This document shows positions 1-64,000 of a DNA stretch of 64,000 nt, in pieces. Position 1 is the stretch's first letter. The number at the start of each line of letters is the position of its first letter. The DNA is taken from contig NZ_UESZ01000001.1 of NCBI RefSeq assembly GCF_900108585.1, positions 2,976,001 through 3,040,000 on the forward strand, written 5' to 3'. Under the pieces are notes generated by a model, which was not told the DNA's origin, searched no databases, and was given only the letters and a program-made list of their open reading frames with translations. The translations under genes and the position numbers were made by a program. This DNA comes from Branchiibius hedensis. GTDB lineage: Bacteria; Actinomycetota; Actinomycetes; Actinomycetales; Dermatophilaceae.

Positions 1-1
1 C

Positions 2-1327
2 GCCGAACGTCCTCAGGGCGCTATGGGCCGTCTACGCGCTGACCGGCCGGGACAGTATGTCGTCCTCGACACCACACGGTTGGACGTCTTCGCGATGGAG
101 CCCGTCACTAATCGGTGGGTTAACACAGAGCTGACCGTGGCGATGGATCTCTACTCGCGGTGCATCTTGGGTCTTGCACTGCGGCCAATCTCCACGAAGT
201 CCCACGACGTAGCTGCGGTGCTGTACCAAGTTGTCACCCCTCAGACCTGGGGTCCAGTCAGCGAAATCGGCGAAGGCTGCGGACCGTACGCGGGCGTACC
301 TGAGTCGATCCTCACCCAGGACACGGGCGCGCTTCCGGACACGATCGTGGTCGACCACGGCAAGGTTTATCTGTCTCACCACACACGCTCGGTCTGTCAG
401 CGGCTGGGCATCAACATTCAGCCAGCGATCCCACACAAACCCACCGATAAGCCGACAATAGAGCGGTTCTTCCGTACCCTTCGGCAGCAACTCCTTGAAC
501 ACCTACCGGCGTACAAGGGGCCGGACATCTACTCACGCGGCAAGAACGTTGAGCGCGAGACGTTCTACTTCGTCAGCGACCTGGAAGCCATCATCCGCGA
601 GTGGGTTGGGATTTACCATCACTCTCCGCATCAGGGCCTGTGTGACCCCATCCTGCCCAACGTCGAGCTTTCGCCCACGGAGATGTTTGCGCGAGGAATA
701 TCAGCAGCGGGATTGCTACGGCTACCGTCCTCGGACGACCTGCGGATGGAGTTCCTGGACGTCGCCTGGCGTACGATTCAGCATTACGGCGTTGAGGTCG
801 ATGGGCGACGTTATGACGGTTCAGGCCTCAACTTGTATCGAATGACGAAGTCTGCCCATGGCGGTGTCCACGCGGGAAAATGGCCGATCATGGTGGATCG
901 CGATGACGTCAGGGCCGTCTATTTCCAAGACCCTGCAACGCTCACATGGCACTCTCTCGCGTGGGAACACGCATCGGGACTGGAGAGCCCACTAAGTGCT
1001 GAGGCTGCCGACTACACCCGCGAGTTGTCTCGCCACACGGACCGCCATGTAGACGCGCCGGCGGCTCTGGGCGATTTGTTGCATCGGTACAGCAAGAAGG
1101 CGGTGACGAGTCGTCGCGAGAAGAACGTCGCCCAGCGGCTTGCTGCGTCAACCAGTGATCATCGAGGGCAGCTCGATTCATCCGAGAGCGATATCCCGGA
1201 TGTGATTGATCTAGCCGCTCACCTTCGGAATCGTGGGTCGCGAAACGTCGTCGACGACCTTGATGTGTTCGACCAGTACTACGCCAACCATCCCGATGGT
1301 GAGGCGTTTCAGGTGTTCGACGAATGA
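2..1327 (+). CDS. tniA: TniA-type DDE transposase (5' partial)
   Basis: This is the catalytic transposase of a Tn5053/Tn7-like element, equivalent to TniA or TnsB, which cuts and joins transposon ends. The frame is open to the left edge, so the N-terminal DNA-binding region lies outside the window; the first in-window ATG (position 23) is probably internal. An rve catalytic core is visible. Numbering from that ATG, the triad is Asp16 (in YVVLDTT), Asp111 (VVDHGK) and Glu147 (TIERFF), giving the expected DD(35)E spacing. A Mu-transposase-like C-terminal part follows. The stop overlaps the tniB start in an ATGA, so the two are translationally coupled. Family assignment is firm; whether the element is still mobile cannot be judged because its left end is not visible. 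Confidence 0.9.
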   Translation, partial: AERPQGAMGRLRADRPGQYVVLDTTRLDVFAMEPVTNRWVNTELTVAMDLYSRCILGLALRPISTKSHDVAAVLYQVVTPQTWGPVSEIGEGCGPYAGVPESILTQDTGALPDTIVVDHGKVYLSHHTRSVCQRLGINIQPAIPHKPTDKPTIERFFRTLRQQLLEHLPAYKGPDIYSRGKNVERETFYFVSDLEAIIREWVGIYHHSPHQGLCDPILPNVELSPTEMFARGISAAGLLRLPSSDDLRMEFLDVAWRTIQHYGVEVDGRRYDGSGLNLYRMTKSAHGGVHAGKWPIMVDRDDVRAVYFQDPATLTWHSLAWEHASGLESPLSAEAADYTRELSRHTDRHVDAPAALGDLLHRYSKKAVTSRREKNVAQRLAASTSDHRGQLDSSESDIPDVIDLAAHLRNRGSRNVVDDLDVFDQYYANHPDGEAFQVFDE

Positions 1328-2388
1328 ACACCTGGGCGAAGTGGCTGCATGACAACGAGCCGAAGCGGTTCAACATGGCGACGAAGCATGGTTGGGACGC
1401 GTTCGCGCAGTCGGCAGCGCGCCCCTCGCTCGACCGACTGACCATGAGCGAGCTTCAAGGGCTTTCGGAGGATGAACGTGAGGACTATGACGAAGCGCGG
1501 ATGGTGTGGAACGCGAACCCACCCGCGGTGAAGACAGCCCAATTGAGCAATGCGTTCGAGGTCATCGAGCAGGTCATGGCGTCCAATCGCCGTGATGGCG
1601 ACCGTCTGCGCGGCTCGGTGGTGATCGATGCCGCACCAGCGCTGGGGAAGACCACGATCGCGACGCGTTACGCGCGTGAATTTCACCGGCGCACTCTTCG
1701 ACGCCATGGCCCTTCCACGCAGGCGGATCACCAGCGGCTTCCTGTGGCGTTCGTGCCGTTGGATGCGGGCATCACCCTGAAAGGGTTGAACCAGAAGATC
1801 CTGTCGTTCTACGGCCATCCGGGCGCGACGCGTGCGAGCACGTCACGGCTGGGCGCTCTGGCGGTGGACTGCGTGCGATCCTGCGAAACTCAGCTGATCA
1901 TCATCGATGACATTCACTTCATCGATTTCAAGCACCGCAACGGTCGCGACGTCAGCAACCACCTCAAAGGCCTCGCGAACGAGATGCCGGTCACGTTCAT
2001 CTACGTGGGTGTGCGACTGACAGAGAAACGCTTCTTCGACGAAGGACTGATCGGAGAGGACGCGTCCTACGCTCAGACGTCTCGGCGGTCGACCAGAGTG
2101 CCGATTGCCCCGTTCTCGATCAGCTCCGACGCGGGATTTCGAGCGTGGGTCCAGCTTTTGTCCACCTTGGAAAGTCATCTGATCCTTCTCAACGCCGCAC
2201 CCGGCATGTTGGTCAGTCACGCGAAAGAACTCCATCGCCGCACCCAGGGCCACATCGGGTCACTGACCAACCTGCTGGATCGTGCCAGCTATGTCGCGAT
2301 CCGCAGCGGGGTCGAACAAATCACTGCCGAGGTGCTCGCCGCTGCCACCGGTGACAACGCAGCAGAGACCAGTGCCCGCGCCGGCTAA
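1324..2388 (+). CDS. tniB: TniB/TnsC-like AAA+ transposition ATPase
   Basis: This 354-residue protein is the ATP-dependent regulator that links target selection to the transposase in Tn5053/Tn7-like systems. A Walker A motif (APALGKTT, about residues 104-111) and a Walker B motif (LIIIDD, about 191-196) are both intact. It begins on the ATGA shared with the tniA stop. Its 3' end overlaps the likely tniQ start, so tniABQ reads as one operon. Length and order fit the family. There is no tnsA-like endonuclease gene in the visible part, which fits the Tn5053 branch more than classical Tn7. Confidence 0.9.
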   Translation: MNTWAKWLHDNEPKRFNMATKHGWDAFAQSAARPSLDRLTMSELQGLSEDEREDYDEARMVWNANPPAVKTAQLSNAFEVIEQVMASNRRDGDRLRGSVVIDAAPALGKTTIATRYAREFHRRTLRRHGPSTQADHQRLPVAFVPLDAGITLKGLNQKILSFYGHPGATRASTSRLGALAVDCVRSCETQLIIIDDIHFIDFKHRNGRDVSNHLKGLANEMPVTFIYVGVRLTEKRFFDEGLIGEDASYAQTSRRSTRVPIAPFSISSDAGFRAWVQLLSTLESHLILLNAAPGMLVSHAKELHRRTQGHIGSLTNLLDRASYVAIRSGVEQITAEVLAAATGDNAAETSARAG

Positions 2389-4228
2389 CGCGCAGCGTTC
2401 ACCGCAACACGGGGGCGCATCCTCAAGCGGTGAGCTTCGCCCCGTCGTTGCCGGGTTCGATCCACAACGTCTACCAATCGCGGTGCTGCCCCTCGACGAT
2501 GAGCCTGCTGCCAGTTGGGCGGTCAGATTCGCTCACCGGTACCAGATGGGGGTGCGTTCCCTGTTCGCATCCATGGGCATCACCGTGAGCGCATGGACAC
2601 TTCAGAACTTCCAGTCGGGACTGGCCGGTCACCACGAGGCACTCTGCGACGCGCTGGGTCTACCGCAGCAGCGACTCTTTGAACCAAGTGCGCTGAGCCT
2701 GGCTTCGAAGGCGGCCCTCGACCAATACTTCACGGAGTACCGACCGTTGCACGCGCGGAACAAGCCCGGGTCACGGTTCTGTCCACAATGCCTCGCCGAT
2801 CGAGGCGGTGGGTGGAAGCACCTTTGGCAGCAACCCTTGTCGATGGTTTGTCTGGAGCACGAGGCGTATCTGCGCACCGAATGCCCTGGATGCACTGGGA
2901 GACCGTGGTCGTCGCGTGCGTGGCTCGACAGTTCTGCGCCAGGCTGGGAGTGTGCACGCCTGCTGAAGGGTGTTCAGAAGGGACCACGGCGAAGGATCCC
3001 ACGGTGTGGTTTCGACCTCCGTAACAGCGTCACCGATGAAGGGGTCGCCTCGAAGTCCGCCGTGAACACCCAGCAGTTGATCAATCGACTGATTGATGCC
3101 GACGCCCAGACTGACATTCGATGGCCGCTCTTTGACCAGGAGTTCCCATTCCCCGACGTCCTGGCACTCCTGTTCGAAGTGTTGAGTGCGTCTGACCCGC
3201 GTGACGGCGGCAGCCCCTACTCGCTGGGTGCCGATCCGCAGTGGCAGGTGAGCAGGATGTACGACGGCGTGGCGATCCTGAGCGAAACCGACCCGTTCGC
3301 AGCGAACGAACACTTGCTTCGGGCTCTCGGGCGGCATAGTCGCCAGGCTCCGTTGTACGCGAGCCGTGCGGCAGCCCACACAACACACAACCCGATCTTG
3401 ACCCACATCGTGTTGAGCGCAAACGTCGCCACGTTGTCCCCAAGCAAGCAGTTGACGTACCGGACGGCCAGTCGACGACCGGGTTACCCCACAGATGCGA
3501 CGCGACGCCCGAACCAGGGCCTGACCCCGAGAGAGCGGGAGTTGTCGCTGGCGTGGATACCGCAGATGCTTTGGCCTGGCACAATCTCCGAGCATCTGCG
3601 CAAGGACGACCTTGATCGAGCCACAGACGCCCTGTTGTTGGGACGACTTGGGTCTAACCGCTCCTGGCAGTATCTCGCGATCGAGAACCAACTACCGGCC
3701 TCATTTCGAACCAGACCCCCGGCACGTTTGCGATGGCTACAAAAGCGGGACCTGTGGGACACGCTGCATCAAGAACTAGAGGAAGTGGCGGTGCGGCTCG
3801 CTGCCGATCCTCCGCCCATCGACTATCACAAGCGTCGGCTACGAACCTTCGACGGTGAATGGGTTCAATCCTGCACCAGCCGCATCGTGGCGCAAGCAGG
3901 AAGCCCAGTTCCAGGGATCGATTCGCGCGAATGGGCGCGGCTGTTCTGGGCGACATACACCGGCGGCGACGTTCGCTTGGCACCTGCACCCCTTGGCATC
4001 CCCTCGGTGCCGAACGAGCACGCGGACCGTCATGTATCGCTCGTGGATCGACCAGAAGTCACCGCGTTGCTCCAAGAGATCCGGCGTTGCATCGAGGACG
4101 CTGCCGGTGAAGAAGATGGCGGCCCGCTGACGTGGGCCCCCCGACTCGTGCCACTTGAGCGGGATTTCGCGGTCGGCGAGTCATCGGTGCTGGTCAGGGC
4201 GTTGCGGTTGCAGGTTTTGACACACTAA
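2351..4228 (+). CDS. tniQ: TniQ/TnsD-like target-selection protein, 3' end altered by an IS insertion
   Basis: TniQ proteins choose or tether the target for the transposase. The family-typical opening (LPIAVLPLDDEPAASWAVRF) and a zinc finger (Cys144, Cys147 to Cys178, Cys181 if translation starts at GTG 2351) are present. I chose GTG 2351 because it overlaps the tniB end; other upstream or internal starts are possible. The IS described below begins at 4140, so the last 30 or so codons here are IS sequence. Joining the flanks without the IS and one 130-bp repeat gives a reading frame ending at the TGA now at 5963, a protein of about 598 residues ending PLTWAPP. The insertion therefore swaps the extreme C-terminus and adds about 27 foreign residues; it does not remove a domain unless the native protein once read further (see the 6047 ORF). 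Confidence 0.8.
   Translation: MTTQQRPVPAPANAQRSPQHGGASSSGELRPVVAGFDPQRLPIAVLPLDDEPAASWAVRFAHRYQMGVRSLFASMGITVSAWTLQNFQSGLAGHHEALCDALGLPQQRLFEPSALSLASKAALDQYFTEYRPLHARNKPGSRFCPQCLADRGGGWKHLWQQPLSMVCLEHEAYLRTECPGCTGRPWSSRAWLDSSAPGWECARLLKGVQKGPRRRIPRCGFDLRNSVTDEGVASKSAVNTQQLINRLIDADAQTDIRWPLFDQEFPFPDVLALLFEVLSASDPRDGGSPYSLGADPQWQVSRMYDGVAILSETDPFAANEHLLRALGRHSRQAPLYASRAAAHTTHNPILTHIVLSANVATLSPSKQLTYRTASRRPGYPTDATRRPNQGLTPRERELSLAWIPQMLWPGTISEHLRKDDLDRATDALLLGRLGSNRSWQYLAIENQLPASFRTRPPARLRWLQKRDLWDTLHQELEEVAVRLAADPPPIDYHKRRLRTFDGEWVQSCTSRIVAQAGSPVPGIDSREWARLFWATYTGGDVRLAPAPLGIPSVPNEHADRHVSLVDRPEVTALLQEIRRCIEDAAGEEDGGPLTWAPRLVPLERDFAVGESSVLVRALRLQVLTH
4010..4139. repeat. Left copy of a 130-bp direct repeat (target duplication)
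   Basis: These bases are identical to 5828-5957 and directly abut the left inverted end of the IS at 4140. They encode the C-terminal part of TniQ. By position this is the target-site duplication of the insertion. IS1634-family elements (IS1634, IS1549) are known to make duplications of this unusual length. Confidence 0.85.
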
Positions 4229-5827
4229 TCGGGCCGATATTCTGGGGTCGTGGTGTTCGTGCGGAAGGTCAAGACCGCCTCGGGCGCGACCGCCGTGCAG
4301 ATCGCGCAGCGCGTCGATGGACGCGACAAGGTGCTGGAACACCTCGGCTCTGCGCACACCGCCCAAGAGCTAGCGGTGCTGGTGCAGGTTGCTCGGCAGC
4401 GTCTTCACCCCGGGCAGGGCGAACTGGACCTGAGCGCTGGAGCTGTCCCGGCTGGTCAGGGCGTGATTACCGGCAAGACCAGCGCCGTCCTGTGGGAGGT
4501 CCTGTCGCAGGCCTACACCGCCTTGGGGTTCGACGCGCTCGGCGATGCCGCGTTTCGGGAGTTCGTGTTGGCCCGGATCATCGAACGACCTCCAAAGCGG
4601 ACACGGTGCGTGTCCTGGACGAGATCGGCGTCGAACACGCGTCGCTGCGCACGATGTTCCGCTCCCTGAAACGCTGCGCCAGCGCCGAGTACCGCGACAC
4701 CCTGGCGACTGCGTGCTTCGAACACGCCACTACCGCAGGAGATCTCAGCTTGTGCCTGTACGACGTGACCACGTTGTATTTCGAAGCTGAGCAGGAAGAC
4801 GACCTACGCAAGGTCGGATACTCAAAAGAACGCCGGGTCGATCCACAAATCGTGGTCGGGTTGCTGGTGGACCGCCAAGGGTTCCCGTTGGAGATCGGCT
4901 GCTATGAGGGCAACCAGGCCGAGACCGCCACGATCGTGCCGATCGTGACCCAGTTCCAAGAGCGGCACGGCCTGGCCGACATGGTGGTGGTCGCCGACGC
5001 CGGCATGTTATCGGCGGAGAACCTGGGCAAGCTCGATGAGGCGAACCTGCGGTTCATCGTCGGCTCCCGGGTCGTCAAAGCCCCCGGTGACCTGGCTAAG
5101 CACTTCCACTGGCGCGGGGATGCGTTCGCTGATGGGCAGGTCATCGACACCATCACCCCACGGCGGGTCAGCGCCGCAGCGAAGGCGGAGAACGACCCCA
5201 ACAAAGCCGCCGAACCGGTGTGGGACCGGCAGGACAATCCGTTGTCGTGGCGGGCGGCGTGGGCGTACTCCCGTAAACGCGCTGTCCGGGACGCCAAGAC
5301 GTTGACGATCCAGCAGCAACGCGCGCAGGCCGTGGTCGATGGGGAACGGGCACCCAAAAAGCCCCGGTTCGTCAAAACCATCGACGGCGCAACCGAATTG
5401 GATCAATCAGGTTTGGATCGGGCTCGGCGCTTGGTCGGGTTGAAGGGCTACGTCACCAACATCCCCAACGCCACGATGCCCGCAGCCGAGGTGATCGCGA
5501 AGTACCACGACCTGTGGCAGGTAGAAGCCTCGTTCCGGATGTCCAAAACCGACCTGAGAGCCCGGCCGATCTTCCATGACGACCGCGACGCCATCGAAGC
5601 CCACCTGACCATCGTGTTCGCCGCCCTCGCGATCAGCCGACACCTCCAGCAGCAGACCGGGATCAGCATCAAAAGTATCGTGCGAACCCTGCGCCCGTTG
5701 CAGCAGATCACCGTGCGAATCGCCGGTCACCAGCACGTCGCCGCCGATCCGCTCAACCCACTCGCGGCCGAGATTCTCGCTGCGACTGGCACAACCTGGC
5801 CGACACACTAAATTGGCACGAGTCGGG
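4140..5827 (+). mobile_element. IS1634-family insertion sequence (IS1549-like)
   Basis: The element is about 1688 bp. The left end reads CCCGACTCGTGCCA and the right end is its exact reverse complement, ending at 5827; similarity beyond 14 bp is weak. It carries one transposase gene on the plus strand and lies in the 3' end of tniQ between two 130-bp direct repeats. Ends were placed by where the inverted repeats meet the direct repeats; one or two bases of slippage in the C run at 4137-4142 cannot be excluded. The transposase has a one-base frameshift, so this copy is probably inactive on its own. Confidence 0.85.
4250..5811 (+). pseudogene. IS1634-family transposase, frameshifted
   Basis: The N-terminal part (GTG 4250, starting VVFVRKVKTASGATAVQIAQ) runs in one frame and the rest (SKADTVRVLDEIGVEH to TGTTWPTH) in the -1 frame. 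The switch is at about 4586: the DNA reads GAACGACCTCC where GAACCGACCTCC would give the continuous IIEPTSKAD, so one C appears to be missing. The remainder looks like an intact DDE transposase of IS4/IS1634 type, with YDVTTLYFE, VVADAGMLS and the late YHDLWQVEASFRMSK region. No slippery heptamer is seen at the junction, so a mutation or sequencing error is more likely than programmed frameshifting. Confidence 0.85.
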
Positions 5828-5957
5828 CCGAACGAGCACGCGGACCGTCATGTATCGCTCGTGGATCGACCAGAAGTCACCGCGTTGCTCCAAGAGATCC
5901 GGCGTTGCATCGAGGACGCTGCCGGTGAAGAAGATGGCGGCCCGCTGACGTGGGCCC
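5828..5957. repeat. Right copy of the 130-bp direct repeat
   Basis: Identical to 4010-4139 at a constant offset of 1818 bp, and directly abutting the right inverted end of the IS at 5827. It re-encodes the TniQ C-terminal segment but lacks the rest of the gene. In the tniQ frame it runs into TGA at 5963, which is the probable original tniQ stop. Confidence 0.85.
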
Positions 5958-6046
5958 CGCCTTGAAGCAACCCCGCCTGCGCTCTTCCACAGGGTCGGGC
6001 GATCCAGGAACACAGCCTGCGCGCAGAACGGTCTGACCTCGCGCTC

Positions 6047-6463
6047 GTGCGTCGGCAGGCCATCGATGCCGTCCTTGCATCCTGCGAAGAAGACCTGGAC
6101 GAAAACGAGGTGGCTAACTGGCTTCATGAGTACCACCGTGACGTGCTGGGTGTTGAGCCCAACCGACCGGAATGGCTGCACTTCCTACGCAGCGCCCGCC
6201 GGCAGGTCCTACGTGATGACATCACCGCAGCCGACTGTCCCGCCTTCATTCGCTCGCTCATCACTCACACGTGTGAAGCGGGGAACCAGCGCGTCCACTG
6301 GTACTTCGAGCCCACCTCCACCTCAGCGCCAACCCCGGCGATGCATCGCCGGGGTTGGCGTGGGCGGTTTCCGAATGCCGAAGCGACGGCTTTGCCGTTG
6401 ATCGCAGCAGCCGTGCTCAGTAACTCAGTGGACAGAACCGGCTCGGGCCGCGCCCAGACCTGA
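6047..6463 (+). CDS. Unrecognised ORF after tniQ (possible transposon gene or tniQ remnant)
   Basis: From GTG 6047 the reading frame gives up to 138 residues. The first 85 or so look like a real, acidic, helical protein (VRRQAIDAVLASCEEDLDEN, then WLHEYHRDVLG); the tail, past about position 6310, runs through the 34-bp palindrome and looks non-coding. It is in the same frame as tniQ and only TGA 5963 separates them once the IS is removed, so it may be a fourth transposon gene or a severed C-terminal extension of TniQ. The coding look extends upstream of the GTG to about 5996. I recognise no family. Confidence 0.45.
   Translation: MRRQAIDAVLASCEEDLDENEVANWLHEYHRDVLGVEPNRPEWLHFLRSARRQVLRDDITAADCPAFIRSLITHTCEAGNQRVHWYFEPTSTSAPTPAMHRRGWRGRFPNAEATALPLIAAAVLSNSVDRTGSGRAQT
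6327..6360. repeat. Perfect 34-bp palindrome
   Basis: The arm CGCCAACCCCGGCGATG is followed immediately by its exact reverse complement, with no spacer. It lies between the transposon genes and arsR, downstream of both converging genes, so it could be a two-way terminator. A site for a dimeric protein or part of the transposon end region are alternatives. Confidence 0.7.
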
Positions 6464-6464
6464 C

Positions 6465-6818
6465 TCATGCACCGATGTGCTCGCCCGCCAACGAGGTGAC
6501 GGCCCGGCTGAGACGAGCGCCCAATTCGGTAGGCCAGTAGTGAACCCAGGTGCCACGCCGTTCGCAATCCACCAGGCCAGCCTCGCGCAGCTTCTTCAGG
6601 TGGTGGGAAACCGTTGGCTGTGAGACGCCGACGTCTTGGATGTCGCACACGCATAGTGAGTCGTCCACTGCTGCGATCCGGGTGAACAGGCGTAGGCGCA
6701 CCGGATCGGCCACTGCTTTGAGCAGCGCCGCAGTGTCCTCGGCGTCGGCAGCACACATCCCCGCGACGTCGCTAGGGACGCAGCAGCCTGGTTCAACAGC
6801 GGGCGCGGAGTTCGTCAT
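6465..6818 (-). CDS. arsR: ArsR/SmtB-family arsenic-responsive repressor
   Basis: This 117-residue winged-helix repressor should release the ars promoter when it binds As(III). Candidate metal ligands are Cys12/Cys13 at the N-terminus and Cys56 or Cys58 in the LCVCDI segment. That pattern recalls the corynebacterial ArsR, where two N-terminal cysteines and one from the partner chain bind arsenic. The recognition helix region is VSQPTVSHHLKKLREAG. It is transcribed away from arsM, with 79 bp between the two start codons that hold two dyad sequences. Confidence 0.92.
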   Translation of the reverse strand: MTNSAPAVEPGCCVPSDVAGMCAADAEDTAALLKAVADPVRLRLFTRIAAVDDSLCVCDIQDVGVSQPTVSHHLKKLREAGLVDCERRGTWVHYWPTELGARLSRAVTSLAGEHIGA

Positions 6819-6826
6819 GACCCCAT

Positions 6827-6880
6827 ATTGACAAATGTCGAAGCAATGCGCCAGGCTCCACTGTATCGACAGTTATCGAT
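6827..6880. promoter_or_regulatory. Two ArsR-type operator boxes between arsR and arsM
   Basis: The box at 6865-6880 is ATCGA-N6-TCGAT with perfect half-sites. The box at 6827-6842 is a looser version, ATTGA-N6-TCGAA, and contains a TTGACA that could be a -35 element for the arsM operon. Both lie in the short divergent spacer, so one repressor could control both directions. Box function is inferred from position and dyad shape. Confidence 0.65.
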
Positions 6881-6897
6881 TCAGTGGAGGTTGTGAC

Positions 6898-7650
6898 ATG
6901 GCCGACCAGGCCGACATTCGCGAACAGGTACGGCAGCGGTACGCCGAGTCGGCCCGCTCGGTATCCGCCGGTGGGTGCTGCGGGTCCAGCGTGTACGACG
7001 GCAACGTCACCGGTGACGGCACTGTCGTGTTCGGCTCCGACCTGTACGACGCAGACCTCGCGGGCGAAGGCGGCGCGGCGGTCGACGCTTCGCTGGGCTG
7101 TGGGGTACCCACAGCTGTCGCCGACTTGCACGCGGGTGACCCTGTGCTGGATCTCGGGTCCGGTGCCGGTGGTGATGTGCTGATCTCCGCCCGCCGGGTG
7201 GGTGTTACTGGTCGAGTGATCGGCCTGGACATGACCGACGAGATGCTTGAGCTTGCGCGTCGCAACGCGACCGAGGCCGGTGTCCAGAACGTGGAGTTCA
7301 TCAAGGGCTACCTCGAAGACATCCCATTGCCGGACGCCACCGTCGATGTGGTGATTTCCAACTGTGTGATCAACCTGGCCGCCGACAAGAACGTTGTACT
7401 CGCCGAAGCCGCTCGAGTCACCAAGTCGGGCGGTCGTTTCGCGGTGTCCGACGTAATCGCAGCCGACAATATGGACGAGGTCACCCGGGCTGACATGACC
7501 GCCTTCACTGGCTGCATCGCGGGCGCATTGACCGAAACCGACTACCGCCAAGCTCTAGAGAGCACCGGGTGGACTGAGGTCGAGATCCGCTACACCCACG
7601 CTGTGCACGAGTTCGCCCAAGCCGCGATCGTTCGGGCTGTGCGGGCATGA
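6898..7650 (+). CDS. arsM: Arsenite S-adenosylmethionine methyltransferase
   Basis: ArsM methylates As(III) using S-adenosylmethionine. The SAM-binding glycine motif VLDLGSGAGGD is clear. Family-conserved cysteines are visible in GGCCGSS, in SLGCGVP, in SNCVINL and in TGCIAGAL, which covers the arsenic-binding set. I chose ATG 6898 (250 residues) because GTGGAGG sits 9 bp upstream; an earlier ATG at 6835 would put the operator inside the gene. It is the first gene of the operon, and its stop overlaps the acr3 start (ATGA). Confidence 0.92.
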   Translation: MADQADIREQVRQRYAESARSVSAGGCCGSSVYDGNVTGDGTVVFGSDLYDADLAGEGGAAVDASLGCGVPTAVADLHAGDPVLDLGSGAGGDVLISARRVGVTGRVIGLDMTDEMLELARRNATEAGVQNVEFIKGYLEDIPLPDATVDVVISNCVINLAADKNVVLAEAARVTKSGGRFAVSDVIAADNMDEVTRADMTAFTGCIAGALTETDYRQALESTGWTEVEIRYTHAVHEFAQAAIVRAVRA

Positions 7651-8756
7651 CGCAGGTGCAACAGATCGACTCGTCCACCGAGCGGGCCACGGTCACCACG
7701 AAACTGTCGACGCTGGATCGGTTCCTACCGGTGTGGATCATCGCCGCGATGATCGCCGGCCTGTTGCTCGGCCGCATCGTGTCGGGCATCGGGTCGGCGA
7801 TCAGTGCAGTCGAGGTCGAAGGCGTCTCCCTCCCGATCGCTCTGGGGTTGCTGGTGATGATGTACCCCGTGCTGGCGAAGGTTCGCTACGACCGGCTCGA
7901 CACGGTCGCCGGCGATCGTCGCCTGTTGGGGTCGAGTCTGCTGCTGAACTGGGTGGTCGGCCCCGCGCTGATGTTCACTCTGGCGTGGATCTTCCTTCCT
8001 GACCTGCCCGAATACCGCACCGGGTTGATCATCGTGGGCCTGGCTCGGTGCATCGCGATGGTCATCATCTGGAACGACCTAGCCTGCGGCGATCGCGAAG
8101 CCGCGGCTGTGCTGGTTGCGATCAACTCGGTCTTCCAAGTGATTGCGTTCGCCGCACTCGGATGGTTCTACCTGTCGGTGCTGCCTGGATGGCTCGGCCT
8201 CGACCAAGCCAACCTGGACATCTCTGCGTGGCACATCGCTGGTTCGGTGCTGGTTTTCCTCGGTGTGCCGTTGCTGGCGGGATACCTCAGTCGCCGCATC
8301 GGTGAAAAGCGATGGGGCCGCGCAGCGTACGAGCGATCATTCCTACCGAAGATCGGCCCGTGGGCGCTGTACGGGCTGCTGTTCACAATCGTGATCCTGT
8401 TCGCTCTGCAAGGCGACAACATCACCTCCAAGCCGCTCGACGTGGCCCGGATCGCGCTGCCGCTGCTGGCGTACTTCGTATTGATGTGGGGCGGCGGTTA
8501 CCTGCTGGGCCGGGGCCTGGGAATGAGCTACGAACGCACCACCACTCTCGCCTTCACCGCCGCCGGGAACAACTTCGAACTAGCCATCGCCGTCGCGATC
8601 GCAACCTTTGGTGTCACGTCCGGCCAGGCTCTCGCTGGAGTCGTCGGACCACTCATCGAGGTGCCGGTGCTCGTCGCTCTCGTCTATGTGGCCCTTGCTC
8701 TGCGCTCCCGGTTCACCCCCACCCCTGCTATCGCCCCGGAGGCCTCTCATGGCTGA
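7647..8756 (+). CDS. acr3: ACR3-family arsenite efflux permease
   Basis: This 369-residue membrane protein of the BASS/ACR3 type exports arsenite. About ten hydrophobic segments are visible. The conserved LARCIAMVIIWNDLACGDRE region contains the family's key cysteine, and FTAAGNNFELAIAVAI is the second hallmark. It overlaps arsM by 4 bp and the arsD fusion gene by 8 bp. An adjacent ArsA suggests an ATP-assisted pump; ArsA normally partners ArsB, but ACR3-ArsA pairings are known from other bacteria. Confidence 0.92.
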   Translation: MTQVQQIDSSTERATVTTKLSTLDRFLPVWIIAAMIAGLLLGRIVSGIGSAISAVEVEGVSLPIALGLLVMMYPVLAKVRYDRLDTVAGDRRLLGSSLLLNWVVGPALMFTLAWIFLPDLPEYRTGLIIVGLARCIAMVIIWNDLACGDREAAAVLVAINSVFQVIAFAALGWFYLSVLPGWLGLDQANLDISAWHIAGSVLVFLGVPLLAGYLSRRIGEKRWGRAAYERSFLPKIGPWALYGLLFTIVILFALQGDNITSKPLDVARIALPLLAYFVLMWGGGYLLGRGLGMSYERTTTLAFTAAGNNFELAIAVAIATFGVTSGQALAGVVGPLIEVPVLVALVYVALALRSRFTPTPAIAPEASHG

Positions 8757-9570
8757 CCGCCATTCCGTGCTGTTCGTCTGCGTGAAGAACGGTGGCAAGT
8801 CGCAAATGGCTGCCGCCCTGATGCGCCACCGCGCTGGGGAGTCCATCGAAGTGCACTCCGCCGGCACCCACCCAGGCGACGCGGTCAATGGGTTGTCCGC
8901 TCAGGTCATTGAAGAAAGCGGCGGGTCTATGGCCGATCAGCATCCAAAGCTGATCGACGAAGGCTTGCTGCGCCGTGTGGATCGCGTCGTGGTGTTGGGC
9001 AGCGAAGCCACTGTCGACCCGATTGAGGGCATGGCCGGGTCGATCGAGGTCTGGAGCACCGATGAACCATCGGCGCGAGGCATCGACGGGATCGAGCGGA
9101 TGCGTTTGATCCGTGACGACATCGCCGACCGCATTGACGCGCTTATCGCCGAACTCACTGGGCCCGCCGTACCGGTCGTGCGGGTGTACGAACCCGCTCT
9201 GTGCTGCAACACGGGGGTCTGTGGGCCCGAACTGGACGACGACCTCGTCCGATTCACCGCCGACCTGGACCACCTGCAAAACCAGGGTGCCGATCTCCAA
9301 CGGCACAACCTGGCCAATGACCCGACCGCGTTCACCGCGGACCCGGCAGTCGCAGACTTCCTGCGCGTCGCAGGATCAGCCGGTCTGCCGCTGACCACGG
9401 TCGACGGCGTCACTGTTGTGACGGGCCGCTATCCCAGCCGGGCGGAATTGACCAGGTTTGCTGCCATCACCTCGTCCAGCAAACTGCCTACTGGCGTGAC
9501 CGATCTCGGCCTGACCGCGTCCACACCACGTGGTGGGTGCGGCCCAGACGCCGAAGCCGGTTGCTGCTGA
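8749..9570 (+). CDS. arsD: Fusion of a degenerate ArsC-like domain with the ArsD arsenic metallochaperone
   Basis: Residues 1 to about 137 have the low-molecular-weight phosphatase/arsenate reductase fold (SVLFVCVKNGGKSQMAAALM). Residues 143 to 273 are ArsD (VVRVYEPALCCNTGVCG). The As(III) cysteines of ArsD are kept: Cys152, Cys153, Cys158, and a C-terminal set Cys264, Cys272, Cys273. ArsD hands As(III) to ArsA. The reductase-like half is unusual: its P-loop has Lys17 where active enzymes have Arg, and the CGDTC segment of the two real ArsC proteins here is absent. It may be a docking or sensing module. ATG 8749 is inside the acr3 end, so expression is coupled. Confidence 0.88.
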   Translation: MADRHSVLFVCVKNGGKSQMAAALMRHRAGESIEVHSAGTHPGDAVNGLSAQVIEESGGSMADQHPKLIDEGLLRRVDRVVVLGSEATVDPIEGMAGSIEVWSTDEPSARGIDGIERMRLIRDDIADRIDALIAELTGPAVPVVRVYEPALCCNTGVCGPELDDDLVRFTADLDHLQNQGADLQRHNLANDPTAFTADPAVADFLRVAGSAGLPLTTVDGVTVVTGRYPSRAELTRFAAITSSSKLPTGVTDLGLTASTPRGGCGPDAEAGCC

Positions 9571-9584
9571 AAGGAACCCGCCTG

Positions 9585-11363
9585 ATGACCTCGTTTCCAT
9601 ACCTGACCGAGCTGCCCAGGTTCGTGTTCTTCACCGGCAAGGGCGGTGTCGGTAAAACGTCTTTGGCCTGCGCCACCGCTGTCACCTTGGCGGACCAGGG
9701 CCGGCGGGTGTTGCTCGTGTCGACCGACCCAGCGTCCAACGTCGGTCAGGTCTTCGGCCTCACCGTCGGTGACCAGATCACAGCGGTGCCTCAGGCACCC
9801 GGCCTGGACGCGCTGGAGATCGACCCCAACGAGGCTGCTGAGGCCTACCGGGAGAAGATCATCGCCCCGGTCCGCGACGTGTTGCCTCAAACCGCCCTGG
9901 ACTCGATCACCGAACAGTTGTCAGGGTCGTGCACCACCGAGATCGCCTCGTTCAACGAGTTCACCACCTACCTCGCCGATGACGAACGGATCGCCGGGTA
10001 CGACCACGTCGTATTCGACACCGCACCCACCGGCCACACCATCCGGTTGCTGCAACTGCCGGGTGAGTGGACCTCATTCCTGGATGCCGGGAAGGGTGAT
10101 GCGTCGTGCCTCGGACCGATGGCCGGGCTGGACCGCACCCGCGCCGTGTACGCCGACGCTGTCCGTAGGCTCGCCAACCCCGCTCAAACCCGGCTCGTGC
10201 TGGTCGCCCGTGCCCAACAGTCCACTCTGCGTGAGGCAGCCCGCACCAGCACCGAACTAGCGACGATCGGGATCACCGAGCAACACCTCGTCATCAACGC
10301 CCTCCTTCCCGCAGGCGACGTGGGTGAGGCCGACGCCTTGGCCGACGCCGTCCGCGAACGTGAGCACCGCGCAATCGCAGCGATGCCCGAGGCACTACGC
10401 CGATTGCCGCTGACCACGGTGCCACTGCGCGCACGCACTGTCGTCGGTATCGACGCGGTACGCGCGCTGCTCCGCACGGATGCTGCCGAGGTCGTGGATG
10501 GCATCGAAGACGAGCAGCCGGTCGATCTGGGCTCGCTCGCCACTCTGATCGACGAAATCGCCACGACCGACCACGGCCTGATCATGTGCATGGGCAAAGG
10601 CGGCGTCGGGAAGACCACCGTCGCTGCGGCCATCGCAATCGCTCTTACTGATCGCGGGCACACCGTCCACCTCACCACCACCGACCCCGCGGCGCACCTT
10701 GACGAAGTGCTTGATCACGAGGTCGTCGGCAACCTCACGGTGTCCCGCATTGACCCACACGTCGCGACCCAGGAGTACCGGGACAAGGTGTTGGCCAGCA
10801 AAGGCAACCAGCTCGACGAGGCCGGTCGAGCACGCCTGGTCGAAGACCTGCTGTCACCCTGCACCGAAGAAGTCGCAGTCTTCGGGCAGTTCTCTCACCT
10901 GGTCAACCGGGCCCGCCGCCAGTTCGTCGTCATGGATACGGCCCCAACCGGTCACACGTTGCTGCTCATGGACGCTACCGGGTCTTACCACCGCGACATT
11001 GCACGCAGCATGGGCGAAACCGGTACCTACACGACACCGCTGATGCGGCTCCGCGACCCTGACCTGACCAAGGTCATCATCGTGACGCTGCCGGACACCA
11101 CCCCCGTCCTCGAAGCTACCGAGCTGCAAGACGACCTCCAACGAGCCGGAATCCATCCGTGGGCGTGGGTCGTCAACGCGTCCCTCGCCGCGGCCAGACC
11201 GACATCCCCGCTGCTGCGGGCACGCGCTGCCGCCGAACACCAACAACTTGAACGCATCACCGAACTCGCCCGACGCACAGCAATCATCCCGATGCTCGCC
11301 GAGGAACCGTACGGCCCCGACGCTCTGCGACACCTCACCACCTCGACCCGTCAACCTGTTTGA
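9585..11363 (+). CDS. arsA: Arsenical pump-driving ATPase ArsA (two-domain)
   Basis: The 592-residue protein has two homologous ATPase halves. P-loops read FTGKGGVGKTS near residue 17 and MGKGGVGKTT in the second half, and each half has a DTAPTGHT signature. Cysteines that bind As(III) in the family are visible in SGSCTTEIASF, GDASCLGPMAG and LLSPCTEEVAV. It accepts As(III) from ArsD and energises the arsenite permease. The start at 9585 follows AAAGGA; the gap after arsD is 14 bp. Confidence 0.93.
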   Translation: MTSFPYLTELPRFVFFTGKGGVGKTSLACATAVTLADQGRRVLLVSTDPASNVGQVFGLTVGDQITAVPQAPGLDALEIDPNEAAEAYREKIIAPVRDVLPQTALDSITEQLSGSCTTEIASFNEFTTYLADDERIAGYDHVVFDTAPTGHTIRLLQLPGEWTSFLDAGKGDASCLGPMAGLDRTRAVYADAVRRLANPAQTRLVLVARAQQSTLREAARTSTELATIGITEQHLVINALLPAGDVGEADALADAVREREHRAIAAMPEALRRLPLTTVPLRARTVVGIDAVRALLRTDAAEVVDGIEDEQPVDLGSLATLIDEIATTDHGLIMCMGKGGVGKTTVAAAIAIALTDRGHTVHLTTTDPAAHLDEVLDHEVVGNLTVSRIDPHVATQEYRDKVLASKGNQLDEAGRARLVEDLLSPCTEEVAVFGQFSHLVNRARRQFVVMDTAPTGHTLLLMDATGSYHRDIARSMGETGTYTTPLMRLRDPDLTKVIIVTLPDTTPVLEATELQDDLQRAGIHPWAWVVNASLAAARPTSPLLRARAAAEHQQLERITELARRTAIIPMLAEEPYGPDALRHLTTSTRQPV

Positions 11364-11382
11364 CCTCAAAACGGGAGCCCTC

Positions 11383-12000
11383 ATGCATCTACCTGACCGC
11401 GAAACCGTCGTTCCACAACTCATTGACGACATGAACTACTCCTATGCCGGCGTCTTCGACGAGGACACCATCGACGACGCCGTCAACAAGGCGTGGGACC
11501 TACTCGCCCCTCGCTCCACCGTCCATACTTTCCTGCCCGTGCTTGTCGCCCGGCAGGCCCGTGAGCAACTGATGGCCACCGCCCAAGCCGAAGGCCGCGT
11601 CGCCAAGAAGGTGCCCGAAGTTCTGTTCGTGTGTGTTCACAACGCCGGACGCTCGCAGATGGCTGCCGCGCTGGCCGAGCACCTGTCAGCACGGAAAGTG
11701 CACGTCCGCTCTGCCGGGTCAGCACCTTCTGGGGAGATCAATCCCGTCGTCGTTGAGGCCCTGCGTGAGCGAGGGATCGCGCTCGGGACCGCCTATCCCA
11801 AACCACTGACCGACAGCGTCATGCAGGCCGCTGACGTCATCATCACCATGGGCTGTGGCGACACCTGCCCCGTCTTCCCCGGCAAACGGTACGAAGATTG
11901 GGACGTCGCTGACCCAGCCGACCAGCCCATCGAGGTTGTCCGTGAAATCCGTGACGACATCCAAGCCCGCGTCACCACCCTGCTGCGTCAGATCCTCTGA
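11383..12000 (+). CDS. arsC: Arsenate reductase with an N-terminal three-helix domain
   Basis: Residues 1 to about 75 are a helical domain of the kind found before actinobacterial phosphatase-fold arsenate reductases and thought to aid dimerisation. Residues 80 to 205 are the catalytic domain. The active-site loop CVHNAGRSQM is intact, with Cys followed by Arg and Ser at the right spacing. MGCGDTCPVFPG supplies further cysteines, and DPAD the acidic loop. It reduces As(V) to As(III) for export or methylation. The electron donor (thioredoxin, or mycothiol and mycoredoxin) cannot be told from sequence. It starts 19 bp after arsA stops. Confidence 0.9.
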   Translation: MHLPDRETVVPQLIDDMNYSYAGVFDEDTIDDAVNKAWDLLAPRSTVHTFLPVLVARQAREQLMATAQAEGRVAKKVPEVLFVCVHNAGRSQMAAALAEHLSARKVHVRSAGSAPSGEINPVVVEALRERGIALGTAYPKPLTDSVMQAADVIITMGCGDTCPVFPGKRYEDWDVADPADQPIEVVREIRDDIQARVTTLLRQIL

Positions 12001-12027
12001 CCTACGCAATGACCGAGGAGTCCGCGA

Positions 12028-12453
12028 ATGACCGAAGCCACCGAGCGCCCGTCCGTGCTTTTCGTCTGCGTGCACAACGCCGGACGATCCCAAATGGGAG
12101 CCGCCTACACCCACCACCTGTCCGGTGGCGCAGTCGAAGTCCGCTCCGCCGGATCAGCCCCCGCTGACTCGATCAACCCAGCAGTTCGCGAGGCGATGCT
12201 CGAAGACGACATCGATATCTCGGCCGAGAGCCCGAAGATCCTCACCCCCGAAGCCGTGCAAGCATCCGACGTGGTGATCACGATGGGCTGCGGCGACACC
12301 TGCCCGATCTTCCCCGGGAAGCAATACCTGGACTGGACACTCGATGACCCAGCCGGGCAAGGCGTCGCAGCCGTCCGGCCCATCCGCGACGACATCAAAC
12401 GAAGAGTGCGAGCCCTCCTCAGGGAACTCGGAGTCGACGAAGTTTCCGCCTGA
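12028..12453 (+). CDS. arsC: Arsenate reductase (phosphatase-fold, single domain)
   Basis: The 141-residue enzyme has the active-site loop CVHNAGRSQM, then MGCGDTCPIFPG and DDPAGQ. It resembles the catalytic half of the upstream arsC but lacks the N-terminal helical domain and is clearly diverged, so it is not a recent duplication. It is the last gene of the operon, 27 bp behind the other arsC with a GAGG element before the start. Confidence 0.9.
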   Translation: MTEATERPSVLFVCVHNAGRSQMGAAYTHHLSGGAVEVRSAGSAPADSINPAVREAMLEDDIDISAESPKILTPEAVQASDVVITMGCGDTCPIFPGKQYLDWTLDDPAGQGVAAVRPIRDDIKRRVRALLRELGVDEVSA

Positions 12454-12617
12454 TGCAGACGCGCTCCACAGAGCCTGCCGCTGCGACCTCGACAGAAAGC
12501 TCTGCTGCGGATGATGACATTTTGCTGAGACGGAACGGTGACACCCGAGATGTCGGTGCGCTGGTCAGAGCCTCGCGAAACTGTCAGGAATCGCGAGAAC
12601 CTACAGCTGCTGACAAG

Positions 12618-12750
12618 TGGCACGGGGTTCGCACTCGGCGAGTGACACGGGATTGCTGTCTCCAAGGGCGGTTGGCAGGAGATCGCGCAGATTCACGCGG
12701 TATCGCGCAATCGCGTGCCAGTCGCAGCTTGAATGGACAATCCCGTGTCA
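12618..12750. repeat. Motif cluster A: two forward and two inverted copies of TGRCACGSGRTTGC-like sequence
   Basis: Forward copies: TGGCACGGGGTTCGC at 12618-12632 and TGACACGGGATTGCT at 12643-12657. Inverted copies: the reverse complement of TGGCACGCGATTGCGCGA at 12703-12720 and of TGACACGGGATTGTC at 12736-12750. The order is forward, forward, inverted, inverted, so nested hairpins could form. The inverted copies fall inside the 3' end of the DUF559 reading frame. A second cluster with the same layout lies on the other side of that gene. Confidence 0.7.
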
Positions 12751-13721
12751 GAACTCGGCGCGGACGTGCGTGATCCAGACACCCGAGAGCCAGACTTTCG
12801 CGGCACTTCCGTGAGCCTGGCCCACCTCTCGTGGTCGAACAGTGGAGCCGGTCCGCGGTAACCCTGCAGCTTCAACATGGTCCACACCCGGTTGACCAGC
12901 GCGGGCGGATCATCGTGGTCCCGCGATGTGAGGACAACGCTGCGCCACCCCAATCTGTCCAACTTTTCGCGACGCTCGATGTCCTCCTGCCGCTGGCTTG
13001 CAGACCGCTCGTGATGCCAACCGTCGTACTCCACGAGCACCTTCCACTGCGGATAGGGCAGGTCGCCGCGCGCCACGAAATTACCCTGCGCGTCAACGAT
13101 GTTCGGGTTTACCTGGGGGTTAGGCAGCCCGGCCAAGCGCAGGATCGTACGGACGCTGGTTTCGCGAAACGACTCCGAGCCCACCCGCATCCAGCACTCT
13201 GCTTGACGCACCCGGGCCGCGCCCGCAACCTTGCTGGAAGCTCGCAACTCAGGACGCGTAATCAGCTTCTTGGTGAGCAGCCAATCGCCGATGCGGATGA
13301 TGTCCAACAGGCAAAGACTCGGCGCGGCGCCCTGCAGGCAGCGCGACGGATCCACGACCCGGAAACCCCGCACTCGACGTACCGGCCCCAGGTCAACTAC
13401 GCGGTGCAACGAGAGCGGCATGGCGGTGCGCACGGTGGTCGCGGTCGACCAATGGCGAGGCCCGACTGCGGACAACGGCACGCCATAGGCGAGCAGTCCT
13501 GTCGTGTGACTGAGCGCAGCATCCTGGGGGAGGATGAGCCGGTCGGCTTCGAGCCAGAACCTCAGGTCGCGCGGCACGCGGGCTCGAGACCATACACCTC
13601 GGCCGGGGAAGACCGCTTCGAACTTCGCGCTGCGCAGCATTGCGTAGGTGATGCCGGCTGTGAGCGCCTGCTGTGTCGTGAACGGACCCTCGAACAGATC
13701 GGCAGAGATGAGCTCAGACAT
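12693..13721 (-). CDS. DUF559 (Vsr-like nuclease fold) protein with AbiEi-like N-terminus
   Basis: The N-terminal half (from MSELISADLFEGPFTTQQAL) resembles the winged-helix region of AbiEi-type antitoxin-domain proteins. The C-terminal half has the DUF559 nuclease-like motif: LVEYDGWHHERS, then DIERREKLDRLGW and VVLTSRD, which supplies Asp and His as in very-short-patch-repair endonucleases. I prefer ATG 13721 to the earlier one at 13757. The last 40 or so residues are low-complexity and are encoded by the flanking motif cluster, so the protein may once have ended earlier. No partner toxin gene is adjacent. Biological role is unknown. Confidence 0.75.
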   Translation of the reverse strand: MSELISADLFEGPFTTQQALTAGITYAMLRSAKFEAVFPGRGVWSRARVPRDLRFWLEADRLILPQDAALSHTTGLLAYGVPLSAVGPRHWSTATTVRTAMPLSLHRVVDLGPVRRVRGFRVVDPSRCLQGAAPSLCLLDIIRIGDWLLTKKLITRPELRASSKVAGAARVRQAECWMRVGSESFRETSVRTILRLAGLPNPQVNPNIVDAQGNFVARGDLPYPQWKVLVEYDGWHHERSASQRQEDIERREKLDRLGWRSVVLTSRDHDDPPALVNRVWTMLKLQGYRGPAPLFDHERWARLTEVPRKSGSRVSGSRTSAPSSDTGLSIQAATGTRLRDTA

Positions 13722-13827
13722 GCCACCACGGTGTCGCCTCCGGACGCCCGTCGCCACACCGCTTGCCGACGCGGTGGATAACGCGACGGACGTCAGACGC
13801 TGGTGTGGATAACAGCGCTACCGCAGT

Positions 13828-13950
13828 TGGCACGGGTTTGCGAGTCGTTCGGCCGGACGGCACGCGATTGCTGGGTTGAGGGGCGATCTCGCGCAATCCC
13901 GTGCCAATCGTGGCCGGGTCGCGCAATCCCGTGCCAATCGTGGCCGGGTC
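13828..13950. repeat. Motif cluster B with a perfect 30-bp tandem repeat
   Basis: Forward copies: TGGCACGGGTTTGCGAG at 13828-13844 and CGGCACGCGATTGCTG at 13858-13873. Inverted copies: TCGCGCAATCCCGTGCCA at 13889-13906 and again at 13919-13936. The inverted pair lies in an exact tandem repeat, 13891-13920 and 13921-13950. Spacing between successive copies is about 30 bp throughout. The layout mirrors cluster A on the other side of the DUF559 gene. Confidence 0.75.
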
Positions 13951-13965
13951 GTCGGGCAGTTCTGG

Positions 13966-15297
13966 CTAGAAGCGCGGCGGGTGCAGCGTCAGGTGGCGGC
14001 CGGTGATGCGCCGGTAGACGTATTCGGCCACGAAACTGAACACCAGCACGACCAGCAAGGTGATCCAGGTGCTCGCGGGGCCGGTATGGATGGCGTAGCC
14101 CAGCAGCAAACAGAACAACGCCAGGTTCAAGATCACCGCGAGCCACAGCAGCCACCGTTTGGCACCGGTCTGATCGGCCAGCCGCAGATGGCCAAGGCTC
14201 ACGGTGCCGTAGACGATCAGGAACGCCAGGCTGGCCATCTGACCGACCGCGGACAACGGGAAGAAGACCACGAAGGCGCAGGTCAGGCCGCCGGCGATCA
14301 ACAGACCCCAGGTGCCGCTGTGCCACACCCCTCGGGCGAAGTCCTCGGGCATCTCGCCCTCTTTCGCCACGGTGAACGCCAGGTTGGCGTCGCCGAAGAG
14401 GGTGGCGTTGACACCGGAGGCAGTCGCCAGCAACGCGGCGGCTCCGATGACGACGAAGCCGACGTGGCCAAGGGCCGCCCGGCCGGCCTCGGCGAAGACG
14501 TGTCCCTGGTTCTCCACGATCCCGGACAACGGCAGCAACATCACGATCAGTGCGCTGACCAGGACGTAGACCACGATGACAATGGCCAGCGCCTGGTACA
14601 TCGCCCGCGGCAGTTCCTTGGCCGGGTTCTTCATGTCACCGGCGGAGTTGGTGACGACTCCGAAGCCTTCGTAGGTGACATACAGCAGACCGGCCGCGAA
14701 CAGGATCCCGATCACGCCGTCGCCGCCGACTTGGTGGAAGCGGTCCGGGTCCGCCTTGAAGAAGGACGCCACCACGAAGATCGCGATGATCGCCAACTCG
14801 ATGCCGATGACGAACAACTCGGAGCGGCCGACGAGTTTGGAACCGATCATGTTGACCCCGACCAGCACGACCACCAGCGCCACACCGATGACCTTGCCCG
14901 ACCAATCTGGGGTGTCGAACGGCAGCAGATCCCGGGCGTATCCGGCGAAACCGGCGGCGTACAGCGCCATGGCGATGATCCAGCCCAGGAACTGGAAGAT
15001 GTTCAACCCGCCGGCGATCAGTCCGTCGCCGAAGCATCGGATGAGGAACGCCGCCGCACCGCCGCGGCTGGGGAACTTCGCACCGAGCTTGGCGTAGGAG
15101 TAGACGCTGAACAGGGACACGAACCCACCGACCAGGAAGGCCACCGGGATCCAGACCCCTGCTGTGGTCGCTGCCAGACCGACCAGGGTGTAGAGGCCGG
15201 CGCCCATCATGCCGCCGACCCCGATGGCCGTGGCCGACGCGACGGTGATCGCGCCCTTCTTCGGGGCATCCGCACCAGCCGGCGTCGCAGTCGTCAT
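13966..15297 (-). CDS. APC-superfamily amino acid/polyamine permease
   Basis: This 443-residue protein has about twelve hydrophobic segments. The first carries the family glycine-rich motif in AIGVGGMMGAGLYTL. ATG 15297 was chosen because the sequence upstream in frame (SSSRSTPIGPF and onward) does not look coding. Substrate is not evident; the family carries amino acids or polyamines by cation symport or exchange. It is divergent from the AraC-like gene at 15392, with a 94-bp spacer in which no clear operator was seen. Confidence 0.85.
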   Translation of the reverse strand: MTTATPAGADAPKKGAITVASATAIGVGGMMGAGLYTLVGLAATTAGVWIPVAFLVGGFVSLFSVYSYAKLGAKFPSRGGAAAFLIRCFGDGLIAGGLNIFQFLGWIIAMALYAAGFAGYARDLLPFDTPDWSGKVIGVALVVVLVGVNMIGSKLVGRSELFVIGIELAIIAIFVVASFFKADPDRFHQVGGDGVIGILFAAGLLYVTYEGFGVVTNSAGDMKNPAKELPRAMYQALAIVIVVYVLVSALIVMLLPLSGIVENQGHVFAEAGRAALGHVGFVVIGAAALLATASGVNATLFGDANLAFTVAKEGEMPEDFARGVWHSGTWGLLIAGGLTCAFVVFFPLSAVGQMASLAFLIVYGTVSLGHLRLADQTGAKRWLLWLAVILNLALFCLLLGYAIHTGPASTWITLLVVLVFSFVAEYVYRRITGRHLTLHPPRF

Positions 15298-15391
15298 TCC
15301 GAGATTCTGCCGACAGCACCGCCTACCCGCAATCACAGCGCAACATTCCGCGTGGCGGCCCTGACCGGCGTCGATCGGCCAGAATGGCCCG

Positions 15392-15841
15392 ATGGGAGTG
15401 GACCTCGACGAACTCAAGCGGCTCCGGCGCGCCCGGGACCGGATGGATCGCGAGTTTCGCCAGCCACTCGACGTACCTCAATTGGCCCGGACGGCCCTGA
15501 TGTCGCCTGCCCACTTCAGCCGACGGTTCAAAGAGGCGTACGCCGAGACTTCCTATTCGTATCTGATGACCCGCCGCATCGAACGGGCCAAAGCCCTGCT
15601 GCGACAGGGAAATCTGAGCGTCACCGACGTCTGCTTCATGGTGGGGTGCACCAGTCTCGGATCGTTCTCGGCGAAATTCGCCCAGATCGTCGGGCAGACC
15701 CCGTCCGGTTACCGCGAAAGCGATCACGACGGGTTGCGTGCGGTGCCGCCGTGCGAAGCGCGGATCCTGACCCGGCCCCGCAAGACGCCCCGCTCGCGAT
15801 CGAGCAGTTTCGAAGAAGCGCCGCAGCCGGCGACGCTCTAG
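15392..15841 (+). CDS. AraC-family transcriptional regulator (DNA-binding domain only)
   Basis: A 149-residue protein that is almost only the double helix-turn-helix of AraC regulators: LDVPQLARTALMSPAHFSRRF followed by LSVTDVCFMVGCTSLGSFS and the QTPSGYR end. There is no N-terminal ligand domain. A basic, disordered tail follows. The VOC protein starts 10 bp downstream and is probably in the same operon; small AraC plus VOC pairs are common in actinomycetes. Confidence 0.85.
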   Translation: MGVDLDELKRLRRARDRMDREFRQPLDVPQLARTALMSPAHFSRRFKEAYAETSYSYLMTRRIERAKALLRQGNLSVTDVCFMVGCTSLGSFSAKFAQIVGQTPSGYRESDHDGLRAVPPCEARILTRPRKTPRSRSSSFEEAPQPATL

Positions 15842-15851
15842 CGTTGCGGCC

Positions 15852-16256
15852 ATGAGCACTTCCTTGGCCCTGGTCCACATCTACGTCGACGACACCGCCG
15901 CCGCGACCACGTTCTACCGGGATGCGCTCGGGCTGGACGTACAGAACGAGGTCGAGAACGGCGGCTTCCACTGGATCACCCTCGCCTCCCCCGACGACCC
16001 GACGCTGCAGATCGTCCTGTCCGAACCGCAGGCCGGTCGCTCGAAGGAGGACGGCGAGGCCCTGGCCACCCTGTTGGCCAAGGGTGAGTTGAGCCCTGTG
16101 CAGTTCCGCACCGACGATCTGGCCGAACTCTTCGACCGCCTCGCGGCCGCACCCGGTGCAGAGGTCGTCCAGGAGCCGACCGACCAATTCTGGGGCGTGC
16201 GAGATGCAGCAGTCCGCGACCCGGCCGGCAACCTGCTGCGCATCCAACAAGCCTGA
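15852..16256 (+). CDS. VOC-family (glyoxalase/dioxygenase fold) protein
   Basis: A 134-residue single VOC protein. It opens LALVHIYVDDTAAATTFYRD and ends WGVRDAAVRDPAGNLLRIQQ, the paired beta-alpha-beta-beta-beta pattern of glyoxalase I and bleomycin-resistance proteins. A His early in the domain and a Glu-poor C-terminus make the metal site uncertain. Substrate unknown. It lies in an apparent operon with the AraC-like regulator and the DUF1801 protein. Confidence 0.85.
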   Translation: MSTSLALVHIYVDDTAAATTFYRDALGLDVQNEVENGGFHWITLASPDDPTLQIVLSEPQAGRSKEDGEALATLLAKGELSPVQFRTDDLAELFDRLAAAPGAEVVQEPTDQFWGVRDAAVRDPAGNLLRIQQA

Positions 16257-16276
16257 CCACGAAGGGAACTGAGACG

Positions 16277-16702
16277 ATGAGCGAGGGATTCAGCGCGCAA
16301 GAGCGCGCGGCGATGAAGGAACGCGCGGCCGAACTGCGCGCCGAGGGCAAGAAGGGCGCCAAGAAGGCCGACGGCCTGCAGCAGGTGCTCGACAAGATCG
16401 CCGAGCTCCAGCCAGCCGACCGCGAGTTGGCCGAACGCTTGCACGTGCTGGTGACTTCGGTGGCGCCCGATCTGGATTGCAAGACGTGGTACGGCATGCC
16501 CGCCTACACCAACGCCGAGGGAAAGATCGTGCTCTTCTTCAAAGATGCGGCGAAGTTCAAGACGCGTTACGCCACCGTGGGATTCGAGGATGCTGCGAAG
16601 CTCGACGACGGTGACTTGTGGCCCACCACGTATGCGCTGCTGGAGTGGACACCGACGGTGGAGAAGGCCCTCACTGCACTGGTCACGAAGGCCGTCTCGT
16701 AA
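16277..16702 (+). CDS. DUF1801 (YdhG-like) protein
   Basis: The 141-residue protein has a charged helical N-terminus (ERAAMKERAAELRAEGKKG), then a DUF1801-like core with TWYGMPAYTNAEGKIVLFF and KTRYATVGF. Such proteins are small soluble folds of unknown molecular function, often described as iron-chaperone-like by loose resemblance. GAAGGGAAC precedes ATG 16277. It starts 20 bp after the VOC gene. Confidence 0.8.
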   Translation: MSEGFSAQERAAMKERAAELRAEGKKGAKKADGLQQVLDKIAELQPADRELAERLHVLVTSVAPDLDCKTWYGMPAYTNAEGKIVLFFKDAAKFKTRYATVGFEDAAKLDDGDLWPTTYALLEWTPTVEKALTALVTKAVS

Positions 16703-16712
16703 CGTCGCAGGC

Positions 16713-17333
16713 GTGCAGCGATACACAGGGACCCGGTGGCAGTTCGGCGACGTCATCCTGACCCGGGAGATCCATCACGGCGTCGTGTGGCTGGTGACCA
16801 GCGAGTACGTCGTGCAGGACACCGGCGACCGCCTGGTCACCTACATCCCACCCGGAGCCCAGATGGGCTTCCCTGAGCCACACCCGTTGGGCGAACACCC
16901 CTGGAAGGCAAGGGGTCACGACCGCTGGACCGGTCACGGTGCGCTGACGATCGTGAAGACCGGCGAGCCCTGGCAGACCACGGTCTTCTGGAATGGGCCG
17001 GACCGGGAGTTCGAGTGCTGGTACATCGACGTGATCCGACCGATCGAACGGTTCGAGGGCGGCATCGACGGCTCCGACCAAGAACTCGACCTGGTGATCA
17101 GCCCGGATGGGACCGTGGCGGAGAAGGACGTCGAACTCTTCGAGCAGGAAGTGCTCGACGGCCGCTTCACCGAGGCCGAGGCCGTGCAGATCCGCGCCAA
17201 CTTCGCGCGCGTCAAGGCACTCGTCGAGAAGGACGGGGTCCCGGTCGAATCCGATTGGCCGACCTGGGAGCCGCCCGCCGACTGGGGACCGCTGGATCTA
17301 CCGGCGGACTGGCAGCAGCGTCTCGTGGTCTGA
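16713..17333 (+). CDS. DUF402 protein
   Basis: From GTG 16713 the protein has 206 residues (VQRYTGTRWQFGDVILTREI). The core (FWNGPDREFECWYIDVIRPI, then DQELDLVISPDGTVAEKDVE) matches DUF402 proteins, a beta-barrel family that includes nucleoside phosphatases and RNA-associated enzymes. The acidic DxD/E residues used for metal binding are visible in that stretch. It begins 10 bp after the DUF1801 gene and ends 1 bp before the stop of the convergent DUF2207 gene. Confidence 0.8.
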   Translation: MQRYTGTRWQFGDVILTREIHHGVVWLVTSEYVVQDTGDRLVTYIPPGAQMGFPEPHPLGEHPWKARGHDRWTGHGALTIVKTGEPWQTTVFWNGPDREFECWYIDVIRPIERFEGGIDGSDQELDLVISPDGTVAEKDVELFEQEVLDGRFTEAEAVQIRANFARVKALVEKDGVPVESDWPTWEPPADWGPLDLPADWQQRLVV

Positions 17334-17334
17334 A

Positions 17335-18528
17335 TCAGAAGCTGAGGTCGCAGCCGTCGCACCCATCGAGACAACCGTCGCCCGGGACCAGGTCACCGAT
17401 GCCGTCGCCGAGGCTGGACAGCGCGTCACCCAAACCGTCGAAGCCATCGAGCAACCCGGACAGGGCATCACCCGGGTCGACATCGGCCAACGCCGAGAAG
17501 TCGACGGAGCCCACCAGATCGACCAATCCGTCCATCAGATAGAAGATTCCGGGGTCGGCGGCCGCATCCAGCGCCATCCCGAGCGCCGCCTCGGAGCCCT
17601 CCGCGATCCGTGCCGAGCGCAACGCATCGCCCAGCACCTGCGCCACGTGCGGCGCCACACCGAAGGCGACGGCATACGGCAGCATCGAGCGGATCTCGCC
17701 GGCCAGTTCCTCGTGTTTGAGTTGGCCGGCCTCAGCGGTCTTGAGGTACTCCTCGTAGCCCAGCGCCTGGATGCGGGCCGCTGATCCCAGGGCGGTCCGC
17801 GGCGTCCGGCCACGGCCTCGCCAGATGAGCAGGACGCCACCCACGCCGAAGCCGATCCCCAATGGCAGCCACTGCCAATGGTTTTCGGCGACAGCCGACA
17901 CCAGGCCGGCACCGCACCCGATCAGAATGAGCAGCACACCGAGGAAGCTGAGCAGGCCGTTGCGTGCGCGCGGATGCTTGCGATACCAGCCGCGATCGAC
18001 CACCGCCCGGTAGACGGCGATCTCCGCTTTGCGCCAGCGCTGGGCGACGTCGGCCTGCCGCAGCGACCCGAGGAGCACACTGCTGCGACCTGCCAGCAGC
18101 GCGTCCAACAGCACCCGCTCATGCTCGGCCATCGTGTCCTGCCCGACCCCGGTGCGGGTGATCCGCCAGTCGTCCTTGCCCTTGAGGTTGGTCTCCTTCT
18201 CCAGCGTGACGATGCCGCGCAACGCCAGATCGACCAGCGTCGCGGTCAGGTCCCGGCCGTGCACGATCCCGTCGATGACCGTCCCGGACAGTGCCGGGGT
18301 GGAGTTGTCGGGGGCGTTGAAGCGGACGGCGACGGGCCCGGCGTACTCAACCCCTCGACGTACCCGCTCGGTGCGATCCGAGGCCCCGATGCCAGGGGTG
18401 AGCCCGGGCGTGACGTCGGTGAAGATCTCGTCCTTGCGCCGCCAGCGGAAGATCCCGACCGTGACCATCGCGGCCAGGAGAGGCACAACGCCCACGAGGA
18501 TGTCGGCAACGGAAAGACCGGCTGGCAT
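17335..18528 (-). CDS. DUF2207-like membrane protein lacking the extracellular domain
   Basis: The 397 residues match only the C-terminal part of DUF2207 proteins: a first membrane segment (ADILVGVVPLLAAMVTVGIF), a cytoplasmic domain (AVRFNAPDN, then VDLALRGIVTLE), two more membrane segments around residues 190-235 and an acidic Gly/Asp/Cys-rich tail. Full-length relatives have a signal peptide and a secreted N-terminal domain of roughly 200 or more residues; that region is absent, and the next gene upstream is apbE. It may be a naturally short form or a 5'-truncated gene. Function unknown. Confidence 0.75.
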   Translation of the reverse strand: MPAGLSVADILVGVVPLLAAMVTVGIFRWRRKDEIFTDVTPGLTPGIGASDRTERVRRGVEYAGPVAVRFNAPDNSTPALSGTVIDGIVHGRDLTATLVDLALRGIVTLEKETNLKGKDDWRITRTGVGQDTMAEHERVLLDALLAGRSSVLLGSLRQADVAQRWRKAEIAVYRAVVDRGWYRKHPRARNGLLSFLGVLLILIGCGAGLVSAVAENHWQWLPLGIGFGVGGVLLIWRGRGRTPRTALGSAARIQALGYEEYLKTAEAGQLKHEELAGEIRSMLPYAVAFGVAPHVAQVLGDALRSARIAEGSEAALGMALDAAADPGIFYLMDGLVDLVGSVDFSALADVDPGDALSGLLDGFDGLGDALSSLGDGIGDLVPGDGCLDGCDGCDLSF

Positions 18529-18559
18529 GGCCCTACCTTAATGAAACCTGGGAGCCCGC

Positions 18560-19309
18560 TCAGGGCAGTTCCAGGCTCCGGTACGCCGACCATCGCCGCC
18601 CGCCGTCCCGCACCGCCCGCTGGAGTGCAGTGGGGTCGATGAAACACGCAGTCGCCCAGATGTCGGCCCACATCAACGACGGCCCACTCACCGTGGCACT
18701 GCCGGGGCGGTCCACGAACGAACCGGTGCGCGGATCGACGATGTGCCGACCTCGCGCACTGTTGCCGGAAGTCGCCACCGCAGCGGTCTCCACCTCGACG
18801 ACGCCCGCGACGCTGCCGACGTCATGCGGATCCTGCAGGCCGACCCGCCACGGGGCGCGCAGGTGCTCGCTGCGCGCACCCAACCCGCACACGACATCGC
18901 CACCACCGTTGCAGCAGAAGCTGACCGAGGGAACCTCCCGCAACGCATCGACCGCCCGCTCGAGAGCCCATCCCTTCACCAATCCGGTGGGATCCCAGCC
19001 GCGGCTGCCGTCCGGGCCGGTGAGTTCCGTCGCGAAGAGACCACCGGTCGCTGCGACCGCCTCGTCGGTGAGGTCGTGGGCTCGCACCAGCCAGGGGTGC
19101 GCTTCGCGCAGATCCAGTTCACCGCGGCGTACCCGGATCAGGTCGCTGTCGGCCCGGTAGGTGCTGAACACCTGATCAAAGCGCCGCAGCGTGGCGAACA
19201 TCGTGCCGACGGCCTCCTCGAGATCCGGCCGGGGCCCTTGCTCGGTCCGCACGTGCAGGGAGATGGGCAAGCCCATGATCTGCTCGACCCAGACCCGCGG
19301 TGGGTTCAC
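18560..19309 (-). CDS. apbE: FAD:protein FMN transferase
   Basis: ApbE covalently attaches FMN to a threonine of partner flavoproteins. Family motifs are present: MGLPISLHV at the start, FSTYRADSDLIRV, the GGDVVCGLG flavin-binding loop, the AAVATSGNSARGRHIVDPRTG region and a late acidic site in MWADIWATACF. GTG 19309 overlaps the stop of the FMN-binding protein gene (GTGA). The neighbour is its obvious substrate, so the two plus the ferric-reductase-like protein form a flavin-based electron-transfer unit. At 249 residues it is a little short, without a lipoprotein signal, so probably cytoplasmic or at the membrane face. Confidence 0.9.
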   Translation of the reverse strand: MNPPRVWVEQIMGLPISLHVRTEQGPRPDLEEAVGTMFATLRRFDQVFSTYRADSDLIRVRRGELDLREAHPWLVRAHDLTDEAVAATGGLFATELTGPDGSRGWDPTGLVKGWALERAVDALREVPSVSFCCNGGGDVVCGLGARSEHLRAPWRVGLQDPHDVGSVAGVVEVETAAVATSGNSARGRHIVDPRTGSFVDRPGSATVSGPSLMWADIWATACFIDPTALQRAVRDGGRRWSAYRSLELP

Positions 19310-19794
19310 CCCAGACCGGCCTTGTCGATCGCCGACTGAAGGCTGCTGAGGTAACCGTCCGAGGTGACGGTCGCACCGGAGACCGTGTCGATCTGCGCGC
19401 TCTGCGCCGAGATCGTCTCCTGCTTCAGGATCGGCAGCGCCTGGGCGTTGATCTCCTCATCGCGACCGTTGCCGTTGGGGTACTGCACAACGTCGACCGC
19501 GGTGATCTTGCCGCTGGCCACGGTGATCGCGACTTGCACCGGCCCCCAACGGGTTTGGGCAACGTCACCGGTGTAGGTACCCGACGAAGACGCCGACGTC
19601 GCCGTCTCGGACGAGGTGGCACCGCCGGACGGCGAGGTGCCGCTCGCGCTGGTACCAGGACTCGAGGGTGCGGCCGCCTGGGTCACCGACGTCTGCGGGG
19701 CGACGGCTTGGGCGCCCACGGTCGATGTGCGGTAGCTGAACAGCAACACCAGGATGGTCACAGTGCCCATCAGCCAGAAGGTGATTCGGCGCAT
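19306..19794 (-). CDS. Membrane-anchored FMN-binding protein with flavinylation motif
   Basis: The 162-residue protein has an N-terminal membrane anchor (FWLMGTVTILVLLFS), a Ser/Thr/Ala-rich linker to about residue 72, then an FMN-binding domain. SGATVTS near residues 139-145 is the motif in which ApbE-type enzymes attach FMN to the threonine of the SGAT. ATG 19794 was chosen because it overlaps the upstream gene's stop (ATGA); the longer frame upstream is the shadow of that gene. It probably relays electrons at the outer face of the membrane. Confidence 0.88.
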   Translation of the reverse strand: MRRITFWLMGTVTILVLLFSYRTSTVGAQAVAPQTSVTQAAAPSSPGTSASGTSPSGGATSSETATSASSSGTYTGDVAQTRWGPVQVAITVASGKITAVDVVQYPNGNGRDEEINAQALPILKQETISAQSAQIDTVSGATVTSDGYLSSLQSAIDKAGLG

Positions 19795-21206
19795 CAGATC
19801 TCGAACCTTTCGCAGTGCACCTGCGCTGCAGGCACACCGGCCCGGCGCAGAGCGCGCAACACCGCATCGGTCCACGCACCCGGCCCGCAGACGAAGACGT
19901 CGCGCTCGGCAATGTCCGGGCACAGCGCCCGCAGCGCGTCGACGTCGGACCAGGCTGCGTGCGAGGCGGGTTGCCAACTGTCGCGACCCGGAATCCGGTG
20001 GCCCAGGAGCAAGTAGTGCTGGGCTCCGCGAGACCGGGCTAGTTGGTTGATCTCGCTCGCCAGCACCGCTTCGGGCTCCGAGCGGGCGCGCTGCACGATC
20101 GTGACGGCACCCCCGTCGTGGGGTAGCGCCTCCAGCAGCGCCCGCAACGGAGTGATCCCGACGCCGGCGCCGATGAGCAGGGTGTCGCGACGAGTCCGGG
20201 CACCGGGGTGCATCCGGCCGTACGGACCCTCGATCAGCACCTTCGTGCCGGGTCGCAGCGTCGCCAATCGCGCGGTGCCGTCCCCCACCACCGCGGCAGT
20301 GAACCGCATTGAATCAGGTCGGGGTGCGGCCGACAGAGAGAACGGGTTGGCGCGGGTCCAACCCGGACCATCCAGGAACCGCCACTGGAAGAACTGACCT
20401 CCCCGGGCCCGCAGTTGCCGCACACCACGACCACCAACGACCACGCTGACGATGCCGGGCCCGTCGGGGTAGACCGCGAGCACGCGAAGCGAGGCCCGGC
20501 ACGACCGCCACAGCGGCACCACCACCCGGAAGACCAGGAACAGCGCGGCAGTGAGTGCCCACAACCCCCACCAGAACACCGTCGCGACCGGCGAGGTCAG
20601 GAAGTCCTGCCCGCTCCATAGCTGGTGCGGCAACACCAGACCGGCACCGAGATAGCCGTAGAGGTGGATCAGATGCCACGACTCGTACCGCAGCCGTCGC
20701 CGGGCAGCGCGGATCGAGGTGAAGACGACCAGGCACAGCGCGACAGTGCCTGCGACGGCGAGCAGCATGCCCGGGTAGTTGAGGGTGAGATCCACGGCAG
20801 TCGACCACACCTGCGCGGGCTGCGCCGCGGCGTACCCGATGGTGATCAAGACGATGTGCACGAGCATCCCGGTGAAACTGGTCAACCCCACCAGGCGGTG
20901 ACCACGGGCGAGTTCGTCCTGACCCCAGGCCTGTTCGAGCCAGGGCACGCGGCTCATCATCACCAGTTGGATCAGCAGAGCCGCTGAGGCGAGCAGCCCG
21001 GTCAGTCGGCCGAGGCTGGTGAAGAAGCCGGTCGCCGACGACCCCGCCTCCTGGATGCCGCCACCGCTGACCCACAACGCGGTGACGCCGAGCATGACCA
21101 GCCACGCGAGCGCGAGGCTGACCTGCGCAGCCACCCGCCCCGACCCGACCGCGGGATGCTGGACGGCGTGGCGCACCCGCTGATCGGGCATCACGTCACT
21201 GCTCAC
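19794..21206 (-). CDS. Ferric-reductase-like transmembrane flavoprotein (FAD/NAD(P) oxidoreductase)
   Basis: The first 230 or so residues are a multi-helix membrane domain of ferric-reductase type, with histidines likely to bind haem in GHRLVGLTSFTGMLVHI and ESWHLIHLYGY. The rest is a ferredoxin-reductase module: ANPFSLSAAPRP (FAD), LIGAGVGITPLRALL (NAD(P) phosphate) and DVFVCGPGAWTDAVLRALR at the end. It should pass electrons from NAD(P)H across the membrane, here to the flavinylated protein encoded directly behind it. It heads the three-gene operon with 4-bp overlaps. Confidence 0.88.
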   Translation of the reverse strand: MSSDVMPDQRVRHAVQHPAVGSGRVAAQVSLALAWLVMLGVTALWVSGGGIQEAGSSATGFFTSLGRLTGLLASAALLIQLVMMSRVPWLEQAWGQDELARGHRLVGLTSFTGMLVHIVLITIGYAAAQPAQVWSTAVDLTLNYPGMLLAVAGTVALCLVVFTSIRAARRRLRYESWHLIHLYGYLGAGLVLPHQLWSGQDFLTSPVATVFWWGLWALTAALFLVFRVVVPLWRSCRASLRVLAVYPDGPGIVSVVVGGRGVRQLRARGGQFFQWRFLDGPGWTRANPFSLSAAPRPDSMRFTAAVVGDGTARLATLRPGTKVLIEGPYGRMHPGARTRRDTLLIGAGVGITPLRALLEALPHDGGAVTIVQRARSEPEAVLASEINQLARSRGAQHYLLLGHRIPGRDSWQPASHAAWSDVDALRALCPDIAERDVFVCGPGAWTDAVLRALRRAGVPAAQVHCERFEI

Positions 21207-21270
21207 AACGCACAGCCTGACCAGCTCCGCAGGGGCCGTCCTTGTAACGAACTGTGCGCCTGCTGTGGCG

Positions 21271-22130
21271 TCAGGCGAACCGCAGGATGCTGATACCCCC
21301 GGCGATCAGGCAGTACACGACGAAGGGGTAGAGCGTGCGGGTGTGGAAGTAGCGGGTCAGGAACCTCGTGGACAAGTACGCGCACACAAACGCGACGATC
21401 GAACCCGCGAGGATCTGCCCGCCGATGCCCTGGCCCTCGGGGCCGAAGAGCTCCGGGATCTTCAGGACACCGGCCGCCAGAATCACCGGCGTGGCCAGCA
21501 GGAAGGCAAACCGGGTCGCCTTCTCGTGATCGAGTCCGCGCAACAGCCCGGTCGAGATGGTGGCGCCCGATCGGGAGAAGCCGGGCAACAGGGCGATCGC
21601 CTGTGAGGCGCCGATGATGGTGGCATTGACCCAGCCAAGGTCGCGCAGCGCCAGACCGCGGCCCCGTGCCCTGCGGGTCAGCAATTCCGCCGCGAGCAGC
21701 AGAAAACCGTTGAGGGTCAGGAAGATTGCGGCGTACAGCGGTTTGGCGAACACCACTCGTAACGACTTGTCCAGTGCCAGCCCGATGAGGCACACCGGGA
21801 TCGTGCCGAGGATCAGCCACCACGCCAACCGGGACCGGGGCGTGGTCAGTCGGCGCTCGCGGGCCAGATCGCCGACGCCGGCCAGGATCGCGACCCAGTC
21901 CTTGCGGTAGAAGACGATCAGTGCCAGTGCCGTCGCGACGTGCAGCGCCACGATGAAGGCGAGGTACGGCGTGTGGCCGCGTGCTGACTGTTGGGTCACC
22001 AGATCCGACCAACTGCCGCCGATCCACGCCGGCACCAGGATCGAGTGGCCAGGCTGGAGACGGGGAAGAGTTCGGCGACGCCCTGGATGGCACCCATCAC
22101 CAGCGCCTGGGGATAGCTCAGGTCGGTCAT
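21271..22130 (-). pseudogene. uppP: Undecaprenyl-diphosphatase, frameshifted near the start
   Basis: Most of the gene is intact in one frame (HSILVPAWIGGSWSDLV to the end), including the PGFSRSGATISTGLLRG catalytic motif and about seven membrane segments. The true N-terminus is in the neighbouring frame: ATG 22130 gives MTDLSYPQALVMGAIQGVAE then LFPVSSL, the other half of the catalytic site. The frames would join as SSLGHSIL if one more G were present at about 22049-22051. So either a one-base deletion has killed the gene or it is a sequencing error. UppP recycles the undecaprenyl carrier for cell-wall synthesis, and a second copy may exist elsewhere. ATG 22130 overlaps the stop of the upstream gene. 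Confidence 0.88.
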
Positions 22131-22897
22131 CACACGCTTTCATCGCTCGAACTCACCAGATGGGCCACGCCCTCGTACCGGTTCGCGACCCGGATCAGCA
22201 TGAGGGTGAAAGCTGCGAACAAACCGAGTGCGACCAGGCCGTCACCCCAGCCGCGACCACCGCCGTGACCGGCCGGCTTGCCCAGATAGTCGGCGACCGA
22301 GGCACCGAACGGGCGGGTCAGCACGTACGCCGACCAAAAGGTCACCGTCACACCCCACCGCGCGCGGTGGTGCAGCAGAAGGGTCGCCGCGAACAGCACT
22401 CCGAACAGCACCGCGGACGCCAGGTAGCCCAGGCCGAGGCTGAAGGCGGCGAAGTCACCCAGCGCCGTACCCAGTGCGAAAGCGGCACCGACGGCGCACC
22501 AGTAGTACACCTCGGGCCGTCCCGCGGTCACGGTGTGGATGTCGATGGTGCCGGTCGCGCGGTGCCACAACAGGAAGACCAGTGCCAGCGCGGCGGCGTA
22601 GACGGTGGACGTGACCGGGTAGGGCACCCCGAGGACGACGTGCATTCCGTCGGCCAGCATCGTCCCGAAGACCGCGATCGCGGCGGCGAAGAGCCAGTAC
22701 GGCACGGGTTGGTAGCTGCGGGTGCGAAGTTGAAGCGCTCCCCCGAGCACCAGCAGAAGCACTCCGACGACACCGGCGAGGACGACACTGCGACCGGCCA
22801 GGTAGTCCGACAGCGCCTCACCACCTGCCGTGGTGAGCAACTTGAGGATCCAGAAGTCGCGATCGATCGTCGGAACTTTGATCAAGGGGCCGGACAC
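22130..22897 (-). CDS. COG4705-like integral membrane protein
   Basis: The 255-residue protein has about seven hydrophobic segments, beginning after a soluble stretch with VPTIDRDFWILKLLTTAGGE. It resembles the COG4705 group of uncharacterised bacterial membrane proteins, which contain two similar halves (compare WILKLLTTAGGEALSDYLAG with FWSAYVLTRPFGASVADYLG). Start is GTG 22897. Its stop overlaps the uppP start codon (ATGA), so the two form an operon. Confidence 0.75.
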   Translation of the reverse strand: MSGPLIKVPTIDRDFWILKLLTTAGGEALSDYLAGRSVVLAGVVGVLLLVLGGALQLRTRSYQPVPYWLFAAAIAVFGTMLADGMHVVLGVPYPVTSTVYAAALALVFLLWHRATGTIDIHTVTAGRPEVYYWCAVGAAFALGTALGDFAAFSLGLGYLASAVLFGVLFAATLLLHHRARWGVTVTFWSAYVLTRPFGASVADYLGKPAGHGGGRGWGDGLVALGLFAAFTLMLIRVANRYEGVAHLVSSSDESV

Positions 22898-22983
22898 CTC
22901 ACGGACAGTAGGCGGCTGACCGGTCGCAGCACATCAGCCAGCGGGCCGAACCTGCCCGCTGCGGGCTACGACCCTGGTCGTAC

Positions 22984-23640
22984 TCAACCAATCAGACCCG
23001 CACGGTAGGCCAGGATGACGATCTGGACGCGGTCGCGCAGTTCCAGCTTGGCCAGGATGCGACCGATGTGCACCTTCACCGTGCCCTCGGACAGGAACAG
23101 GTGCGCCGCAATCTCGGGGTTGGTCATACCCGACGCGACAAGTCCCAACACTTCGAGTTCCCGGGCAGTCAACGCCTGGGTGATCCGGCGGCGCTCCGCT
23201 TCGGTGCGCGGATCGGGCAACGCATCCGCGACGGCGTCGAGCATGGTGCGGGTGACCTGCGGCGAGAGAGCGGCCTCTCCGCCGGCGACCGCCCGGATGG
23301 CCGCGACCAAGGCCGGCGGCTCCACATCCTTCAGCAGGAAACCCGCTGCGCCACTGCGTAATCCGGCGAACACGTACTCATCGAGTTGGAACGTCGTCAG
23401 GATGATGACCTTGGTCTGCGGTGCCGTTCGGGTGATCTCGGCGGTCGCCGCGATGCCATCCATCTCCGGCATCCGCACGTCCATCAGCACCACATCGGGG
23501 TTGTGCCGGCGCACCTCCACCAACGCTTCGCGGCCCGTGCCTGCCTCGGCAACGACCGTCAGGTCCGGCTCAGCGTCGAGCACCATCCGGTAGCCCAGAC
23601 GCAACAAGGGCTGGTCGTCCGCCAGCAGCAGCCGGATCAT
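22984..23640 (-). CDS. LuxR-family response regulator
   Basis: Receiver domain at residues 1-120 with the phosphorylated Asp54 (VVLMDVRMPEMDG), acidic pair Asp8/Asp9, and Lys in FLLKD. A LuxR helix-turn-helix follows at about 150-215 (LTARELEVLGLVASGMTNPE, then EGTVKVHIGRIL). ATG 23640 lies in the 4-bp overlap with the kinase gene, which makes the pair translationally coupled. Targets are unknown; nearby candidates are the COG4705/uppP pair just downstream. Confidence 0.92.
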   Translation of the reverse strand: MIRLLLADDQPLLRLGYRMVLDAEPDLTVVAEAGTGREALVEVRRHNPDVVLMDVRMPEMDGIAATAEITRTAPQTKVIILTTFQLDEYVFAGLRSGAAGFLLKDVEPPALVAAIRAVAGGEAALSPQVTRTMLDAVADALPDPRTEAERRRITQALTARELEVLGLVASGMTNPEIAAHLFLSEGTVKVHIGRILAKLELRDRVQIVILAYRAGLIG

Positions 23641-24725
23641 CGTGTGCTCACGGGCAGCGTGGCGTGCACCCGCCAACCATCGTCATGTGGTCCAGCCGTG
23701 AACCTACCGCCCTGTGCGGCAACCCGTTCGGCCATTCCGGAGATGCCACGACCGGCCGGGTGCGACAGCGGGCGCCGGGCGCCGCGGTCGGTGACGTCGA
23801 CGGTGACCTGTGGCTCGGCGTACGTGACGGTGACCTCGACGCTCGCCGGACGTTGCGCGTGTTTGAGGGTGTTGGTCAGTGCTTCCTGTACGACGCGCCG
23901 CACCACCTCATCGACGTCACCGGGGCCGGGCGCGGCCGGCCCGTCGACGTGGACCCGCACCGGTACACCGGCCAGTCGGATCGGGGCCGCGATCTGCTCC
24001 AGACCGGCCGGGACATCGGCGGTGGAAGAGGCGAACACCGTGACGAGAGAACGGGTCTCGGCCAGCGCCTGGCGTCCGGTAGCCGACAGCTGGCGCAGCG
24101 CCTCCTCCGGCCGCTGGCCGTGCTCGATGGCGACCTGGGCACCGTCGGCGAGCGCGATCATCACCGCCAGGTGGTGCCCGACCACATCGTGCATGTCACG
24201 GGCGATCCGGGCTCGTTCGAGTTGCTCGGCCCGCTGGGTGAGTTGGGCCAGATGCGCTGAGCGTTCCCGCAGGTAGACCCCCAGCAGCACCGCGGCGAGG
24301 ATCGCGATGTTGAGCAGGATGCCGAGCAGCAACGAGTGCTTCGACCACTTCAGCACGGCGAGGATCACGCCGACCTCGAGGATGACGACCGCAGCAACGA
24401 CGGCCCATGTGATACGCCGCACGACCAACGTCGTGAGCACCACCAGCAACGACACGTCGCTGAGCACGCGCACGTCGAGCCACCACTGCACCGCAGCGAA
24501 GACCGATAGCACCGCGAAAACCGCTACGGGATAACGGCTCTGGACCAGGACGGGTGCGCTCATGGCCACGAGCGCGACCACAACCTTGAGGTTCCAGCCA
24601 CCGTGCGCGATCACCTCGGGCAGGCCGATGAGCAAGCACCCGAGCGCGAGCAACCCGTCGCGGGCCGATGGCGACAGCGTGCCCAGCCGGTGCGCGGCCG
24701 TCGCGACAGGGCTCTCACTGCTCAC
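23637..24725 (-). CDS. Two-component sensor histidine kinase (HisKA_3 type)
   Basis: The 362-residue kinase has an N-terminal membrane domain of about five segments with almost no extracellular loop, which suggests sensing within or at the membrane. The HisKA_3 segment is RARIARDMHDVVGHHLAVMI, with the phospho-accepting His. The ATPase domain follows with EALTNTLKHA (N box) and a GRGISGMAERV glycine box. It is a GTG start, encoded directly before its response regulator. Confidence 0.9.
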   Translation of the reverse strand: MSSESPVATAAHRLGTLSPSARDGLLALGCLLIGLPEVIAHGGWNLKVVVALVAMSAPVLVQSRYPVAVFAVLSVFAAVQWWLDVRVLSDVSLLVVLTTLVVRRITWAVVAAVVILEVGVILAVLKWSKHSLLLGILLNIAILAAVLLGVYLRERSAHLAQLTQRAEQLERARIARDMHDVVGHHLAVMIALADGAQVAIEHGQRPEEALRQLSATGRQALAETRSLVTVFASSTADVPAGLEQIAAPIRLAGVPVRVHVDGPAAPGPGDVDEVVRRVVQEALTNTLKHAQRPASVEVTVTYAEPQVTVDVTDRGARRPLSHPAGRGISGMAERVAAQGGRFTAGPHDDGWRVHATLPVSTR

Positions 24726-24884
24726 CCTCTGACCGTAACCGGCAGACCGGGCCTGTCGCGGCGTACTTGCGTCGGAGGGCCCCTACGACCTGGGTCATAG
24801 GTGGCGATCGACCCCATCGGAGATCGGTCTACATCTGGCCCGGATTCGTTGCCAGGCGTCGAGGGCGAACCGCACGGTTGCTGG

Positions 24885-25304
24885 GTGACCACGAAACGCG
24901 ACTGGCTGATTGCCACCACCCTGCTCGGACTGACCGCCCTGCTCATCGTGCTCCAGGGCCTGTGGGCCGGGCTCTTCTTGTCCACGGACCCTCGCTCCGA
25001 CTCCTGGGTCCACGTGCACGACCTCGGGGCGTGGGCCACGTTGCTGTGCTCGCTCGCCGCCGCGGCGTGGGTGACGCTGCGGCTGCGCAGTGACCGCCCG
25101 CTCTGGATCGGCAGCATCGTGTTGGTGCTCGCCGTCGCCGGCGAGGCGCACCTGGGTGGCCAGATCACCGACAACGGTGACGACGGTCTGACTGCGCTGC
25201 ACGTGCCGCTGGCGATGGCGCTGGTGGCCCTGGGTGTGTGGCTGCCGCTGCGTGCCGGCCGCCGGGTGCGCGGCGTGCAGACTTCGGCCATGCTGGATGC
25301 GTGA
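24885..25304 (+). CDS. Small integral membrane protein, unknown
   Basis: From GTG 24885 (VTTKRDWLIATTLLGLTALL) the 139-residue protein has four hydrophobic segments. I recognise no family. Its stop overlaps the GTG of the methyltransferase gene (GTGA), which supports translation of this frame and of this start region. A longer start at 24801 gives a proline-rich, non-membrane leader that looks non-coding. Confidence 0.6.
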   Translation: MTTKRDWLIATTLLGLTALLIVLQGLWAGLFLSTDPRSDSWVHVHDLGAWATLLCSLAAAAWVTLRLRSDRPLWIGSIVLVLAVAGEAHLGGQITDNGDDGLTALHVPLAMALVALGVWLPLRAGRRVRGVQTSAMLDA

Positions 25305-26062
25305 CCTTCGAGGTGGCCGCGGACGCCTACCAGGCGTTCATGGGCCGGTACGCCGATCCGCTGGCTGACCAGCTCCTGGCCTTTCTCGTGCCGACCCCCG
25401 GCCAACGCGCGCTGGACGTCGGCGCCGGGAGCGGCGCAGTGGTCCACCGTCTCGCCGACCTCCTCGGCGCAGACGCCGTGGCCGCGGTCGATCCGTCGCC
25501 GCCGTTCGTGGCTGCGCTACGGGAGCGCCTGCCCGACACCGACGTGCGGTTGGCGTCCGCCGAATCGCTGCCGTTCGCCGACGGCGACTTCGACCTGGTC
25601 ATCGCCCAACTGGTGGTGCAGTTCATGACCGATGCCGATGGCGGCATCGCGCAGATGTGCCGGGTGACGCGGCCCGGTGGTCGGGTCGCGGCGTCGGTGT
25701 GGGATTTCGGTGGCGGCCGATCCCCGCTGTCGATCTTCTGGCAAGCGGCCAACGAGCTGTTCGACAACGTCCCGGACGAGTCGGGGCAACTCGGCACGAG
25801 TGCCGGCGAGCTGGCGTCGCTGCTGCGTCATGCCGGACTCAACTCGGTCATCGACACCGAACTGGCCGTGGACCTGTCCTTCGACAGCTTCGAATCCTGG
25901 TGGCAGCCCTACGAATTGGGCGTCGGCCCGGCCGGGGCGTACCTGCTGACCTTGGACCCAGCGCAACGCGAGTCGCTGCGGCGACGCTGCGCACAGTTGC
26001 TGCCGACGTCGCCCGGGCCGCACCACGTGGTGGCCTGGCTGGCCGTCGGCACGCGGGACTGA
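25301..26062 (+). CDS. Class I SAM-dependent methyltransferase
   Basis: The 253-residue protein shows the SAM-binding motif ALDVGAGSGAVV, an acidic motif II position (AAVDPSPPF) and the FDLVIAQLVVQFM and RVTRPGGRV segments of methyltransferase domain 11. Start GTG 25301 overlaps the previous stop. Substrate unknown; proteins of this group methylate small molecules. The FetB-like gene begins 7 bp downstream. Confidence 0.85.
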   Translation: MTFEVAADAYQAFMGRYADPLADQLLAFLVPTPGQRALDVGAGSGAVVHRLADLLGADAVAAVDPSPPFVAALRERLPDTDVRLASAESLPFADGDFDLVIAQLVVQFMTDADGGIAQMCRVTRPGGRVAASVWDFGGGRSPLSIFWQAANELFDNVPDESGQLGTSAGELASLLRHAGLNSVIDTELAVDLSFDSFESWWQPYELGVGPAGAYLLTLDPAQRESLRRRCAQLLPTSPGPHHVVAWLAVGTRD

Positions 26063-26069
26063 CCGCACT

Positions 26070-26819
26070 GTGCCGCACGCCGAACACCTGGTCGCCTCGC
26101 TGGTCGCCGTTGCGATCCTGGCCGCGATCAGCGCCGCCGTCTTCTGGGCCAACCGGTTGCCGCATCCGCTCGCACCGGTGCTGGCTATTGCCCGCGGGGT
26201 CGTGCAACTGGCGATCCTCGCGGTGGTCCTCGGTGGGCTGATCACGTCGTGGTGGGGTGTTGCTCTCGCGTTGGCCGTCATGGCCGGCATCGCGATCTGG
26301 ACTGCGGCCGGCCGCCTCGGCGGTCCGCACCAGATCCCGGTCGCTGGCACCGCGATGCTGAGTGGGGTCCTGGTCGCCTTGACCGTGGTCTTCGTGACCG
26401 GTGCATTGGATGCGACTCCTCGGTACGCCCTGGCCATCGCCGGGATCGTCATCGGCAACTCGATGACGTGTACGACGTTGGCCGGCCGTTCGTTCCGGCA
26501 GTCCTCTATCGACCAGTGGGACCAGATCGAGGGCTGGCTCGCAATCGGCGCACGGCCGTCCCAGGCCAACCTGCACGTCGCCCGCACCGCCGCCTACCAC
26601 GCCCTCGTACCCTCGATCGACCAGACGCGGACCACCGGACTGGTAACTCTCCCAGGGGCTTTCGTCGGAGCGATCTTCGGCGGTCTGTCACCGTTGGAGG
26701 CCGGCCGGTTCCAGGTGCTGGTCCTCGCGGCGATCATGGCGTGCAGTGCGATCGCGGCGACCATCACCACCCGGCTGCTGAGCCGCACCGCGATGAAGCC
26801 CGTCGCCGCGCCCGCCTAG
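26070..26819 (+). CDS. fetB: FetB/UPF0014-family ABC permease
   Basis: This 249-residue protein, GTG start, has about seven membrane segments and the UPF0014 signature NSMTCTTLAGRSF, then EGWLAIGARPSQA and TTGLVTLPGAFVG. In Escherichia coli FetB works with the ATPase FetA in iron export. No fetA-like ATPase gene is adjacent here, so the partner must be encoded elsewhere, or the protein has another role. Symbol is given by family only. Confidence 0.82.
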   Translation: MPHAEHLVASLVAVAILAAISAAVFWANRLPHPLAPVLAIARGVVQLAILAVVLGGLITSWWGVALALAVMAGIAIWTAAGRLGGPHQIPVAGTAMLSGVLVALTVVFVTGALDATPRYALAIAGIVIGNSMTCTTLAGRSFRQSSIDQWDQIEGWLAIGARPSQANLHVARTAAYHALVPSIDQTRTTGLVTLPGAFVGAIFGGLSPLEAGRFQVLVLAAIMACSAIAATITTRLLSRTAMKPVAAPA

Positions 26820-26828
26820 GACCGTCCT

Positions 26829-27136
26829 GTGACGATGACAGACCGACTGCAGTTGGCCGAACCTGTCGCGGCGGATCTCCCGGAGCTGTTCACCATCTAC
26901 TCCGATCCCCTTGTCTGGCAGCACTTCCCCAGCCTTCGACACACCGAACCTGCGCAGACGGAGTCTCTGCTGACCTGCTGGAGCACAAAACCGCATCGGC
27001 GAACGTCGCGCGCAAGGTCGGTCTGTCGCTGCAACACCGGGCGCCGGACGCGGGTAACCCCGATCCGCAGGCCATCAGGTTGGTGTACGCCGATCGGCAG
27101 CTGACCGACGAACAGCTGGCTGCCGCGTTGGCCTGA
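26829..27136 (+). pseudogene. GNAT acetyltransferase remnant with internal deletion
   Basis: The first 50 codons (from ATG 26829: RLQLAEPVAADLPELFTIYS, then PLVWQHFPSL) match the N-terminus of RimJ/RimL-type acetyltransferases. The last 50 or so codons are in a different frame and match the C-terminus: LEHKTASANVARKVGLSLQH, then RLVYADRQLTDEQLAAALA. The acetyl-CoA-binding middle of roughly 70 residues is missing. The junction is near 26975. The gene cannot encode a working enzyme. Confidence 0.8.
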
Positions 27137-27154
27137 GCCCGTTACCGTTGCCTG

Positions 27155-28045
27155 GTGTCTGTGAATCAGCCTGCTCCCATCATCCGCGTGGTAGCTGCTC
27201 TGACGACGGACCCGCAAGGCCGGATCCTGTTGGTGCGTAAGCGAACCTCGCAGGTGTTCATGCAGCCCGGCGGCAAGCCGGAACCCGGAGAGACGGCAGT
27301 CGCCGCGCTGCGACGGGAGTTGCAGGAGGAGCTGCAGATCGACGTACCGGAAGCAGCGCTCGACCCGGTCGGCGACTTCACCACGGACACGGCCAACGAA
27401 CCGGGCCACGTGCTGCACTCCCAGGTCTTCCGGCTGCACCTTGATCAGCCGGTGACGGCGGCCGCGGAGATCGCCGAAGCACGGTGGTTCACGCTGGCCG
27501 AGGCGGACGCCCTGGGTGACCGCCTCGCCCCGCTGGCCCGGAAGCTGCTTCCCCGGCTCGCCGAACCCCGGATGCGGCACAGCGTCCGGGCACTGATCCT
27601 CGACGAGGACGACAACGTGTTGTTGTTGCGTTTCCGCTGGGACAACCCTGGGGGCGTCACCGAGTTCTGGGCGTATCCCGGTGGGGGCATCGAACCCGGC
27701 GAGTCTGCGCTGCAGGCGCTCCAACGAGAGCTGCGTGAAGAAGTGGGATTGGAACTCGCCGAGCTCGGCCCCGAACTGTGGACGAAGACCGCCCACTTCC
27801 CGATGGGCCAATGGGACGGCCAGGTCGACCACATCCATCTGCTGCGCGTGCCGCATTTCGAACCACGACCGGGGTTCAGCGAGGATCAGCTCCGCGCCGA
27901 GCACGTCCACGAGGTGCGGTGGTGGTCGCCCGACGAAATTGCCCGCAGCACAGCGACGTTCAGCCCGCGATCACTCCCGACGCTGCTGGTGCGACTCCGC
28001 GATGAAGGGCCGCCGGACACACCGGTCACGTTGACGGGCTTTTGA
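27155..28045 (+). CDS. Tandem Nudix hydrolase (two Nudix domains)
   Basis: The 296-residue protein has two Nudix domains. The first box is at residues 40-62 (GGKPEPGETAVAALRRELQE followed by EL): its REXXEE metal core is intact but the usual EEXG Gly is replaced by Gln. The second, at 178-200 (GGIEPGESALQALQRELREE), is canonical. Both could hydrolyse nucleoside diphosphate-X compounds with Mg; true substrates are unknown. Start is GTG 27155. The 3' end overlaps the convergent K+ channel gene by 20 bp. Confidence 0.85.
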   Translation: MSVNQPAPIIRVVAALTTDPQGRILLVRKRTSQVFMQPGGKPEPGETAVAALRRELQEELQIDVPEAALDPVGDFTTDTANEPGHVLHSQVFRLHLDQPVTAAAEIAEARWFTLAEADALGDRLAPLARKLLPRLAEPRMRHSVRALILDEDDNVLLLRFRWDNPGGVTEFWAYPGGGIEPGESALQALQRELREEVGLELAELGPELWTKTAHFPMGQWDGQVDHIHLLRVPHFEPRPGFSEDQLRAEHVHEVRWWSPDEIARSTATFSPRSLPTLLVRLRDEGPPDTPVTLTGF

Positions 28046-28577
28046 CCTCCGCGTGCGAGGCGGCCGGCCGACGACGAGCGGCCGTGAAGATCAACCGCGC
28101 GACACCGCTGAGCAGGATCAGGTTCAACAGCATCTGGATCGTGACGGCCAATCGCATGGCGTCGGTGCGTGGGGTGATGTCGCCGTATCCGACCGTGGTG
28201 AAGGTCGCGACGGTGAAGTAGACCGCGGACACGTGGTCCAGGCGGACGGAGAACGCGCTCGGATCGGCCTCCGACCCGGACAGATACAGCCGGGCGAAGA
28301 AGACCAGGAAGACAGCGATGATCACCAGCAACGCTTCCATCGAGCGCACGACGGCGTATCGGGCGTGCCGGATCACCCAGACGGCCATCGCGATGAGCTG
28401 CGACATCGCCGCCACGAAGATCAGCAACCACTGCCAGTCCGTGGCGAAGCCGTCGCCGCGCACGGGAACGATCACAAACAAGGCTGCCGCCAACAGCACC
28501 ACCAGGCAGACGCGGAGCGCCATGAACAACCACGCAGCCGCTGCCCTGGCCTTCACCCGTCCGTCCACGGCTCCCAC
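28026..28577 (-). CDS. Two-pore-helix potassium channel-family protein
   Basis: The 183-residue protein has about four membrane segments. The last two enclose the pore loop with selectivity filter TFTTVGYGDITP. There is no visible C-terminal RCK nucleotide-binding domain and no charged voltage sensor, so gating is unclear. It should allow K+ flux across the cell membrane. Confidence 0.87.
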   Translation of the reverse strand: MGAVDGRVKARAAAAWLFMALRVCLVVLLAAALFVIVPVRGDGFATDWQWLLIFVAAMSQLIAMAVWVIRHARYAVVRSMEALLVIIAVFLVFFARLYLSGSEADPSAFSVRLDHVSAVYFTVATFTTVGYGDITPRTDAMRLAVTIQMLLNLILLSGVARLIFTAARRRPAASHAEVKSPST

Positions 28578-28623
28578 TGTGACGGACCGGGCAGCGATTT
28601 CCGGTCATGGCACGCCGCGCTCC

Positions 28624-29508
28624 CTACCCGGCGAGAACGCTCAACTGCTCCTTCGTGAGGGTGATCGCACCCACCGCAAGGTTCTCCTCCAGGTGCGCCA
28701 CCGACGACGTGCCCGGGATCAACAAGATGTTCGGCGAGCGGGCCAGCAGCCACGCCAGGCCGATCTGCGCCGGTGAGACTCCATGGGCCGCGGCAATCTC
28801 CTGGACCCGCGCATCGTCGACGACCTTGGGCATGTTCGGGAAGGCAGAACCCAACGGAAAGTAGGGCACGTAGGCGATGCCGGCGGCGGCGCAGCGCTCG
28901 AGGACGGGCGCATCGGACTGGTCGACCAGGCTGAACGCGTTCTGGACGCAGGTGATTTCGGCTTCGGCGATGGCCAGGTTGACCGTGTCCAGGTCAACGG
29001 TCGAGACCCCGATGCCGCCGATCTTGCCCTCGTCGCGCAGCGCGGCCAGCTCAGACAACTGGTCCTCGATGGGCACCACGTCGTGGCCCTCGTGCTCATC
29101 CATCCGGCGCAGGTTCACGGCGGCGATCTGCTCGAGCCCCAGCGTGCGCAGGTTGGCCTCGACGTCGTCCCGGAGTTCCTGCGGGGTCTGCGCCGGGACC
29201 CAGTTGCCTTCACCGTCGCGGCGGGCACCGACCTTGGTCACGATGGACAGGTCCTCGGAGTAGGGGTGCAGCGCCTCGCGAATCAACTCGTTGGAGACGT
29301 CCGGGCCGTAGAACTGAGCGGTGTCGATGTGATTGACCCCGAGCTCGACCGCTCGCCGCAGGACGGCGATCGCGGCGTCCTTGTTCTTGGGCGGCCCGAA
29401 GACACCGGGCCCGGGCAGTTGCATCGCCCCGAAACCGATCCGGTTGACCGGGCGCCCGGCCAGTTCGAAGTCTCCCGCAGCAGCGGCGTTCACCACGTTC
29501 TCGCTCAC
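28624..29508 (-). CDS. Aldo/keto reductase
   Basis: A 294-residue AKR barrel. Asp and Tyr of the catalytic tetrad are in NHIDTAQFYG and Lys in IVTKVG. The usual catalytic His is replaced: the segment reads AAVNLRRMD, as in the YdbC-like subgroup. NADPH-binding residues are in LLIPGTSSVAHLEEN. Substrate unknown. Confidence 0.9.
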   Translation of the reverse strand: MSENVVNAAAAGDFELAGRPVNRIGFGAMQLPGPGVFGPPKNKDAAIAVLRRAVELGVNHIDTAQFYGPDVSNELIREALHPYSEDLSIVTKVGARRDGEGNWVPAQTPQELRDDVEANLRTLGLEQIAAVNLRRMDEHEGHDVVPIEDQLSELAALRDEGKIGGIGVSTVDLDTVNLAIAEAEITCVQNAFSLVDQSDAPVLERCAAAGIAYVPYFPLGSAFPNMPKVVDDARVQEIAAAHGVSPAQIGLAWLLARSPNILLIPGTSSVAHLEENLAVGAITLTKEQLSVLAG

Positions 29509-29538
29509 GTGTCGTGAGGCTACCTCCCGTTGCTGGTC

Positions 29539-30285
29539 CTACCTACCCCCGGAGACGTCGATGAAGGTGCCGGTGACGTACGACGCCCGGTCCGACAGCA
29601 GCCACGTCACGGCGTCGGCGACCTCCTGAGCGGTTCCGGCCCGGCCCATCGGTTGCATCGGCCCGACCCGGTCGGCGCGCCGCGGTTCGCCACCGAGGAT
29701 GTGGATCTCGGTGTCGATAATCCCGGCCCGGATCGAGTTGACCCGGATCCCTTCGGCAGCAACCTCCAACGCCAAGCCACGGGTCAGCGAATCGACCGCA
29801 CCCTTGCTCGCGGCGTAGTCGACGTACTCGTTCGGCGAGCCCAGCACCGAGGCTTTGGAGGAGATGTTGACGATCGCCCGGGCGCCGACCGGCCGTTCGC
29901 GCATCCGCCGGACCGCCTCCCGACAGCACAGTGCCGTACCAATGACGTTGACCTGCAGCATGTTCCGCCAGCGATCCGCGTCAATGTCGACGAAGGAGCT
30001 CTGCCGGCCCACGATCCCGGCGCTGTTCACAACAGCGGCCAGGTCGCCGTACTCGTCGACGGTCTGAAACAGTGTCTCGATCGCGGCAGGGTCGGCGACA
30101 TCGCACTGTACGGCGATCACGGGCGAGCCGGGTGCGTCCAGTTCGGCGACGATCCGGTCCGCGGCGTCGGCATCGGAGCGGTAGGCGAGGATCAGAGTCC
30201 GACCCTGCACTCGCGCCAGTTGCCGTGCCGTGGCAGCGCCGATGCCGCGCGTGCCGCCGGTGATGACGTAGACCTCGTTGCCCAT
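29539..30285 (-). CDS. Short-chain dehydrogenase/reductase
   Basis: The 248-residue enzyme has the Rossmann motif TGGTRGIG, the NSAG motif, catalytic Ser in NISSKAS, and YxxxK in YVDYAASKGA. The C-terminus (YVTGTFIDVSGGR) is typical for the 3-oxoacyl-ACP reductase and glucose dehydrogenase groups. It is probably NAD(P)H-dependent with an unknown carbonyl substrate. It is separated from the aldo/keto reductase by 30 bp and may be cotranscribed with it. Confidence 0.9.
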   Translation of the reverse strand: MGNEVYVITGGTRGIGAATARQLARVQGRTLILAYRSDADAADRIVAELDAPGSPVIAVQCDVADPAAIETLFQTVDEYGDLAAVVNSAGIVGRQSSFVDIDADRWRNMLQVNVIGTALCCREAVRRMRERPVGARAIVNISSKASVLGSPNEYVDYAASKGAVDSLTRGLALEVAAEGIRVNSIRAGIIDTEIHILGGEPRRADRVGPMQPMGRAGTAQEVADAVTWLLSDRASYVTGTFIDVSGGR

Positions 30286-30294
30286 GGCCCGAGC

Positions 30295-31179
30295 CTATGG
30301 CGTCGTGACCAGCGAATACTCCGCAGAGTCGGCGAGCGCTTCGAATCCGATCCGGGCGTACACACCGTTGGAGACCGGGTTCGTGACGTCGGTGTAGAGG
30401 CAGGCCCGCAGCCCCGCGTCGAGGATCTGTTGGCCGGCGGTCGCGACCACCCACGCGGCGTACCCCTTGCCCCGGAACGGTTTTGGCGTCAGCACCGGAC
30501 CGATGCGAGCGGACCCGAAGGCGGGCACGTTGATCCCGGTGAGGTGCACGATCTGGCCGTCGACCTCCCAGAGCAGATAGCGCCGGCCCACCTGCAGCTG
30601 CTCCCGCACCTCCTGCGCAGTGGCCACGAAGGTCTCTCCCGGATGCAGCGGCCGCGCGGCTTGCTCGGCCGCTTGCGCCATGAACCCGGCCAGCAGCGGC
30701 AACAGCCGATCGACGTCATCAGTGGTTGCTTCCCGCAGCGACCCCGCCGGTTGCTGCGGCCACTTCACGGTGGTCAACTCCCACAGCCGCGTCGGCACGT
30801 CCTGCACGGCCACTGCCCCGATTGCGCTGGCCATCGCATCGGCGAACTGTTGCACAGCAGGCAACTCACCGTTCGCCGCCAAGGCGGTCTCACCTCGCGC
30901 GAGGAGGGCGGCCACGAGCGCACTGACAGCGGCCTGCGGCTGTCCGCCCAACCACACCGAGTGCTCACCCGCCGGATGTGTCCGCATCGCGACCCCGACG
31001 ATCGAGGCACCATCTCGCACCACGGCGTACCACCGTGGCCAGTCCACCGGCTCGGGCGGGAGCATGGCGCCTCGCTCGGCGTTCGTGGCCAGCACACTCA
31101 GCCGCACCGGGTCCGCGGCCAGGTAGTCACCCGCGACCGCCAGGAAGTCCGTTGCGTCCGTGAAGAAGTCCACCTGCAT
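30295..31179 (-). CDS. GNAT-family N-acetyltransferase
   Basis: The 294-residue protein ends with a GNAT domain: GPVLTPKPFRGKGYAAWVVA is the acetyl-CoA loop and TDVTNPVSNGVYARIGFEAL the C-terminal part. The first 130 residues are a second, degenerate GNAT-like half, a common arrangement in actinomycetes. ATG 31179 was chosen because the upstream in-frame sequence is highly basic and lies opposite the ROK gene's end. Substrate unknown. Confidence 0.82.
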   Translation of the reverse strand: MQVDFFTDATDFLAVAGDYLAADPVRLSVLATNAERGAMLPPEPVDWPRWYAVVRDGASIVGVAMRTHPAGEHSVWLGGQPQAAVSALVAALLARGETALAANGELPAVQQFADAMASAIGAVAVQDVPTRLWELTTVKWPQQPAGSLREATTDDVDRLLPLLAGFMAQAAEQAARPLHPGETFVATAQEVREQLQVGRRYLLWEVDGQIVHLTGINVPAFGSARIGPVLTPKPFRGKGYAAWVVATAGQQILDAGLRACLYTDVTNPVSNGVYARIGFEALADSAEYSLVTTP

Positions 31180-31228
31180 GTCGCGACGGTAACGGCCACG
31201 CCGTGGGCGACGCGAGGCAATTTCCAGG

Positions 31229-32410
31229 TCAGAGGATCGAAAGGTCTCCGGCGAAGAGATCCTCGAAGGCGAGCTCGGCCGCACCCACCAGGATCGGCTC
31301 CTCGAGCACGCCCGGCAGGAGGGCCACCGGTGCGGACGCGTCCGCCGTCGCGCCGCGCGCGACACGTCGGGCAACGGCCGGCGCGCAGCGCCGGATGACC
31401 TCGCCGAGATGGCCGACGTAGACCACGGCGCTGGGCTCCAGGAAGGTCACGACGTTGCCGGTGGCCACGCCGACCCAGTCGGCCACCTCGCCGAGCACCC
31501 GTGCGGCCACCTGATCGCCGCCATCGAAGCGCGCGAAGAGTTCCTCGACGTCGCCAGCTACAAGTCCTCCGCGGCGACTGGCCCGCAACAGGGCTGGGGC
31601 GCCTGCGTATTGCTCGAGACACCCCCGGTTGCCGCAGTGGCAACGCCGGCCTTTGGGGTCCATCACCACATGGCCCATCTCGCCCGCGTACCCCGTGGCA
31701 CCGTGCAACGGCCGGCCGCCCACGAGCACTCCGCTGCCGACGCCGTTGCGGCCCAGCACGCACACCAAGTCGTCGTACCCGCGGCCCGCGCCGCGCAGAT
31801 GCTCGGCGTACGCGGCCAGATCGGCGTCGTTGACCAGATGCACCTCACGACCGAGTCGATCGCGCATGAGCTGACCGAACGGGACACCGTGCCAGCGAAG
31901 GTTCGGTGCGTTGAGCACCCAACCGTCGTGGGTGCGCACCATTCCCGGCACCCCGACGCACAGCCCCACGCAGCGCGATCCGGCTGCCTCACACCCGAGT
32001 TCATCGGCTGCTTGAGCGATGGCGTCTGCGACGTCCTCGGGCGCGGGGTGCTTCACCGGATGATTCCAGGTACGACGGGCACGCACCTGGCCGCCGAACC
32101 CCACCGCCGCCACCGTCACCGTGCGGACGTCCAGGTCCACGGCGATGACGTGAGCTGCCTGCGGGAGGGCGGTCACGACGTACGACGGTCGGCCGGCGCC
32201 CGACTTGGCCGGATCCGGGTGCTCAGCCACCATGCCGCGCTCGGCGAGTTCCCCGACGAGCGCGGCAATGGTGCTGCGGTTCAGGCCAGTAGCGGTCGTG
32301 AGCTCACTGCGGGAGATCGAACCGACCTGGTGCAGATGGCGCAGCAACAAGCCAAGGTTGTGCTTACGGATCTGCTCGGGTCGGGCAACCGACCGAATGA
32401 CGGTGCTCAT
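31229..32410 (-). CDS. ROK-family transcriptional regulator
   Basis: The 393-residue protein has an N-terminal winged helix (SISRSELTTATGLNRSTIAA) followed by a ROK sugar-kinase-like domain. The ROK zinc site is seen in GRRCHCGNRGCLEQYAG. Such proteins sense a sugar and control uptake genes. It is 25 bp behind the xylH-like gene and codirectional, so it likely regulates the operon upstream of it. A TGTTGT-N5-ACAACA dyad before that operon is a candidate site. Confidence 0.9.
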   Translation of the reverse strand: MSTVIRSVARPEQIRKHNLGLLLRHLHQVGSISRSELTTATGLNRSTIAALVGELAERGMVAEHPDPAKSGAGRPSYVVTALPQAAHVIAVDLDVRTVTVAAVGFGGQVRARRTWNHPVKHPAPEDVADAIAQAADELGCEAAGSRCVGLCVGVPGMVRTHDGWVLNAPNLRWHGVPFGQLMRDRLGREVHLVNDADLAAYAEHLRGAGRGYDDLVCVLGRNGVGSGVLVGGRPLHGATGYAGEMGHVVMDPKGRRCHCGNRGCLEQYAGAPALLRASRRGGLVAGDVEELFARFDGGDQVAARVLGEVADWVGVATGNVVTFLEPSAVVYVGHLGEVIRRCAPAVARRVARGATADASAPVALLPGVLEEPILVGAAELAFEDLFAGDLSIL

Positions 32411-32435
32411 CGCGGGCCCAGCGTATCGACGTACG

Positions 32436-33755
32436 TCAGCCGAGTCCGGTCGCGCCCGCCCGCCGACGGCTCAGGGCGTCGACCGTTGCTGCCAGGGCCA
32501 GCACGGCACCGGTGACGATCATCTGCCAGGCCGCGTTGTTCTTGCTCTGGATCAGGTCGGACATGCCGTTGATGATGACGGCGACCACCAGGCCACCGAC
32601 GACCGCGTCGGTGATCTTGCCCTTGCCGCCGAACAGGCTTGTCCCACCGACGACTGCGGCACCCACGGCCAGCAACAGGGTGTTGCCGCCACCGGTCTGC
32701 TGGCTGACGCCGCTCTGTGAACCGAGCACCAGACCGGAGATGACCGCCATGGTGGAACAGATGACGAACACCGAGATGCGCACGGCGTCGACCCGGATAC
32801 CGGCCCGGCGGGCGGCTTCGTCGTTGCCGCCGACGGCGTAGATGTGCCGGCCGTAACGGGTGCGGTTCAGCACGAACGCCAACACGAGCACGAGCGCCAG
32901 GATCAGCGGCACCACCCACGGGATGCCCTGCAGCGTCGGCGGCGCGACCTGGACGAGCTTGCCGTCGACGGTGGCGACGCCGGGGGCGGCACCCGAGTTC
33001 TGGTTGATGTTGTAGAGGAAGGTCGCGCCGAGGACGACCACTGCGGTCGCCCCGATCTTCAGCGCGGTGACCGCGGTCGGCTCGGTGGCCAGGTTGCGGG
33101 CCCGTCGGCCCCGGAGCCGGTTCAGCACCACGGCGGCGTACCCGAGCACGACGAGGATCGCGAGGGCCCAGCCCAACCAGACCGGCATCAATTCGTTCTC
33201 GAGCGCATCCAGCACGGGCTGGTGGTAGGACAGCGCTCCGCTGCTACCGACCGTGTTCATGATCAGGATGAGTACGCCCTGCAAACCGAGGAACAGTGCC
33301 AGGGTGATCACGAAGGACGGCACGCGCAGTTTGGCGCGCATGACTCCGATGAACAGACCGATGAGCGCACCGACGACCAACGCGACGAGCAGGGCGATCG
33401 GCCAGGGCCACTGGTGGAACAGCAGCACCGCGATGATCCCGGCGCCCACGCCGGAGGTGGTGCCGGCGGACAGGTCGATCTCGCCGAGCAGCAGGACGAA
33501 GACCAGACCCATTGCCAGCAGGATTCCCGGAGCGGCCTGCGTCGTGAGGGATGACAGGTTGCTGAGGGAGAAGAAGCCGCTGTCGAAGATCGAGAAGATC
33601 AGCACCAGGACGAGTAGGGCCGCGACCGCGGGCAGTGAGCCCATGTCGCCGCCGCGGATCCGGGTGATGTAACCACCGATGAACGACTTCAGGTCGCTGG
33701 TCGGGACGGTTGCGAGCGCCAGTTCATCTCTGGTCGTGGGGGTTTCGGTAGTCAC
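32436..33755 (-). CDS. xylH: Xylose-type sugar ABC transporter permease
   Basis: This 439-residue protein of the BPD_transp_2 family has ten or more membrane segments. The extra loop with a hydrophilic Arg-rich patch (NRLRGRRARNLATEP) makes it long, as in XylH-like permeases. Conserved LFGGKGKITDAVVGGLVVAV is close to the C-terminus. The start overlaps the stop of the ATPase gene. The symbol reflects similarity of the whole operon to XylFGH; the actual sugar is not proven. Confidence 0.85.
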   Translation of the reverse strand: MTTETPTTRDELALATVPTSDLKSFIGGYITRIRGGDMGSLPAVAALLVLVLIFSIFDSGFFSLSNLSSLTTQAAPGILLAMGLVFVLLLGEIDLSAGTTSGVGAGIIAVLLFHQWPWPIALLVALVVGALIGLFIGVMRAKLRVPSFVITLALFLGLQGVLILIMNTVGSSGALSYHQPVLDALENELMPVWLGWALAILVVLGYAAVVLNRLRGRRARNLATEPTAVTALKIGATAVVVLGATFLYNINQNSGAAPGVATVDGKLVQVAPPTLQGIPWVVPLILALVLVLAFVLNRTRYGRHIYAVGGNDEAARRAGIRVDAVRISVFVICSTMAVISGLVLGSQSGVSQQTGGGNTLLLAVGAAVVGGTSLFGGKGKITDAVVGGLVVAVIINGMSDLIQSKNNAAWQMIVTGAVLALAATVDALSRRRAGATGLG

Positions 33756-34537
33756 GAGGAAGCAGCTCCTACGGAAGTGGGGGCGGGCAGACCGATCTCG
33801 CCGGAGCGGCCGGTGGTGATCAGCTCCACCACCTGGGTCGTGGTCACGTCCTTGGCGTCGACGATGGCGGCGGTCTGGCCGAGGTAGAGGGCCGCGATCT
33901 TGTCGGCGACCTGCATGACGTCGTTCATGTTGTGCGAGATCAGGACCACCGCAACGCCGGAGTCGGCCAGACGGCGGACGAGATTGAGGACCTGCTCGGT
34001 CTGTGCGACGCCGAGGGCGGCGGTCGGCTCATCCAGGATGACCAGTTTCGCCTGCCACAGAACGGCTTTGGCGATCGCGACGGTCTGCCGCTGGCCACCG
34101 GACAGGCTCGAAACCCGCTGCCGGACCGACTTCAGGGTGCGCACGGACAATGATTTCAGCGCGTCACTCGCGGCGACTTCCATCGAGTCCTCGTCCATGG
34201 AGATGCCACGCATCTGCTCGCGGCCGAGGAACATGTTCTGGACGACGTCGAGGTTCTCGCACAGCGCGAGATCCTGGTAGACGATCTCGACGCCGAGGGC
34301 TGCCGCGTCACGCGGTCCGTGCACGGAGACCGGGTTTCCGTCGAACAGGTAGTCGCCGGAATCGATGGAGTAGGTCCCGCCGATGCATTTGACGAGGGTG
34401 GACTTGCCGGCGCCGTTGTCACCGACCAGCGCGGTCACCTGGCCGGCGTACGCCTCGAAGTCGACGTCGCGCAGCACGTGGACCGCGCCAAAGCTCTTGT
34501 TGATGTCCCGCAGTTGCAGGACAGGGGTGTCTGACAT
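33752..34537 (-). CDS. xylG: Sugar ABC transporter ATP-binding protein
   Basis: A 261-residue single-domain ATPase with Walker A GDNGAGKST, signature LSGGQRQ and Walker B LVILDEPTAA. XylG from enterics has two ATPase domains; this is half that size, as in many actinobacterial systems of this type. It overlaps xylH by 4 bp and is separated from the binding-protein gene by an 83-bp spacer with a strong hairpin. Confidence 0.87.
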   Translation of the reverse strand: MSDTPVLQLRDINKSFGAVHVLRDVDFEAYAGQVTALVGDNGAGKSTLVKCIGGTYSIDSGDYLFDGNPVSVHGPRDAAALGVEIVYQDLALCENLDVVQNMFLGREQMRGISMDEDSMEVAASDALKSLSVRTLKSVRQRVSSLSGGQRQTVAIAKAVLWQAKLVILDEPTAALGVAQTEQVLNLVRRLADSGVAVVLISHNMNDVMQVADKIAALYLGQTAAIVDAKDVTTTQVVELITTGRSGEIGLPAPTSVGAASS

Positions 34538-34563
34538 GAATTCCTTCTGCCGTCAGGGAGTTC

Positions 34564-34607
34564 GTGGGTCGGATCGGTTGGCCGCGGGACCAACCGATCC
34601 GACCCAC
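34564..34607 (-). terminator. Intercistronic hairpin, 18-bp perfect stem
   Basis: The arms are GTGGGTCGGATCGGTTGG and its exact complement, with an 8-nt loop. It lies between the binding-protein gene and the ATPase gene in the same operon. Position suggests partial termination or 3' protection of the upstream message, so that more binding protein than transporter is made. No T tract follows. Confidence 0.75.
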
Positions 34608-34620
34608 TCGTGCGGTGGAG

Positions 34621-35784
34621 TTACTTCACTCCGAACTTCGTGCACAACTCGGCGAACGTGTTGGCGCAGGTCGTCGCCTTCGGCGTGTAGCCGTCGTTGA
34701 TCGGCAGCGCGACGTTGGCCTGGGTGATCGCGATCGGCGTCGCCAGGATGGCCGGCACCTTGCGACCGGTCTCCGTGTCCGTCACAGTCGCGGTCGTGGT
34801 CGGCAACTGGCCGGTCGCGAACTTGGCCGCGGCGTCGACCGCCGGGTTGGCCTCGCCCACCGACGGCTTGTAGATCGTGAAGCACTGGGTGCCCTGCATG
34901 ATCCGCTGCAGACCTTCAACGGTGGCGTCCTGACCCGAAACCGCAACAGCACCAGCCTTCTTCTGCTTGGCGAGGTCAGCGATGACCGGTCCGGCCATAC
35001 CGTCGTTGGCAACCATCACAGCCTGGATGTCGGGGTTCTTCTGGTACATCGAGGTGAACGTGATGCCCGCCTGCGTGTTGTCCCAGTTGGCGATGGACTG
35101 GTCGGCCAGCTTCTTCCAACCCGGCTGCTTGGACAGCACGCTGTTGTAGCCCTGCGCGAACAGCGTGGCGTTGTTGTCGGTGGGCGCACCGTTCAACTCG
35201 ACGTAGTTGACCGACGACTTGCCCTTGACCTGCGGGCACTGCACCAGGGTCTGACCCTGCAACTCGCCAACCTTCACGTTGTCGAAGGACACGTAGAGCG
35301 ATGCGTCGCCACCGAGGGTGAGGCGGTCGTAGTCGATCGTGATGATGCCCTTGGACTTGGCCTTCTGCTCGATCTTCGCGGCGGACGCGGAGTCGAGGTT
35401 GACCAGCATGAGGACCTTCACACCGTTGTTCATCATGGTGTCGGCCTGGGTGGCCATGGTGGTCGCGGAGTTGTTCGCGTTCTGGATGTCGCAGTCCAGG
35501 TTGTCGGCCTTGCAGCGGGCCGCGAGGGCGTCGGGGTCGGTGGAGATCCACCGGTTGGACGTCGTCCGGTCCGGCAGGATGATGCCGACCTTGGCGCCCT
35601 TTCCGTCGACCGTGCCGCTCGCGCCGGCGGCCGAACTGGTGGCGGAGGTCGTCCCACCGGCCGACGTGCCGCCGCCTCCCGCGGTAGCCGACGGTGAGGA
35701 GGACGAGGAACTGCTGCCACAGGCGGCCAGCGCCATGACACCGGAGGCGGCGAAGACCGCCGCGCTCAGCGCACCTTTGCGCAT
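34621..35784 (-). CDS. xylF: Xylose-type sugar-binding lipoprotein
   Basis: A 387-residue periplasmic-binding-protein-like lipoprotein. The signal peptide ends in a lipobox (LAAC, Cys22), followed by a Ser/Ala/Gly-rich linker to about residue 60. The ligand domain (KVGIILPDRTTSNRWISTDP, then MVANDGMAGPVIADL) resembles XylF and ChvE. First gene of the operon. An 18-bp hairpin follows the stop. Confidence 0.87.
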   Translation of the reverse strand: MRKGALSAAVFAASGVMALAACGSSSSSSSPSATAGGGGTSAGGTTSATSSAAGASGTVDGKGAKVGIILPDRTTSNRWISTDPDALAARCKADNLDCDIQNANNSATTMATQADTMMNNGVKVLMLVNLDSASAAKIEQKAKSKGIITIDYDRLTLGGDASLYVSFDNVKVGELQGQTLVQCPQVKGKSSVNYVELNGAPTDNNATLFAQGYNSVLSKQPGWKKLADQSIANWDNTQAGITFTSMYQKNPDIQAVMVANDGMAGPVIADLAKQKKAGAVAVSGQDATVEGLQRIMQGTQCFTIYKPSVGEANPAVDAAAKFATGQLPTTTATVTDTETGRKVPAILATPIAITQANVALPINDGYTPKATTCANTFAELCTKFGVK

Positions 35785-35836
35785 ATTTCACTACCTTTCA
35801 GGAGGCTGCGGCCCTTCCCAGGACCGCCGCCAGGTT

Positions 35837-35853
35837 TGTTGTGTCCGACAACA
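35837..35853. promoter_or_regulatory. Dyad operator candidate before the sugar ABC operon
   Basis: TGTTGT-GTCCG-ACAACA is a perfect 6-bp dyad 52 bp upstream of the binding-protein start. It is the only obvious dyad in the short upstream region, and a ROK regulator is encoded at the far end of the same operon. Assigning the pair is an inference. Confidence 0.6.
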
Positions 35854-35914
35854 TATACCGAGGCAGTGAGCTGCGCCACATCCGTAATAGAACTGTTAAC
35901 TACCTTGCGGTCGG

Positions 35915-36439
35915 TCAGCCGGGTTCGCCGACGGGCGGACCCGAGCCGCCGAGGTGTTTCTGCATCCACAACGTGTCGTGCCAGGCGCCGAACTTCCAGC
36001 CGATCGCCTGATAGACACCGACGCGGGTGAAGCCGAGCGAGGTGTGCAGACCCTCGCTGGCCTCGTTCGGCATGGTGATCCCGGCGCACAGCGTCCGGTA
36101 GTTGCGCTGCTCCAACCGCTCGAACAGGTGGCGGTACAACTCGCTGCCGACGCCCGATCGATGACTGTCGCGATGCACGTAAACGCTGACGTCACAGGCG
36201 AATCGGTACGCCGCGCGCTGACGGTGCTGCACGGCGTACGCATAGCCGACGACGTCCTCGCCGCGGACGGCGACCAGCCATTCGATGGCGCTGCCGATGC
36301 GTTGGGCCATCTCCGGAGCGGACGGCGGGTCGGCTTCGAACGAGACGACCGTGTCCGTGACGTACGGCGCGTAGATCCGCGCGCACCCCCACGCGTCCAG
36401 CTCGGGGTCGGCAGAGCGGATCGTGAGGTTCGCTGGCAC
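35915..36439 (-). CDS. Phosphinothricin-acetyltransferase-like GNAT protein
   Basis: From GTG 36439 (VPANLTIRSADPELDAWGCA) the 174-residue protein matches the Pat/Bar/YncA group: YAPYVTDTVVSFEADPPSA, then VYVHRDSHRSGVGSELYRHL (acetyl-CoA loop) and LHTSLGFTRVGVYQAIGWKF. Members acetylate amino-acid-like amines such as methionine sulfone or phosphinothricin. The longer in-frame start (36517) gives a leader that overlaps the S66 remnant and looks non-coding. Confidence 0.87.
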   Translation of the reverse strand: MPANLTIRSADPELDAWGCARIYAPYVTDTVVSFEADPPSAPEMAQRIGSAIEWLVAVRGEDVVGYAYAVQHRQRAAYRFACDVSVYVHRDSHRSGVGSELYRHLFERLEQRNYRTLCAGITMPNEASEGLHTSLGFTRVGVYQAIGWKFGAWHDTLWMQKHLGGSGPPVGEPG

Positions 36440-36448
36440 CGAACAATC

Positions 36449-37288
36449 ATGGCTGCAAAACCCGGTGGTGTGGCGCCCGGGCAGCCTCCTATCTGATCCC
36501 GGTTGAGTACCCGACAACGCGGCAGCTCGGTGCCTCCGCGACGGACCGGGCCGCGGACTTCAACGCCGCACTGGCCGACCCGTCCATCCGCGCGATCCTG
36601 GCCAGCATTGGCGGCGAGGACCAGATCACCGTGGTGCCACACCTGGATCTGTCACTGGCACAAGCGGATCCGAAACCGTACCTGGGCTACAGCGACAACA
36701 CGAACATCCTCAACTGGCTGTGGCAGCGCGGTATCGCCGGCTTCTACGGCGGGTCGACGCAGGTGCAGCTCGGCCCCGGGCCCGCGGTGGACCCGATCCA
36801 CGTCGCGAGCCTGCGCGCCGCGCTGCTGACCGGCGAACGACTCGAACTCACCGAGCCGGGTGAGTCGGAGGACTTCGGAATCGACTGGCTCGATCCGCGT
36901 GCCCTCACCACGTACGGCGATCGGGAGCCGACCCAGCCCTGGCGGTGGGCGGGTGCTGGAAACGTCCGAAGAACTAATCCCCGCAGGGGAATTCGGTTGG
37001 ATCGTCCGTGCGCTGGGCGAGCGAGGGCTGCTGGCTCGGAGCGCAGCAGTGCTTGTCGCGCGGCCACCGACTTCCGAACATCATCGACTCGCCGACTCCG
37101 CCACTCGCGCTCGGCGTCGCCAGGAGCAGTCCGACGTGGCCGTCGAGCTCATCACGTCGTACAACCCCGACGCGGTCGTCGTGGTCGGCGTCCCGTTCGG
37201 GCACACGAGGCCGCAGTGGATCGTGCCGTACGGCGGCCGGATGACCGTGGACGGAACCTCCCGGCGGGTGTGGGCCGACTACCGCTGA
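36449..37288 (+). pseudogene. S66-family (LD-carboxypeptidase/MccF-like) gene with internal deletions
   Basis: Three pieces of one gene are seen in order. ATG 36449 gives MAAKPGGVAPG, the family's N-terminus, then runs to a stop. In another frame from about 36493, LIPVEYPTTRQLGASATDRA and on covers the middle, with the nucleophile Ser in GYSDNTN. From about 36957 a third piece in the first frame, LETSEELIPAGEFGWIVRAL to GHTRPQWIVPYG, gives the C-terminal part including the catalytic His. About 25-35 and 20-25 codons are missing at the two junctions. No intact enzyme can be made. Confidence 0.82.
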
Positions 37289-37303
37289 CGATTAGATAGA
37301 CCG

Positions 37304-38044
37304 GTGATGATTACGGTCGAGCACCCAGACGGTCCCGTCGAGGCCTACCTCGAAGTCGGGCCGAATGCGCCGGCGCCGGGAGTGCTGCTCTTCATGGACG
37401 CGATCGGTCTACGGCCGCAGATCCAGTCCATGGCGGCGCAGATCGCGTCCTGGGGCTACACGGTGCTGGCGCCCAACGTGTTCTTCCGGTTCGGCAGTGC
37501 GCAGGACACCTCCCCCGACGGCCCGCTCGACACTGCGGAGAAACGTGAGGCGTTCTTCACCGGGGTCCGACCGCGACTGGGCACATTGACCACGGAACGG
37601 ATGAGCCAAGATGCTGCTGTCTTCGTCGCGGCCCTGGTTGACCGCCCGGAGGTGAGCGAGGGGTCGATCGGCGTCGTCGGCTACTGCATGGGTGCGCGCT
37701 TCGCCACCATCGCGGCCGGTGATCACCCACAACTCGTCGCTGCCGCGGCGGGGTTCCACGGGGGCGGGATCGTGACCGACGATGAAGACAGTCCGCACCT
37801 GCGGATCCCTACTGCCCGAGCGGAATTCGCCTACGGCCACGCCGACAACGATCGATCGATGGCGCCGGAGGCGGTCGAGATACTCGGGACCACGCTGAGC
37901 GATGCCGGCCTGACCGCGATCAACGAGGTCTACCCCGGCGCGACGCACGGGTACACGATGGCCGACACCGCGTCGTACGACGAAGCGAGTGCGCAGCGGG
38001 CGATGCGGACGCTACGCGGGTTGCTGGACCGGACGCTTGGCTGA
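37304..38044 (+). CDS. Dienelactone hydrolase-family protein
   Basis: A 246-residue alpha/beta hydrolase of the dienelactone hydrolase type. The nucleophile Cys is in VVGYCMGARFAT, the Asp near DNDRSM, and the His in PGATHGYTM. DLHs open lactone rings in chlorocatechol pathways, but most actinobacterial relatives have unknown substrates and no pathway partners are near. It starts 16 bp after the S66 remnant. The end overlaps the convergent metallopeptidase gene by 33 bp. Confidence 0.87.
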   Translation: MMITVEHPDGPVEAYLEVGPNAPAPGVLLFMDAIGLRPQIQSMAAQIASWGYTVLAPNVFFRFGSAQDTSPDGPLDTAEKREAFFTGVRPRLGTLTTERMSQDAAVFVAALVDRPEVSEGSIGVVGYCMGARFATIAAGDHPQLVAAAAGFHGGGIVTDDEDSPHLRIPTARAEFAYGHADNDRSMAPEAVEILGTTLSDAGLTAINEVYPGATHGYTMADTASYDEASAQRAMRTLRGLLDRTLG

Positions 38045-39073
38045 GGTCACGACCTTGTGCACGAAGGCCAGCTTGCGGGCGACCACATCGTTGATCTCGA
38101 AGGGGTAGAGATCACGGTCCCCCATCGACCGGTTGATCCGGTTGAAGAACGTCTTGACCCAGAACCAGTCCTCCAGCATCACCTCGAAATGCTCTGGCCC
38201 ATAGTCGAATCGGGGTGAGATCGGCGGTCCGTCGTAGTCGTTGATCCGCGCCGTGCTGAGCATCATCCCGCTGGCACCGGCCGTCTCCATGGTGTCGGTG
38301 AGGTGCAGATAATGCGCGAAGCATTCAGCGAAGTCTTCCCAGGGGTGCATGGTCGCGTACTCGGAGATGTAGGAGTCGCGCCAATCCTGCGGCGCGCCGT
38401 ACTTGTAGTGGTGTTTGATCGCATCGGAATAGGACGCCCGCTCATCGCCGAAGAGTTCTCGGCACTCGTCCAACAACTCACCGCCCGGCTTCTCGACCAG
38501 GATGCTCTCGTAGTAGTGGCCCACCTCGTGTCGCAGGTGACCCAACATGGTCCGATACGGCTCACCCAGTTGGATCCGCAGTCGCTCGCGACGGTCGTCG
38601 AGCGACTCGGCCAGGTCGATCGTGATCACTCCGTTCGCGTGACCGATCGTGACCGGATGGCCCAGCGCGATGCTGGAGAACATGTCGAAGGCCAGCGCGC
38701 CTTCCTTGTCGTGGTAGCTCTCCAGCGGCAGACCGAGGTGGTCGAGTTGGTAGATCAACCGCCGCAGCCAGTGCGCGGTGTCGGCCAGCTTCTCCAACGC
38801 CGCCGTTTCGTCGGCGGATGGCCGACCGCGGATGTATCTGGCTGAATCGCACATCGTTCGACCGGTTGCTGGGTCGACCAACCAGTTGCACGCCCACTCC
38901 CGGCGGTTGGCGCATTCTTCCCAGCTGACGCCGTCGACGTCGGCCGCGTCGTCATCGATGACGTAGAACCGGTGGGTCGGCGGGTGGAACCCCACCTTTG
39001 CGCCGCACGACCAACAGTTCAGCGTCTCGAACGAGATGTTGATCCGACACTGGGGACAACCAAAGCTGCGCAC
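38012..39073 (-). CDS. Putative zinc-dependent metallopeptidase with an N-terminal zinc ribbon
   Basis: The 353-residue protein starts with a zinc ribbon (Cys6, Cys9, Cys20, Cys23) and carries a metalloprotease HExxH in LRHEVGHYYES; a downstream acidic stretch, MHPWEDFAECFAHYLHL, may complete the zinc site. It matches the peptidase_Mx group, whose role is not known. It is predicted to be cytoplasmic, with no signal peptide. Confidence 0.83.
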   Translation of the reverse strand: MRSFGCPQCRINISFETLNCWSCGAKVGFHPPTHRFYVIDDDAADVDGVSWEECANRREWACNWLVDPATGRTMCDSARYIRGRPSADETAALEKLADTAHWLRRLIYQLDHLGLPLESYHDKEGALAFDMFSSIALGHPVTIGHANGVITIDLAESLDDRRERLRIQLGEPYRTMLGHLRHEVGHYYESILVEKPGGELLDECRELFGDERASYSDAIKHHYKYGAPQDWRDSYISEYATMHPWEDFAECFAHYLHLTDTMETAGASGMMLSTARINDYDGPPISPRFDYGPEHFEVMLEDWFWVKTFFNRINRSMGDRDLYPFEINDVVARKLAFVHKVVTSAKRPVQQPA

Positions 39074-39082
39074 CTCTGCAAC

Positions 39083-39673
39083 CTAGTCGAGGCGTCGCCT
39101 CAACCGCTCGCGAACATCCGGCCATTCGTCAGCGAGCACGCTGAAGACCACGGTGTCGCGCCAGGAACCATCCAATCGACGTACGTCGCGTCGCAGCGTC
39201 CCCTCGTACGTCGCCCCCAGCCGGGCGATAGCCGCGCGCGACCGCTCGTTGCGGTGGTCGGTCTGGATTTTGACGCGGCCGAACCCGCACTCGTCGAACG
39301 CGTGCCCGAGCAGCAGCAGCTTGGCGTCCGGGTTGACCTGGGTGCCCCAGAAGTCGCGGCCGTAGAACGTCGAGCCGATGTGCGTCTTCTCGTTGGCCAG
39401 GTCGATCTCCAGCAGCGAACTGGTGCCGGCGAGGGTGCCGTCCAGCAGCCGCACGGCGTACGGGACGCTCGCGCTGTCGGCCAGACGGGACTCGACGAAG
39501 GACGCGGTCTGCTCCCGTGTGGTGTGCGCGGTTTCGAACGGGTAGGCGCCACTGGTGAACGCCCGCGGGTCGGCCATCAACTGGTGCAGCTCGTCGATGT
39601 CCGCCTCGCTCAGGCGCTCAAGGCGCACGACGCGACCGACCAGCGGGCCGTCGGAGGGGAAGGTGCTGGCCAC
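39083..39673 (-). CDS. RimJ/RimL-type GNAT acetyltransferase
   Basis: From GTG 39673 the protein has 196 residues. GNAT features are LVGRVVRLERLSEADIDELH at the start, the KLLLLGHAFDECGFGRVKIQ core and RNERSRAAIARLGATYEGTL. Substrate is unknown; relatives acetylate N-termini or small amines. The start is 2 bp from the TetR gene's stop, so the two are likely cotranscribed. The longer in-frame ORF upstream is a shadow of the TetR gene. Confidence 0.85.
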   Translation of the reverse strand: MASTFPSDGPLVGRVVRLERLSEADIDELHQLMADPRAFTSGAYPFETAHTTREQTASFVESRLADSASVPYAVRLLDGTLAGTSSLLEIDLANEKTHIGSTFYGRDFWGTQVNPDAKLLLLGHAFDECGFGRVKIQTDHRNERSRAAIARLGATYEGTLRRDVRRLDGSWRDTVVFSVLADEWPDVRERLRRRLD

Positions 39674-39675
39674 GC

Positions 39676-40383
39676 TCAGCCCGCTGCCTGCAGCTTCAGC
39701 CCCGCCAGGATCAGCTCCAGACCGGCGCAGAACTGCTCGACGTCCTGGTGCACCGCGAATTCCTCGACGATGTAGTGGATGAACGGGAACTGGTCCGGAT
39801 CCAGGTCCCGCCACTGCTGCGCCGCGCGGGCCAAGTAGATGTCCCGGTCCAACTCCCCGGACAACACGGCCTCGGGCAGCTCCTGACCCATGTCGGCGGC
39901 GGTGCCGATGACGAATCCGACGACAGCCGAGGTCGCGTGGAACGCTTCCCGCGGGGTCAGACCCAGGCGCATGACGTTCTGGCCGATCTTCTCGTAGATC
40001 TGCAGCGAGTTCGTCTGCACGACGGTGTCCCGCATCAGGTACGCGCCGAGCCAGGGCCGGTCGACGATGGCGTCGAAGGTCGCGATCGCGATCGTGCGGA
40101 TGTCGTCGATCGGATCGTCGGTGGCGACCGGTTCGATCGCCGTCACCACGTCGGCCATCGCGAAATCGGCTGCGCGGTCGAGCAATTCGTCGCGGCTGGA
40201 GACGTACCAGTAGATGCTGCCGACGCCACCGCCGAGCCGGGCGGCCAACGCGCGGAAGGTCAGCGCCGAGCCACCGCCGTCATCCAGGATCGCCACTGCC
40301 TCGGTGAGCACCGACTCCAAGGAGTGCGAGGCGCGCCGGCGGCGGGCGGCGGGGCGGGTCGGCTGGCTGGTCACGGCACCCAT
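39676..40383 (-). CDS. TetR-family repressor with TetR_C-like ligand domain
   Basis: From ATG 40383 the 235-residue protein has an N-terminal helix-turn-helix (ALTFRALAARLGGGVGSIYW) and a C-terminal domain typical of the TetR group that controls drug exporters. An alternative ATG at 40425 would abut the operators. It is divergent from the MFS gene at 40499; three tandem dyads lie between. Expected role: repress the exporter, and itself, until a ligand binds. Confidence 0.87.
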   Translation of the reverse strand: MGAVTSQPTRPAARRRRASHSLESVLTEAVAILDDGGGSALTFRALAARLGGGVGSIYWYVSSRDELLDRAADFAMADVVTAIEPVATDDPIDDIRTIAIATFDAIVDRPWLGAYLMRDTVVQTNSLQIYEKIGQNVMRLGLTPREAFHATSAVVGFVIGTAADMGQELPEAVLSGELDRDIYLARAAQQWRDLDPDQFPFIHYIVEEFAVHQDVEQFCAGLELILAGLKLQAAG

Positions 40384-40425
40384 CCCACCACACGGGAGAG
40401 TCTCAGTTGCGGTCGGATCGAACAT

Positions 40426-40478
40426 GGTTCTATTATCGAACCGCGTTCCATAACCGAACGTCGTTCGATACTCGAACG
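40426..40478. promoter_or_regulatory. Three tandem TetR-type operators
   Basis: Three 17-bp dyads of form GTTC-N7-GAAC (with flanking G/C) repeat every 18 bp: GGTTCTATTATCGAACC at 40426-40442, CGTTCCATAACCGAACG at 40444-40460, CGTTCGATACTCGAACG at 40462-40478. All half-sites are perfect. They fill the spacer between the divergent TetR and MFS genes. Confidence 0.85.
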
Positions 40479-40498
40479 CTGACCCCCAGGAGCGCCCC

Positions 40499-41977
40499 AT
40501 GACCACGATCCCCACCGCGGGGCCGCGCACGTACCCCTCGCTGCGGGCGGCGTGGATCCCGATGGCCGCCCTGTGCCTGGCCTTCTTCGTCGAGATGGTC
40601 GACAACACCCTGTTGACCATCGCGCTGCCGACCATCGGTCGCGACCTGCACGCCGACACCACGTCTCTGCAGTGGGTGACCGGCGCCTACTCCCTCACCT
40701 TCGGCGGCCTACTACTCACGGCCGGCTCCAGCGCGGACCGGTTCGGGCGCCGTCGCGTCCTGTCCTACGGCCTCGCGGCGTTCGGGATCATCAGCCTCGG
40801 AGTCGCCTTCGTGAACACCAGCGGCCAACTCATCGCGCTACGTGCCGCGCTCGGCCTGGCGGCCGCCGCCATGGCACCGGTCACCAACTCGCTGGTCTTC
40901 CGGCTGTTCGACGACCAGACCCTCCGGATGCGCGCGATCACCGTGATGATGGTCGTCGGCATGTCCGGCTTCATCCTCGGTCCGATCCTCGGCGGGACGG
41001 TCCTGACCCACCTGTCGTGGCACTGGCTTCTGCTGGTCAACGCACCGATCGCACTCATCGCGTGGCTCGGCGTACGGGCCGGGGTGCCGGCGGATGACCC
41101 CAGCGGCCTCACGAGTGACGCACTCGACCTGCCGGGCGCCGTACTCTCCATCGCCACCATCGGACTGGCGTGTTACGGCCTGACCAGCGGCGTCGAGCAC
41201 GGGTGGACCGCACCGCTGACGCTGGTCTGTTTCGTCGCCGCGGTCGCCGCGCTGGTCGGATTCATCGTGCGCGAGCGCCGGGCCGCTGAGCCGATGCTCG
41301 ACCTGTCCTACTTCTCCCGCGGACCCGTGCGCGGTGCGGCGATCGCGCAGGTCGGCACCTCGATCGCCATGGCCGGGGTGATGTTCGCCCTGATCCTCCA
41401 CTTCCAGTACGCCTGGGGGTGGAGTCCGATGCGGGCCGGCCTGGCGAACCTGCCGATGATCCTCACCATGATCCTGGCGACGCCGATCTCCGAGGGTCTG
41501 GCCAAGAAGTTCGGCCACCGGATGGCCTGTCTCGCCGGCGCCGGCTTCCTGGCCGCGGGGCTGGCCGGACTGGCCTGGGGTGTCGAGCACAACTACTGGG
41601 CCATCGCGGTGTCGATGGTGGTGATGACCATCGGGCTGCGGACCGTCATGACCATCTGCGCGGTCGCCCTGGTCGACGCGATGCCCGCCAACCGGACCTC
41701 CATCGCCGCCGCGCTCAACGACACCGCTCAGGAAGTCGGCACCAGTGTGGGTACGGCGATCGTCGGCACCCTGATCGCCGTCCTCGTCACCCAGGTCCTG
41801 CCGGAAGGCACGTGGAGTTCCGAGCTGGTCGCGTCGTTCTTCCGCGGCGAGCGGATCCTGTTCACCGTGCTGGCGATCGTCGTCGGCGTGGTCGCTGCCG
41901 CGGGTGCGCTGACGCTCACCAACTCGCACAGCGTCGAGGAGCATCCGGCGGAGGATCTCGCGGAGGCGGCCGCGTAG
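40499..41977 (+). CDS. DHA2-family MFS drug exporter
   Basis: The 492-residue protein has 14 hydrophobic segments. It shows DNTLLTIALPTIGRDL in helix 1, the motif A version SSADRFGRRRVLSYGL, and motif C-like FILGPILGGTVL. These are features of EmrB/QacA proton-coupled multidrug exporters. A CAGGAGC element precedes ATG 40499. Its regulation by the divergent TetR via the three operators is strongly suggested. A large hairpin terminator follows. Confidence 0.9.
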   Translation: MTTIPTAGPRTYPSLRAAWIPMAALCLAFFVEMVDNTLLTIALPTIGRDLHADTTSLQWVTGAYSLTFGGLLLTAGSSADRFGRRRVLSYGLAAFGIISLGVAFVNTSGQLIALRAALGLAAAAMAPVTNSLVFRLFDDQTLRMRAITVMMVVGMSGFILGPILGGTVLTHLSWHWLLLVNAPIALIAWLGVRAGVPADDPSGLTSDALDLPGAVLSIATIGLACYGLTSGVEHGWTAPLTLVCFVAAVAALVGFIVRERRAAEPMLDLSYFSRGPVRGAAIAQVGTSIAMAGVMFALILHFQYAWGWSPMRAGLANLPMILTMILATPISEGLAKKFGHRMACLAGAGFLAAGLAGLAWGVEHNYWAIAVSMVVMTIGLRTVMTICAVALVDAMPANRTSIAAALNDTAQEVGTSVGTAIVGTLIAVLVTQVLPEGTWSSELVASFFRGERILFTVLAIVVGVVAAAGALTLTNSHSVEEHPAEDLAEAAA

Positions 41978-41981
41978 AAAC

Positions 41982-42039
41982 GCGCGGGTTACCAACAGGT
42001 GCGCGGCTTGTAAGCCGCGCACCTGTCGATAACCCGCGC
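41982..42039. terminator. Bidirectional terminator between convergent MFS genes
   Basis: Nested stem: outer arms GCGCGGGTTA and TAACCCGCGC (41982-41991, 42030-42039), inner arms ACAGGTGCGCGGCTT and its complement (41995-42009, 42012-42026). Three-base bulges separate the two stems. It lies between the stops of the two converging MFS genes and can end both transcripts. Confidence 0.85.
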
Positions 42040-42054
42040 ATCTGTCGCGCTACG

Positions 42055-43632
42055 TCAGGCGGCCGGTTCGGGCGCGGGCCCGGCACTCGGCGTACCCGCC
42101 TCGTGCTTGACGCCGCCCGCCGCGTGCTTGCCCTGGGTACGCGTCACCCGGTGGCCCGGCGCTTCGAAGAACATCGAGATGACCAACCCGACCAGCAACG
42201 CGATCACCGGCAACCACAACGACTGGGACATCGCCGTCGAGAACGGCACGCCCACCTGCGGCGGCAGTTTGGTCCCCGGCGCCTCCTGGGCGGAGTTGGC
42301 CGCCGACGCCATCGGGCCCAGATTCGCGGTCAACCGAGCGGACAGCACCGCGGCGATCGCGGCACTGCCCAGCACCGCACCCACCTGACGGGTCGCGTTG
42401 TAGACGCCCGAACCCGCACCGGCGGCACTCATCGGCAGGTTGCGCGTGGCGGTCGCCGCCAGCGGCGCCCACAGGAACGCGCTACCCAGGCCGAACAGCG
42501 CCATCGTCGCCAGGATCTCCCAGACCGCGGACGTCGTATTGACCACGAACGTCAACCAGATCAGGGCGACTGCCGAGGCCAGGAACCCGGTGGAGGCCAG
42601 GATCCGCGGATGCACCCGGTCGGTGAGTCGGCCGACGACCGGCGCCAGGAATCCGGTCATCAACGCCATCGGCACCATCAGCAGAGCCGACTGAGTGGGC
42701 GTCCAACCACGCGCCGTCTGCGCCCACAGCGTGAAGGGGAATGCGAAGGCGGTGATGCAGAAAGACACGCAGGCGATGGCCAGGTTGGACAGCGAGAAGT
42801 TGCGGTCCTTGAAGAGGCTGAGCGGGATGAGCGGCTCGTTTTTGTTGACCGCCTGCCAGAAAATGAAGACCGCGAAGAGCACCAGACCGACGATGATCAG
42901 CAGCGGGACCGAGATCCAGCCCCTGATGGTGCCCCAGTCGTACGTCGGGCCCTCCTGGATACCGAAAACGATCAGGAACATGGCGGCGGCGGACAGGACG
43001 ACGCCCAGCCAGTCGAACTGATGGGAGTGCGTCTCCAGCTCCGGGACCAGGCGCATCGCCAACACGAAGCCGATGACGCCGACCGGCACGTTGATGAAGA
43101 AGATCCACTCCCACCCGGGACCGTCGACCAGGATGCCGCCCAGGATGGGCCCCACCAGGGTCGCCACACCGGCAGTCGCACCCCACAGCGCCATGGCCTT
43201 CCCGCGCGAGGTCGGCGGGAACGTTCGCGTGATGACCGCCATCGTCTGCGGCGTCATCAGCGATGCACCCAGACCCTGCACGACGCGGGCCGTGATCAGC
43301 ATCGAGATGGAATCGGTCAGACCACACCACAACGACGACAATGTGAAGAGCGTCAGACCGATCAGGTAGATCTTCTTCGGACCGAAGCGGTCGCCCAGGC
43401 GTCCGGTGATCAGCAGCGGCACGGCGTACGCCAACAGGTAGGCACTGGTGACCCAGATGACGTTGTTGTAGTCCGTGTGCAACTTCTCGCGGATGACGGG
43501 CGTCGCGATCGTGACGATGGTCGAGTCGACCAGGATCATGAAGAACCCGATGACCATCGCCCACAGGGCCGGCCACGGATTCGCTGGCGCGGAGGGCTCC
43601 ACACCCCGCCGGTCAGCTAGTTGTTCGGCCAT
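42055..43632 (-). CDS. DHA2-family MFS multidrug exporter (EmrB/QacA type)
   Basis: The 525-residue protein has 14 hydrophobic segments. It has ILVDSTIVTIATPVIREKLH near helix 1, LGDRFGPKKIYLIG as motif A and LVGPILGGILVDGPGWEWIF as motif C. It is clearly diverged from the exporter at 40499. The PadR gene ends 16 bp inside this gene's start, so both are transcribed from the PadR promoter. Expected function is proton-driven drug or toxicant export. Confidence 0.9.
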   Translation of the reverse strand: MAEQLADRRGVEPSAPANPWPALWAMVIGFFMILVDSTIVTIATPVIREKLHTDYNNVIWVTSAYLLAYAVPLLITGRLGDRFGPKKIYLIGLTLFTLSSLWCGLTDSISMLITARVVQGLGASLMTPQTMAVITRTFPPTSRGKAMALWGATAGVATLVGPILGGILVDGPGWEWIFFINVPVGVIGFVLAMRLVPELETHSHQFDWLGVVLSAAAMFLIVFGIQEGPTYDWGTIRGWISVPLLIIVGLVLFAVFIFWQAVNKNEPLIPLSLFKDRNFSLSNLAIACVSFCITAFAFPFTLWAQTARGWTPTQSALLMVPMALMTGFLAPVVGRLTDRVHPRILASTGFLASAVALIWLTFVVNTTSAVWEILATMALFGLGSAFLWAPLAATATRNLPMSAAGAGSGVYNATRQVGAVLGSAAIAAVLSARLTANLGPMASAANSAQEAPGTKLPPQVGVPFSTAMSQSLWLPVIALLVGLVISMFFEAPGHRVTRTQGKHAAGGVKHEAGTPSAGPAPEPAA

Positions 43633-44180
43633 GAGTACTCCTCAGTCTCAATGAGTTCGATGGTGCGCACGAGCCAGTCGTGCTCGGCGCTGAGCATGTG
43701 GTGCAAGTAGTTGCCGGACAGCAGGACAACGGGATCGACGCCCCGTTTGGTGGCTTCGTGCTGGCCGTTCTCGATGACCGCCAGATCTCGCTCGATCAAC
43801 GCCATGCGCTCCTTCAGGCTGCTGATAGCAGTCTCCTTCGGCAGGAAGTGCGCTTCGCCGATCGCCACCGGAAAGGAGGGGTAGTCCGTCCCCCACTCGT
43901 GCAGCAGGTCAGCGACTCGCTGGGTGAGTGCGCGCTCCCCCGCAGGCAAGATGCGGTAGGTCGTCCGCTCGGGTCGATTCCCTTCCCGTTCAACGGATTT
44001 CACCGCGACGAGGCCGTCCGAGTGCAACCGCTCGATCGTGTGGTAGAGAGACCCCGGCCGGACCTTCATCACCCGGTCCTGATGGCGCTCCAGCAACGTC
44101 TGATGCATCTCGTAGGGGTGCATCGGGCGTTCGCGCAGCAACGCCAGCATGGCGATGGCCAATGGTGTCAACGCCGCCAT
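43617..44180 (-). CDS. PadR-family transcriptional regulator
   Basis: The 187-residue regulator has the PadR winged helix (LTPLAIAMLALLRERPMHPY, then RPGSLYHTIERLHSDGLV) and a C-terminal dimerisation helix region. It overlaps the MFS exporter gene by 16 bp, the usual arrangement for a repressor and its efflux pump. A perfect 8-bp dyad 20 bp upstream of its start is the likely binding site, giving autoregulation of the pair. Confidence 0.9.
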   Translation of the reverse strand: MAALTPLAIAMLALLRERPMHPYEMHQTLLERHQDRVMKVRPGSLYHTIERLHSDGLVAVKSVEREGNRPERTTYRILPAGERALTQRVADLLHEWGTDYPSFPVAIGEAHFLPKETAISSLKERMALIERDLAVIENGQHEATKRGVDPVVLLSGNYLHHMLSAEHDWLVRTIELIETEEYSWPNN

Positions 44181-44199
44181 CAGCCCTCCCGTCCCGTAT

Positions 44200-44229
44200 T
44201 AGTCCGCATCAAATATTCCGCGCGGACTA
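44200..44229. promoter_or_regulatory. PadR operator candidate
   Basis: TAGTCCGC and GCGGACTA form a perfect 8-bp dyad with a 14-bp AT-rich spacer. It sits in the only spacer upstream of the padR-MFS operon. Assigned by position. Confidence 0.65.
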
Positions 44230-44374
44230 TTTAACTCCCCGACGACAACGGTTGGCAAACCGCAGCCCCTGGCGAACACAGCCGCCGCACGGCCGACGTT
44301 CAGCAAAGATCCAGCGCACTGACACTTGAATCTCGTTGCCCCACAATGGCTTTCAGCCCCGATACACTTTCGTT

Positions 44375-45169
44375 ATGAATCGCAGAGTCCGAGCCGTGCT
44401 CGCCTGCGCAGCGCTGTCCAGTTTGTTGCTGGTCGCCCCGGGGGCGCAGGTGCGAGCCGAAGCCATGCCATCAAACATCCCGCAGTCGCATACAACTGCG
44501 CCCACCAAGACCGTCGGTGCCCTGTTCGCTCCCAACTCCGGTGGCCAACACACCTGCACCGCAACGGTGTTGGCCAGTCCCACGCAGGATCTGGTCATCA
44601 CCGCGGCCCACTGCCTGGCCGGGACGGGCGCCGGGTGGACGTTCGTGCCGGCCTACGACAAGGGCAAGGCACCGTACGGCGTGTGGCACGTCACGGCCGC
44701 CTACGTCCGCCCGCTGTGGCAGAGCAAGCAGAGCCCACTGGCCGACATCGCGATCCTGCGCCTCGCGAAGCAGACACGCGGCGGGCACAGCGTGGGAATC
44801 CAGCAGGTGACCGGAGGTGTCCGTCTCGCCACGGCAGCCGCACCTGGCACGGTCACGACGGTCACGGCGTACAACGGGGGCAGTGGAGACCGGCCGATCA
44901 CCTGCACCCAGCGGGTGTTGCGGCAGAGCGGCTACCCGATGTTCGAGTGTGGCGGCTACGTCGGCGGGAGCAGCGGTTCCGCCTTCGTCACCGGCAGCGG
45001 GCAGTCCGCTCGCATCACCGGCGTCATCGGTGGCCTGCACCAAGGCGGCTGCGTCGACTACGTGTCCTACTCATCCCCGTTCCGGTTGGGCGTCATGTTC
45101 CTGTTCGCCCGCGCCGAATTGCACCGCACGGGCGACAACGTGGTCCAGCCGGGCGACGACGGCTGCTGA
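44375..45169 (+). CDS. Secreted trypsin-like serine protease
   Basis: From ATG 44375 the protein has 264 residues with a signal peptide (VLACAALSSLLLVAPGAQVR). The catalytic triad is visible: His in LVITAAHC, Asp in PLADIAILR and Ser in YVGGSSGSAFV. Four cysteines likely form disulfides. It is probably exported to the medium or cell surface; substrate not known. An earlier in-frame ATG at 44336 would disrupt the signal peptide. Confidence 0.87.
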   Translation: MNRRVRAVLACAALSSLLLVAPGAQVRAEAMPSNIPQSHTTAPTKTVGALFAPNSGGQHTCTATVLASPTQDLVITAAHCLAGTGAGWTFVPAYDKGKAPYGVWHVTAAYVRPLWQSKQSPLADIAILRLAKQTRGGHSVGIQQVTGGVRLATAAAPGTVTTVTAYNGGSGDRPITCTQRVLRQSGYPMFECGGYVGGSSGSAFVTGSGQSARITGVIGGLHQGGCVDYVSYSSPFRLGVMFLFARAELHRTGDNVVQPGDDGC

Positions 45170-45200
45170 GCGGCAGGGCAGTCCACACCAGACCGATAAG

Positions 45201-45214
45201 CCCCACCTTGGGGG
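45201..45214 (+). terminator. Short hairpin after the serine protease gene
   Basis: CCCCA-CCT-TGGGG with extra G residues forms a short 5-bp stem 31 bp after the protease stop. There is no T tract. A weak terminator at best. Confidence 0.3.
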
Positions 45215-45238
45215 GACGAGCGCTGGCTACCCTGGAGC

Positions 45239-45856
45239 ATGGCCGGTGACCCGTCGTACGCCATTGCCGCTCTGAGTCCGCAGACGTGGCCGGCGTTCGA
45301 CGCCCTGGTCCAGCGGCACAACGGCATCTTCGGCGGCTGCTGGTGTATCTGGTTCCACCCCGACGGTCCCGAGCGAGGGCAGGGTGCCGACGCGAATCGG
45401 GCGCTGAAGAAGTCCTACGTGGAGCAGGGCGCCGCCCACGCGGCGCTGGTGATGGACGGCGAGGAAGCCATCGCCTGGGCCGAGTTCGGTACCCCGGTCG
45501 AGTTGCCCACCCTGCACCACAAGAAGCAGTACGACGCCACCAAGACCCAGGACCCCGATTACCGGATCACCTGCGTCTTCGTTGACAAGCGGTACCGGCG
45601 ACAGGGCATCAGCGAACTGGCGATCACCGGCGCCCTCGACCTGATCGCGCAGGCGGGCGGCGGACGGGTCGAGAGCTACCCGCACGATCTGAGCAACCAG
45701 ACCAAGAAGCTGTCCGCTTCGTTCCTCTACAACGGCACGCGGCGGATGTACGAGCGGCTCGGCTTCACCTACGACCGGCCCAAGGGCCTGAAGAACTGCG
45801 TGATGGTGAAAACGGTGCAGCCAGCTCAGATGGCCGGCGCCGGAGCGACCCGGTAG
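45239..45856 (+). CDS. GNAT-family acetyltransferase
   Basis: The 205-residue protein carries the acetyl-CoA loop ITCVFVDKRYRRQGISELAI and the C-terminal NGTRRMYERLGFTYDRP. The N-terminal CWCIWFHP motif is typical of a GNAT subgroup widespread in actinobacteria with unknown substrate. The end overlaps the convergent MFS gene by 31 bp. Confidence 0.83.
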   Translation: MAGDPSYAIAALSPQTWPAFDALVQRHNGIFGGCWCIWFHPDGPERGQGADANRALKKSYVEQGAAHAALVMDGEEAIAWAEFGTPVELPTLHHKKQYDATKTQDPDYRITCVFVDKRYRRQGISELAITGALDLIAQAGGGRVESYPHDLSNQTKKLSASFLYNGTRRMYERLGFTYDRPKGLKNCVMVKTVQPAQMAGAGATR

Positions 45857-47100
45857 CGCACGAACGCCGGCACTGCGAGGGTCACCGCGACGACCAGCAC
45901 CACGACGAGGACCCCACCACCGGTCGCAGCGGCCGCTGTGCCGACCACGGCCGCCGCACCACCGTGCACCACATCGGCGATCCGCGGGCCGCCGGCAACC
46001 ACCACGATGAAGACGCCCTGCAACCGGCCACGCACGTCGTCGGCTGCCGCCTGCTGCAGCATCGTGGAGCGGAAGGCGGCCGAGGCCATGTCGGCGGCGC
46101 CGCCGATCGCGAGCGCGACGAAGGCGACCCAGAACGCGACGCCGATGCTGCCCGAGGCCCGCCAGACGGCCAGTCCGAAGACCGTCATGGCCAGACCCCA
46201 CACGATGATCGCTACCACCACGGCCACGCCCTGTCGCGACACCCGCGACACCCAACCGGAGAAGACGCCACCGACCACCGCGCCCAGTGGGATCGCGGCG
46301 AACAACAGCGCGAAGGCCAGTCCGCCGTCGATGGGTCCGCCGAAGCTCTCGTGCGCAATCTGCGGGAACAGCGCCCGCGGCATCCCGAACACCATGGCGA
46401 TGATGTCGACGACGAACGACATCAGCAGCACCGTGTGGCCACGGAGGTAGGCAAAGCCCTCTAGCACCGACCGCAGCCCCGCACGGCCGACCTTCTCCAG
46501 CGGTGGCAACGGCGGCAGTTTGAAGACCGCCCACAGCGTGGCGAACAGGCACAGCGTGTCCAGTAGATACAGCGCCGCGTAGCCCAGCACGGGGATCAAC
46601 GCGCCGCCGACGAGCGGACCGGCGATCGCCCCCGCTTGCATCACCGTCATGTTCAGCGAGTTCGCGGCCGGCAGGAGGTCCGCGGGGATGATCCGTGGCA
46701 GCAGAGCGCTGCGGGTCGGCTGGTTGACCGCGAAGAACGCCTGCTGCGCTGCGAAGATCAGCAGGATCAGCCAGACGTTCGACCAACCCAACTCGGCCTG
46801 CGCCCAAAACAGCGCACTCATCACGATGAGGCCGACCGTCGTGATCATCAGCAGTTGGCGCCGGTCCATGACGTCGGCCAGCGCGCCGCCGTACAACCCG
46901 AAGATGATCAACGGAACCAACCCGAAGACGCCGGTCAGTCCGACGTAGAACGAGCTACCGGTGATCGCGTAGATCTGGGCGGGTACCGCCACGACCGTGA
47001 GTTGCGCACCAATGACCGTGACGATGTTCGCGAGCCACAGACGGCGATAGGCGGGTACGGCCAACGGTCGGGTATCGGCCAGCGCGCCACGCATCCTCAC
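45826..47100 (-). CDS. MFS transporter (MFS_3, EntS-like)
   Basis: The 424-residue protein has 12 hydrophobic segments with RRLWLANIVTVIGAQLTVVA and GGALADVMDRRQLLMI. It resembles the MFS_3/EntS group, some of which export siderophores. No siderophore genes are close, so the substrate is open. Start could be GTG 47100 or ATG 47094. Confidence 0.85.
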   Translation of the reverse strand: MRMRGALADTRPLAVPAYRRLWLANIVTVIGAQLTVVAVPAQIYAITGSSFYVGLTGVFGLVPLIIFGLYGGALADVMDRRQLLMITTVGLIVMSALFWAQAELGWSNVWLILLIFAAQQAFFAVNQPTRSALLPRIIPADLLPAANSLNMTVMQAGAIAGPLVGGALIPVLGYAALYLLDTLCLFATLWAVFKLPPLPPLEKVGRAGLRSVLEGFAYLRGHTVLLMSFVVDIIAMVFGMPRALFPQIAHESFGGPIDGGLAFALLFAAIPLGAVVGGVFSGWVSRVSRQGVAVVVAIIVWGLAMTVFGLAVWRASGSIGVAFWVAFVALAIGGAADMASAAFRSTMLQQAAADDVRGRLQGVFIVVVAGGPRIADVVHGGAAAVVGTAAAATGGGVLVVVLVVAVTLAVPAFVRYRVAPAPAI

Positions 47101-47242
47101 AAGATCGACAGTCTACGTATCTGCCGCCAGCGGCCGCTGCGGTGGACTACTGGCAAACACTTGGTAAAGGGGTGACAGATCTACACCTTTTGGTCTAGGC
47201 ACGTCCTGGGATTGTCGTCACGCCGACTGCCAAACTGCCGCT

Positions 47243-47518
47243 ATGACCCGCGTGGTGAGCCATCCGGCGCGTACGGCGAACGCCGCCCTGGAACTCGGGG
47301 CGACGATCACCGCAGCCTGCCTATCTCTGTTGATGGTGCTGGTGCCCGCTGGGGTCGTCCTGGGTGTCGTGTCGATCTTCCCCGGCATCCCCGCGGACGT
47401 CGCGGAGCGTCTGCGTCCGTTGCTGTTCGCCGGGCTCGCGGTGTACGCCTGCGTGTTCGCCGTCGGTCTCGCGCTGCTGATCGTGGGCCGCGCCGCCCGT
47501 CACCACCGGCACTCGTAG
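47243..47518 (+). CDS. Small membrane protein, unknown
   Basis: The 91-residue ORF has two membrane segments (ACLSLLMVLVPAGVVLGVVS and LAVYACVFAVGLALLIVG) and a basic ending. It matches no family I know. The segment lengths and the short basic termini argue for a real gene. Confidence 0.5.
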   Translation: MTRVVSHPARTANAALELGATITAACLSLLMVLVPAGVVLGVVSIFPGIPADVAERLRPLLFAGLAVYACVFAVGLALLIVGRAARHHRHS

Positions 47519-47538
47519 TGCGCTGCGCGGCACCTTAA

Positions 47539-48231
47539 TCAACGTTTGGCAGTCCCAGCTCTGGCGGCGTCGCGCTGGGCGAACACCACCAGGTTGTCTA
47601 CCGCGTGCAGACTGCCCTGTCCGGCGCGCTGCAGACACGTGATGATCATCAACTCGTTGCCCCGCTCCTGCCACCGGCTCCACATCCGCTGCGATTCGGT
47701 GGCCGCGACCTTGTCGATGACCATCGTCGAGCTCACGGTGTAGGCCACCCCTTCGACGATCACCGGATCCCCGGCCCGGATCACCGCGTGCGAGTCATCG
47801 GGCGCCATCGAGAACAGGTAGTTGCCCGGGCTGCGCCCGCCGTACACCGCGTGCATGGTCACCACGCTCAGCCCCGACGCGGGGTCGCGAGGCTGTCCGT
47901 ATTGCCGGATCAGGAACGCGGCGGTGAATGACGGGGGATTGATCACCCCCGCCGTGACCTCCATCGACTCCAGCGGTACGTCGAGCCCCTGGTCCGGCGC
48001 TCGGAACCGTTCTCCGGTGGGACGCACCTGCGCCCCCTGCACGTCCGGCGGATCATCCGGTACGACGACCGAACCGTTCATGTCGGTGAGCGCGCCAGGC
48101 GTCGGGTCGGGTCCCGCGACGTACTGCCGAAGGCTGAACCCGCCAACGGCAAGGGCGCCGATCACGACGGCGACCAGAGCGAAAGTGACCGCCCTGCCCC
48201 GCCGTCGTGCGGCGCCCTGCCGCGGGCTCAC
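47539..48231 (-). CDS. Sortase (class F-like)
   Basis: The 230-residue protein has an N-terminal membrane anchor (VTFALVAVVIGALAVGGFSL) and a sortase domain. The catalytic Cys is in LMIITCLQR; the Arg is probably in that segment, and the His in VVTMHAVYGG. The GTG start overlaps the stop of the giant surface-protein gene (GTGA), so it is expressed with that protein and probably attaches it to the cell wall. The His environment is unusual for a sortase, where GHR or similar is common. Confidence 0.82.
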   Translation of the reverse strand: MSPRQGAARRRGRAVTFALVAVVIGALAVGGFSLRQYVAGPDPTPGALTDMNGSVVVPDDPPDVQGAQVRPTGERFRAPDQGLDVPLESMEVTAGVINPPSFTAAFLIRQYGQPRDPASGLSVVTMHAVYGGRSPGNYLFSMAPDDSHAVIRAGDPVIVEGVAYTVSSTMVIDKVAATESQRMWSRWQERGNELMIITCLQRAGQGSLHAVDNLVVFAQRDAARAGTAKR

Positions 48232-51200
48232 TGCTCCTTGCGACGGCGCGACACCAGCATCGTGGTGGCTCCGGCAGCGAACAGTAGAGCGATGCCAGCC
48301 ACCCCTAGAGCCCAGGGGTTGCCGGTCGACCCGACGTGGCCACCGGTGGAGACCGACGGCGGCGGGGTGCCGGTCGGCGTCGTCGTCGGCGCCGGGGGCG
48401 TCGTCGAGGAGGGCGGAGCCGTCGGCGCGGTGGTGGGTGGCGTCGTCGTCGGCGGCGTTGTGGGCGTCGTCGTCGGAGGCGGCGTCGGCGGTACCGGGGG
48501 TTTGGTGAAGGTGTTTGTCACCGTGATGGTCAGCTGCTGCATCTCATCGGAGGTGCCGACCACGACCGCGTCCTCGTACGAGCCGTTGCTGACCTCGGTA
48601 GAGGTCGCTCCCCCGGCGTCGGTCTCCTGCGCGAAGCAGTGGGTGCCGCGGGGCAGCTTCAACTCGTTGCCGTCCGCATCGGTCGGAGTCAGCACCTGAC
48701 CGCCCTTGATCGCAACCGCGTCGGAGAAGAGCGTCACCCGATCACCACTCGGCGTCTCGATCTGACAGGTGAGTTGCACGGTGAAGACCTTGTCGCGAGC
48801 GCTCTGCGCGTTGTCGCCGGCCAGTTCTTTGGCCAGGGCAATCGTCCCGGCGGAGAACTCGTTGATGAAGCCGGCCGTGACGACCTGGGCCACACCCGCG
48901 TCGTCCACGTCGGGAATCGTGACCGTGACCGGCGCCGGGGTGGTATCCGCACCGCCGTTGTCGGTCTCGCGCACCACACACTGGGCGCCGACCGGCAACG
49001 GGCTGAGCACCTCGGACTTCAGCTCCGCGCTGGTGCCGTCACCGGTCAGCGTGACCTCGTGGTCGTAGACCTGCGCGCCGTCGAAGGTGCAGACAACCGA
49101 GAAGACGAACGGTCCGACCGACGCCTCCGGAGAGCCTGGGCCTTCGACCTGCTTGAGGATCTGCAGACCACCGGCGCGGTACTCGTTGACGATGCCCACC
49201 TGGACGGGGTCCTGATCGGCGGGCCCGATGACCACCGGCTTGCTCTGGTCCGGATTCTCCGGATCGGCCGGGTCGTAGGTCACCCCGGTCGCGCCGTGCT
49301 GGTTGGTCTCCCGCACGACACACGAGGCACCGACCAGGGTGTCGACCGTGGTCGTCTCACCCGGGGTGATCGTGATCTGCCGCGGGAAGCCCGGCAGTGT
49401 CTTGCCGTCCGCGGTGCACGTGACCTCGGCCGGGAAGGATGCGGCGGCGTAGTCCTTCGCAGCTCCCTCGACCGTCTTCGTGACGGCCAGTGAGCCCGCC
49501 TCGAAGGTGTTGGTCGCGGTCACAGCGGCGACCTCGGCCTGCGAGCCACCGATGGTGACCGTGCCGTCCTCGGGATCCAGGCTGGAACTGGTCGCCCCTG
49601 CGGCGTCGGTCTCGGTGACCGTGCATTGGGCACCGGTGGCGATGTGCTCGACCGACGTCTGCAACGGTTCGTCACCGCCCAGGGTGAGGTCGGTTTCGTA
49701 CACCGTCCGCGGCTGTTCGGCACCGCCGGCGTGATCGTCAAGGGTGCAGACCAGGTGGAACGTGAACGGACCTGCACCGTACGTCGACGCTGCGTCGCCC
49801 TCGACCTTCTTGGTGAGCAGCAGCGAGCCGCTGTCGAAGGTGTTGGTGACCTCAGTCGTGTTCTGGGCAGACCCGTCCGATCCGTCCGGCGCCAGCGTGC
49901 CGGTGCCGGTGGCTGAGGTGTCGTCCCCGGTCGTCGTCTGGTAGCTGACGCTCGCCCCGGTGTAATCGGACTCGGTCACGGTGCAGGTCGATCCTGCCGG
50001 CAATCCCGTGAAGGTGTGCGATTGACCGTCGTCCAGCGTGACCTGCATCGGCTCGTCGGCCGAGTAACCCTTGGCGTAGACCGGCTGACCGAGGAAGGTG
50101 CACTCGACCGCGATCTGGAACGGGCCATAGGTGATGGGCGAGCCGTCCTGATCCGTGGCCGTCGTCGTCACGTGCTTGCTGACCACGAGGGAGGCTTCGT
50201 CGTAGACGTTGGTCAGCGTGATGATGGGCACGTTCTGCTCGTCGCGAGTGATCGTCACGTGCGTCGAACTCGAACTGGTCTGGCCGCCGTCGCCCGACTC
50301 GGTGACCCAGCAGTCGGCGTTGTAGGGCAGATCCTTGACCGTCACCGGAGTGTTCGGCTTCAAGGTCAACGTCGCCTTGTCGCCGAGATCGACGTCCACA
50401 CCGACCGACGTGCAGTGCAGCGTGGCGGTGAAGGAGTCCGGCGCGTACTGGGCAGCGGCGCCGGTGACCACCTTCTCGACCTGCACGGGTCCGGTCGCAA
50501 GCGACACCCCGACCCGCGCCGGTTCAGTGGTCAGCGTGGTGTGGACGGTGCCGTTGGCGCGCACTGCCTCGGCTCGGGCTCCCGTGGTGTTGAACGCGAT
50601 GGTGTCCGCACCAGCGGTCGGCGACAAGGCGGGCGCCGTCTGCGGAATGTCGACACTGAACCCGCTCAACGGCCCGATGAACGACTTGCTCGGGGTGTAG
50701 ATGAACTGGAAGGCGGTGATGGACTGCAGGACATCGTCCGGCAGGGTCGTTCCCTCCGCCCACGGTGTCCACGCCCCCGCCGGGCAGGCGTCCGGCTTGA
50801 CCTGCGTCAGGTCATCGAGGCACAGGTTGTCAGAGGTCGTGTAGTAGACGGTCAACTCCGTCGAGTTACCGCTGACCAGCGACGGCCGCCCGGCCGGGAT
50901 CGGTCGCCACTGCGAGCCGCGGGCGAGGCTGTTGGTCGAACCGGTGTCACCCGGCTTGGGCAACCGGTCGATCGCGACCATGCGGTCCTGCGATTCGTTG
51001 CCGGTGTTCACGTACTTCGCGCGCCAGGTGATCTGGCCGCCCGGCTTGGTGATCGGGACACACGGCGTGCCGTAGAACCCATCGGCGTCGGGCAGACAAA
51101 CCCGGTGCGTCACCTTCGTCAACGCCGGGTCGGTGATCACCCCGAGGGTGTCTGAGTCCTCGGCCTTGACCCGCTTGGACACCCCGATCGCCGCTCCCTC

Positions 51201-54200
51201 GCCGATGGTGTTGGCGGCCGTCGTGGTGCAGGCGCCGGTGGTGGGATCCAGGGTGCCGGAGCAGGTGTCCCACGGTCGGTCCGCGGTGATGCCGACCTTG
51301 TTGGTGAACGTGGTCTTGGCGGCCAACCCTGGTCGCGTGGTCACCGAGAACGCGATGGTGTAGGTCTCGCCCGGCTGCAGGATCGAGCCCTGCGGGAACG
51401 TGAAGGTCAGCGATGTCGGCGCCCCTTGGCCATCGGACACCTGAGCCACCGACACGTCGGTCGACTCGATCGGCATCGCGGTGTCCGCGGTCGACGGCGG
51501 CGCCAGCGTGTAGGTGTACCGATCACCCTCTGCGACGTCCGGGTTGAAGACCAACTGGGCGCCCTCGGCGTCGGTCGGCATGGCGTCGATGATCACGGGG
51601 TTCTGGATCGGTGCCTTGCCGGTGTTCTTGACCGTCACGGTGTAGGTGAACGGAATGCCGGGTTGGTAGGTGTTGCCCTTGGGGTTCTTGGTGATTTGCA
51701 CCGCGTTGTTCAGGTGCAGGTAGTCGATGTGCGCCGCGGCGTCGTCCTGCGCCGCGATCGGAACCCCGTCGCCGTCCAGTGCCGAACTGGTGGCCAGTAC
51801 GTCGACCTGGTCACTGGCCCGGCCGGCTTGCGTCTCACCCGGTGCGGGCGTGTTGCCCTTCTCGTCGGTGAGGACCGGGCCGCCGGTCTGCAGCGTGGCG
51901 CGCCGGGTCACCTGGAACGTGACGTTCTGCTTGGGCGTTGCCGGGTTTTCCCAGTTCTTACCGTCGGCGCGCGTGAAGGTGAACCGCAGTCCTTGGACCT
52001 GCGCCGGTGTCACGCCCGCGGGCAGCGCCAGGGTGCTGCCCGGGTCGCCGATCTTCCAGGTCGCGCCGGTCAGGACGGGTTGACCGTCCACGACACTCCA
52101 GGTGCCGCCGGTCAGCGCATCGACCCGGACCTGGTTGATCGGGTTGGTGAAGGAGAAGGCTGAGAAACCGGTGAAGTCGTACTGGTTCCAGAACGTCGGT
52201 GCGTCGTCCTGGACGACCATCTTCACGGTTCGCGCCGGGCCTTTGGGCTGGCCGCTGAGAGTCACGGCGACGGGTGAGTTGTCGCCCTCCACCTGGCTGG
52301 CCGGATTGATGGTCTTACCGGCCTGGACGGTCAAGGAACCGGGGACCAGGGCGATGGCGGCGCTGTCCTTGTCCGAGGCGGTCTTCGTGTCGTCAGGGAA
52401 GTCGACCAGGTCCTTGCCCGTGGTGGTGGCCTCATTGGTGATGGTGGCGGGCGCCGTGACGGGTGATCCGTCGGCCCGATGCGTCGGGCGCAGCCGCGTG
52501 TCGAACGCCACGGTTGCCGTGTTGTGGGCACCGCGGATCTGGTCGGTGGCGGAATTGATCCGGCCGGTGTAGACGATGTCGAAACCGATCGCGCCCTCGA
52601 AATCGCTGGGCGATGCGTCCAGGGCCTCCTGCCGCGTGAACGTGCGGTCCGGTGCACCGTCCGCATAGTGCACGGAGATCGTCACGTCCGAGGCGCCGAT
52701 GTCAGCGGGTTCGGTGATCGTCTCGAAGCCGGTCAGGTCGAAGGTGTCGAACGGGTTGGACGTGCCGGTGGGCTCGCTGATGGTCAGGGTGTCCAGCCGC
52801 GACAACGACTTGTTGGTCGCTTCGAGGGTGACCACTCCGGACGGGTACTTCTCAGCCGCCGTTCCTGCAGCGGGCACACCCAGCGGACCGCCATCCCAGG
52901 TCTTGGTCAGATCCACCTGGAGGTTGGCCGGAACGATGGTGATGTCGTCACTGGCCCGGTCGGAGTACGACGGGGTGGTGTCGCCGGGGAAGTAGGCGTC
53001 GGCTCCCGCGGTGTTGCTGACAAGACCGGCCTGGTTGGTGTTCAAGTCGGTCGTGGACAGCACCGGAACTGCGGGCGTGTGCCGGGTGACGTCGCGTACC
53101 GCGAAGACCGGGTGGATCGTGCGGTTGTCACCACTGGATCGAGCGACACCCGACCCGACGGCCGGGGTGCCGACGGCGCCGGTGCGGTTGGTGTCGGACT
53201 CCACGTAGGTCAGCCGGAAGGCGGTGGCGTCAGCGCGTTCCGCGGCCGTCAGGGTGTACCCCGGGAAGGTCCCGTCACAGGCGGCGGGGCAGGGATCTGC
53301 GGACGCCTCGACCCATTGCCCGTTGATGTACAACTCGACGCCGGCGACTTGGTCGTACTTCAACAGCGGGTCGTCCGACGCCGAGATCGGGTCGATGCGG
53401 ACCAGGTCGAAGGAGTCGAAGACCGAATCCTGGATCGGTGCCGAGGGGTTCGGCACATCGCTGATGACGACTTTCTCGAAGTCGGAGAAGCCACCGGTCG
53501 ACCAGTGCAGCGTCGCACCGCGCTCATCGCCGGAACGCTCGGCCACGTTCGCCGGGTCGTCCCAGTTCTTCGTCAGCAGGTCGGCTTCGCCCGGCTCGAC
53601 GTGCTTCAGGTCCACTTCGGCGCAGCCCTGGGAGTGGGCGGGCGTGCTGACCGTCGGGGCGCTGCCATCCGTGCCGGCGCAGTTGCTGATCGTGGCGTCC
53701 TGGTTGGGTACCTCGGGGCGCACCTTCGAGGTGAAGTTGGGTGAGAAGGAGGTGCCGGGCGGGAAACCCGTGCAGCCCGCAGCGGGCGTGTACACGAACT
53801 GCAGGCCGTGCGCGTCGATGTCCGCGGGCAGCTTGCCGGAGAACCGCTGGGGACCCTGCAGCGCGACCATGCCGGGCACGGGCAGCCACGCCGTGCCGTT
53901 CCAGTAATTCACGGTCAACTGCGCGCACTCGTTGATCTCCGTGCTGTCCACCGAGGTGGGTCGGAACGTGTCGAAGAAGTTCGGGCTCGCCGTCGGATCT
54001 TCGGGATCCTGGACCACGACCTTCCGGGCATCGACGGTGGAGTCCGGGAAGGCCTTGATGGTGCCGGTCAAACCGGTCGTGACGTCCTGGCCGGGCACGG
54101 CCGGGATCTGGTTGGGAGTGATCCGCTTCGTGGTCGATGTCGCGATGCGGTCGGCCAGCGTGACCAGCGTGGCGTCAGCGGTGGCCGGGTCGCTCGTGGC

Positions 54201-55745
54201 CCCGTCCAGGCCGGTCTGGGCACTCACCTGGTTGCCGTGGGTCAGCGAGTCCACGCTCTGTTCGGAGTCGGTGTCGACGGTAAACGGCAGGGTTGCCTCC
54301 GCGCCCGCCTCGATCGTGCCGGTGAAGGTCACCGTGAAACCGGTCGGCGTACACCCGGCAGGCGGATCGGGCAGGGTGTTCGGTTCGGTGGTGGTCAACG
54401 GCTGACCCGAGCACCCCGGACCGGTGTAGGTGATCGCCGCCTGGGTGGCTCCGCTGGGCCAGGCGACACCATCGGTGAAACCCGTGAAGGTGAGCGGATT
54501 GTCACCCTCGAACGGGTTCGTGGCGCCGGACGGCTCTTTGATGGTGAGCGAGTCAACGGGGACGTTCGAGGAGTTGGTGGCACCGATCGTGACGGTGCTC
54601 GGGTCCCCGGCGTGCACGGTGGCTGGCGTAAAGGTCTTGGTGACGTCGGCGCTCAGCTGCGGCGGGGTGATCACGTAGCTGTCGTCCGCAGGATCGGAGG
54701 TCTTGGTCTGGCCGTCCTGCGTGGTGACCGTGGTCTGCGCGTCGTTCGTGACGGTGACCGGGCCGTCCAGGGTGGTGACGTTGTCGCGTTGTTCGACGGT
54801 GAACGGGATGGTGGCGGTGGCGCCCGGTGCGATGCCGTCTCCGGTGGTGTCGGTGAAGACGTACCGCAGGCCGGTGACCTCGCGGGGGTCGACTCCTGCC
54901 GGCAGCGCCGCCGGCGGACCCGGGGCGCCTTCGACCCAGTCGCCGTTGACATAGGCCCACACCACGACCTGGTCAGCGCCCGCGGGCATCGTGACCTCAC
55001 CAAGCGGAGCGGTGACCCCGAGGTAGGTGAACGGGTTCGGAGCGGCCACCGGGTTGACCGGATCCTGCACGACCATTTCGTGGACCGGAACGTTCGAATG
55101 GTTCCTACCGGTCAGCGTGACGTCTGCCGTCGTCCCGGGTTTGGCTGAGGCACCCGACGGTTCGATCGACTTCGTCGTGGTGGCGTCGATCTCGGTAGTC
55201 ACGACCGGCGTCACGTCCGCCGAATCGGACTGCTGGGTCGCGTTGTCCGCGGTCGAGGTGGCGGTGTTGGTGATCGTCTTGCCGTTGACGCTCGCCGGGG
55301 CGTCAGCAGACAGCCGCACCGGGATCGTGACGGTGAGGGTGTCGCCCGACTTCAGGCCCGTTTTGCCGCCGCCGAGGGCCTGGTTGACGTCGACGCGCAC
55401 GACGTTGTCCGGGCTGACGGTCACGGTGGACGGCTGGTTGTCGACGGTGACATCGCCGGCGGGTTCGATCCACTGCGGCAACGGGTCGGTCAGGACGTAG
55501 TTCTCACAGCCGCCCACGGCGACCGAGGAACACGCGACGGTGATGGTGTAGAGGAATTCGGTGCCCGGCGTGAGTTCGCCGTCGACCTGGGCGGTCTTGG
55601 CCATCTGCATCGTCGCGGTCGGGTCGGCCGCAGCCACCTGCGCAGCGGTGGCCAGGCTCATGGTCGCGACCAGGGCCACCACCAGTGCCATCGCGGCCAC
55701 CACCCGCACCGCGACCGCGTGCTCGAACCGTCGAATCGCCGCCAT
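48228..55745 (-). CDS. Giant DUF5979-repeat surface protein (2505 residues)
   Basis: From ATG 55745 the protein has a signal peptide (VVAAMALVVALVATMSLATA), then about 1,800 residues of DUF11-like beta-sandwich repeats (for example VTPVVTTEIDATTTKSIEPS). Six DUF5979 repeats follow, beginning VQVEKVVTG, SLVVSKHVTT, SLLLTKKVEG, SLAVTKTVEG, GLQILKQVEG and TIALAKELAG. Each repeat carries a pair of cysteines (such as VECTF and STCTVTE) that could form one disulfide. Next come a Pro/Thr wall-spanning linker, a membrane segment and the basic tail SRRRKEQ. There is no LPXTG; SVSTGG or GSTGNP precede the membrane segment. A sortase gene overlaps the stop. Likely cell-wall-anchored adhesin or fibre. 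Confidence 0.87.
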   Translation of the reverse strand: MAAIRRFEHAVAVRVVAAMALVVALVATMSLATAAQVAAADPTATMQMAKTAQVDGELTPGTEFLYTITVACSSVAVGGCENYVLTDPLPQWIEPAGDVTVDNQPSTVTVSPDNVVRVDVNQALGGGKTGLKSGDTLTVTIPVRLSADAPASVNGKTITNTATSTADNATQQSDSADVTPVVTTEIDATTTKSIEPSGASAKPGTTADVTLTGRNHSNVPVHEMVVQDPVNPVAAPNPFTYLGVTAPLGEVTMPAGADQVVVWAYVNGDWVEGAPGPPAALPAGVDPREVTGLRYVFTDTTGDGIAPGATATIPFTVEQRDNVTTLDGPVTVTNDAQTTVTTQDGQTKTSDPADDSYVITPPQLSADVTKTFTPATVHAGDPSTVTIGATNSSNVPVDSLTIKEPSGATNPFEGDNPLTFTGFTDGVAWPSGATQAAITYTGPGCSGQPLTTTEPNTLPDPPAGCTPTGFTVTFTGTIEAGAEATLPFTVDTDSEQSVDSLTHGNQVSAQTGLDGATSDPATADATLVTLADRIATSTTKRITPNQIPAVPGQDVTTGLTGTIKAFPDSTVDARKVVVQDPEDPTASPNFFDTFRPTSVDSTEINECAQLTVNYWNGTAWLPVPGMVALQGPQRFSGKLPADIDAHGLQFVYTPAAGCTGFPPGTSFSPNFTSKVRPEVPNQDATISNCAGTDGSAPTVSTPAHSQGCAEVDLKHVEPGEADLLTKNWDDPANVAERSGDERGATLHWSTGGFSDFEKVVISDVPNPSAPIQDSVFDSFDLVRIDPISASDDPLLKYDQVAGVELYINGQWVEASADPCPAACDGTFPGYTLTAAERADATAFRLTYVESDTNRTGAVGTPAVGSGVARSSGDNRTIHPVFAVRDVTRHTPAVPVLSTTDLNTNQAGLVSNTAGADAYFPGDTTPSYSDRASDDITIVPANLQVDLTKTWDGGPLGVPAAGTAAEKYPSGVVTLEATNKSLSRLDTLTISEPTGTSNPFDTFDLTGFETITEPADIGASDVTISVHYADGAPDRTFTRQEALDASPSDFEGAIGFDIVYTGRINSATDQIRGAHNTATVAFDTRLRPTHRADGSPVTAPATITNEATTTGKDLVDFPDDTKTASDKDSAAIALVPGSLTVQAGKTINPASQVEGDNSPVAVTLSGQPKGPARTVKMVVQDDAPTFWNQYDFTGFSAFSFTNPINQVRVDALTGGTWSVVDGQPVLTGATWKIGDPGSTLALPAGVTPAQVQGLRFTFTRADGKNWENPATPKQNVTFQVTRRATLQTGGPVLTDEKGNTPAPGETQAGRASDQVDVLATSSALDGDGVPIAAQDDAAAHIDYLHLNNAVQITKNPKGNTYQPGIPFTYTVTVKNTGKAPIQNPVIIDAMPTDAEGAQLVFNPDVAEGDRYTYTLAPPSTADTAMPIESTDVSVAQVSDGQGAPTSLTFTFPQGSILQPGETYTIAFSVTTRPGLAAKTTFTNKVGITADRPWDTCSGTLDPTTGACTTTAANTIGEGAAIGVSKRVKAEDSDTLGVITDPALTKVTHRVCLPDADGFYGTPCVPITKPGGQITWRAKYVNTGNESQDRMVAIDRLPKPGDTGSTNSLARGSQWRPIPAGRPSLVSGNSTELTVYYTTSDNLCLDDLTQVKPDACPAGAWTPWAEGTTLPDDVLQSITAFQFIYTPSKSFIGPLSGFSVDIPQTAPALSPTAGADTIAFNTTGARAEAVRANGTVHTTLTTEPARVGVSLATGPVQVEKVVTGAAAQYAPDSFTATLHCTSVGVDVDLGDKATLTLKPNTPVTVKDLPYNADCWVTESGDGGQTSSSSTHVTITRDEQNVPIITLTNVYDEASLVVSKHVTTTATDQDGSPITYGPFQIAVECTFLGQPVYAKGYSADEPMQVTLDDGQSHTFTGLPAGSTCTVTESDYTGASVSYQTTTGDDTSATGTGTLAPDGSDGSAQNTTEVTNTFDSGSLLLTKKVEGDAASTYGAGPFTFHLVCTLDDHAGGAEQPRTVYETDLTLGGDEPLQTSVEHIATGAQCTVTETDAAGATSSSLDPEDGTVTIGGSQAEVAAVTATNTFEAGSLAVTKTVEGAAKDYAAASFPAEVTCTADGKTLPGFPRQITITPGETTTVDTLVGASCVVRETNQHGATGVTYDPADPENPDQSKPVVIGPADQDPVQVGIVNEYRAGGLQILKQVEGPGSPEASVGPFVFSVVCTFDGAQVYDHEVTLTGDGTSAELKSEVLSPLPVGAQCVVRETDNGGADTTPAPVTVTIPDVDDAGVAQVVTAGFINEFSAGTIALAKELAGDNAQSARDKVFTVQLTCQIETPSGDRVTLFSDAVAIKGGQVLTPTDADGNELKLPRGTHCFAQETDAGGATSTEVSNGSYEDAVVVGTSDEMQQLTITVTNTFTKPPVPPTPPPTTTPTTPPTTTPPTTAPTAPPSSTTPPAPTTTPTGTPPPSVSTGGHVGSTGNPWALGVAGIALLFAAGATTMLVSRRRKEQ

Positions 55746-55880
55746 TGCGCTACTTTCCCTCGATTGCAACCAGCATCGCGCGACCCCCATCAGATGCCCC
55801 GCCCGGGCGAGCGTCGCACAGTGCGATGAACGATGTCCATCCACGTGATACTCGCTACACAGCCCGCAGACAGTCTCTCA

Positions 55881-58070
55881 TCAGCGGAAACTCCTGAGGC
55901 GTAGTGAGTTCACAACGACCAGGACCGACGACGCGGCCATCGCAAAACCGGCGACCATCGGCCCCAACCGCCCCGACATGGCCAGGGGCACCGCCGCCAG
56001 GTTGTAGGCGAAGGCCCACGCGATGTTCTGTCGGATGATCCGCAAGGTTGCCCGGGACAACCGCACGGCATCCACTGCGACCACCGGATCGGTCCGCAGC
56101 AGCGTGAGGTCGGCGGCATCACTGGCGACGTCCGCTCCCGAACCCATCGCGATGCCCAGGTCGGCCGTAGCCAGCGCGGCGGCGTCGTTGACCCCGTCAC
56201 CAACCATCGCGACCTGCTGGCCGCCTCGTTGCAGCGCCGCGACGTGCGCCGCTTTCTCCTGTGGCAAGACCCCGGCGTAGACCTCGTCGATCCCCAGCTG
56301 CAGCGCGACGGCGTCGGCCACTCCTTGGTGGTCGCCGGTCATCATGACCGGGTGCAGCCCGAGGGCCTTGAATCCACGGATCGCTGTAGCCGAGGTGGCC
56401 CGGATCTGGTCGGCCACGCTGAGCACCCCGCACACCTGACCGCCAACGGCGAGCACCACAGCCGTGCGGCCCAACCCGGCCTGCGCATCGACCCGGTCCG
56501 CGACAGTCGCAGGTACGTCGATCCCGCGCTGCCGCAGCCACCCCACCCGACCGAGCAGCGCCGGGCGCCCATCGACGACCCCGCCGACGCCGGCGCCGTC
56601 GTAGCTGTGAAAGTCACGCACCGGGAGCGGATCGGTGACGCCGCCGCAGATGGCGGTCGCAATCGGATGGGCCGAGCCCTGCTCGAGGGAGGCGGCCACA
56701 CGGCGTACGTGCTGCTCGTCGCCATCGGCGGCCCAGACCTCGACCAGACTCATCCGGCCGTCGGTCAGGGTGCCGGTTTTGTCCAGCACGACCGTCCCGA
56801 TCGCATCGGCCCGCTCCAGCGCCTGCGGGCCACGGATCAGAATGCCCAGTTGAGCGCCGCGTCCCGTGCCGACCAGGAGGGCCACGGGCGTCGCCAGGCC
56901 CAGGGCACAGGGGCAGGCGATGACGAGTACGGCGACGGCGGCGGTGAAGCCGCGCGTCAGGTCCCCGCCGAGCAGCCACCAACCCAGCAGGGTCGCGAGC
57001 GCCAACACCAGGATCACCGGCACGAAAATGCCCGCGACCTTGTCCGCCAACCGCTGGACCGAGGCCTTGCCGGTCTGCGCCTGCTCGACCAGCGCCGCGA
57101 TCCGGGACAACTCGGTGTCTGCGCCGACCGCGGTGGCGCGCACGCGCAGACTGCCACCGGCCGCGAGGGTGCCACCGATGACACGGTCGCCCGTTCCGAC
57201 CTCGACCGGCACGCTCTCGCCGGTCACGGCGGATGCATCGATGCCGGCACGGCCGTCGAGGATCACTCCGTCGGTGGCGACCCGGTCCCCCGGTCGCACG
57301 CGGAACACATCGCCCACCACCAACTGCGACAACGGGATCGTCTGCGACGACCCGTCACGCTCGATCAGGACCTCGTCAGCTGTGAGTTGCAGGAGGCCCT
57401 GCACGGCGGCACCGGCCGCGCGCTTGGAGCGGGCTTCCAGATAGCGCCCGAGCAGCAGGAACGCCGTGACCCCGGCGGCCGCTTCCAGGTAGATCGAGTC
57501 AGCCGCCTCGTGGGGCTCGACGATCACCGAGAAGTGGTGGTGCATCCCGATCATGCCGGCGTGGCCGAAGATCATCGCGTAGAGGGACCACGCCAGGGCA
57601 GCCAGGGTGCCGACGGAGACCAGCGTGTCCATCGTGGCGGTGCGGTGGCGCAAGTTCTTCCAGGCGGCCCGATGGAATCCCCAGCCGCCCCAGAGCACAA
57701 CCGGCACCGTGAGAGCCAGCGCGACCCACTGCCAGCCCGGGAACTGCCAGGCCGGGATCATCGAGACCACGATCACCGGCGCCGCCAGGACCCAGGTGAT
57801 GATCAGCCGTCGGCGCAGGTCGTGCGTCTCGTCGACCGGCGCGGAGGCCGGGCGCGGGAGCGAAGCACCGTAACCAGCGGCCTCGACGGTCTGGACCAAC
57901 TGCTCGAGGGGCACCTGCGCTGGGGCGTGCACACTCGCCGTACCCAACGCGTAGTTGACGCTGGCCTGCACACCGTCAATCTTGTTGAGCTTCTTCTCGA
58001 TCCGCATCGCGCACGAAGCGCACGTCATCCCATCGATGTCGAGGCGGATGTCCTGATCAACTGCGGCCAT
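55881..58070 (-). CDS. copA: Copper-exporting P1B-type ATPase
   Basis: The 729-residue protein has one N-terminal heavy-metal domain (GMTCASCAMRIEKKL) followed by a P1B-ATPase. The membrane metal site CPC is in VIACPCALGLA, the phosphorylation site is DKTGTLTDG, and the hinge is VGDGVNDAAA. Those features match Cu(I) export. I chose ATG 58070 because GAGGAC is 4-9 bp upstream and a CsoR-type palindrome sits just before it. The longer in-frame start would run through that operator. csoR and a copZ chaperone gene are not nearby. Confidence 0.9.
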   Translation of the reverse strand: MAAVDQDIRLDIDGMTCASCAMRIEKKLNKIDGVQASVNYALGTASVHAPAQVPLEQLVQTVEAAGYGASLPRPASAPVDETHDLRRRLIITWVLAAPVIVVSMIPAWQFPGWQWVALALTVPVVLWGGWGFHRAAWKNLRHRTATMDTLVSVGTLAALAWSLYAMIFGHAGMIGMHHHFSVIVEPHEAADSIYLEAAAGVTAFLLLGRYLEARSKRAAGAAVQGLLQLTADEVLIERDGSSQTIPLSQLVVGDVFRVRPGDRVATDGVILDGRAGIDASAVTGESVPVEVGTGDRVIGGTLAAGGSLRVRATAVGADTELSRIAALVEQAQTGKASVQRLADKVAGIFVPVILVLALATLLGWWLLGGDLTRGFTAAVAVLVIACPCALGLATPVALLVGTGRGAQLGILIRGPQALERADAIGTVVLDKTGTLTDGRMSLVEVWAADGDEQHVRRVAASLEQGSAHPIATAICGGVTDPLPVRDFHSYDGAGVGGVVDGRPALLGRVGWLRQRGIDVPATVADRVDAQAGLGRTAVVLAVGGQVCGVLSVADQIRATSATAIRGFKALGLHPVMMTGDHQGVADAVALQLGIDEVYAGVLPQEKAAHVAALQRGGQQVAMVGDGVNDAAALATADLGIAMGSGADVASDAADLTLLRTDPVVAVDAVRLSRATLRIIRQNIAWAFAYNLAAVPLAMSGRLGPMVAGFAMAASSVLVVVNSLRLRSFR

Positions 58071-58079
58071 GTCCTCATA

Positions 58080-58096
58080 ATACCCCCAGGGGGTAT
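58080..58096. promoter_or_regulatory. CsoR-type copper operator before copA
   Basis: ATACCCCC-A-GGGGGTAT is a perfect 17-bp palindrome, 9 bp upstream of the copA start. It matches the operators of actinobacterial CsoR repressors, which release DNA on binding Cu(I). No csoR gene is in the window. Confidence 0.85.
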
Positions 58097-58116
58097 CAGA
58101 TCTACACGCGGGCAGC

Positions 58117-58156
58117 CGTCGGCCCCGCAGCATGAGCGCGCGCTGCGGGGCCGACG
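58117..58156 (-). terminator. Hairpin terminator after the S53 protease gene
   Basis: Arms CGTCGGCCCCGCAGC and its exact complement, 10-nt loop, 16 bp after the protease stop on the minus strand and before the copA operator. It insulates copA from upstream transcription. No T tract. Confidence 0.8.
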
Positions 58157-58172
58157 AGGGTTGCGGGTCAGA

Positions 58173-59381
58173 TCAGAAGGCGCTGACCCCGTTCGGGGTG
58201 CCGAGGCCGGTCGGGCCGTCCCAGCCGGTTCCCGCAGTGCACCAGTAGCTGCAGGTGCCGTTCGAACCCGAGGTCACGTCGAACAGCCCCGAGGTCGCCG
58301 CGTAGGGCTTGGTGTTGGCGTAGCCGGAGGTGTTGCCCGACAGTGCGTAGACGCTCGCGACGATCGGCGATGACAACGAAGTGCCGCCGTACTGCGACCA
58401 ACTGGATGCGGTCGCGCTGGTCGGGGCGTAGACCGCCAAGCCGGTGTTCGGGTCGGCGACCGCGGACACATCGGCCATCGCCCGACCCGAGCAGTTGGTC
58501 ACCGAGGAGCTCTGACCGGCCGGAGCCGTGTTGTACGACGAGCAGCCGGATCCTGCGTCACTCCAGGCTGATTCGGTCCAGCCCCGGGCGTTCGAGGAGG
58601 TGTTCAACGAGGTGCCACCCACGGCCGTGACGTACTGCGAGGAGGCCGGGTAGCTGGCGCCCTGGTAACCGTCGTCACCGGTGGAGGCAGTCACCGCGAT
58701 ACCGGAGTGCTTGTAGTACTTGGCGTACGTCGTGTCCTGGGCGTCACCGCCGCCGTAGCTGTTGGAGATCGCGACGACACCCGACTGCTTGGCGGCCGTG
58801 TTGACCGCGGTGCCGAGGTTGGCGAACGACGCCGTCTTCGCTTGCACCAGAACGATTTTGCAGTCCGGGCACGCGGCGGAGACCGCGTCGAGGTCGAGCG
58901 CCTGCTCCTGGTCCCAGCCCACGTTGGTGGCGGGCAGCGAGGTGGTCGAGCCGGTCTGGCTGATGATGGTCAAGCACCCGTTGGCCTTGGTGCAGGCGGA
59001 CAGGCCGAACTGCTTGCGATAGACGCCGAGGTCGCGCTCCGCGTTGGGGTACCCGTAGGCGTCGACGATGGCCACGGTGCGCCCACCCGACGTCAGACCG
59101 GAGAGCTTGTAGGCACTCTGGATGTCCGACGGGGTCTTGCCGGAGATCGCGTTCGGGGTGATCGCGGCGCCGCGAGCGTTCACCGACTTGCCCGTCGTGG
59201 GATTGGTGAGGTGGATCGCGTAGCACGACGCGTAGCCGGCCTTCGGAGTGGTGGAACAGGAGTGGACCTGGGTGACGGACGCCTTCGCGGTGGTGACGGC
59301 GTCCGCCGACGGCAGTGCCACGCTCATCGTTCCGGCGGTAGCCAGAGCGAACAGCGTGGCGGCCAGGGGGGTCTTACGCAT
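58173..59381 (-). CDS. Secreted S53-family (sedolisin-like) serine peptidase
   Basis: The 402-residue protein has a signal peptide (TLFALATAGTMSVALPSADA). S53 features are the E and D of the catalytic triad in GWDQEQALDLDAVSAACPDC and the nucleophile Ser in YGGTSLSSPIVAS. Oxyanion Asp is probably in SPGDDGYQ-like STGDDGYQGA. There is no long N-terminal propeptide; the segment at residues 30-80 may be a short one. Proteins of this size are common in actinomycetes. Substrate unknown. Confidence 0.85.
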   Translation of the reverse strand: MRKTPLAATLFALATAGTMSVALPSADAVTTAKASVTQVHSCSTTPKAGYASCYAIHLTNPTTGKSVNARGAAITPNAISGKTPSDIQSAYKLSGLTSGGRTVAIVDAYGYPNAERDLGVYRKQFGLSACTKANGCLTIISQTGSTTSLPATNVGWDQEQALDLDAVSAACPDCKIVLVQAKTASFANLGTAVNTAAKQSGVVAISNSYGGGDAQDTTYAKYYKHSGIAVTASTGDDGYQGASYPASSQYVTAVGGTSLNTSSNARGWTESAWSDAGSGCSSYNTAPAGQSSSVTNCSGRAMADVSAVADPNTGLAVYAPTSATASSWSQYGGTSLSSPIVASVYALSGNTSGYANTKPYAATSGLFDVTSGSNGTCSYWCTAGTGWDGPTGLGTPNGVSAF

Positions 59382-59561
59382 GGTGATGCTCTCCTCGGGG
59401 GAAAGGGATAGGTGCGATCACTGTGCTGGCGAAAATGATTGCCGCGCCAGCTTTCCCAGTGTTTTCCCAGGTTGTCCGGAGCAAACCGTGCCGAACTGCT
59501 TACCGTCGATTTACCGACTCCCGACGAGCCGGTGAAGGTGGCCGCGCGTAGCCTCGCGACC

Positions 59562-60338
59562 GTGAGCTACTACGACCGCGTCAGCGCCGACACGTACCAG
59601 CCCACCCGGCACGTGCAGGGTGCGTGGAACGACCATGAGCAACACATGTCACCGGTTGCGGGCCTGATCACCCACGCCATCGACCAGCACCAACCCCGCG
59701 CAGATGTCCAGTTGTCGCGGATCAGTTTCGAGATTCTCGGCCTGATCCCGCTCGCGGCCACCACGGTCACCGTCGAGACGATCCGGCCGGGCCGGACCAT
59801 CGAACTGGTGGAGGCGACCGTGCTCATCGAGGGTCGCCCGCGGATCCGGGCACGCGCCTGGCGGTTGGCGGTCAGCGACGACGTGGCCGGCGTCTCCGGG
59901 GTGGAGCTTCCCGCGATGCCCGCGGGCCCGGAACACGGCGAACCGTACGACGCACTGGCGGAATGGAAGGGTGGCTTCCTCGCCTCCATCGAAACCGTGG
60001 CGCTGCCTGGTGGCCGATCCGGACGCCGTCAGGTGTGGGCCCGCACCCCGCACACCGTTGTGGCCGATGAGCCGTTCAGCCCCACCGCCGCGGCCATCTC
60101 GCTGGTCGACCTGGCCAACGGGATCGCCACCCGCGTCCGGCCCACCGACATGATGTTCCCCAACGTCGATCTGACGATCCACCTCATCCGCCAACCGGAA
60201 CCGTCCTGGCTCGGGCTCGACACCTCAGTCTCGTTCGGCCCCAACGGCCTCGGTCTCACTTCGAGCACCCTCAGCGACGAGTCCGGGCCCTTCGGGCGTG
60301 CTGAGCAAGCGCTGACCGTCCGCCACTTCCCGGCCTGA
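59562..60338 (+). CDS. Acyl-CoA thioesterase-like protein (double hot-dog)
   Basis: From GTG 59562 (VSYYDRVSADTYQPTRHVQG) the 258-residue protein matches the TesB-like 4HBT_3 group: GAWNDHEQHMSPVAGLITHA in the first hot-dog domain and LTIHLIRQPEPSWLGLDTSV, then FGRAEQALTV, in the second. It would hydrolyse acyl-CoA thioesters, with substrate unknown. The 3' end overlaps the convergent PAP2 gene by 114 bp. Confidence 0.83.
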   Translation: MSYYDRVSADTYQPTRHVQGAWNDHEQHMSPVAGLITHAIDQHQPRADVQLSRISFEILGLIPLAATTVTVETIRPGRTIELVEATVLIEGRPRIRARAWRLAVSDDVAGVSGVELPAMPAGPEHGEPYDALAEWKGGFLASIETVALPGGRSGRRQVWARTPHTVVADEPFSPTAAAISLVDLANGIATRVRPTDMMFPNVDLTIHLIRQPEPSWLGLDTSVSFGPNGLGLTSSTLSDESGPFGRAEQALTVRHFPA

Positions 60339-61349
60339 CCGGCGCTCCTCGCGCCAGCGATCCACCCGCCACCAGAACGCGGTCACCGCCAGCGCGGCCA
60401 GCACTCCGGCGATCTCGTCGATCAGATAGTGCTCACCGGAGTACAGCAGGGTGAAACCCATCATCGCGGGATAGAGCAGCAACAACGGACGTAGCGAGCG
60501 GCGCACCGAGGACCAGAAGAACAGCACGGTGAGCGTGGCAAACGCCATGTGCAACGAGGGCATCGCCGCGACCGGGTTCGAGCGGTCCTGACCGTCGGTG
60601 AGCACCTCTTGGGCGATGCGCAACCCCATGAACTGGAAGCCGTCACCGTTGGCCCGCAGCACCGTCCACCCCGGGATCAGTCCCTGCTGGGCAGCCAACC
60701 ACGGTGGCGCCATCGGGAACAGCAGGTAGGTGCTCAGCCCGACGACGGCCAGACTCACGACCGCCCGCACCCACTTCAGGAATCGACTGCGGTCCCAGAT
60801 CCACAACGCCACCGCCACCAACGGGGTGACAACGAAGTGCGACAGGTAGGTCAGCGTGACCGGGATGCTGATCCAACTGATCGGCCCGTTCGCCCGCAGG
60901 TGCTCCTGCAACCACTGCCCGGGCAGAGTTCCGCCGAGCAGCCACCGGTCGGCCTCGATCGGGAAGGTCGTGTGCAGCGGCATCCCGAGCGCATTGGTCG
61001 CTCCCTGCATCGGATAGCCCATCACGTCGAGTTCACCGTTGAACCGGCCAGCAAACCCGTAGCTGTAGTCGTAGGCCAGGAGCACCCCCTCGAAGGGCAA
61101 CCAGGCCAGCAGCGTCATCCGCCACGCCCGCCAACCCCGACCAATGCACAGCACCGACAGACCGGCCACGATCCACAGCGTCATTCCGGCCCGGTCGAGG
61201 GGTAGCCCGACGACTACGCAGTACGCGGCGAGCACCACCAGGTAGGCGGCAACGCCCAGTCGGCGCAGAGTCGTCAGATCGACTCCGGACGCGACACCGG
61301 TTTCGAGGGCAGCTTCGTCTCCGAGGTCACGCTGCTCGGAGATCGCCAC
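60225..61349 (-). CDS. PAP2-family membrane phosphatase
   Basis: The 374-residue protein has about six membrane segments. Motifs of the PAP2/inositol-phosphoryl-transferase type are MPSLHMAFATLTV (first His) and YSGEHYLIDEIAGV (second His and Asp). The first motif with conserved Lys and Arg is less clear. The C-terminal 40 residues are hydrophilic and lie in the overlap with the thioesterase gene. Lipid phosphate substrates are likely. Confidence 0.82.
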   Translation of the reverse strand: MAISEQRDLGDEAALETGVASGVDLTTLRRLGVAAYLVVLAAYCVVVGLPLDRAGMTLWIVAGLSVLCIGRGWRAWRMTLLAWLPFEGVLLAYDYSYGFAGRFNGELDVMGYPMQGATNALGMPLHTTFPIEADRWLLGGTLPGQWLQEHLRANGPISWISIPVTLTYLSHFVVTPLVAVALWIWDRSRFLKWVRAVVSLAVVGLSTYLLFPMAPPWLAAQQGLIPGWTVLRANGDGFQFMGLRIAQEVLTDGQDRSNPVAAMPSLHMAFATLTVLFFWSSVRRSLRPLLLLYPAMMGFTLLYSGEHYLIDEIAGVLAALAVTAFWWRVDRWREERRSGREVADGQRLLSTPEGPGLVAEGARSETEAVGAERD

Positions 61350-61358
61350 CGGTGGATT

Positions 61359-62366
61359 CTAGGTGGCCGTCCTGTGAACCGTGAGCAAAGCGACCTGTGC
61401 TGGCAGCACGTCGATCCCGACGCTCGCACCCGGCGGGGGTGCAACGTCCGCCGCCACCGGCAGTCCGCCCAGTCCGGGCACGTCCACTTCGACCGTGACC
61501 TCGTCCGCGCCGTACGCCGATCGGCCGGCGATCCCGGTGAGCTGACCAGCTCCGCTGCTCACCCGCAACGCCCCCCGGCGCAGCGCAACCGGACCGTCCC
61601 CGGCCACCCCCAGCACTCGGCGTACGACGATCGCGGGCTCTCCGGTGAGCACCGTCCGGTAGCCGAGGAACCGGGCTGCGTCCTCATCGACGGGATCGCG
61701 CCACAGGTCGGCCACCGCACCGTGCTGCACGACCCGCCCCGCACGTAGCAGCACCGCGTCGTCGGCGAGCGTGAAGGCTTCGCCGTGGTCGTGGGTCACC
61801 AAGAGCGCGGTGGTGCCGGTCGCGGTGAGGATCTGGCGCAGGTCAACGGCCAGCCGCTCGCGCAGGTCACGGTCGAGAGCCGAGAGTGGTTCGTCGAGCA
61901 ACAGCAGACGCGGTTCGGCGGCGAGCGCGCGAGCGAGCGCGACTCGTTGTTGCTGACCGCCGGACAGCGTGCGCGGGGAGCGGCGAGCGAACCCGGCGAG
62001 GCCGACGACATCAAGGAGTTCGTCAGCGCGGGCATTGGCATCCCGACGTGAAACACCCTGCCGTCGTTGCGGATAGGCCACGTTAGCGCCGACTGACAAG
62101 TGGTCGAAGAGCTGTCCGTCCTGGAACATCAATGCGAAGCCGCGCCGATGGGTCGGCACCCGGGTGATGTCCTGACCATCGAAGAGCACGCGGCCGCGAT
62201 CCGGTTGCTGCAGACCGGCGATCACCCGTAGCAGCGTCGATTTGCCGCAGCCGGAAGGTCCGAGAACGGCCAGGATGCGGCCGGTGCCGACCTCGAGGCT
62301 GACGTCGTCGAGTGCCCGGGTCTGGTCGAACGCGACACTCACGTCACGGACTTCAAGGCCGCTCAC
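61359..62366 (-). CDS. thiQ: ABC transporter ATP-binding protein (ThiQ/FutC-like)
   Basis: The 335-residue ATPase shows Walker [11 protein letters not shown]-loop, signature [15 protein letters not shown], Walker [13 protein letters not shown] and switch His in [17 protein letters not shown]-terminal TOBE-like region follows (about residues 240-335). The GTG start overlaps the permease gene's stop. The permease type suggests thiamine or iron import; the symbol is a family-level guess. Confidence 0.8.
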
Positions 62367-63994
62367 AAGGTCGTCCGCCCGCCCAGTCGATCCACACCCG
62401 CCATGATCGCCCCGGTCACCGCCGCCAACACGACCGACGCGGCAAGGGCCATCCCGAAGTTGGCCGCCCCCGGGTGTCCGATCAACTGGTAGATCGCGAC
62501 CGGCAGCGTCGGATCGTCCGGCCGGGCCAGGAAACTGGTCGCCCCGAACTCACCCAAGGAGACGGCGAGGGCAAATCCGATCGCCGCAAGAAACGGCCGC
62601 CACGCGGCGACCACATCGACCGTCAGTGCGACCCGCAGCGGACTGGCGCCGAGCGCAGCCGCCGCTTCACGCTGACGCTGGTCGACCGTGCGCAGGGCCG
62701 GTGCGAGAGTGCGGACCACCAGCGGCAAGGCCACCATGGCCTGGGCGACCGGGATCAACCAGACACTGTCACGGAAATCGAAGGGGGGTTTGTCCAGCGT
62801 GATCAAGAACCCGAAACCCACTGTGACAGCGGAGATCCCCAGCGGCAGCATGAAGACACCGTCGAGCAGACCGACCATCCGGCGCGCCGATCGCGACCGC
62901 GGCCTGCGGGAGACCAGGACCGCGACGATCAGACCGAGACCGACAGCCAGCACCGAGGCATCGATGGCGATCCGCCACGAGGTCGACAACGCCTGCCACA
63001 CCGTCACGGGAAGCGCATTGTCCCCCGTCACGGCCGTCAGACCCCGGTAGTTGTCCAGGCTCCAATTACCCTGCACCTGTAGCGATCTGGCCACCAGGGT
63101 GGCGAGCGGAGTGATGACGAGCAGGACGCTCGCGGCCAACGCCACGAGGGCACCGGCATCGCTGCGGCGTATCCGCGTGGGGGTGGGCACGGCGCTGGTG
63201 GCGGCGCCCGTGCGGCGGACTCGCCCGACCAGGGCAAGCAGCACCAGGACCATCACGAACTGCAGGATCGACAACACCGCCGCCCCTTGCAGATCAAGGA
63301 AATTCGTGGTCAGCAGGTAGATCTCGGTCTCGATGGTCGAGTACCGCACCCCGCCCAGCGTCAGGACGACACCGAACGCCGTGGCGCAGAAGAGGAAGAC
63401 CACGCTGGTCGCCGAGATGATCGCGGGCCGCAAGGACGGAAGGGTGATCGTCCGGAACACCTGGCCGGGCGATGCACCCAGGGATGCCGCGGCCTGCTCG
63501 GGTCGCGGGTCAAGGCCCGCCCACGCCGTACCCACCACCCGGATCACGACGGACAGGTTGAAGAAGACGAGGGCGGCGATGATCGCGGTCGGGGTGCCGT
63601 CCAGACCCAGCCAGCCCAGCGGGCCGTTTTGCGCGAGCAGGGTCCGGAAGGCGACACCGACGACCACGGTCGGCAGCACGAACGGCATCACCAGAAGGCC
63701 GCGCAGCAGTGTTGCACCGGGCAGCCGCAGGCGGTAGAGGCAATAGGCGGTGGGTACGCCGAGTGCGACGGTGATCGCCGTGCCCACCACCGCCGTGAAG
63801 AGCGTGAAGCCGATGACCTTCGCGGTGCGGGCGCGGGTGAGCACCTCCCACGCCCCCGCCAGATCCCAGACACCATCCGGCCGCAGCCCGCGGCCGATCA
63901 TGCCGGTCACGGGGACGAGGAAGAAGACGACGAGGAACAGCAGGGGTACGGCGGCCAGCACCCCCCAGCCCACTACCGCCCGCGCGCGGGGCAC
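62363..63994 (-). CDS. thiP: Two-domain ABC permease (ThiP/iron-type), possibly 5' partial
   Basis: The 543-residue protein has two permease halves with about twelve membrane segments. EAA loops are in [20 protein letters not shown] and [20 protein letters not shown]. Fused permeases of this layout occur in thiamine (ThiP) and iron(III) (FutB, SfuB) importers. GTG 63994 is a possible start, but the frame is open to the window edge 6 bp away. The binding protein gene presumably lies beyond. No riboswitch could be looked for. Confidence 0.8.
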
Positions 63995-64000
63995 TACGAA

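Follow-up and report, generated by a model that had tools for sequence, protein, structure and literature searches.

A divergent class F-like sortase and the giant DUF5979 surface protein encoded beside it in Branchiibius hedensis

How is a very long surface protein without an LPXTG signal attached to the cell, and is the sortase encoded directly behind it the enzyme responsible? This question is raised by two overlapping genes in a 64,000-nucleotide stretch of the Branchiibius hedensis genome (the whole of the DNA analysed, here referred to as the window), for which a first-pass annotation proposed a private enzyme-substrate pair with a new sorting motif. Class F sortases were first studied in Propionibacterium (Cutibacterium) acnes, whose SrtF acts on LPXTG. 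In a 2016 paper, signals are given for sortase classes A-E, with class F left blank (PMC5148588). A 2026 study of Actinoplanes, which sought LPXTG-like motifs only, removed all four class F sortases and saw no phenotype (PMC13251363). Our reading of the locus, to which we give a probability of roughly three in four, is that the two genes form one anchoring unit in which a dedicated class F-like sortase anchors a single giant, isopeptide-stabilised stalk.

A conserved, overlapping gene pair

The features of the two genes are as follows, with the basis of each in brackets.

48228..55745, minus strand: giant secreted surface protein, 2505 aa (Pfam, sequence, Humibacillus ortholog)
55626..55745, minus strand: putative N-terminal signal peptide region, residues 1-40, ending ...AAQVAAA (sequence, by eye)
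50490..55625, minus strand: about 8-9 DUF11-like Ig repeats, residues 41-1752 (profiles, two-repeat model)
48507..50489, minus strand: residues 1753-2413, comprising six DUF5979 domains that all carry a Cys pair and an isopeptide triad of Lys, Glu and Asn (Pfam, sequence)
48366..48506, minus strand: Pro/Thr-rich wall-spanning linker, residues 2414-2460 (sequence)
48339..48356, minus strand: putative cleavage site SVSTGG, residues 2464-2469 (position, comparison of sortase-adjacent C-termini)
48252..48314, minus strand: C-terminal membrane helix, residues 2478-2498 (sequence)
48231..48251, minus strand: basic tail SRRRKEQ (sequence)
48228..48231, minus strand: GTGA stop/start overlap of the giant and sortase genes (sequence)
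47539..48231, minus strand: class F-like sortase, 230 aa, with N-terminal membrane helix (profiles, AlphaFold model, tree)
47851..47853, minus strand: codon of catalytic His127, in TMHAV (sequence, alignment)
47635..47637, minus strand: codon of catalytic Cys199, in TCLQ (sequence, alignment)
47605..47607, minus strand: codon of His209, which aligns with the third catalytic residue (alignment)

Coordinates and Pfam agree with the annotated protein of 2505 aa carrying six Cys-paired DUF5979 repeats. Six stretches of it match DUF5979 (PF19407, 212 bits), and all of these contain one Lys, a terminal Asn and two paired Cys residues, the second of which is always followed four residues on by a Glu, so that the Lys/Glu/Asn triad is found in 6/6 repeats. 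A triad of this type was listed for DUF5979 by a 2025 survey (PMC12617251). The description of the remainder as many DUF11-like repeats stood in part: six N-terminal segments matched one another when tested with leave-one-out HMMs, R4 weakly and the other five strongly, but a single repeat passed the Pfam cut-off for DUF11 (PF01345, 27.5 against 24.6). An AlphaFold model of two repeats, built from two sequences, was all-beta (pLDDT 79) and lay nearest to the C-terminal domains of antigen I/II at a TM-score of only about 0.35, a likeness that is at most suggestive. A separate binding head was looked for in the giant and none was recognisable. Most simply, the protein would serve as an adhesive or aggregating fibre. 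A promoter scan at the locus gave no match. Elsewhere in the window (58173-59381, minus strand) lies a gene for a 402-aa secreted protein that by eye resembles a sedolisin-type (S53) protease and had no Pfam match at 0.001.

The sortase gene overlaps the stop codon of the giant, as annotated, its GTG start sharing 4 bp with the TGA in the sequence GTGA. In Humibacillus sp. DSM 29435, a 2475-aa giant is 45% identical to that of the window over its length and keeps 24 of 28 Cys residues; it too is overlapped by a sortase gene, whose product is 44% identical to the window sortase and has TMHSV around the catalytic His. Because this orthologous overlapping pair exists in Humibacillus, the enzyme-substrate gene pair is conserved across genera beyond chance expectation. 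Humibacillus was the only match in a wide scan of genome contigs for relatives, and none were found in plasmids and viral contigs.

A divergent sortase clade beside class F

The window sortase is poorly captured by existing profiles. It scored 12.8 bits with Pfam Sortase (PF04203), below the gathering cut-off of 26.6, while other members of its clade reach an E-value of 8e-13 with the same model; with the NCBIfam class F model NF033748, whose cut-off is 166, it scored 18.4 bits, and the other NCBIfam sortase class models, class C and E included, did not match it. The AlphaFold model (pLDDT 86) nonetheless predicts a clear sortase fold despite the divergent sequence, with a top hit to a sortase C1 at Z 14.6 over 134 residues and many sortases above Z 12. 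Sortase matches among structures came from the profile search and the fold search; phmmer with single sortases against PDB sequences gave no matches, and a C. acnes SrtF structure was not among the matches listed. His127, Cys199 and Asn213 are invariant in 44 aligned sortase sequences, and His209 aligns with the third catalytic residue in a loop where the alignment is gapped.

To place the enzyme, divergent sortases were gathered by profile searches from 396 genomes of the order and then from 396 of the phylum. A quick tree of 134 sortases set apart 19 rows including the window sortase (98% SH-aLRT), and for most sortases of this clade the gene immediately ahead encodes a large, membrane-tailed surface protein. 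A more careful tree with a class E outgroup, from which a mis-parsed class E row (L206) was set aside, recovered 13 of the 19 rows as monophyletic with full support (100/100). Their branch is long, lies with class F and is split from class E at 100/100. The clade thus lies beside class F, being either sister to it or nested in it.

The setting of the catalytic His, VVTMHAV, is present as annotated. It was taken there for an oddity of this enzyme, a view that the alignment does not bear out, since the clade, of at least 19 sortases, has its own H-[S/A] signature: Ser follows the catalytic His in 18/19 members (Ala in the window), where Val does so in 92/115 class F enzymes. After the catalytic Cys the clade has [LF]Q (TC[LF]Q) and class F has GG (TCGG), and near the C-terminal end the clade mostly reads G-R-S-x-D-N against G-H-Y-x-D-N in class F. 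The window sortase, with TMHAV and TCLQ, accordingly lacks the class F signature GHV ... TCGG. A lipobox-like start (e.g. LTLSACGG) was observed in 24/134 of the class F-type sortases sampled and in none of the window's clade; the 24 include four from the same genome (L003, L005, L006 and L007) and 20 others, and such enzymes may be lipoproteins rather than membrane-helix proteins.

Signals beside class F-type sortases

The family and the phylum were sampled for C-termini encoded beside class F-type sortases. A protein with a membrane tail ends just upstream in 104/136 cases, and LPXTG occurs in 0/104 of these C-termini. A motif search returned [G/P]-G-[VMI]-x-[TA]-[GD]-G, located 3-18 residues ahead of the helix, with V, M or I at P3 in most tails (e.g. 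GGVxTGGG). A motif score of at least 7 was reached by 80/102 sortase-adjacent tails and by 6/53 other membrane-tail frames, the 78% being optimistic, given that one set served both to train and to score the motif; the six high-scoring control tails resemble further class F substrates. The signals fall into the subtypes GVxTG, VxAG, xTD and SNTGVE, and these follow the sortase tree, with 18 changes against a mean of 45.6 and a minimum of 40 after shuffling. Such tree-like distribution points to stable co-inheritance, which would be expected of co-diversifying pairs and of mere neighbours alike. The commonest subtype is covered by GVDTG_CTERM, already modelled in NCBIfam 20.0; among the papers searched, none used that name, and one, on a Gardnerella adhesin, matched the term VXTG.

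Several variants were seen in these tails. Asp replaces the Gly after the cut in V-x-T-D tails (PVVETD, PPVITDGP) at L003, L010, L014, L096, L120 and L124, and tails upstream of L086-L100, L117 and L153 (GVPAGxGG, GVNAGSGGQ or RVDAGSGGQ) have A-G at the presumed cut. The nearly identical tail GSVKTGVGG...VQTAAGVAALAVAAAGGTWLLHRRARGDGI precedes the class F sortases L128, L129 and L131-L133, from several large genomes of another family. One sortase (L025:2652-3503, minus strand) has no upstream substrate; its convergent neighbour ends in AVVKTAVYE, close to the PVVKTGAYV of the L017 group.

The survey suggests why class F substrates get missed, in that V, M or I rather than P stands at P3 and the cut is sometimes at A-G or T-D. 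Pairs of T-G type without L-P proved common around class F-type sortases, few of whose natural targets are known, and the sortase-adjacent tails offer concrete, testable enzyme-substrate pairs and possible new ligation tools.

The C-terminal signal of the giant

In the giant, the Pro/Thr linker is followed by SVSTGGHVGSTGNP, then by 21 hydrophobic residues and finally by SRRRKEQ, so that the linker, SVSTGG, membrane segment and basic tail of the annotation are all present. LPXTG is absent from the tail, as the annotation had stated, and the tail alone scored 14.5 bits with TIGR01167 against a cut-off of 15.9. It gave no match to GVDTG_CTERM (NF058571) at E up to 10 and a weak one to PVV_CTERM (NF051874; 16.9 against 27), reaching no curated cut-off and resembling the LPXTG and LAVTG models weakly. 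PVV_CTERM was rejected as the signal family on account of this weak score and the finding that 1/20 PVV-like loci adjoins a class F-type sortase; that one locus carries a GAETG-type tail.

Tails of the clade were then compared by shuffling with a motif whose training set was limited to class F tails from other branches. The giant's tail with SVSTGG gave a p-value of about 0.045, the tails of the L017 group 0.013-0.029, L020 0.03 and L027 0.005; those of the SNTGVE group gave 0.1-0.23, and the Humibacillus tail did not fit (0.67). The exact letters SVSTGG are by themselves weak evidence, and it is unlikely to be a new motif of fixed sequence, given VSDTGG at this place in the ortholog, where P4-P3 are VS rather than SV. 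T-G-G-[HQ]-[VL] is common to the two, and L020 likewise has TGGQL. From these three sequences this may be the conserved core of the signal, a reading weakened by TGGQL in some L-A-x-T-G tails (L176). Either the P4-P3 positions would be read loosely in the clade, or recognition would have moved to the prime side. A bolder proposal, which we regard as speculative and rather improbable, makes the clade a sortase class of its own, in which the active site would have been rewired to read T-G and the residues following it instead of P4-P3, and every enzyme would have a single large surface protein as its substrate.

The absence of LPXTG, which the annotation took as special to this pair, turned out to be the rule: no surveyed tail has it, other class F operons of the same genome likewise lack it, and the GVDTG signal is already modelled. 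The strict reading of a private motif was rejected, since signals of the VxTG type generally accompany class F-type sortases. What stands of the proposed private pair is a conserved overlapping gene pair, a non-LPXTG signal and an enzyme unlike the other sortases of the genome.

Alternative explanations

The genome encodes eight sortases, namely one of class E, six of class F type and the window sortase. Because an LPHTG protein and the class E sortase are encoded too, both kinds of signal coexist in it, and tails such as GVQTGAG and TVQTGSV stand beside its other class F-type sortases. Family and tail searches of the genome for other substrates found no second protein with a giant-like tail (best E 0.06). 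Private use of the giant by the neighbouring sortase is plausible from these sequences, but the six class F-type enzymes and the class E one might process it too. The giant could then be anchored by any class F or class E sortase of the genome, its neighbour being a redundant, non-exclusive helper. The number of sortases, the VxTG signals beside several of them and the weak likeness of the giant's tail to the LPXTG and LAVTG models would all be consistent with such sharing; we nevertheless consider it unlikely, given that the overlapping pair is kept in another genus, that the sortase belongs to a clade with its own active-site signature and that signal types track the sortase tree.

Less probable still is that the sortase works as a pilus-like polymerase, joining giant subunits together either before they are attached to the wall or in place of that step. 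Pilins do contain DUF5979 and related CnaB domains, and the substrate of L020, within the clade, has a streptococcal pilin isopeptide domain. The operon, however, has a single substrate gene and no second pilin gene, class C sortase models do not match the enzyme, and a stalk of 2505 aa has no need of polymerisation. We attach equally little weight to a degenerate, inactive sortase that would leave the giant as a tail-anchored membrane protein. The third catalytic position, which is Arg in 12/19 clade members, is His in the window, with L009 and L020 having Ser or Ala, but His127, Cys199 and Asn213 are kept, and an open frame with 44% identity has been maintained between genera. The loss of Arg as a sole sign of inactivity was rejected, since His is the commonest residue at this position in class F (63/115).

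Proposed mechanism

We return to the reading of a dedicated sortase and its substrate, under which the window sortase probably cuts the giant at a T-G site without L-P and fixes it to the wall. Export, arrest in the membrane, cleavage between T and G and transfer to the cell wall make up the established sortase pathway. From the computed overlap and conservation of the genes, the fold and clade of the enzyme and the anatomy of the tail, we infer a similar route here. The signal peptide would export the giant, and the C-terminal helix and basic tail would hold it in the membrane. The co-translated sortase would then cut SVSTGG between T and G by means of Cys199 and pass the acyl intermediate to a cell-wall precursor. 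The predicted product would be a covalently anchored stalk in which isopeptide and disulfide bonds lock about 14 Ig-like domains, with one enzyme presumably serving one substrate.

Comparison with known systems

The giant resembles the DUF5979/DUF11 (CLIPPER) isopeptide stalks (PMC12617251), which are fibrillar surface proteins with tandem domains, Lys/Glu/Asn triads and disulfides, and differs from them in its great length (2505 aa) and the lack of a recognisable binding head. Like class F sortases (NF033748), the window enzyme is actinobacterial, has the sortase fold with catalytic His and Cys, and has its gene immediately 3' of that for a substrate with a membrane tail and no LPXTG. It departs from them in its score (18.4 bits against 166), in having HS/HA and TC[LF]Q rather than HV and TCGG, and in its separate, long-branched clade. 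The class E sortase/LAXTG system (PMC5148588; NF033747, NF058582) is also actinobacterial with a signal departing from LPXTG at P3, and some of its LAVTG tails share the prime side TGGQL; the window sortase, however, falls in a distinct clade, gives no class E match and has a signal without L at P4. GVDTG_CTERM (NF058571) is likewise a non-LPXTG signal, found in this survey beside class F sortases, in which T-G forms the cut site and P3 is V or M; the giant's tail does not match that model, has S at P4 and shows a P3 that is not conserved in the ortholog. Non-LPXTG signals of the GVDTG kind are thus already known; the signal and sortase of the window are a divergent variant, and with its giant stalk the pair is an extreme one.
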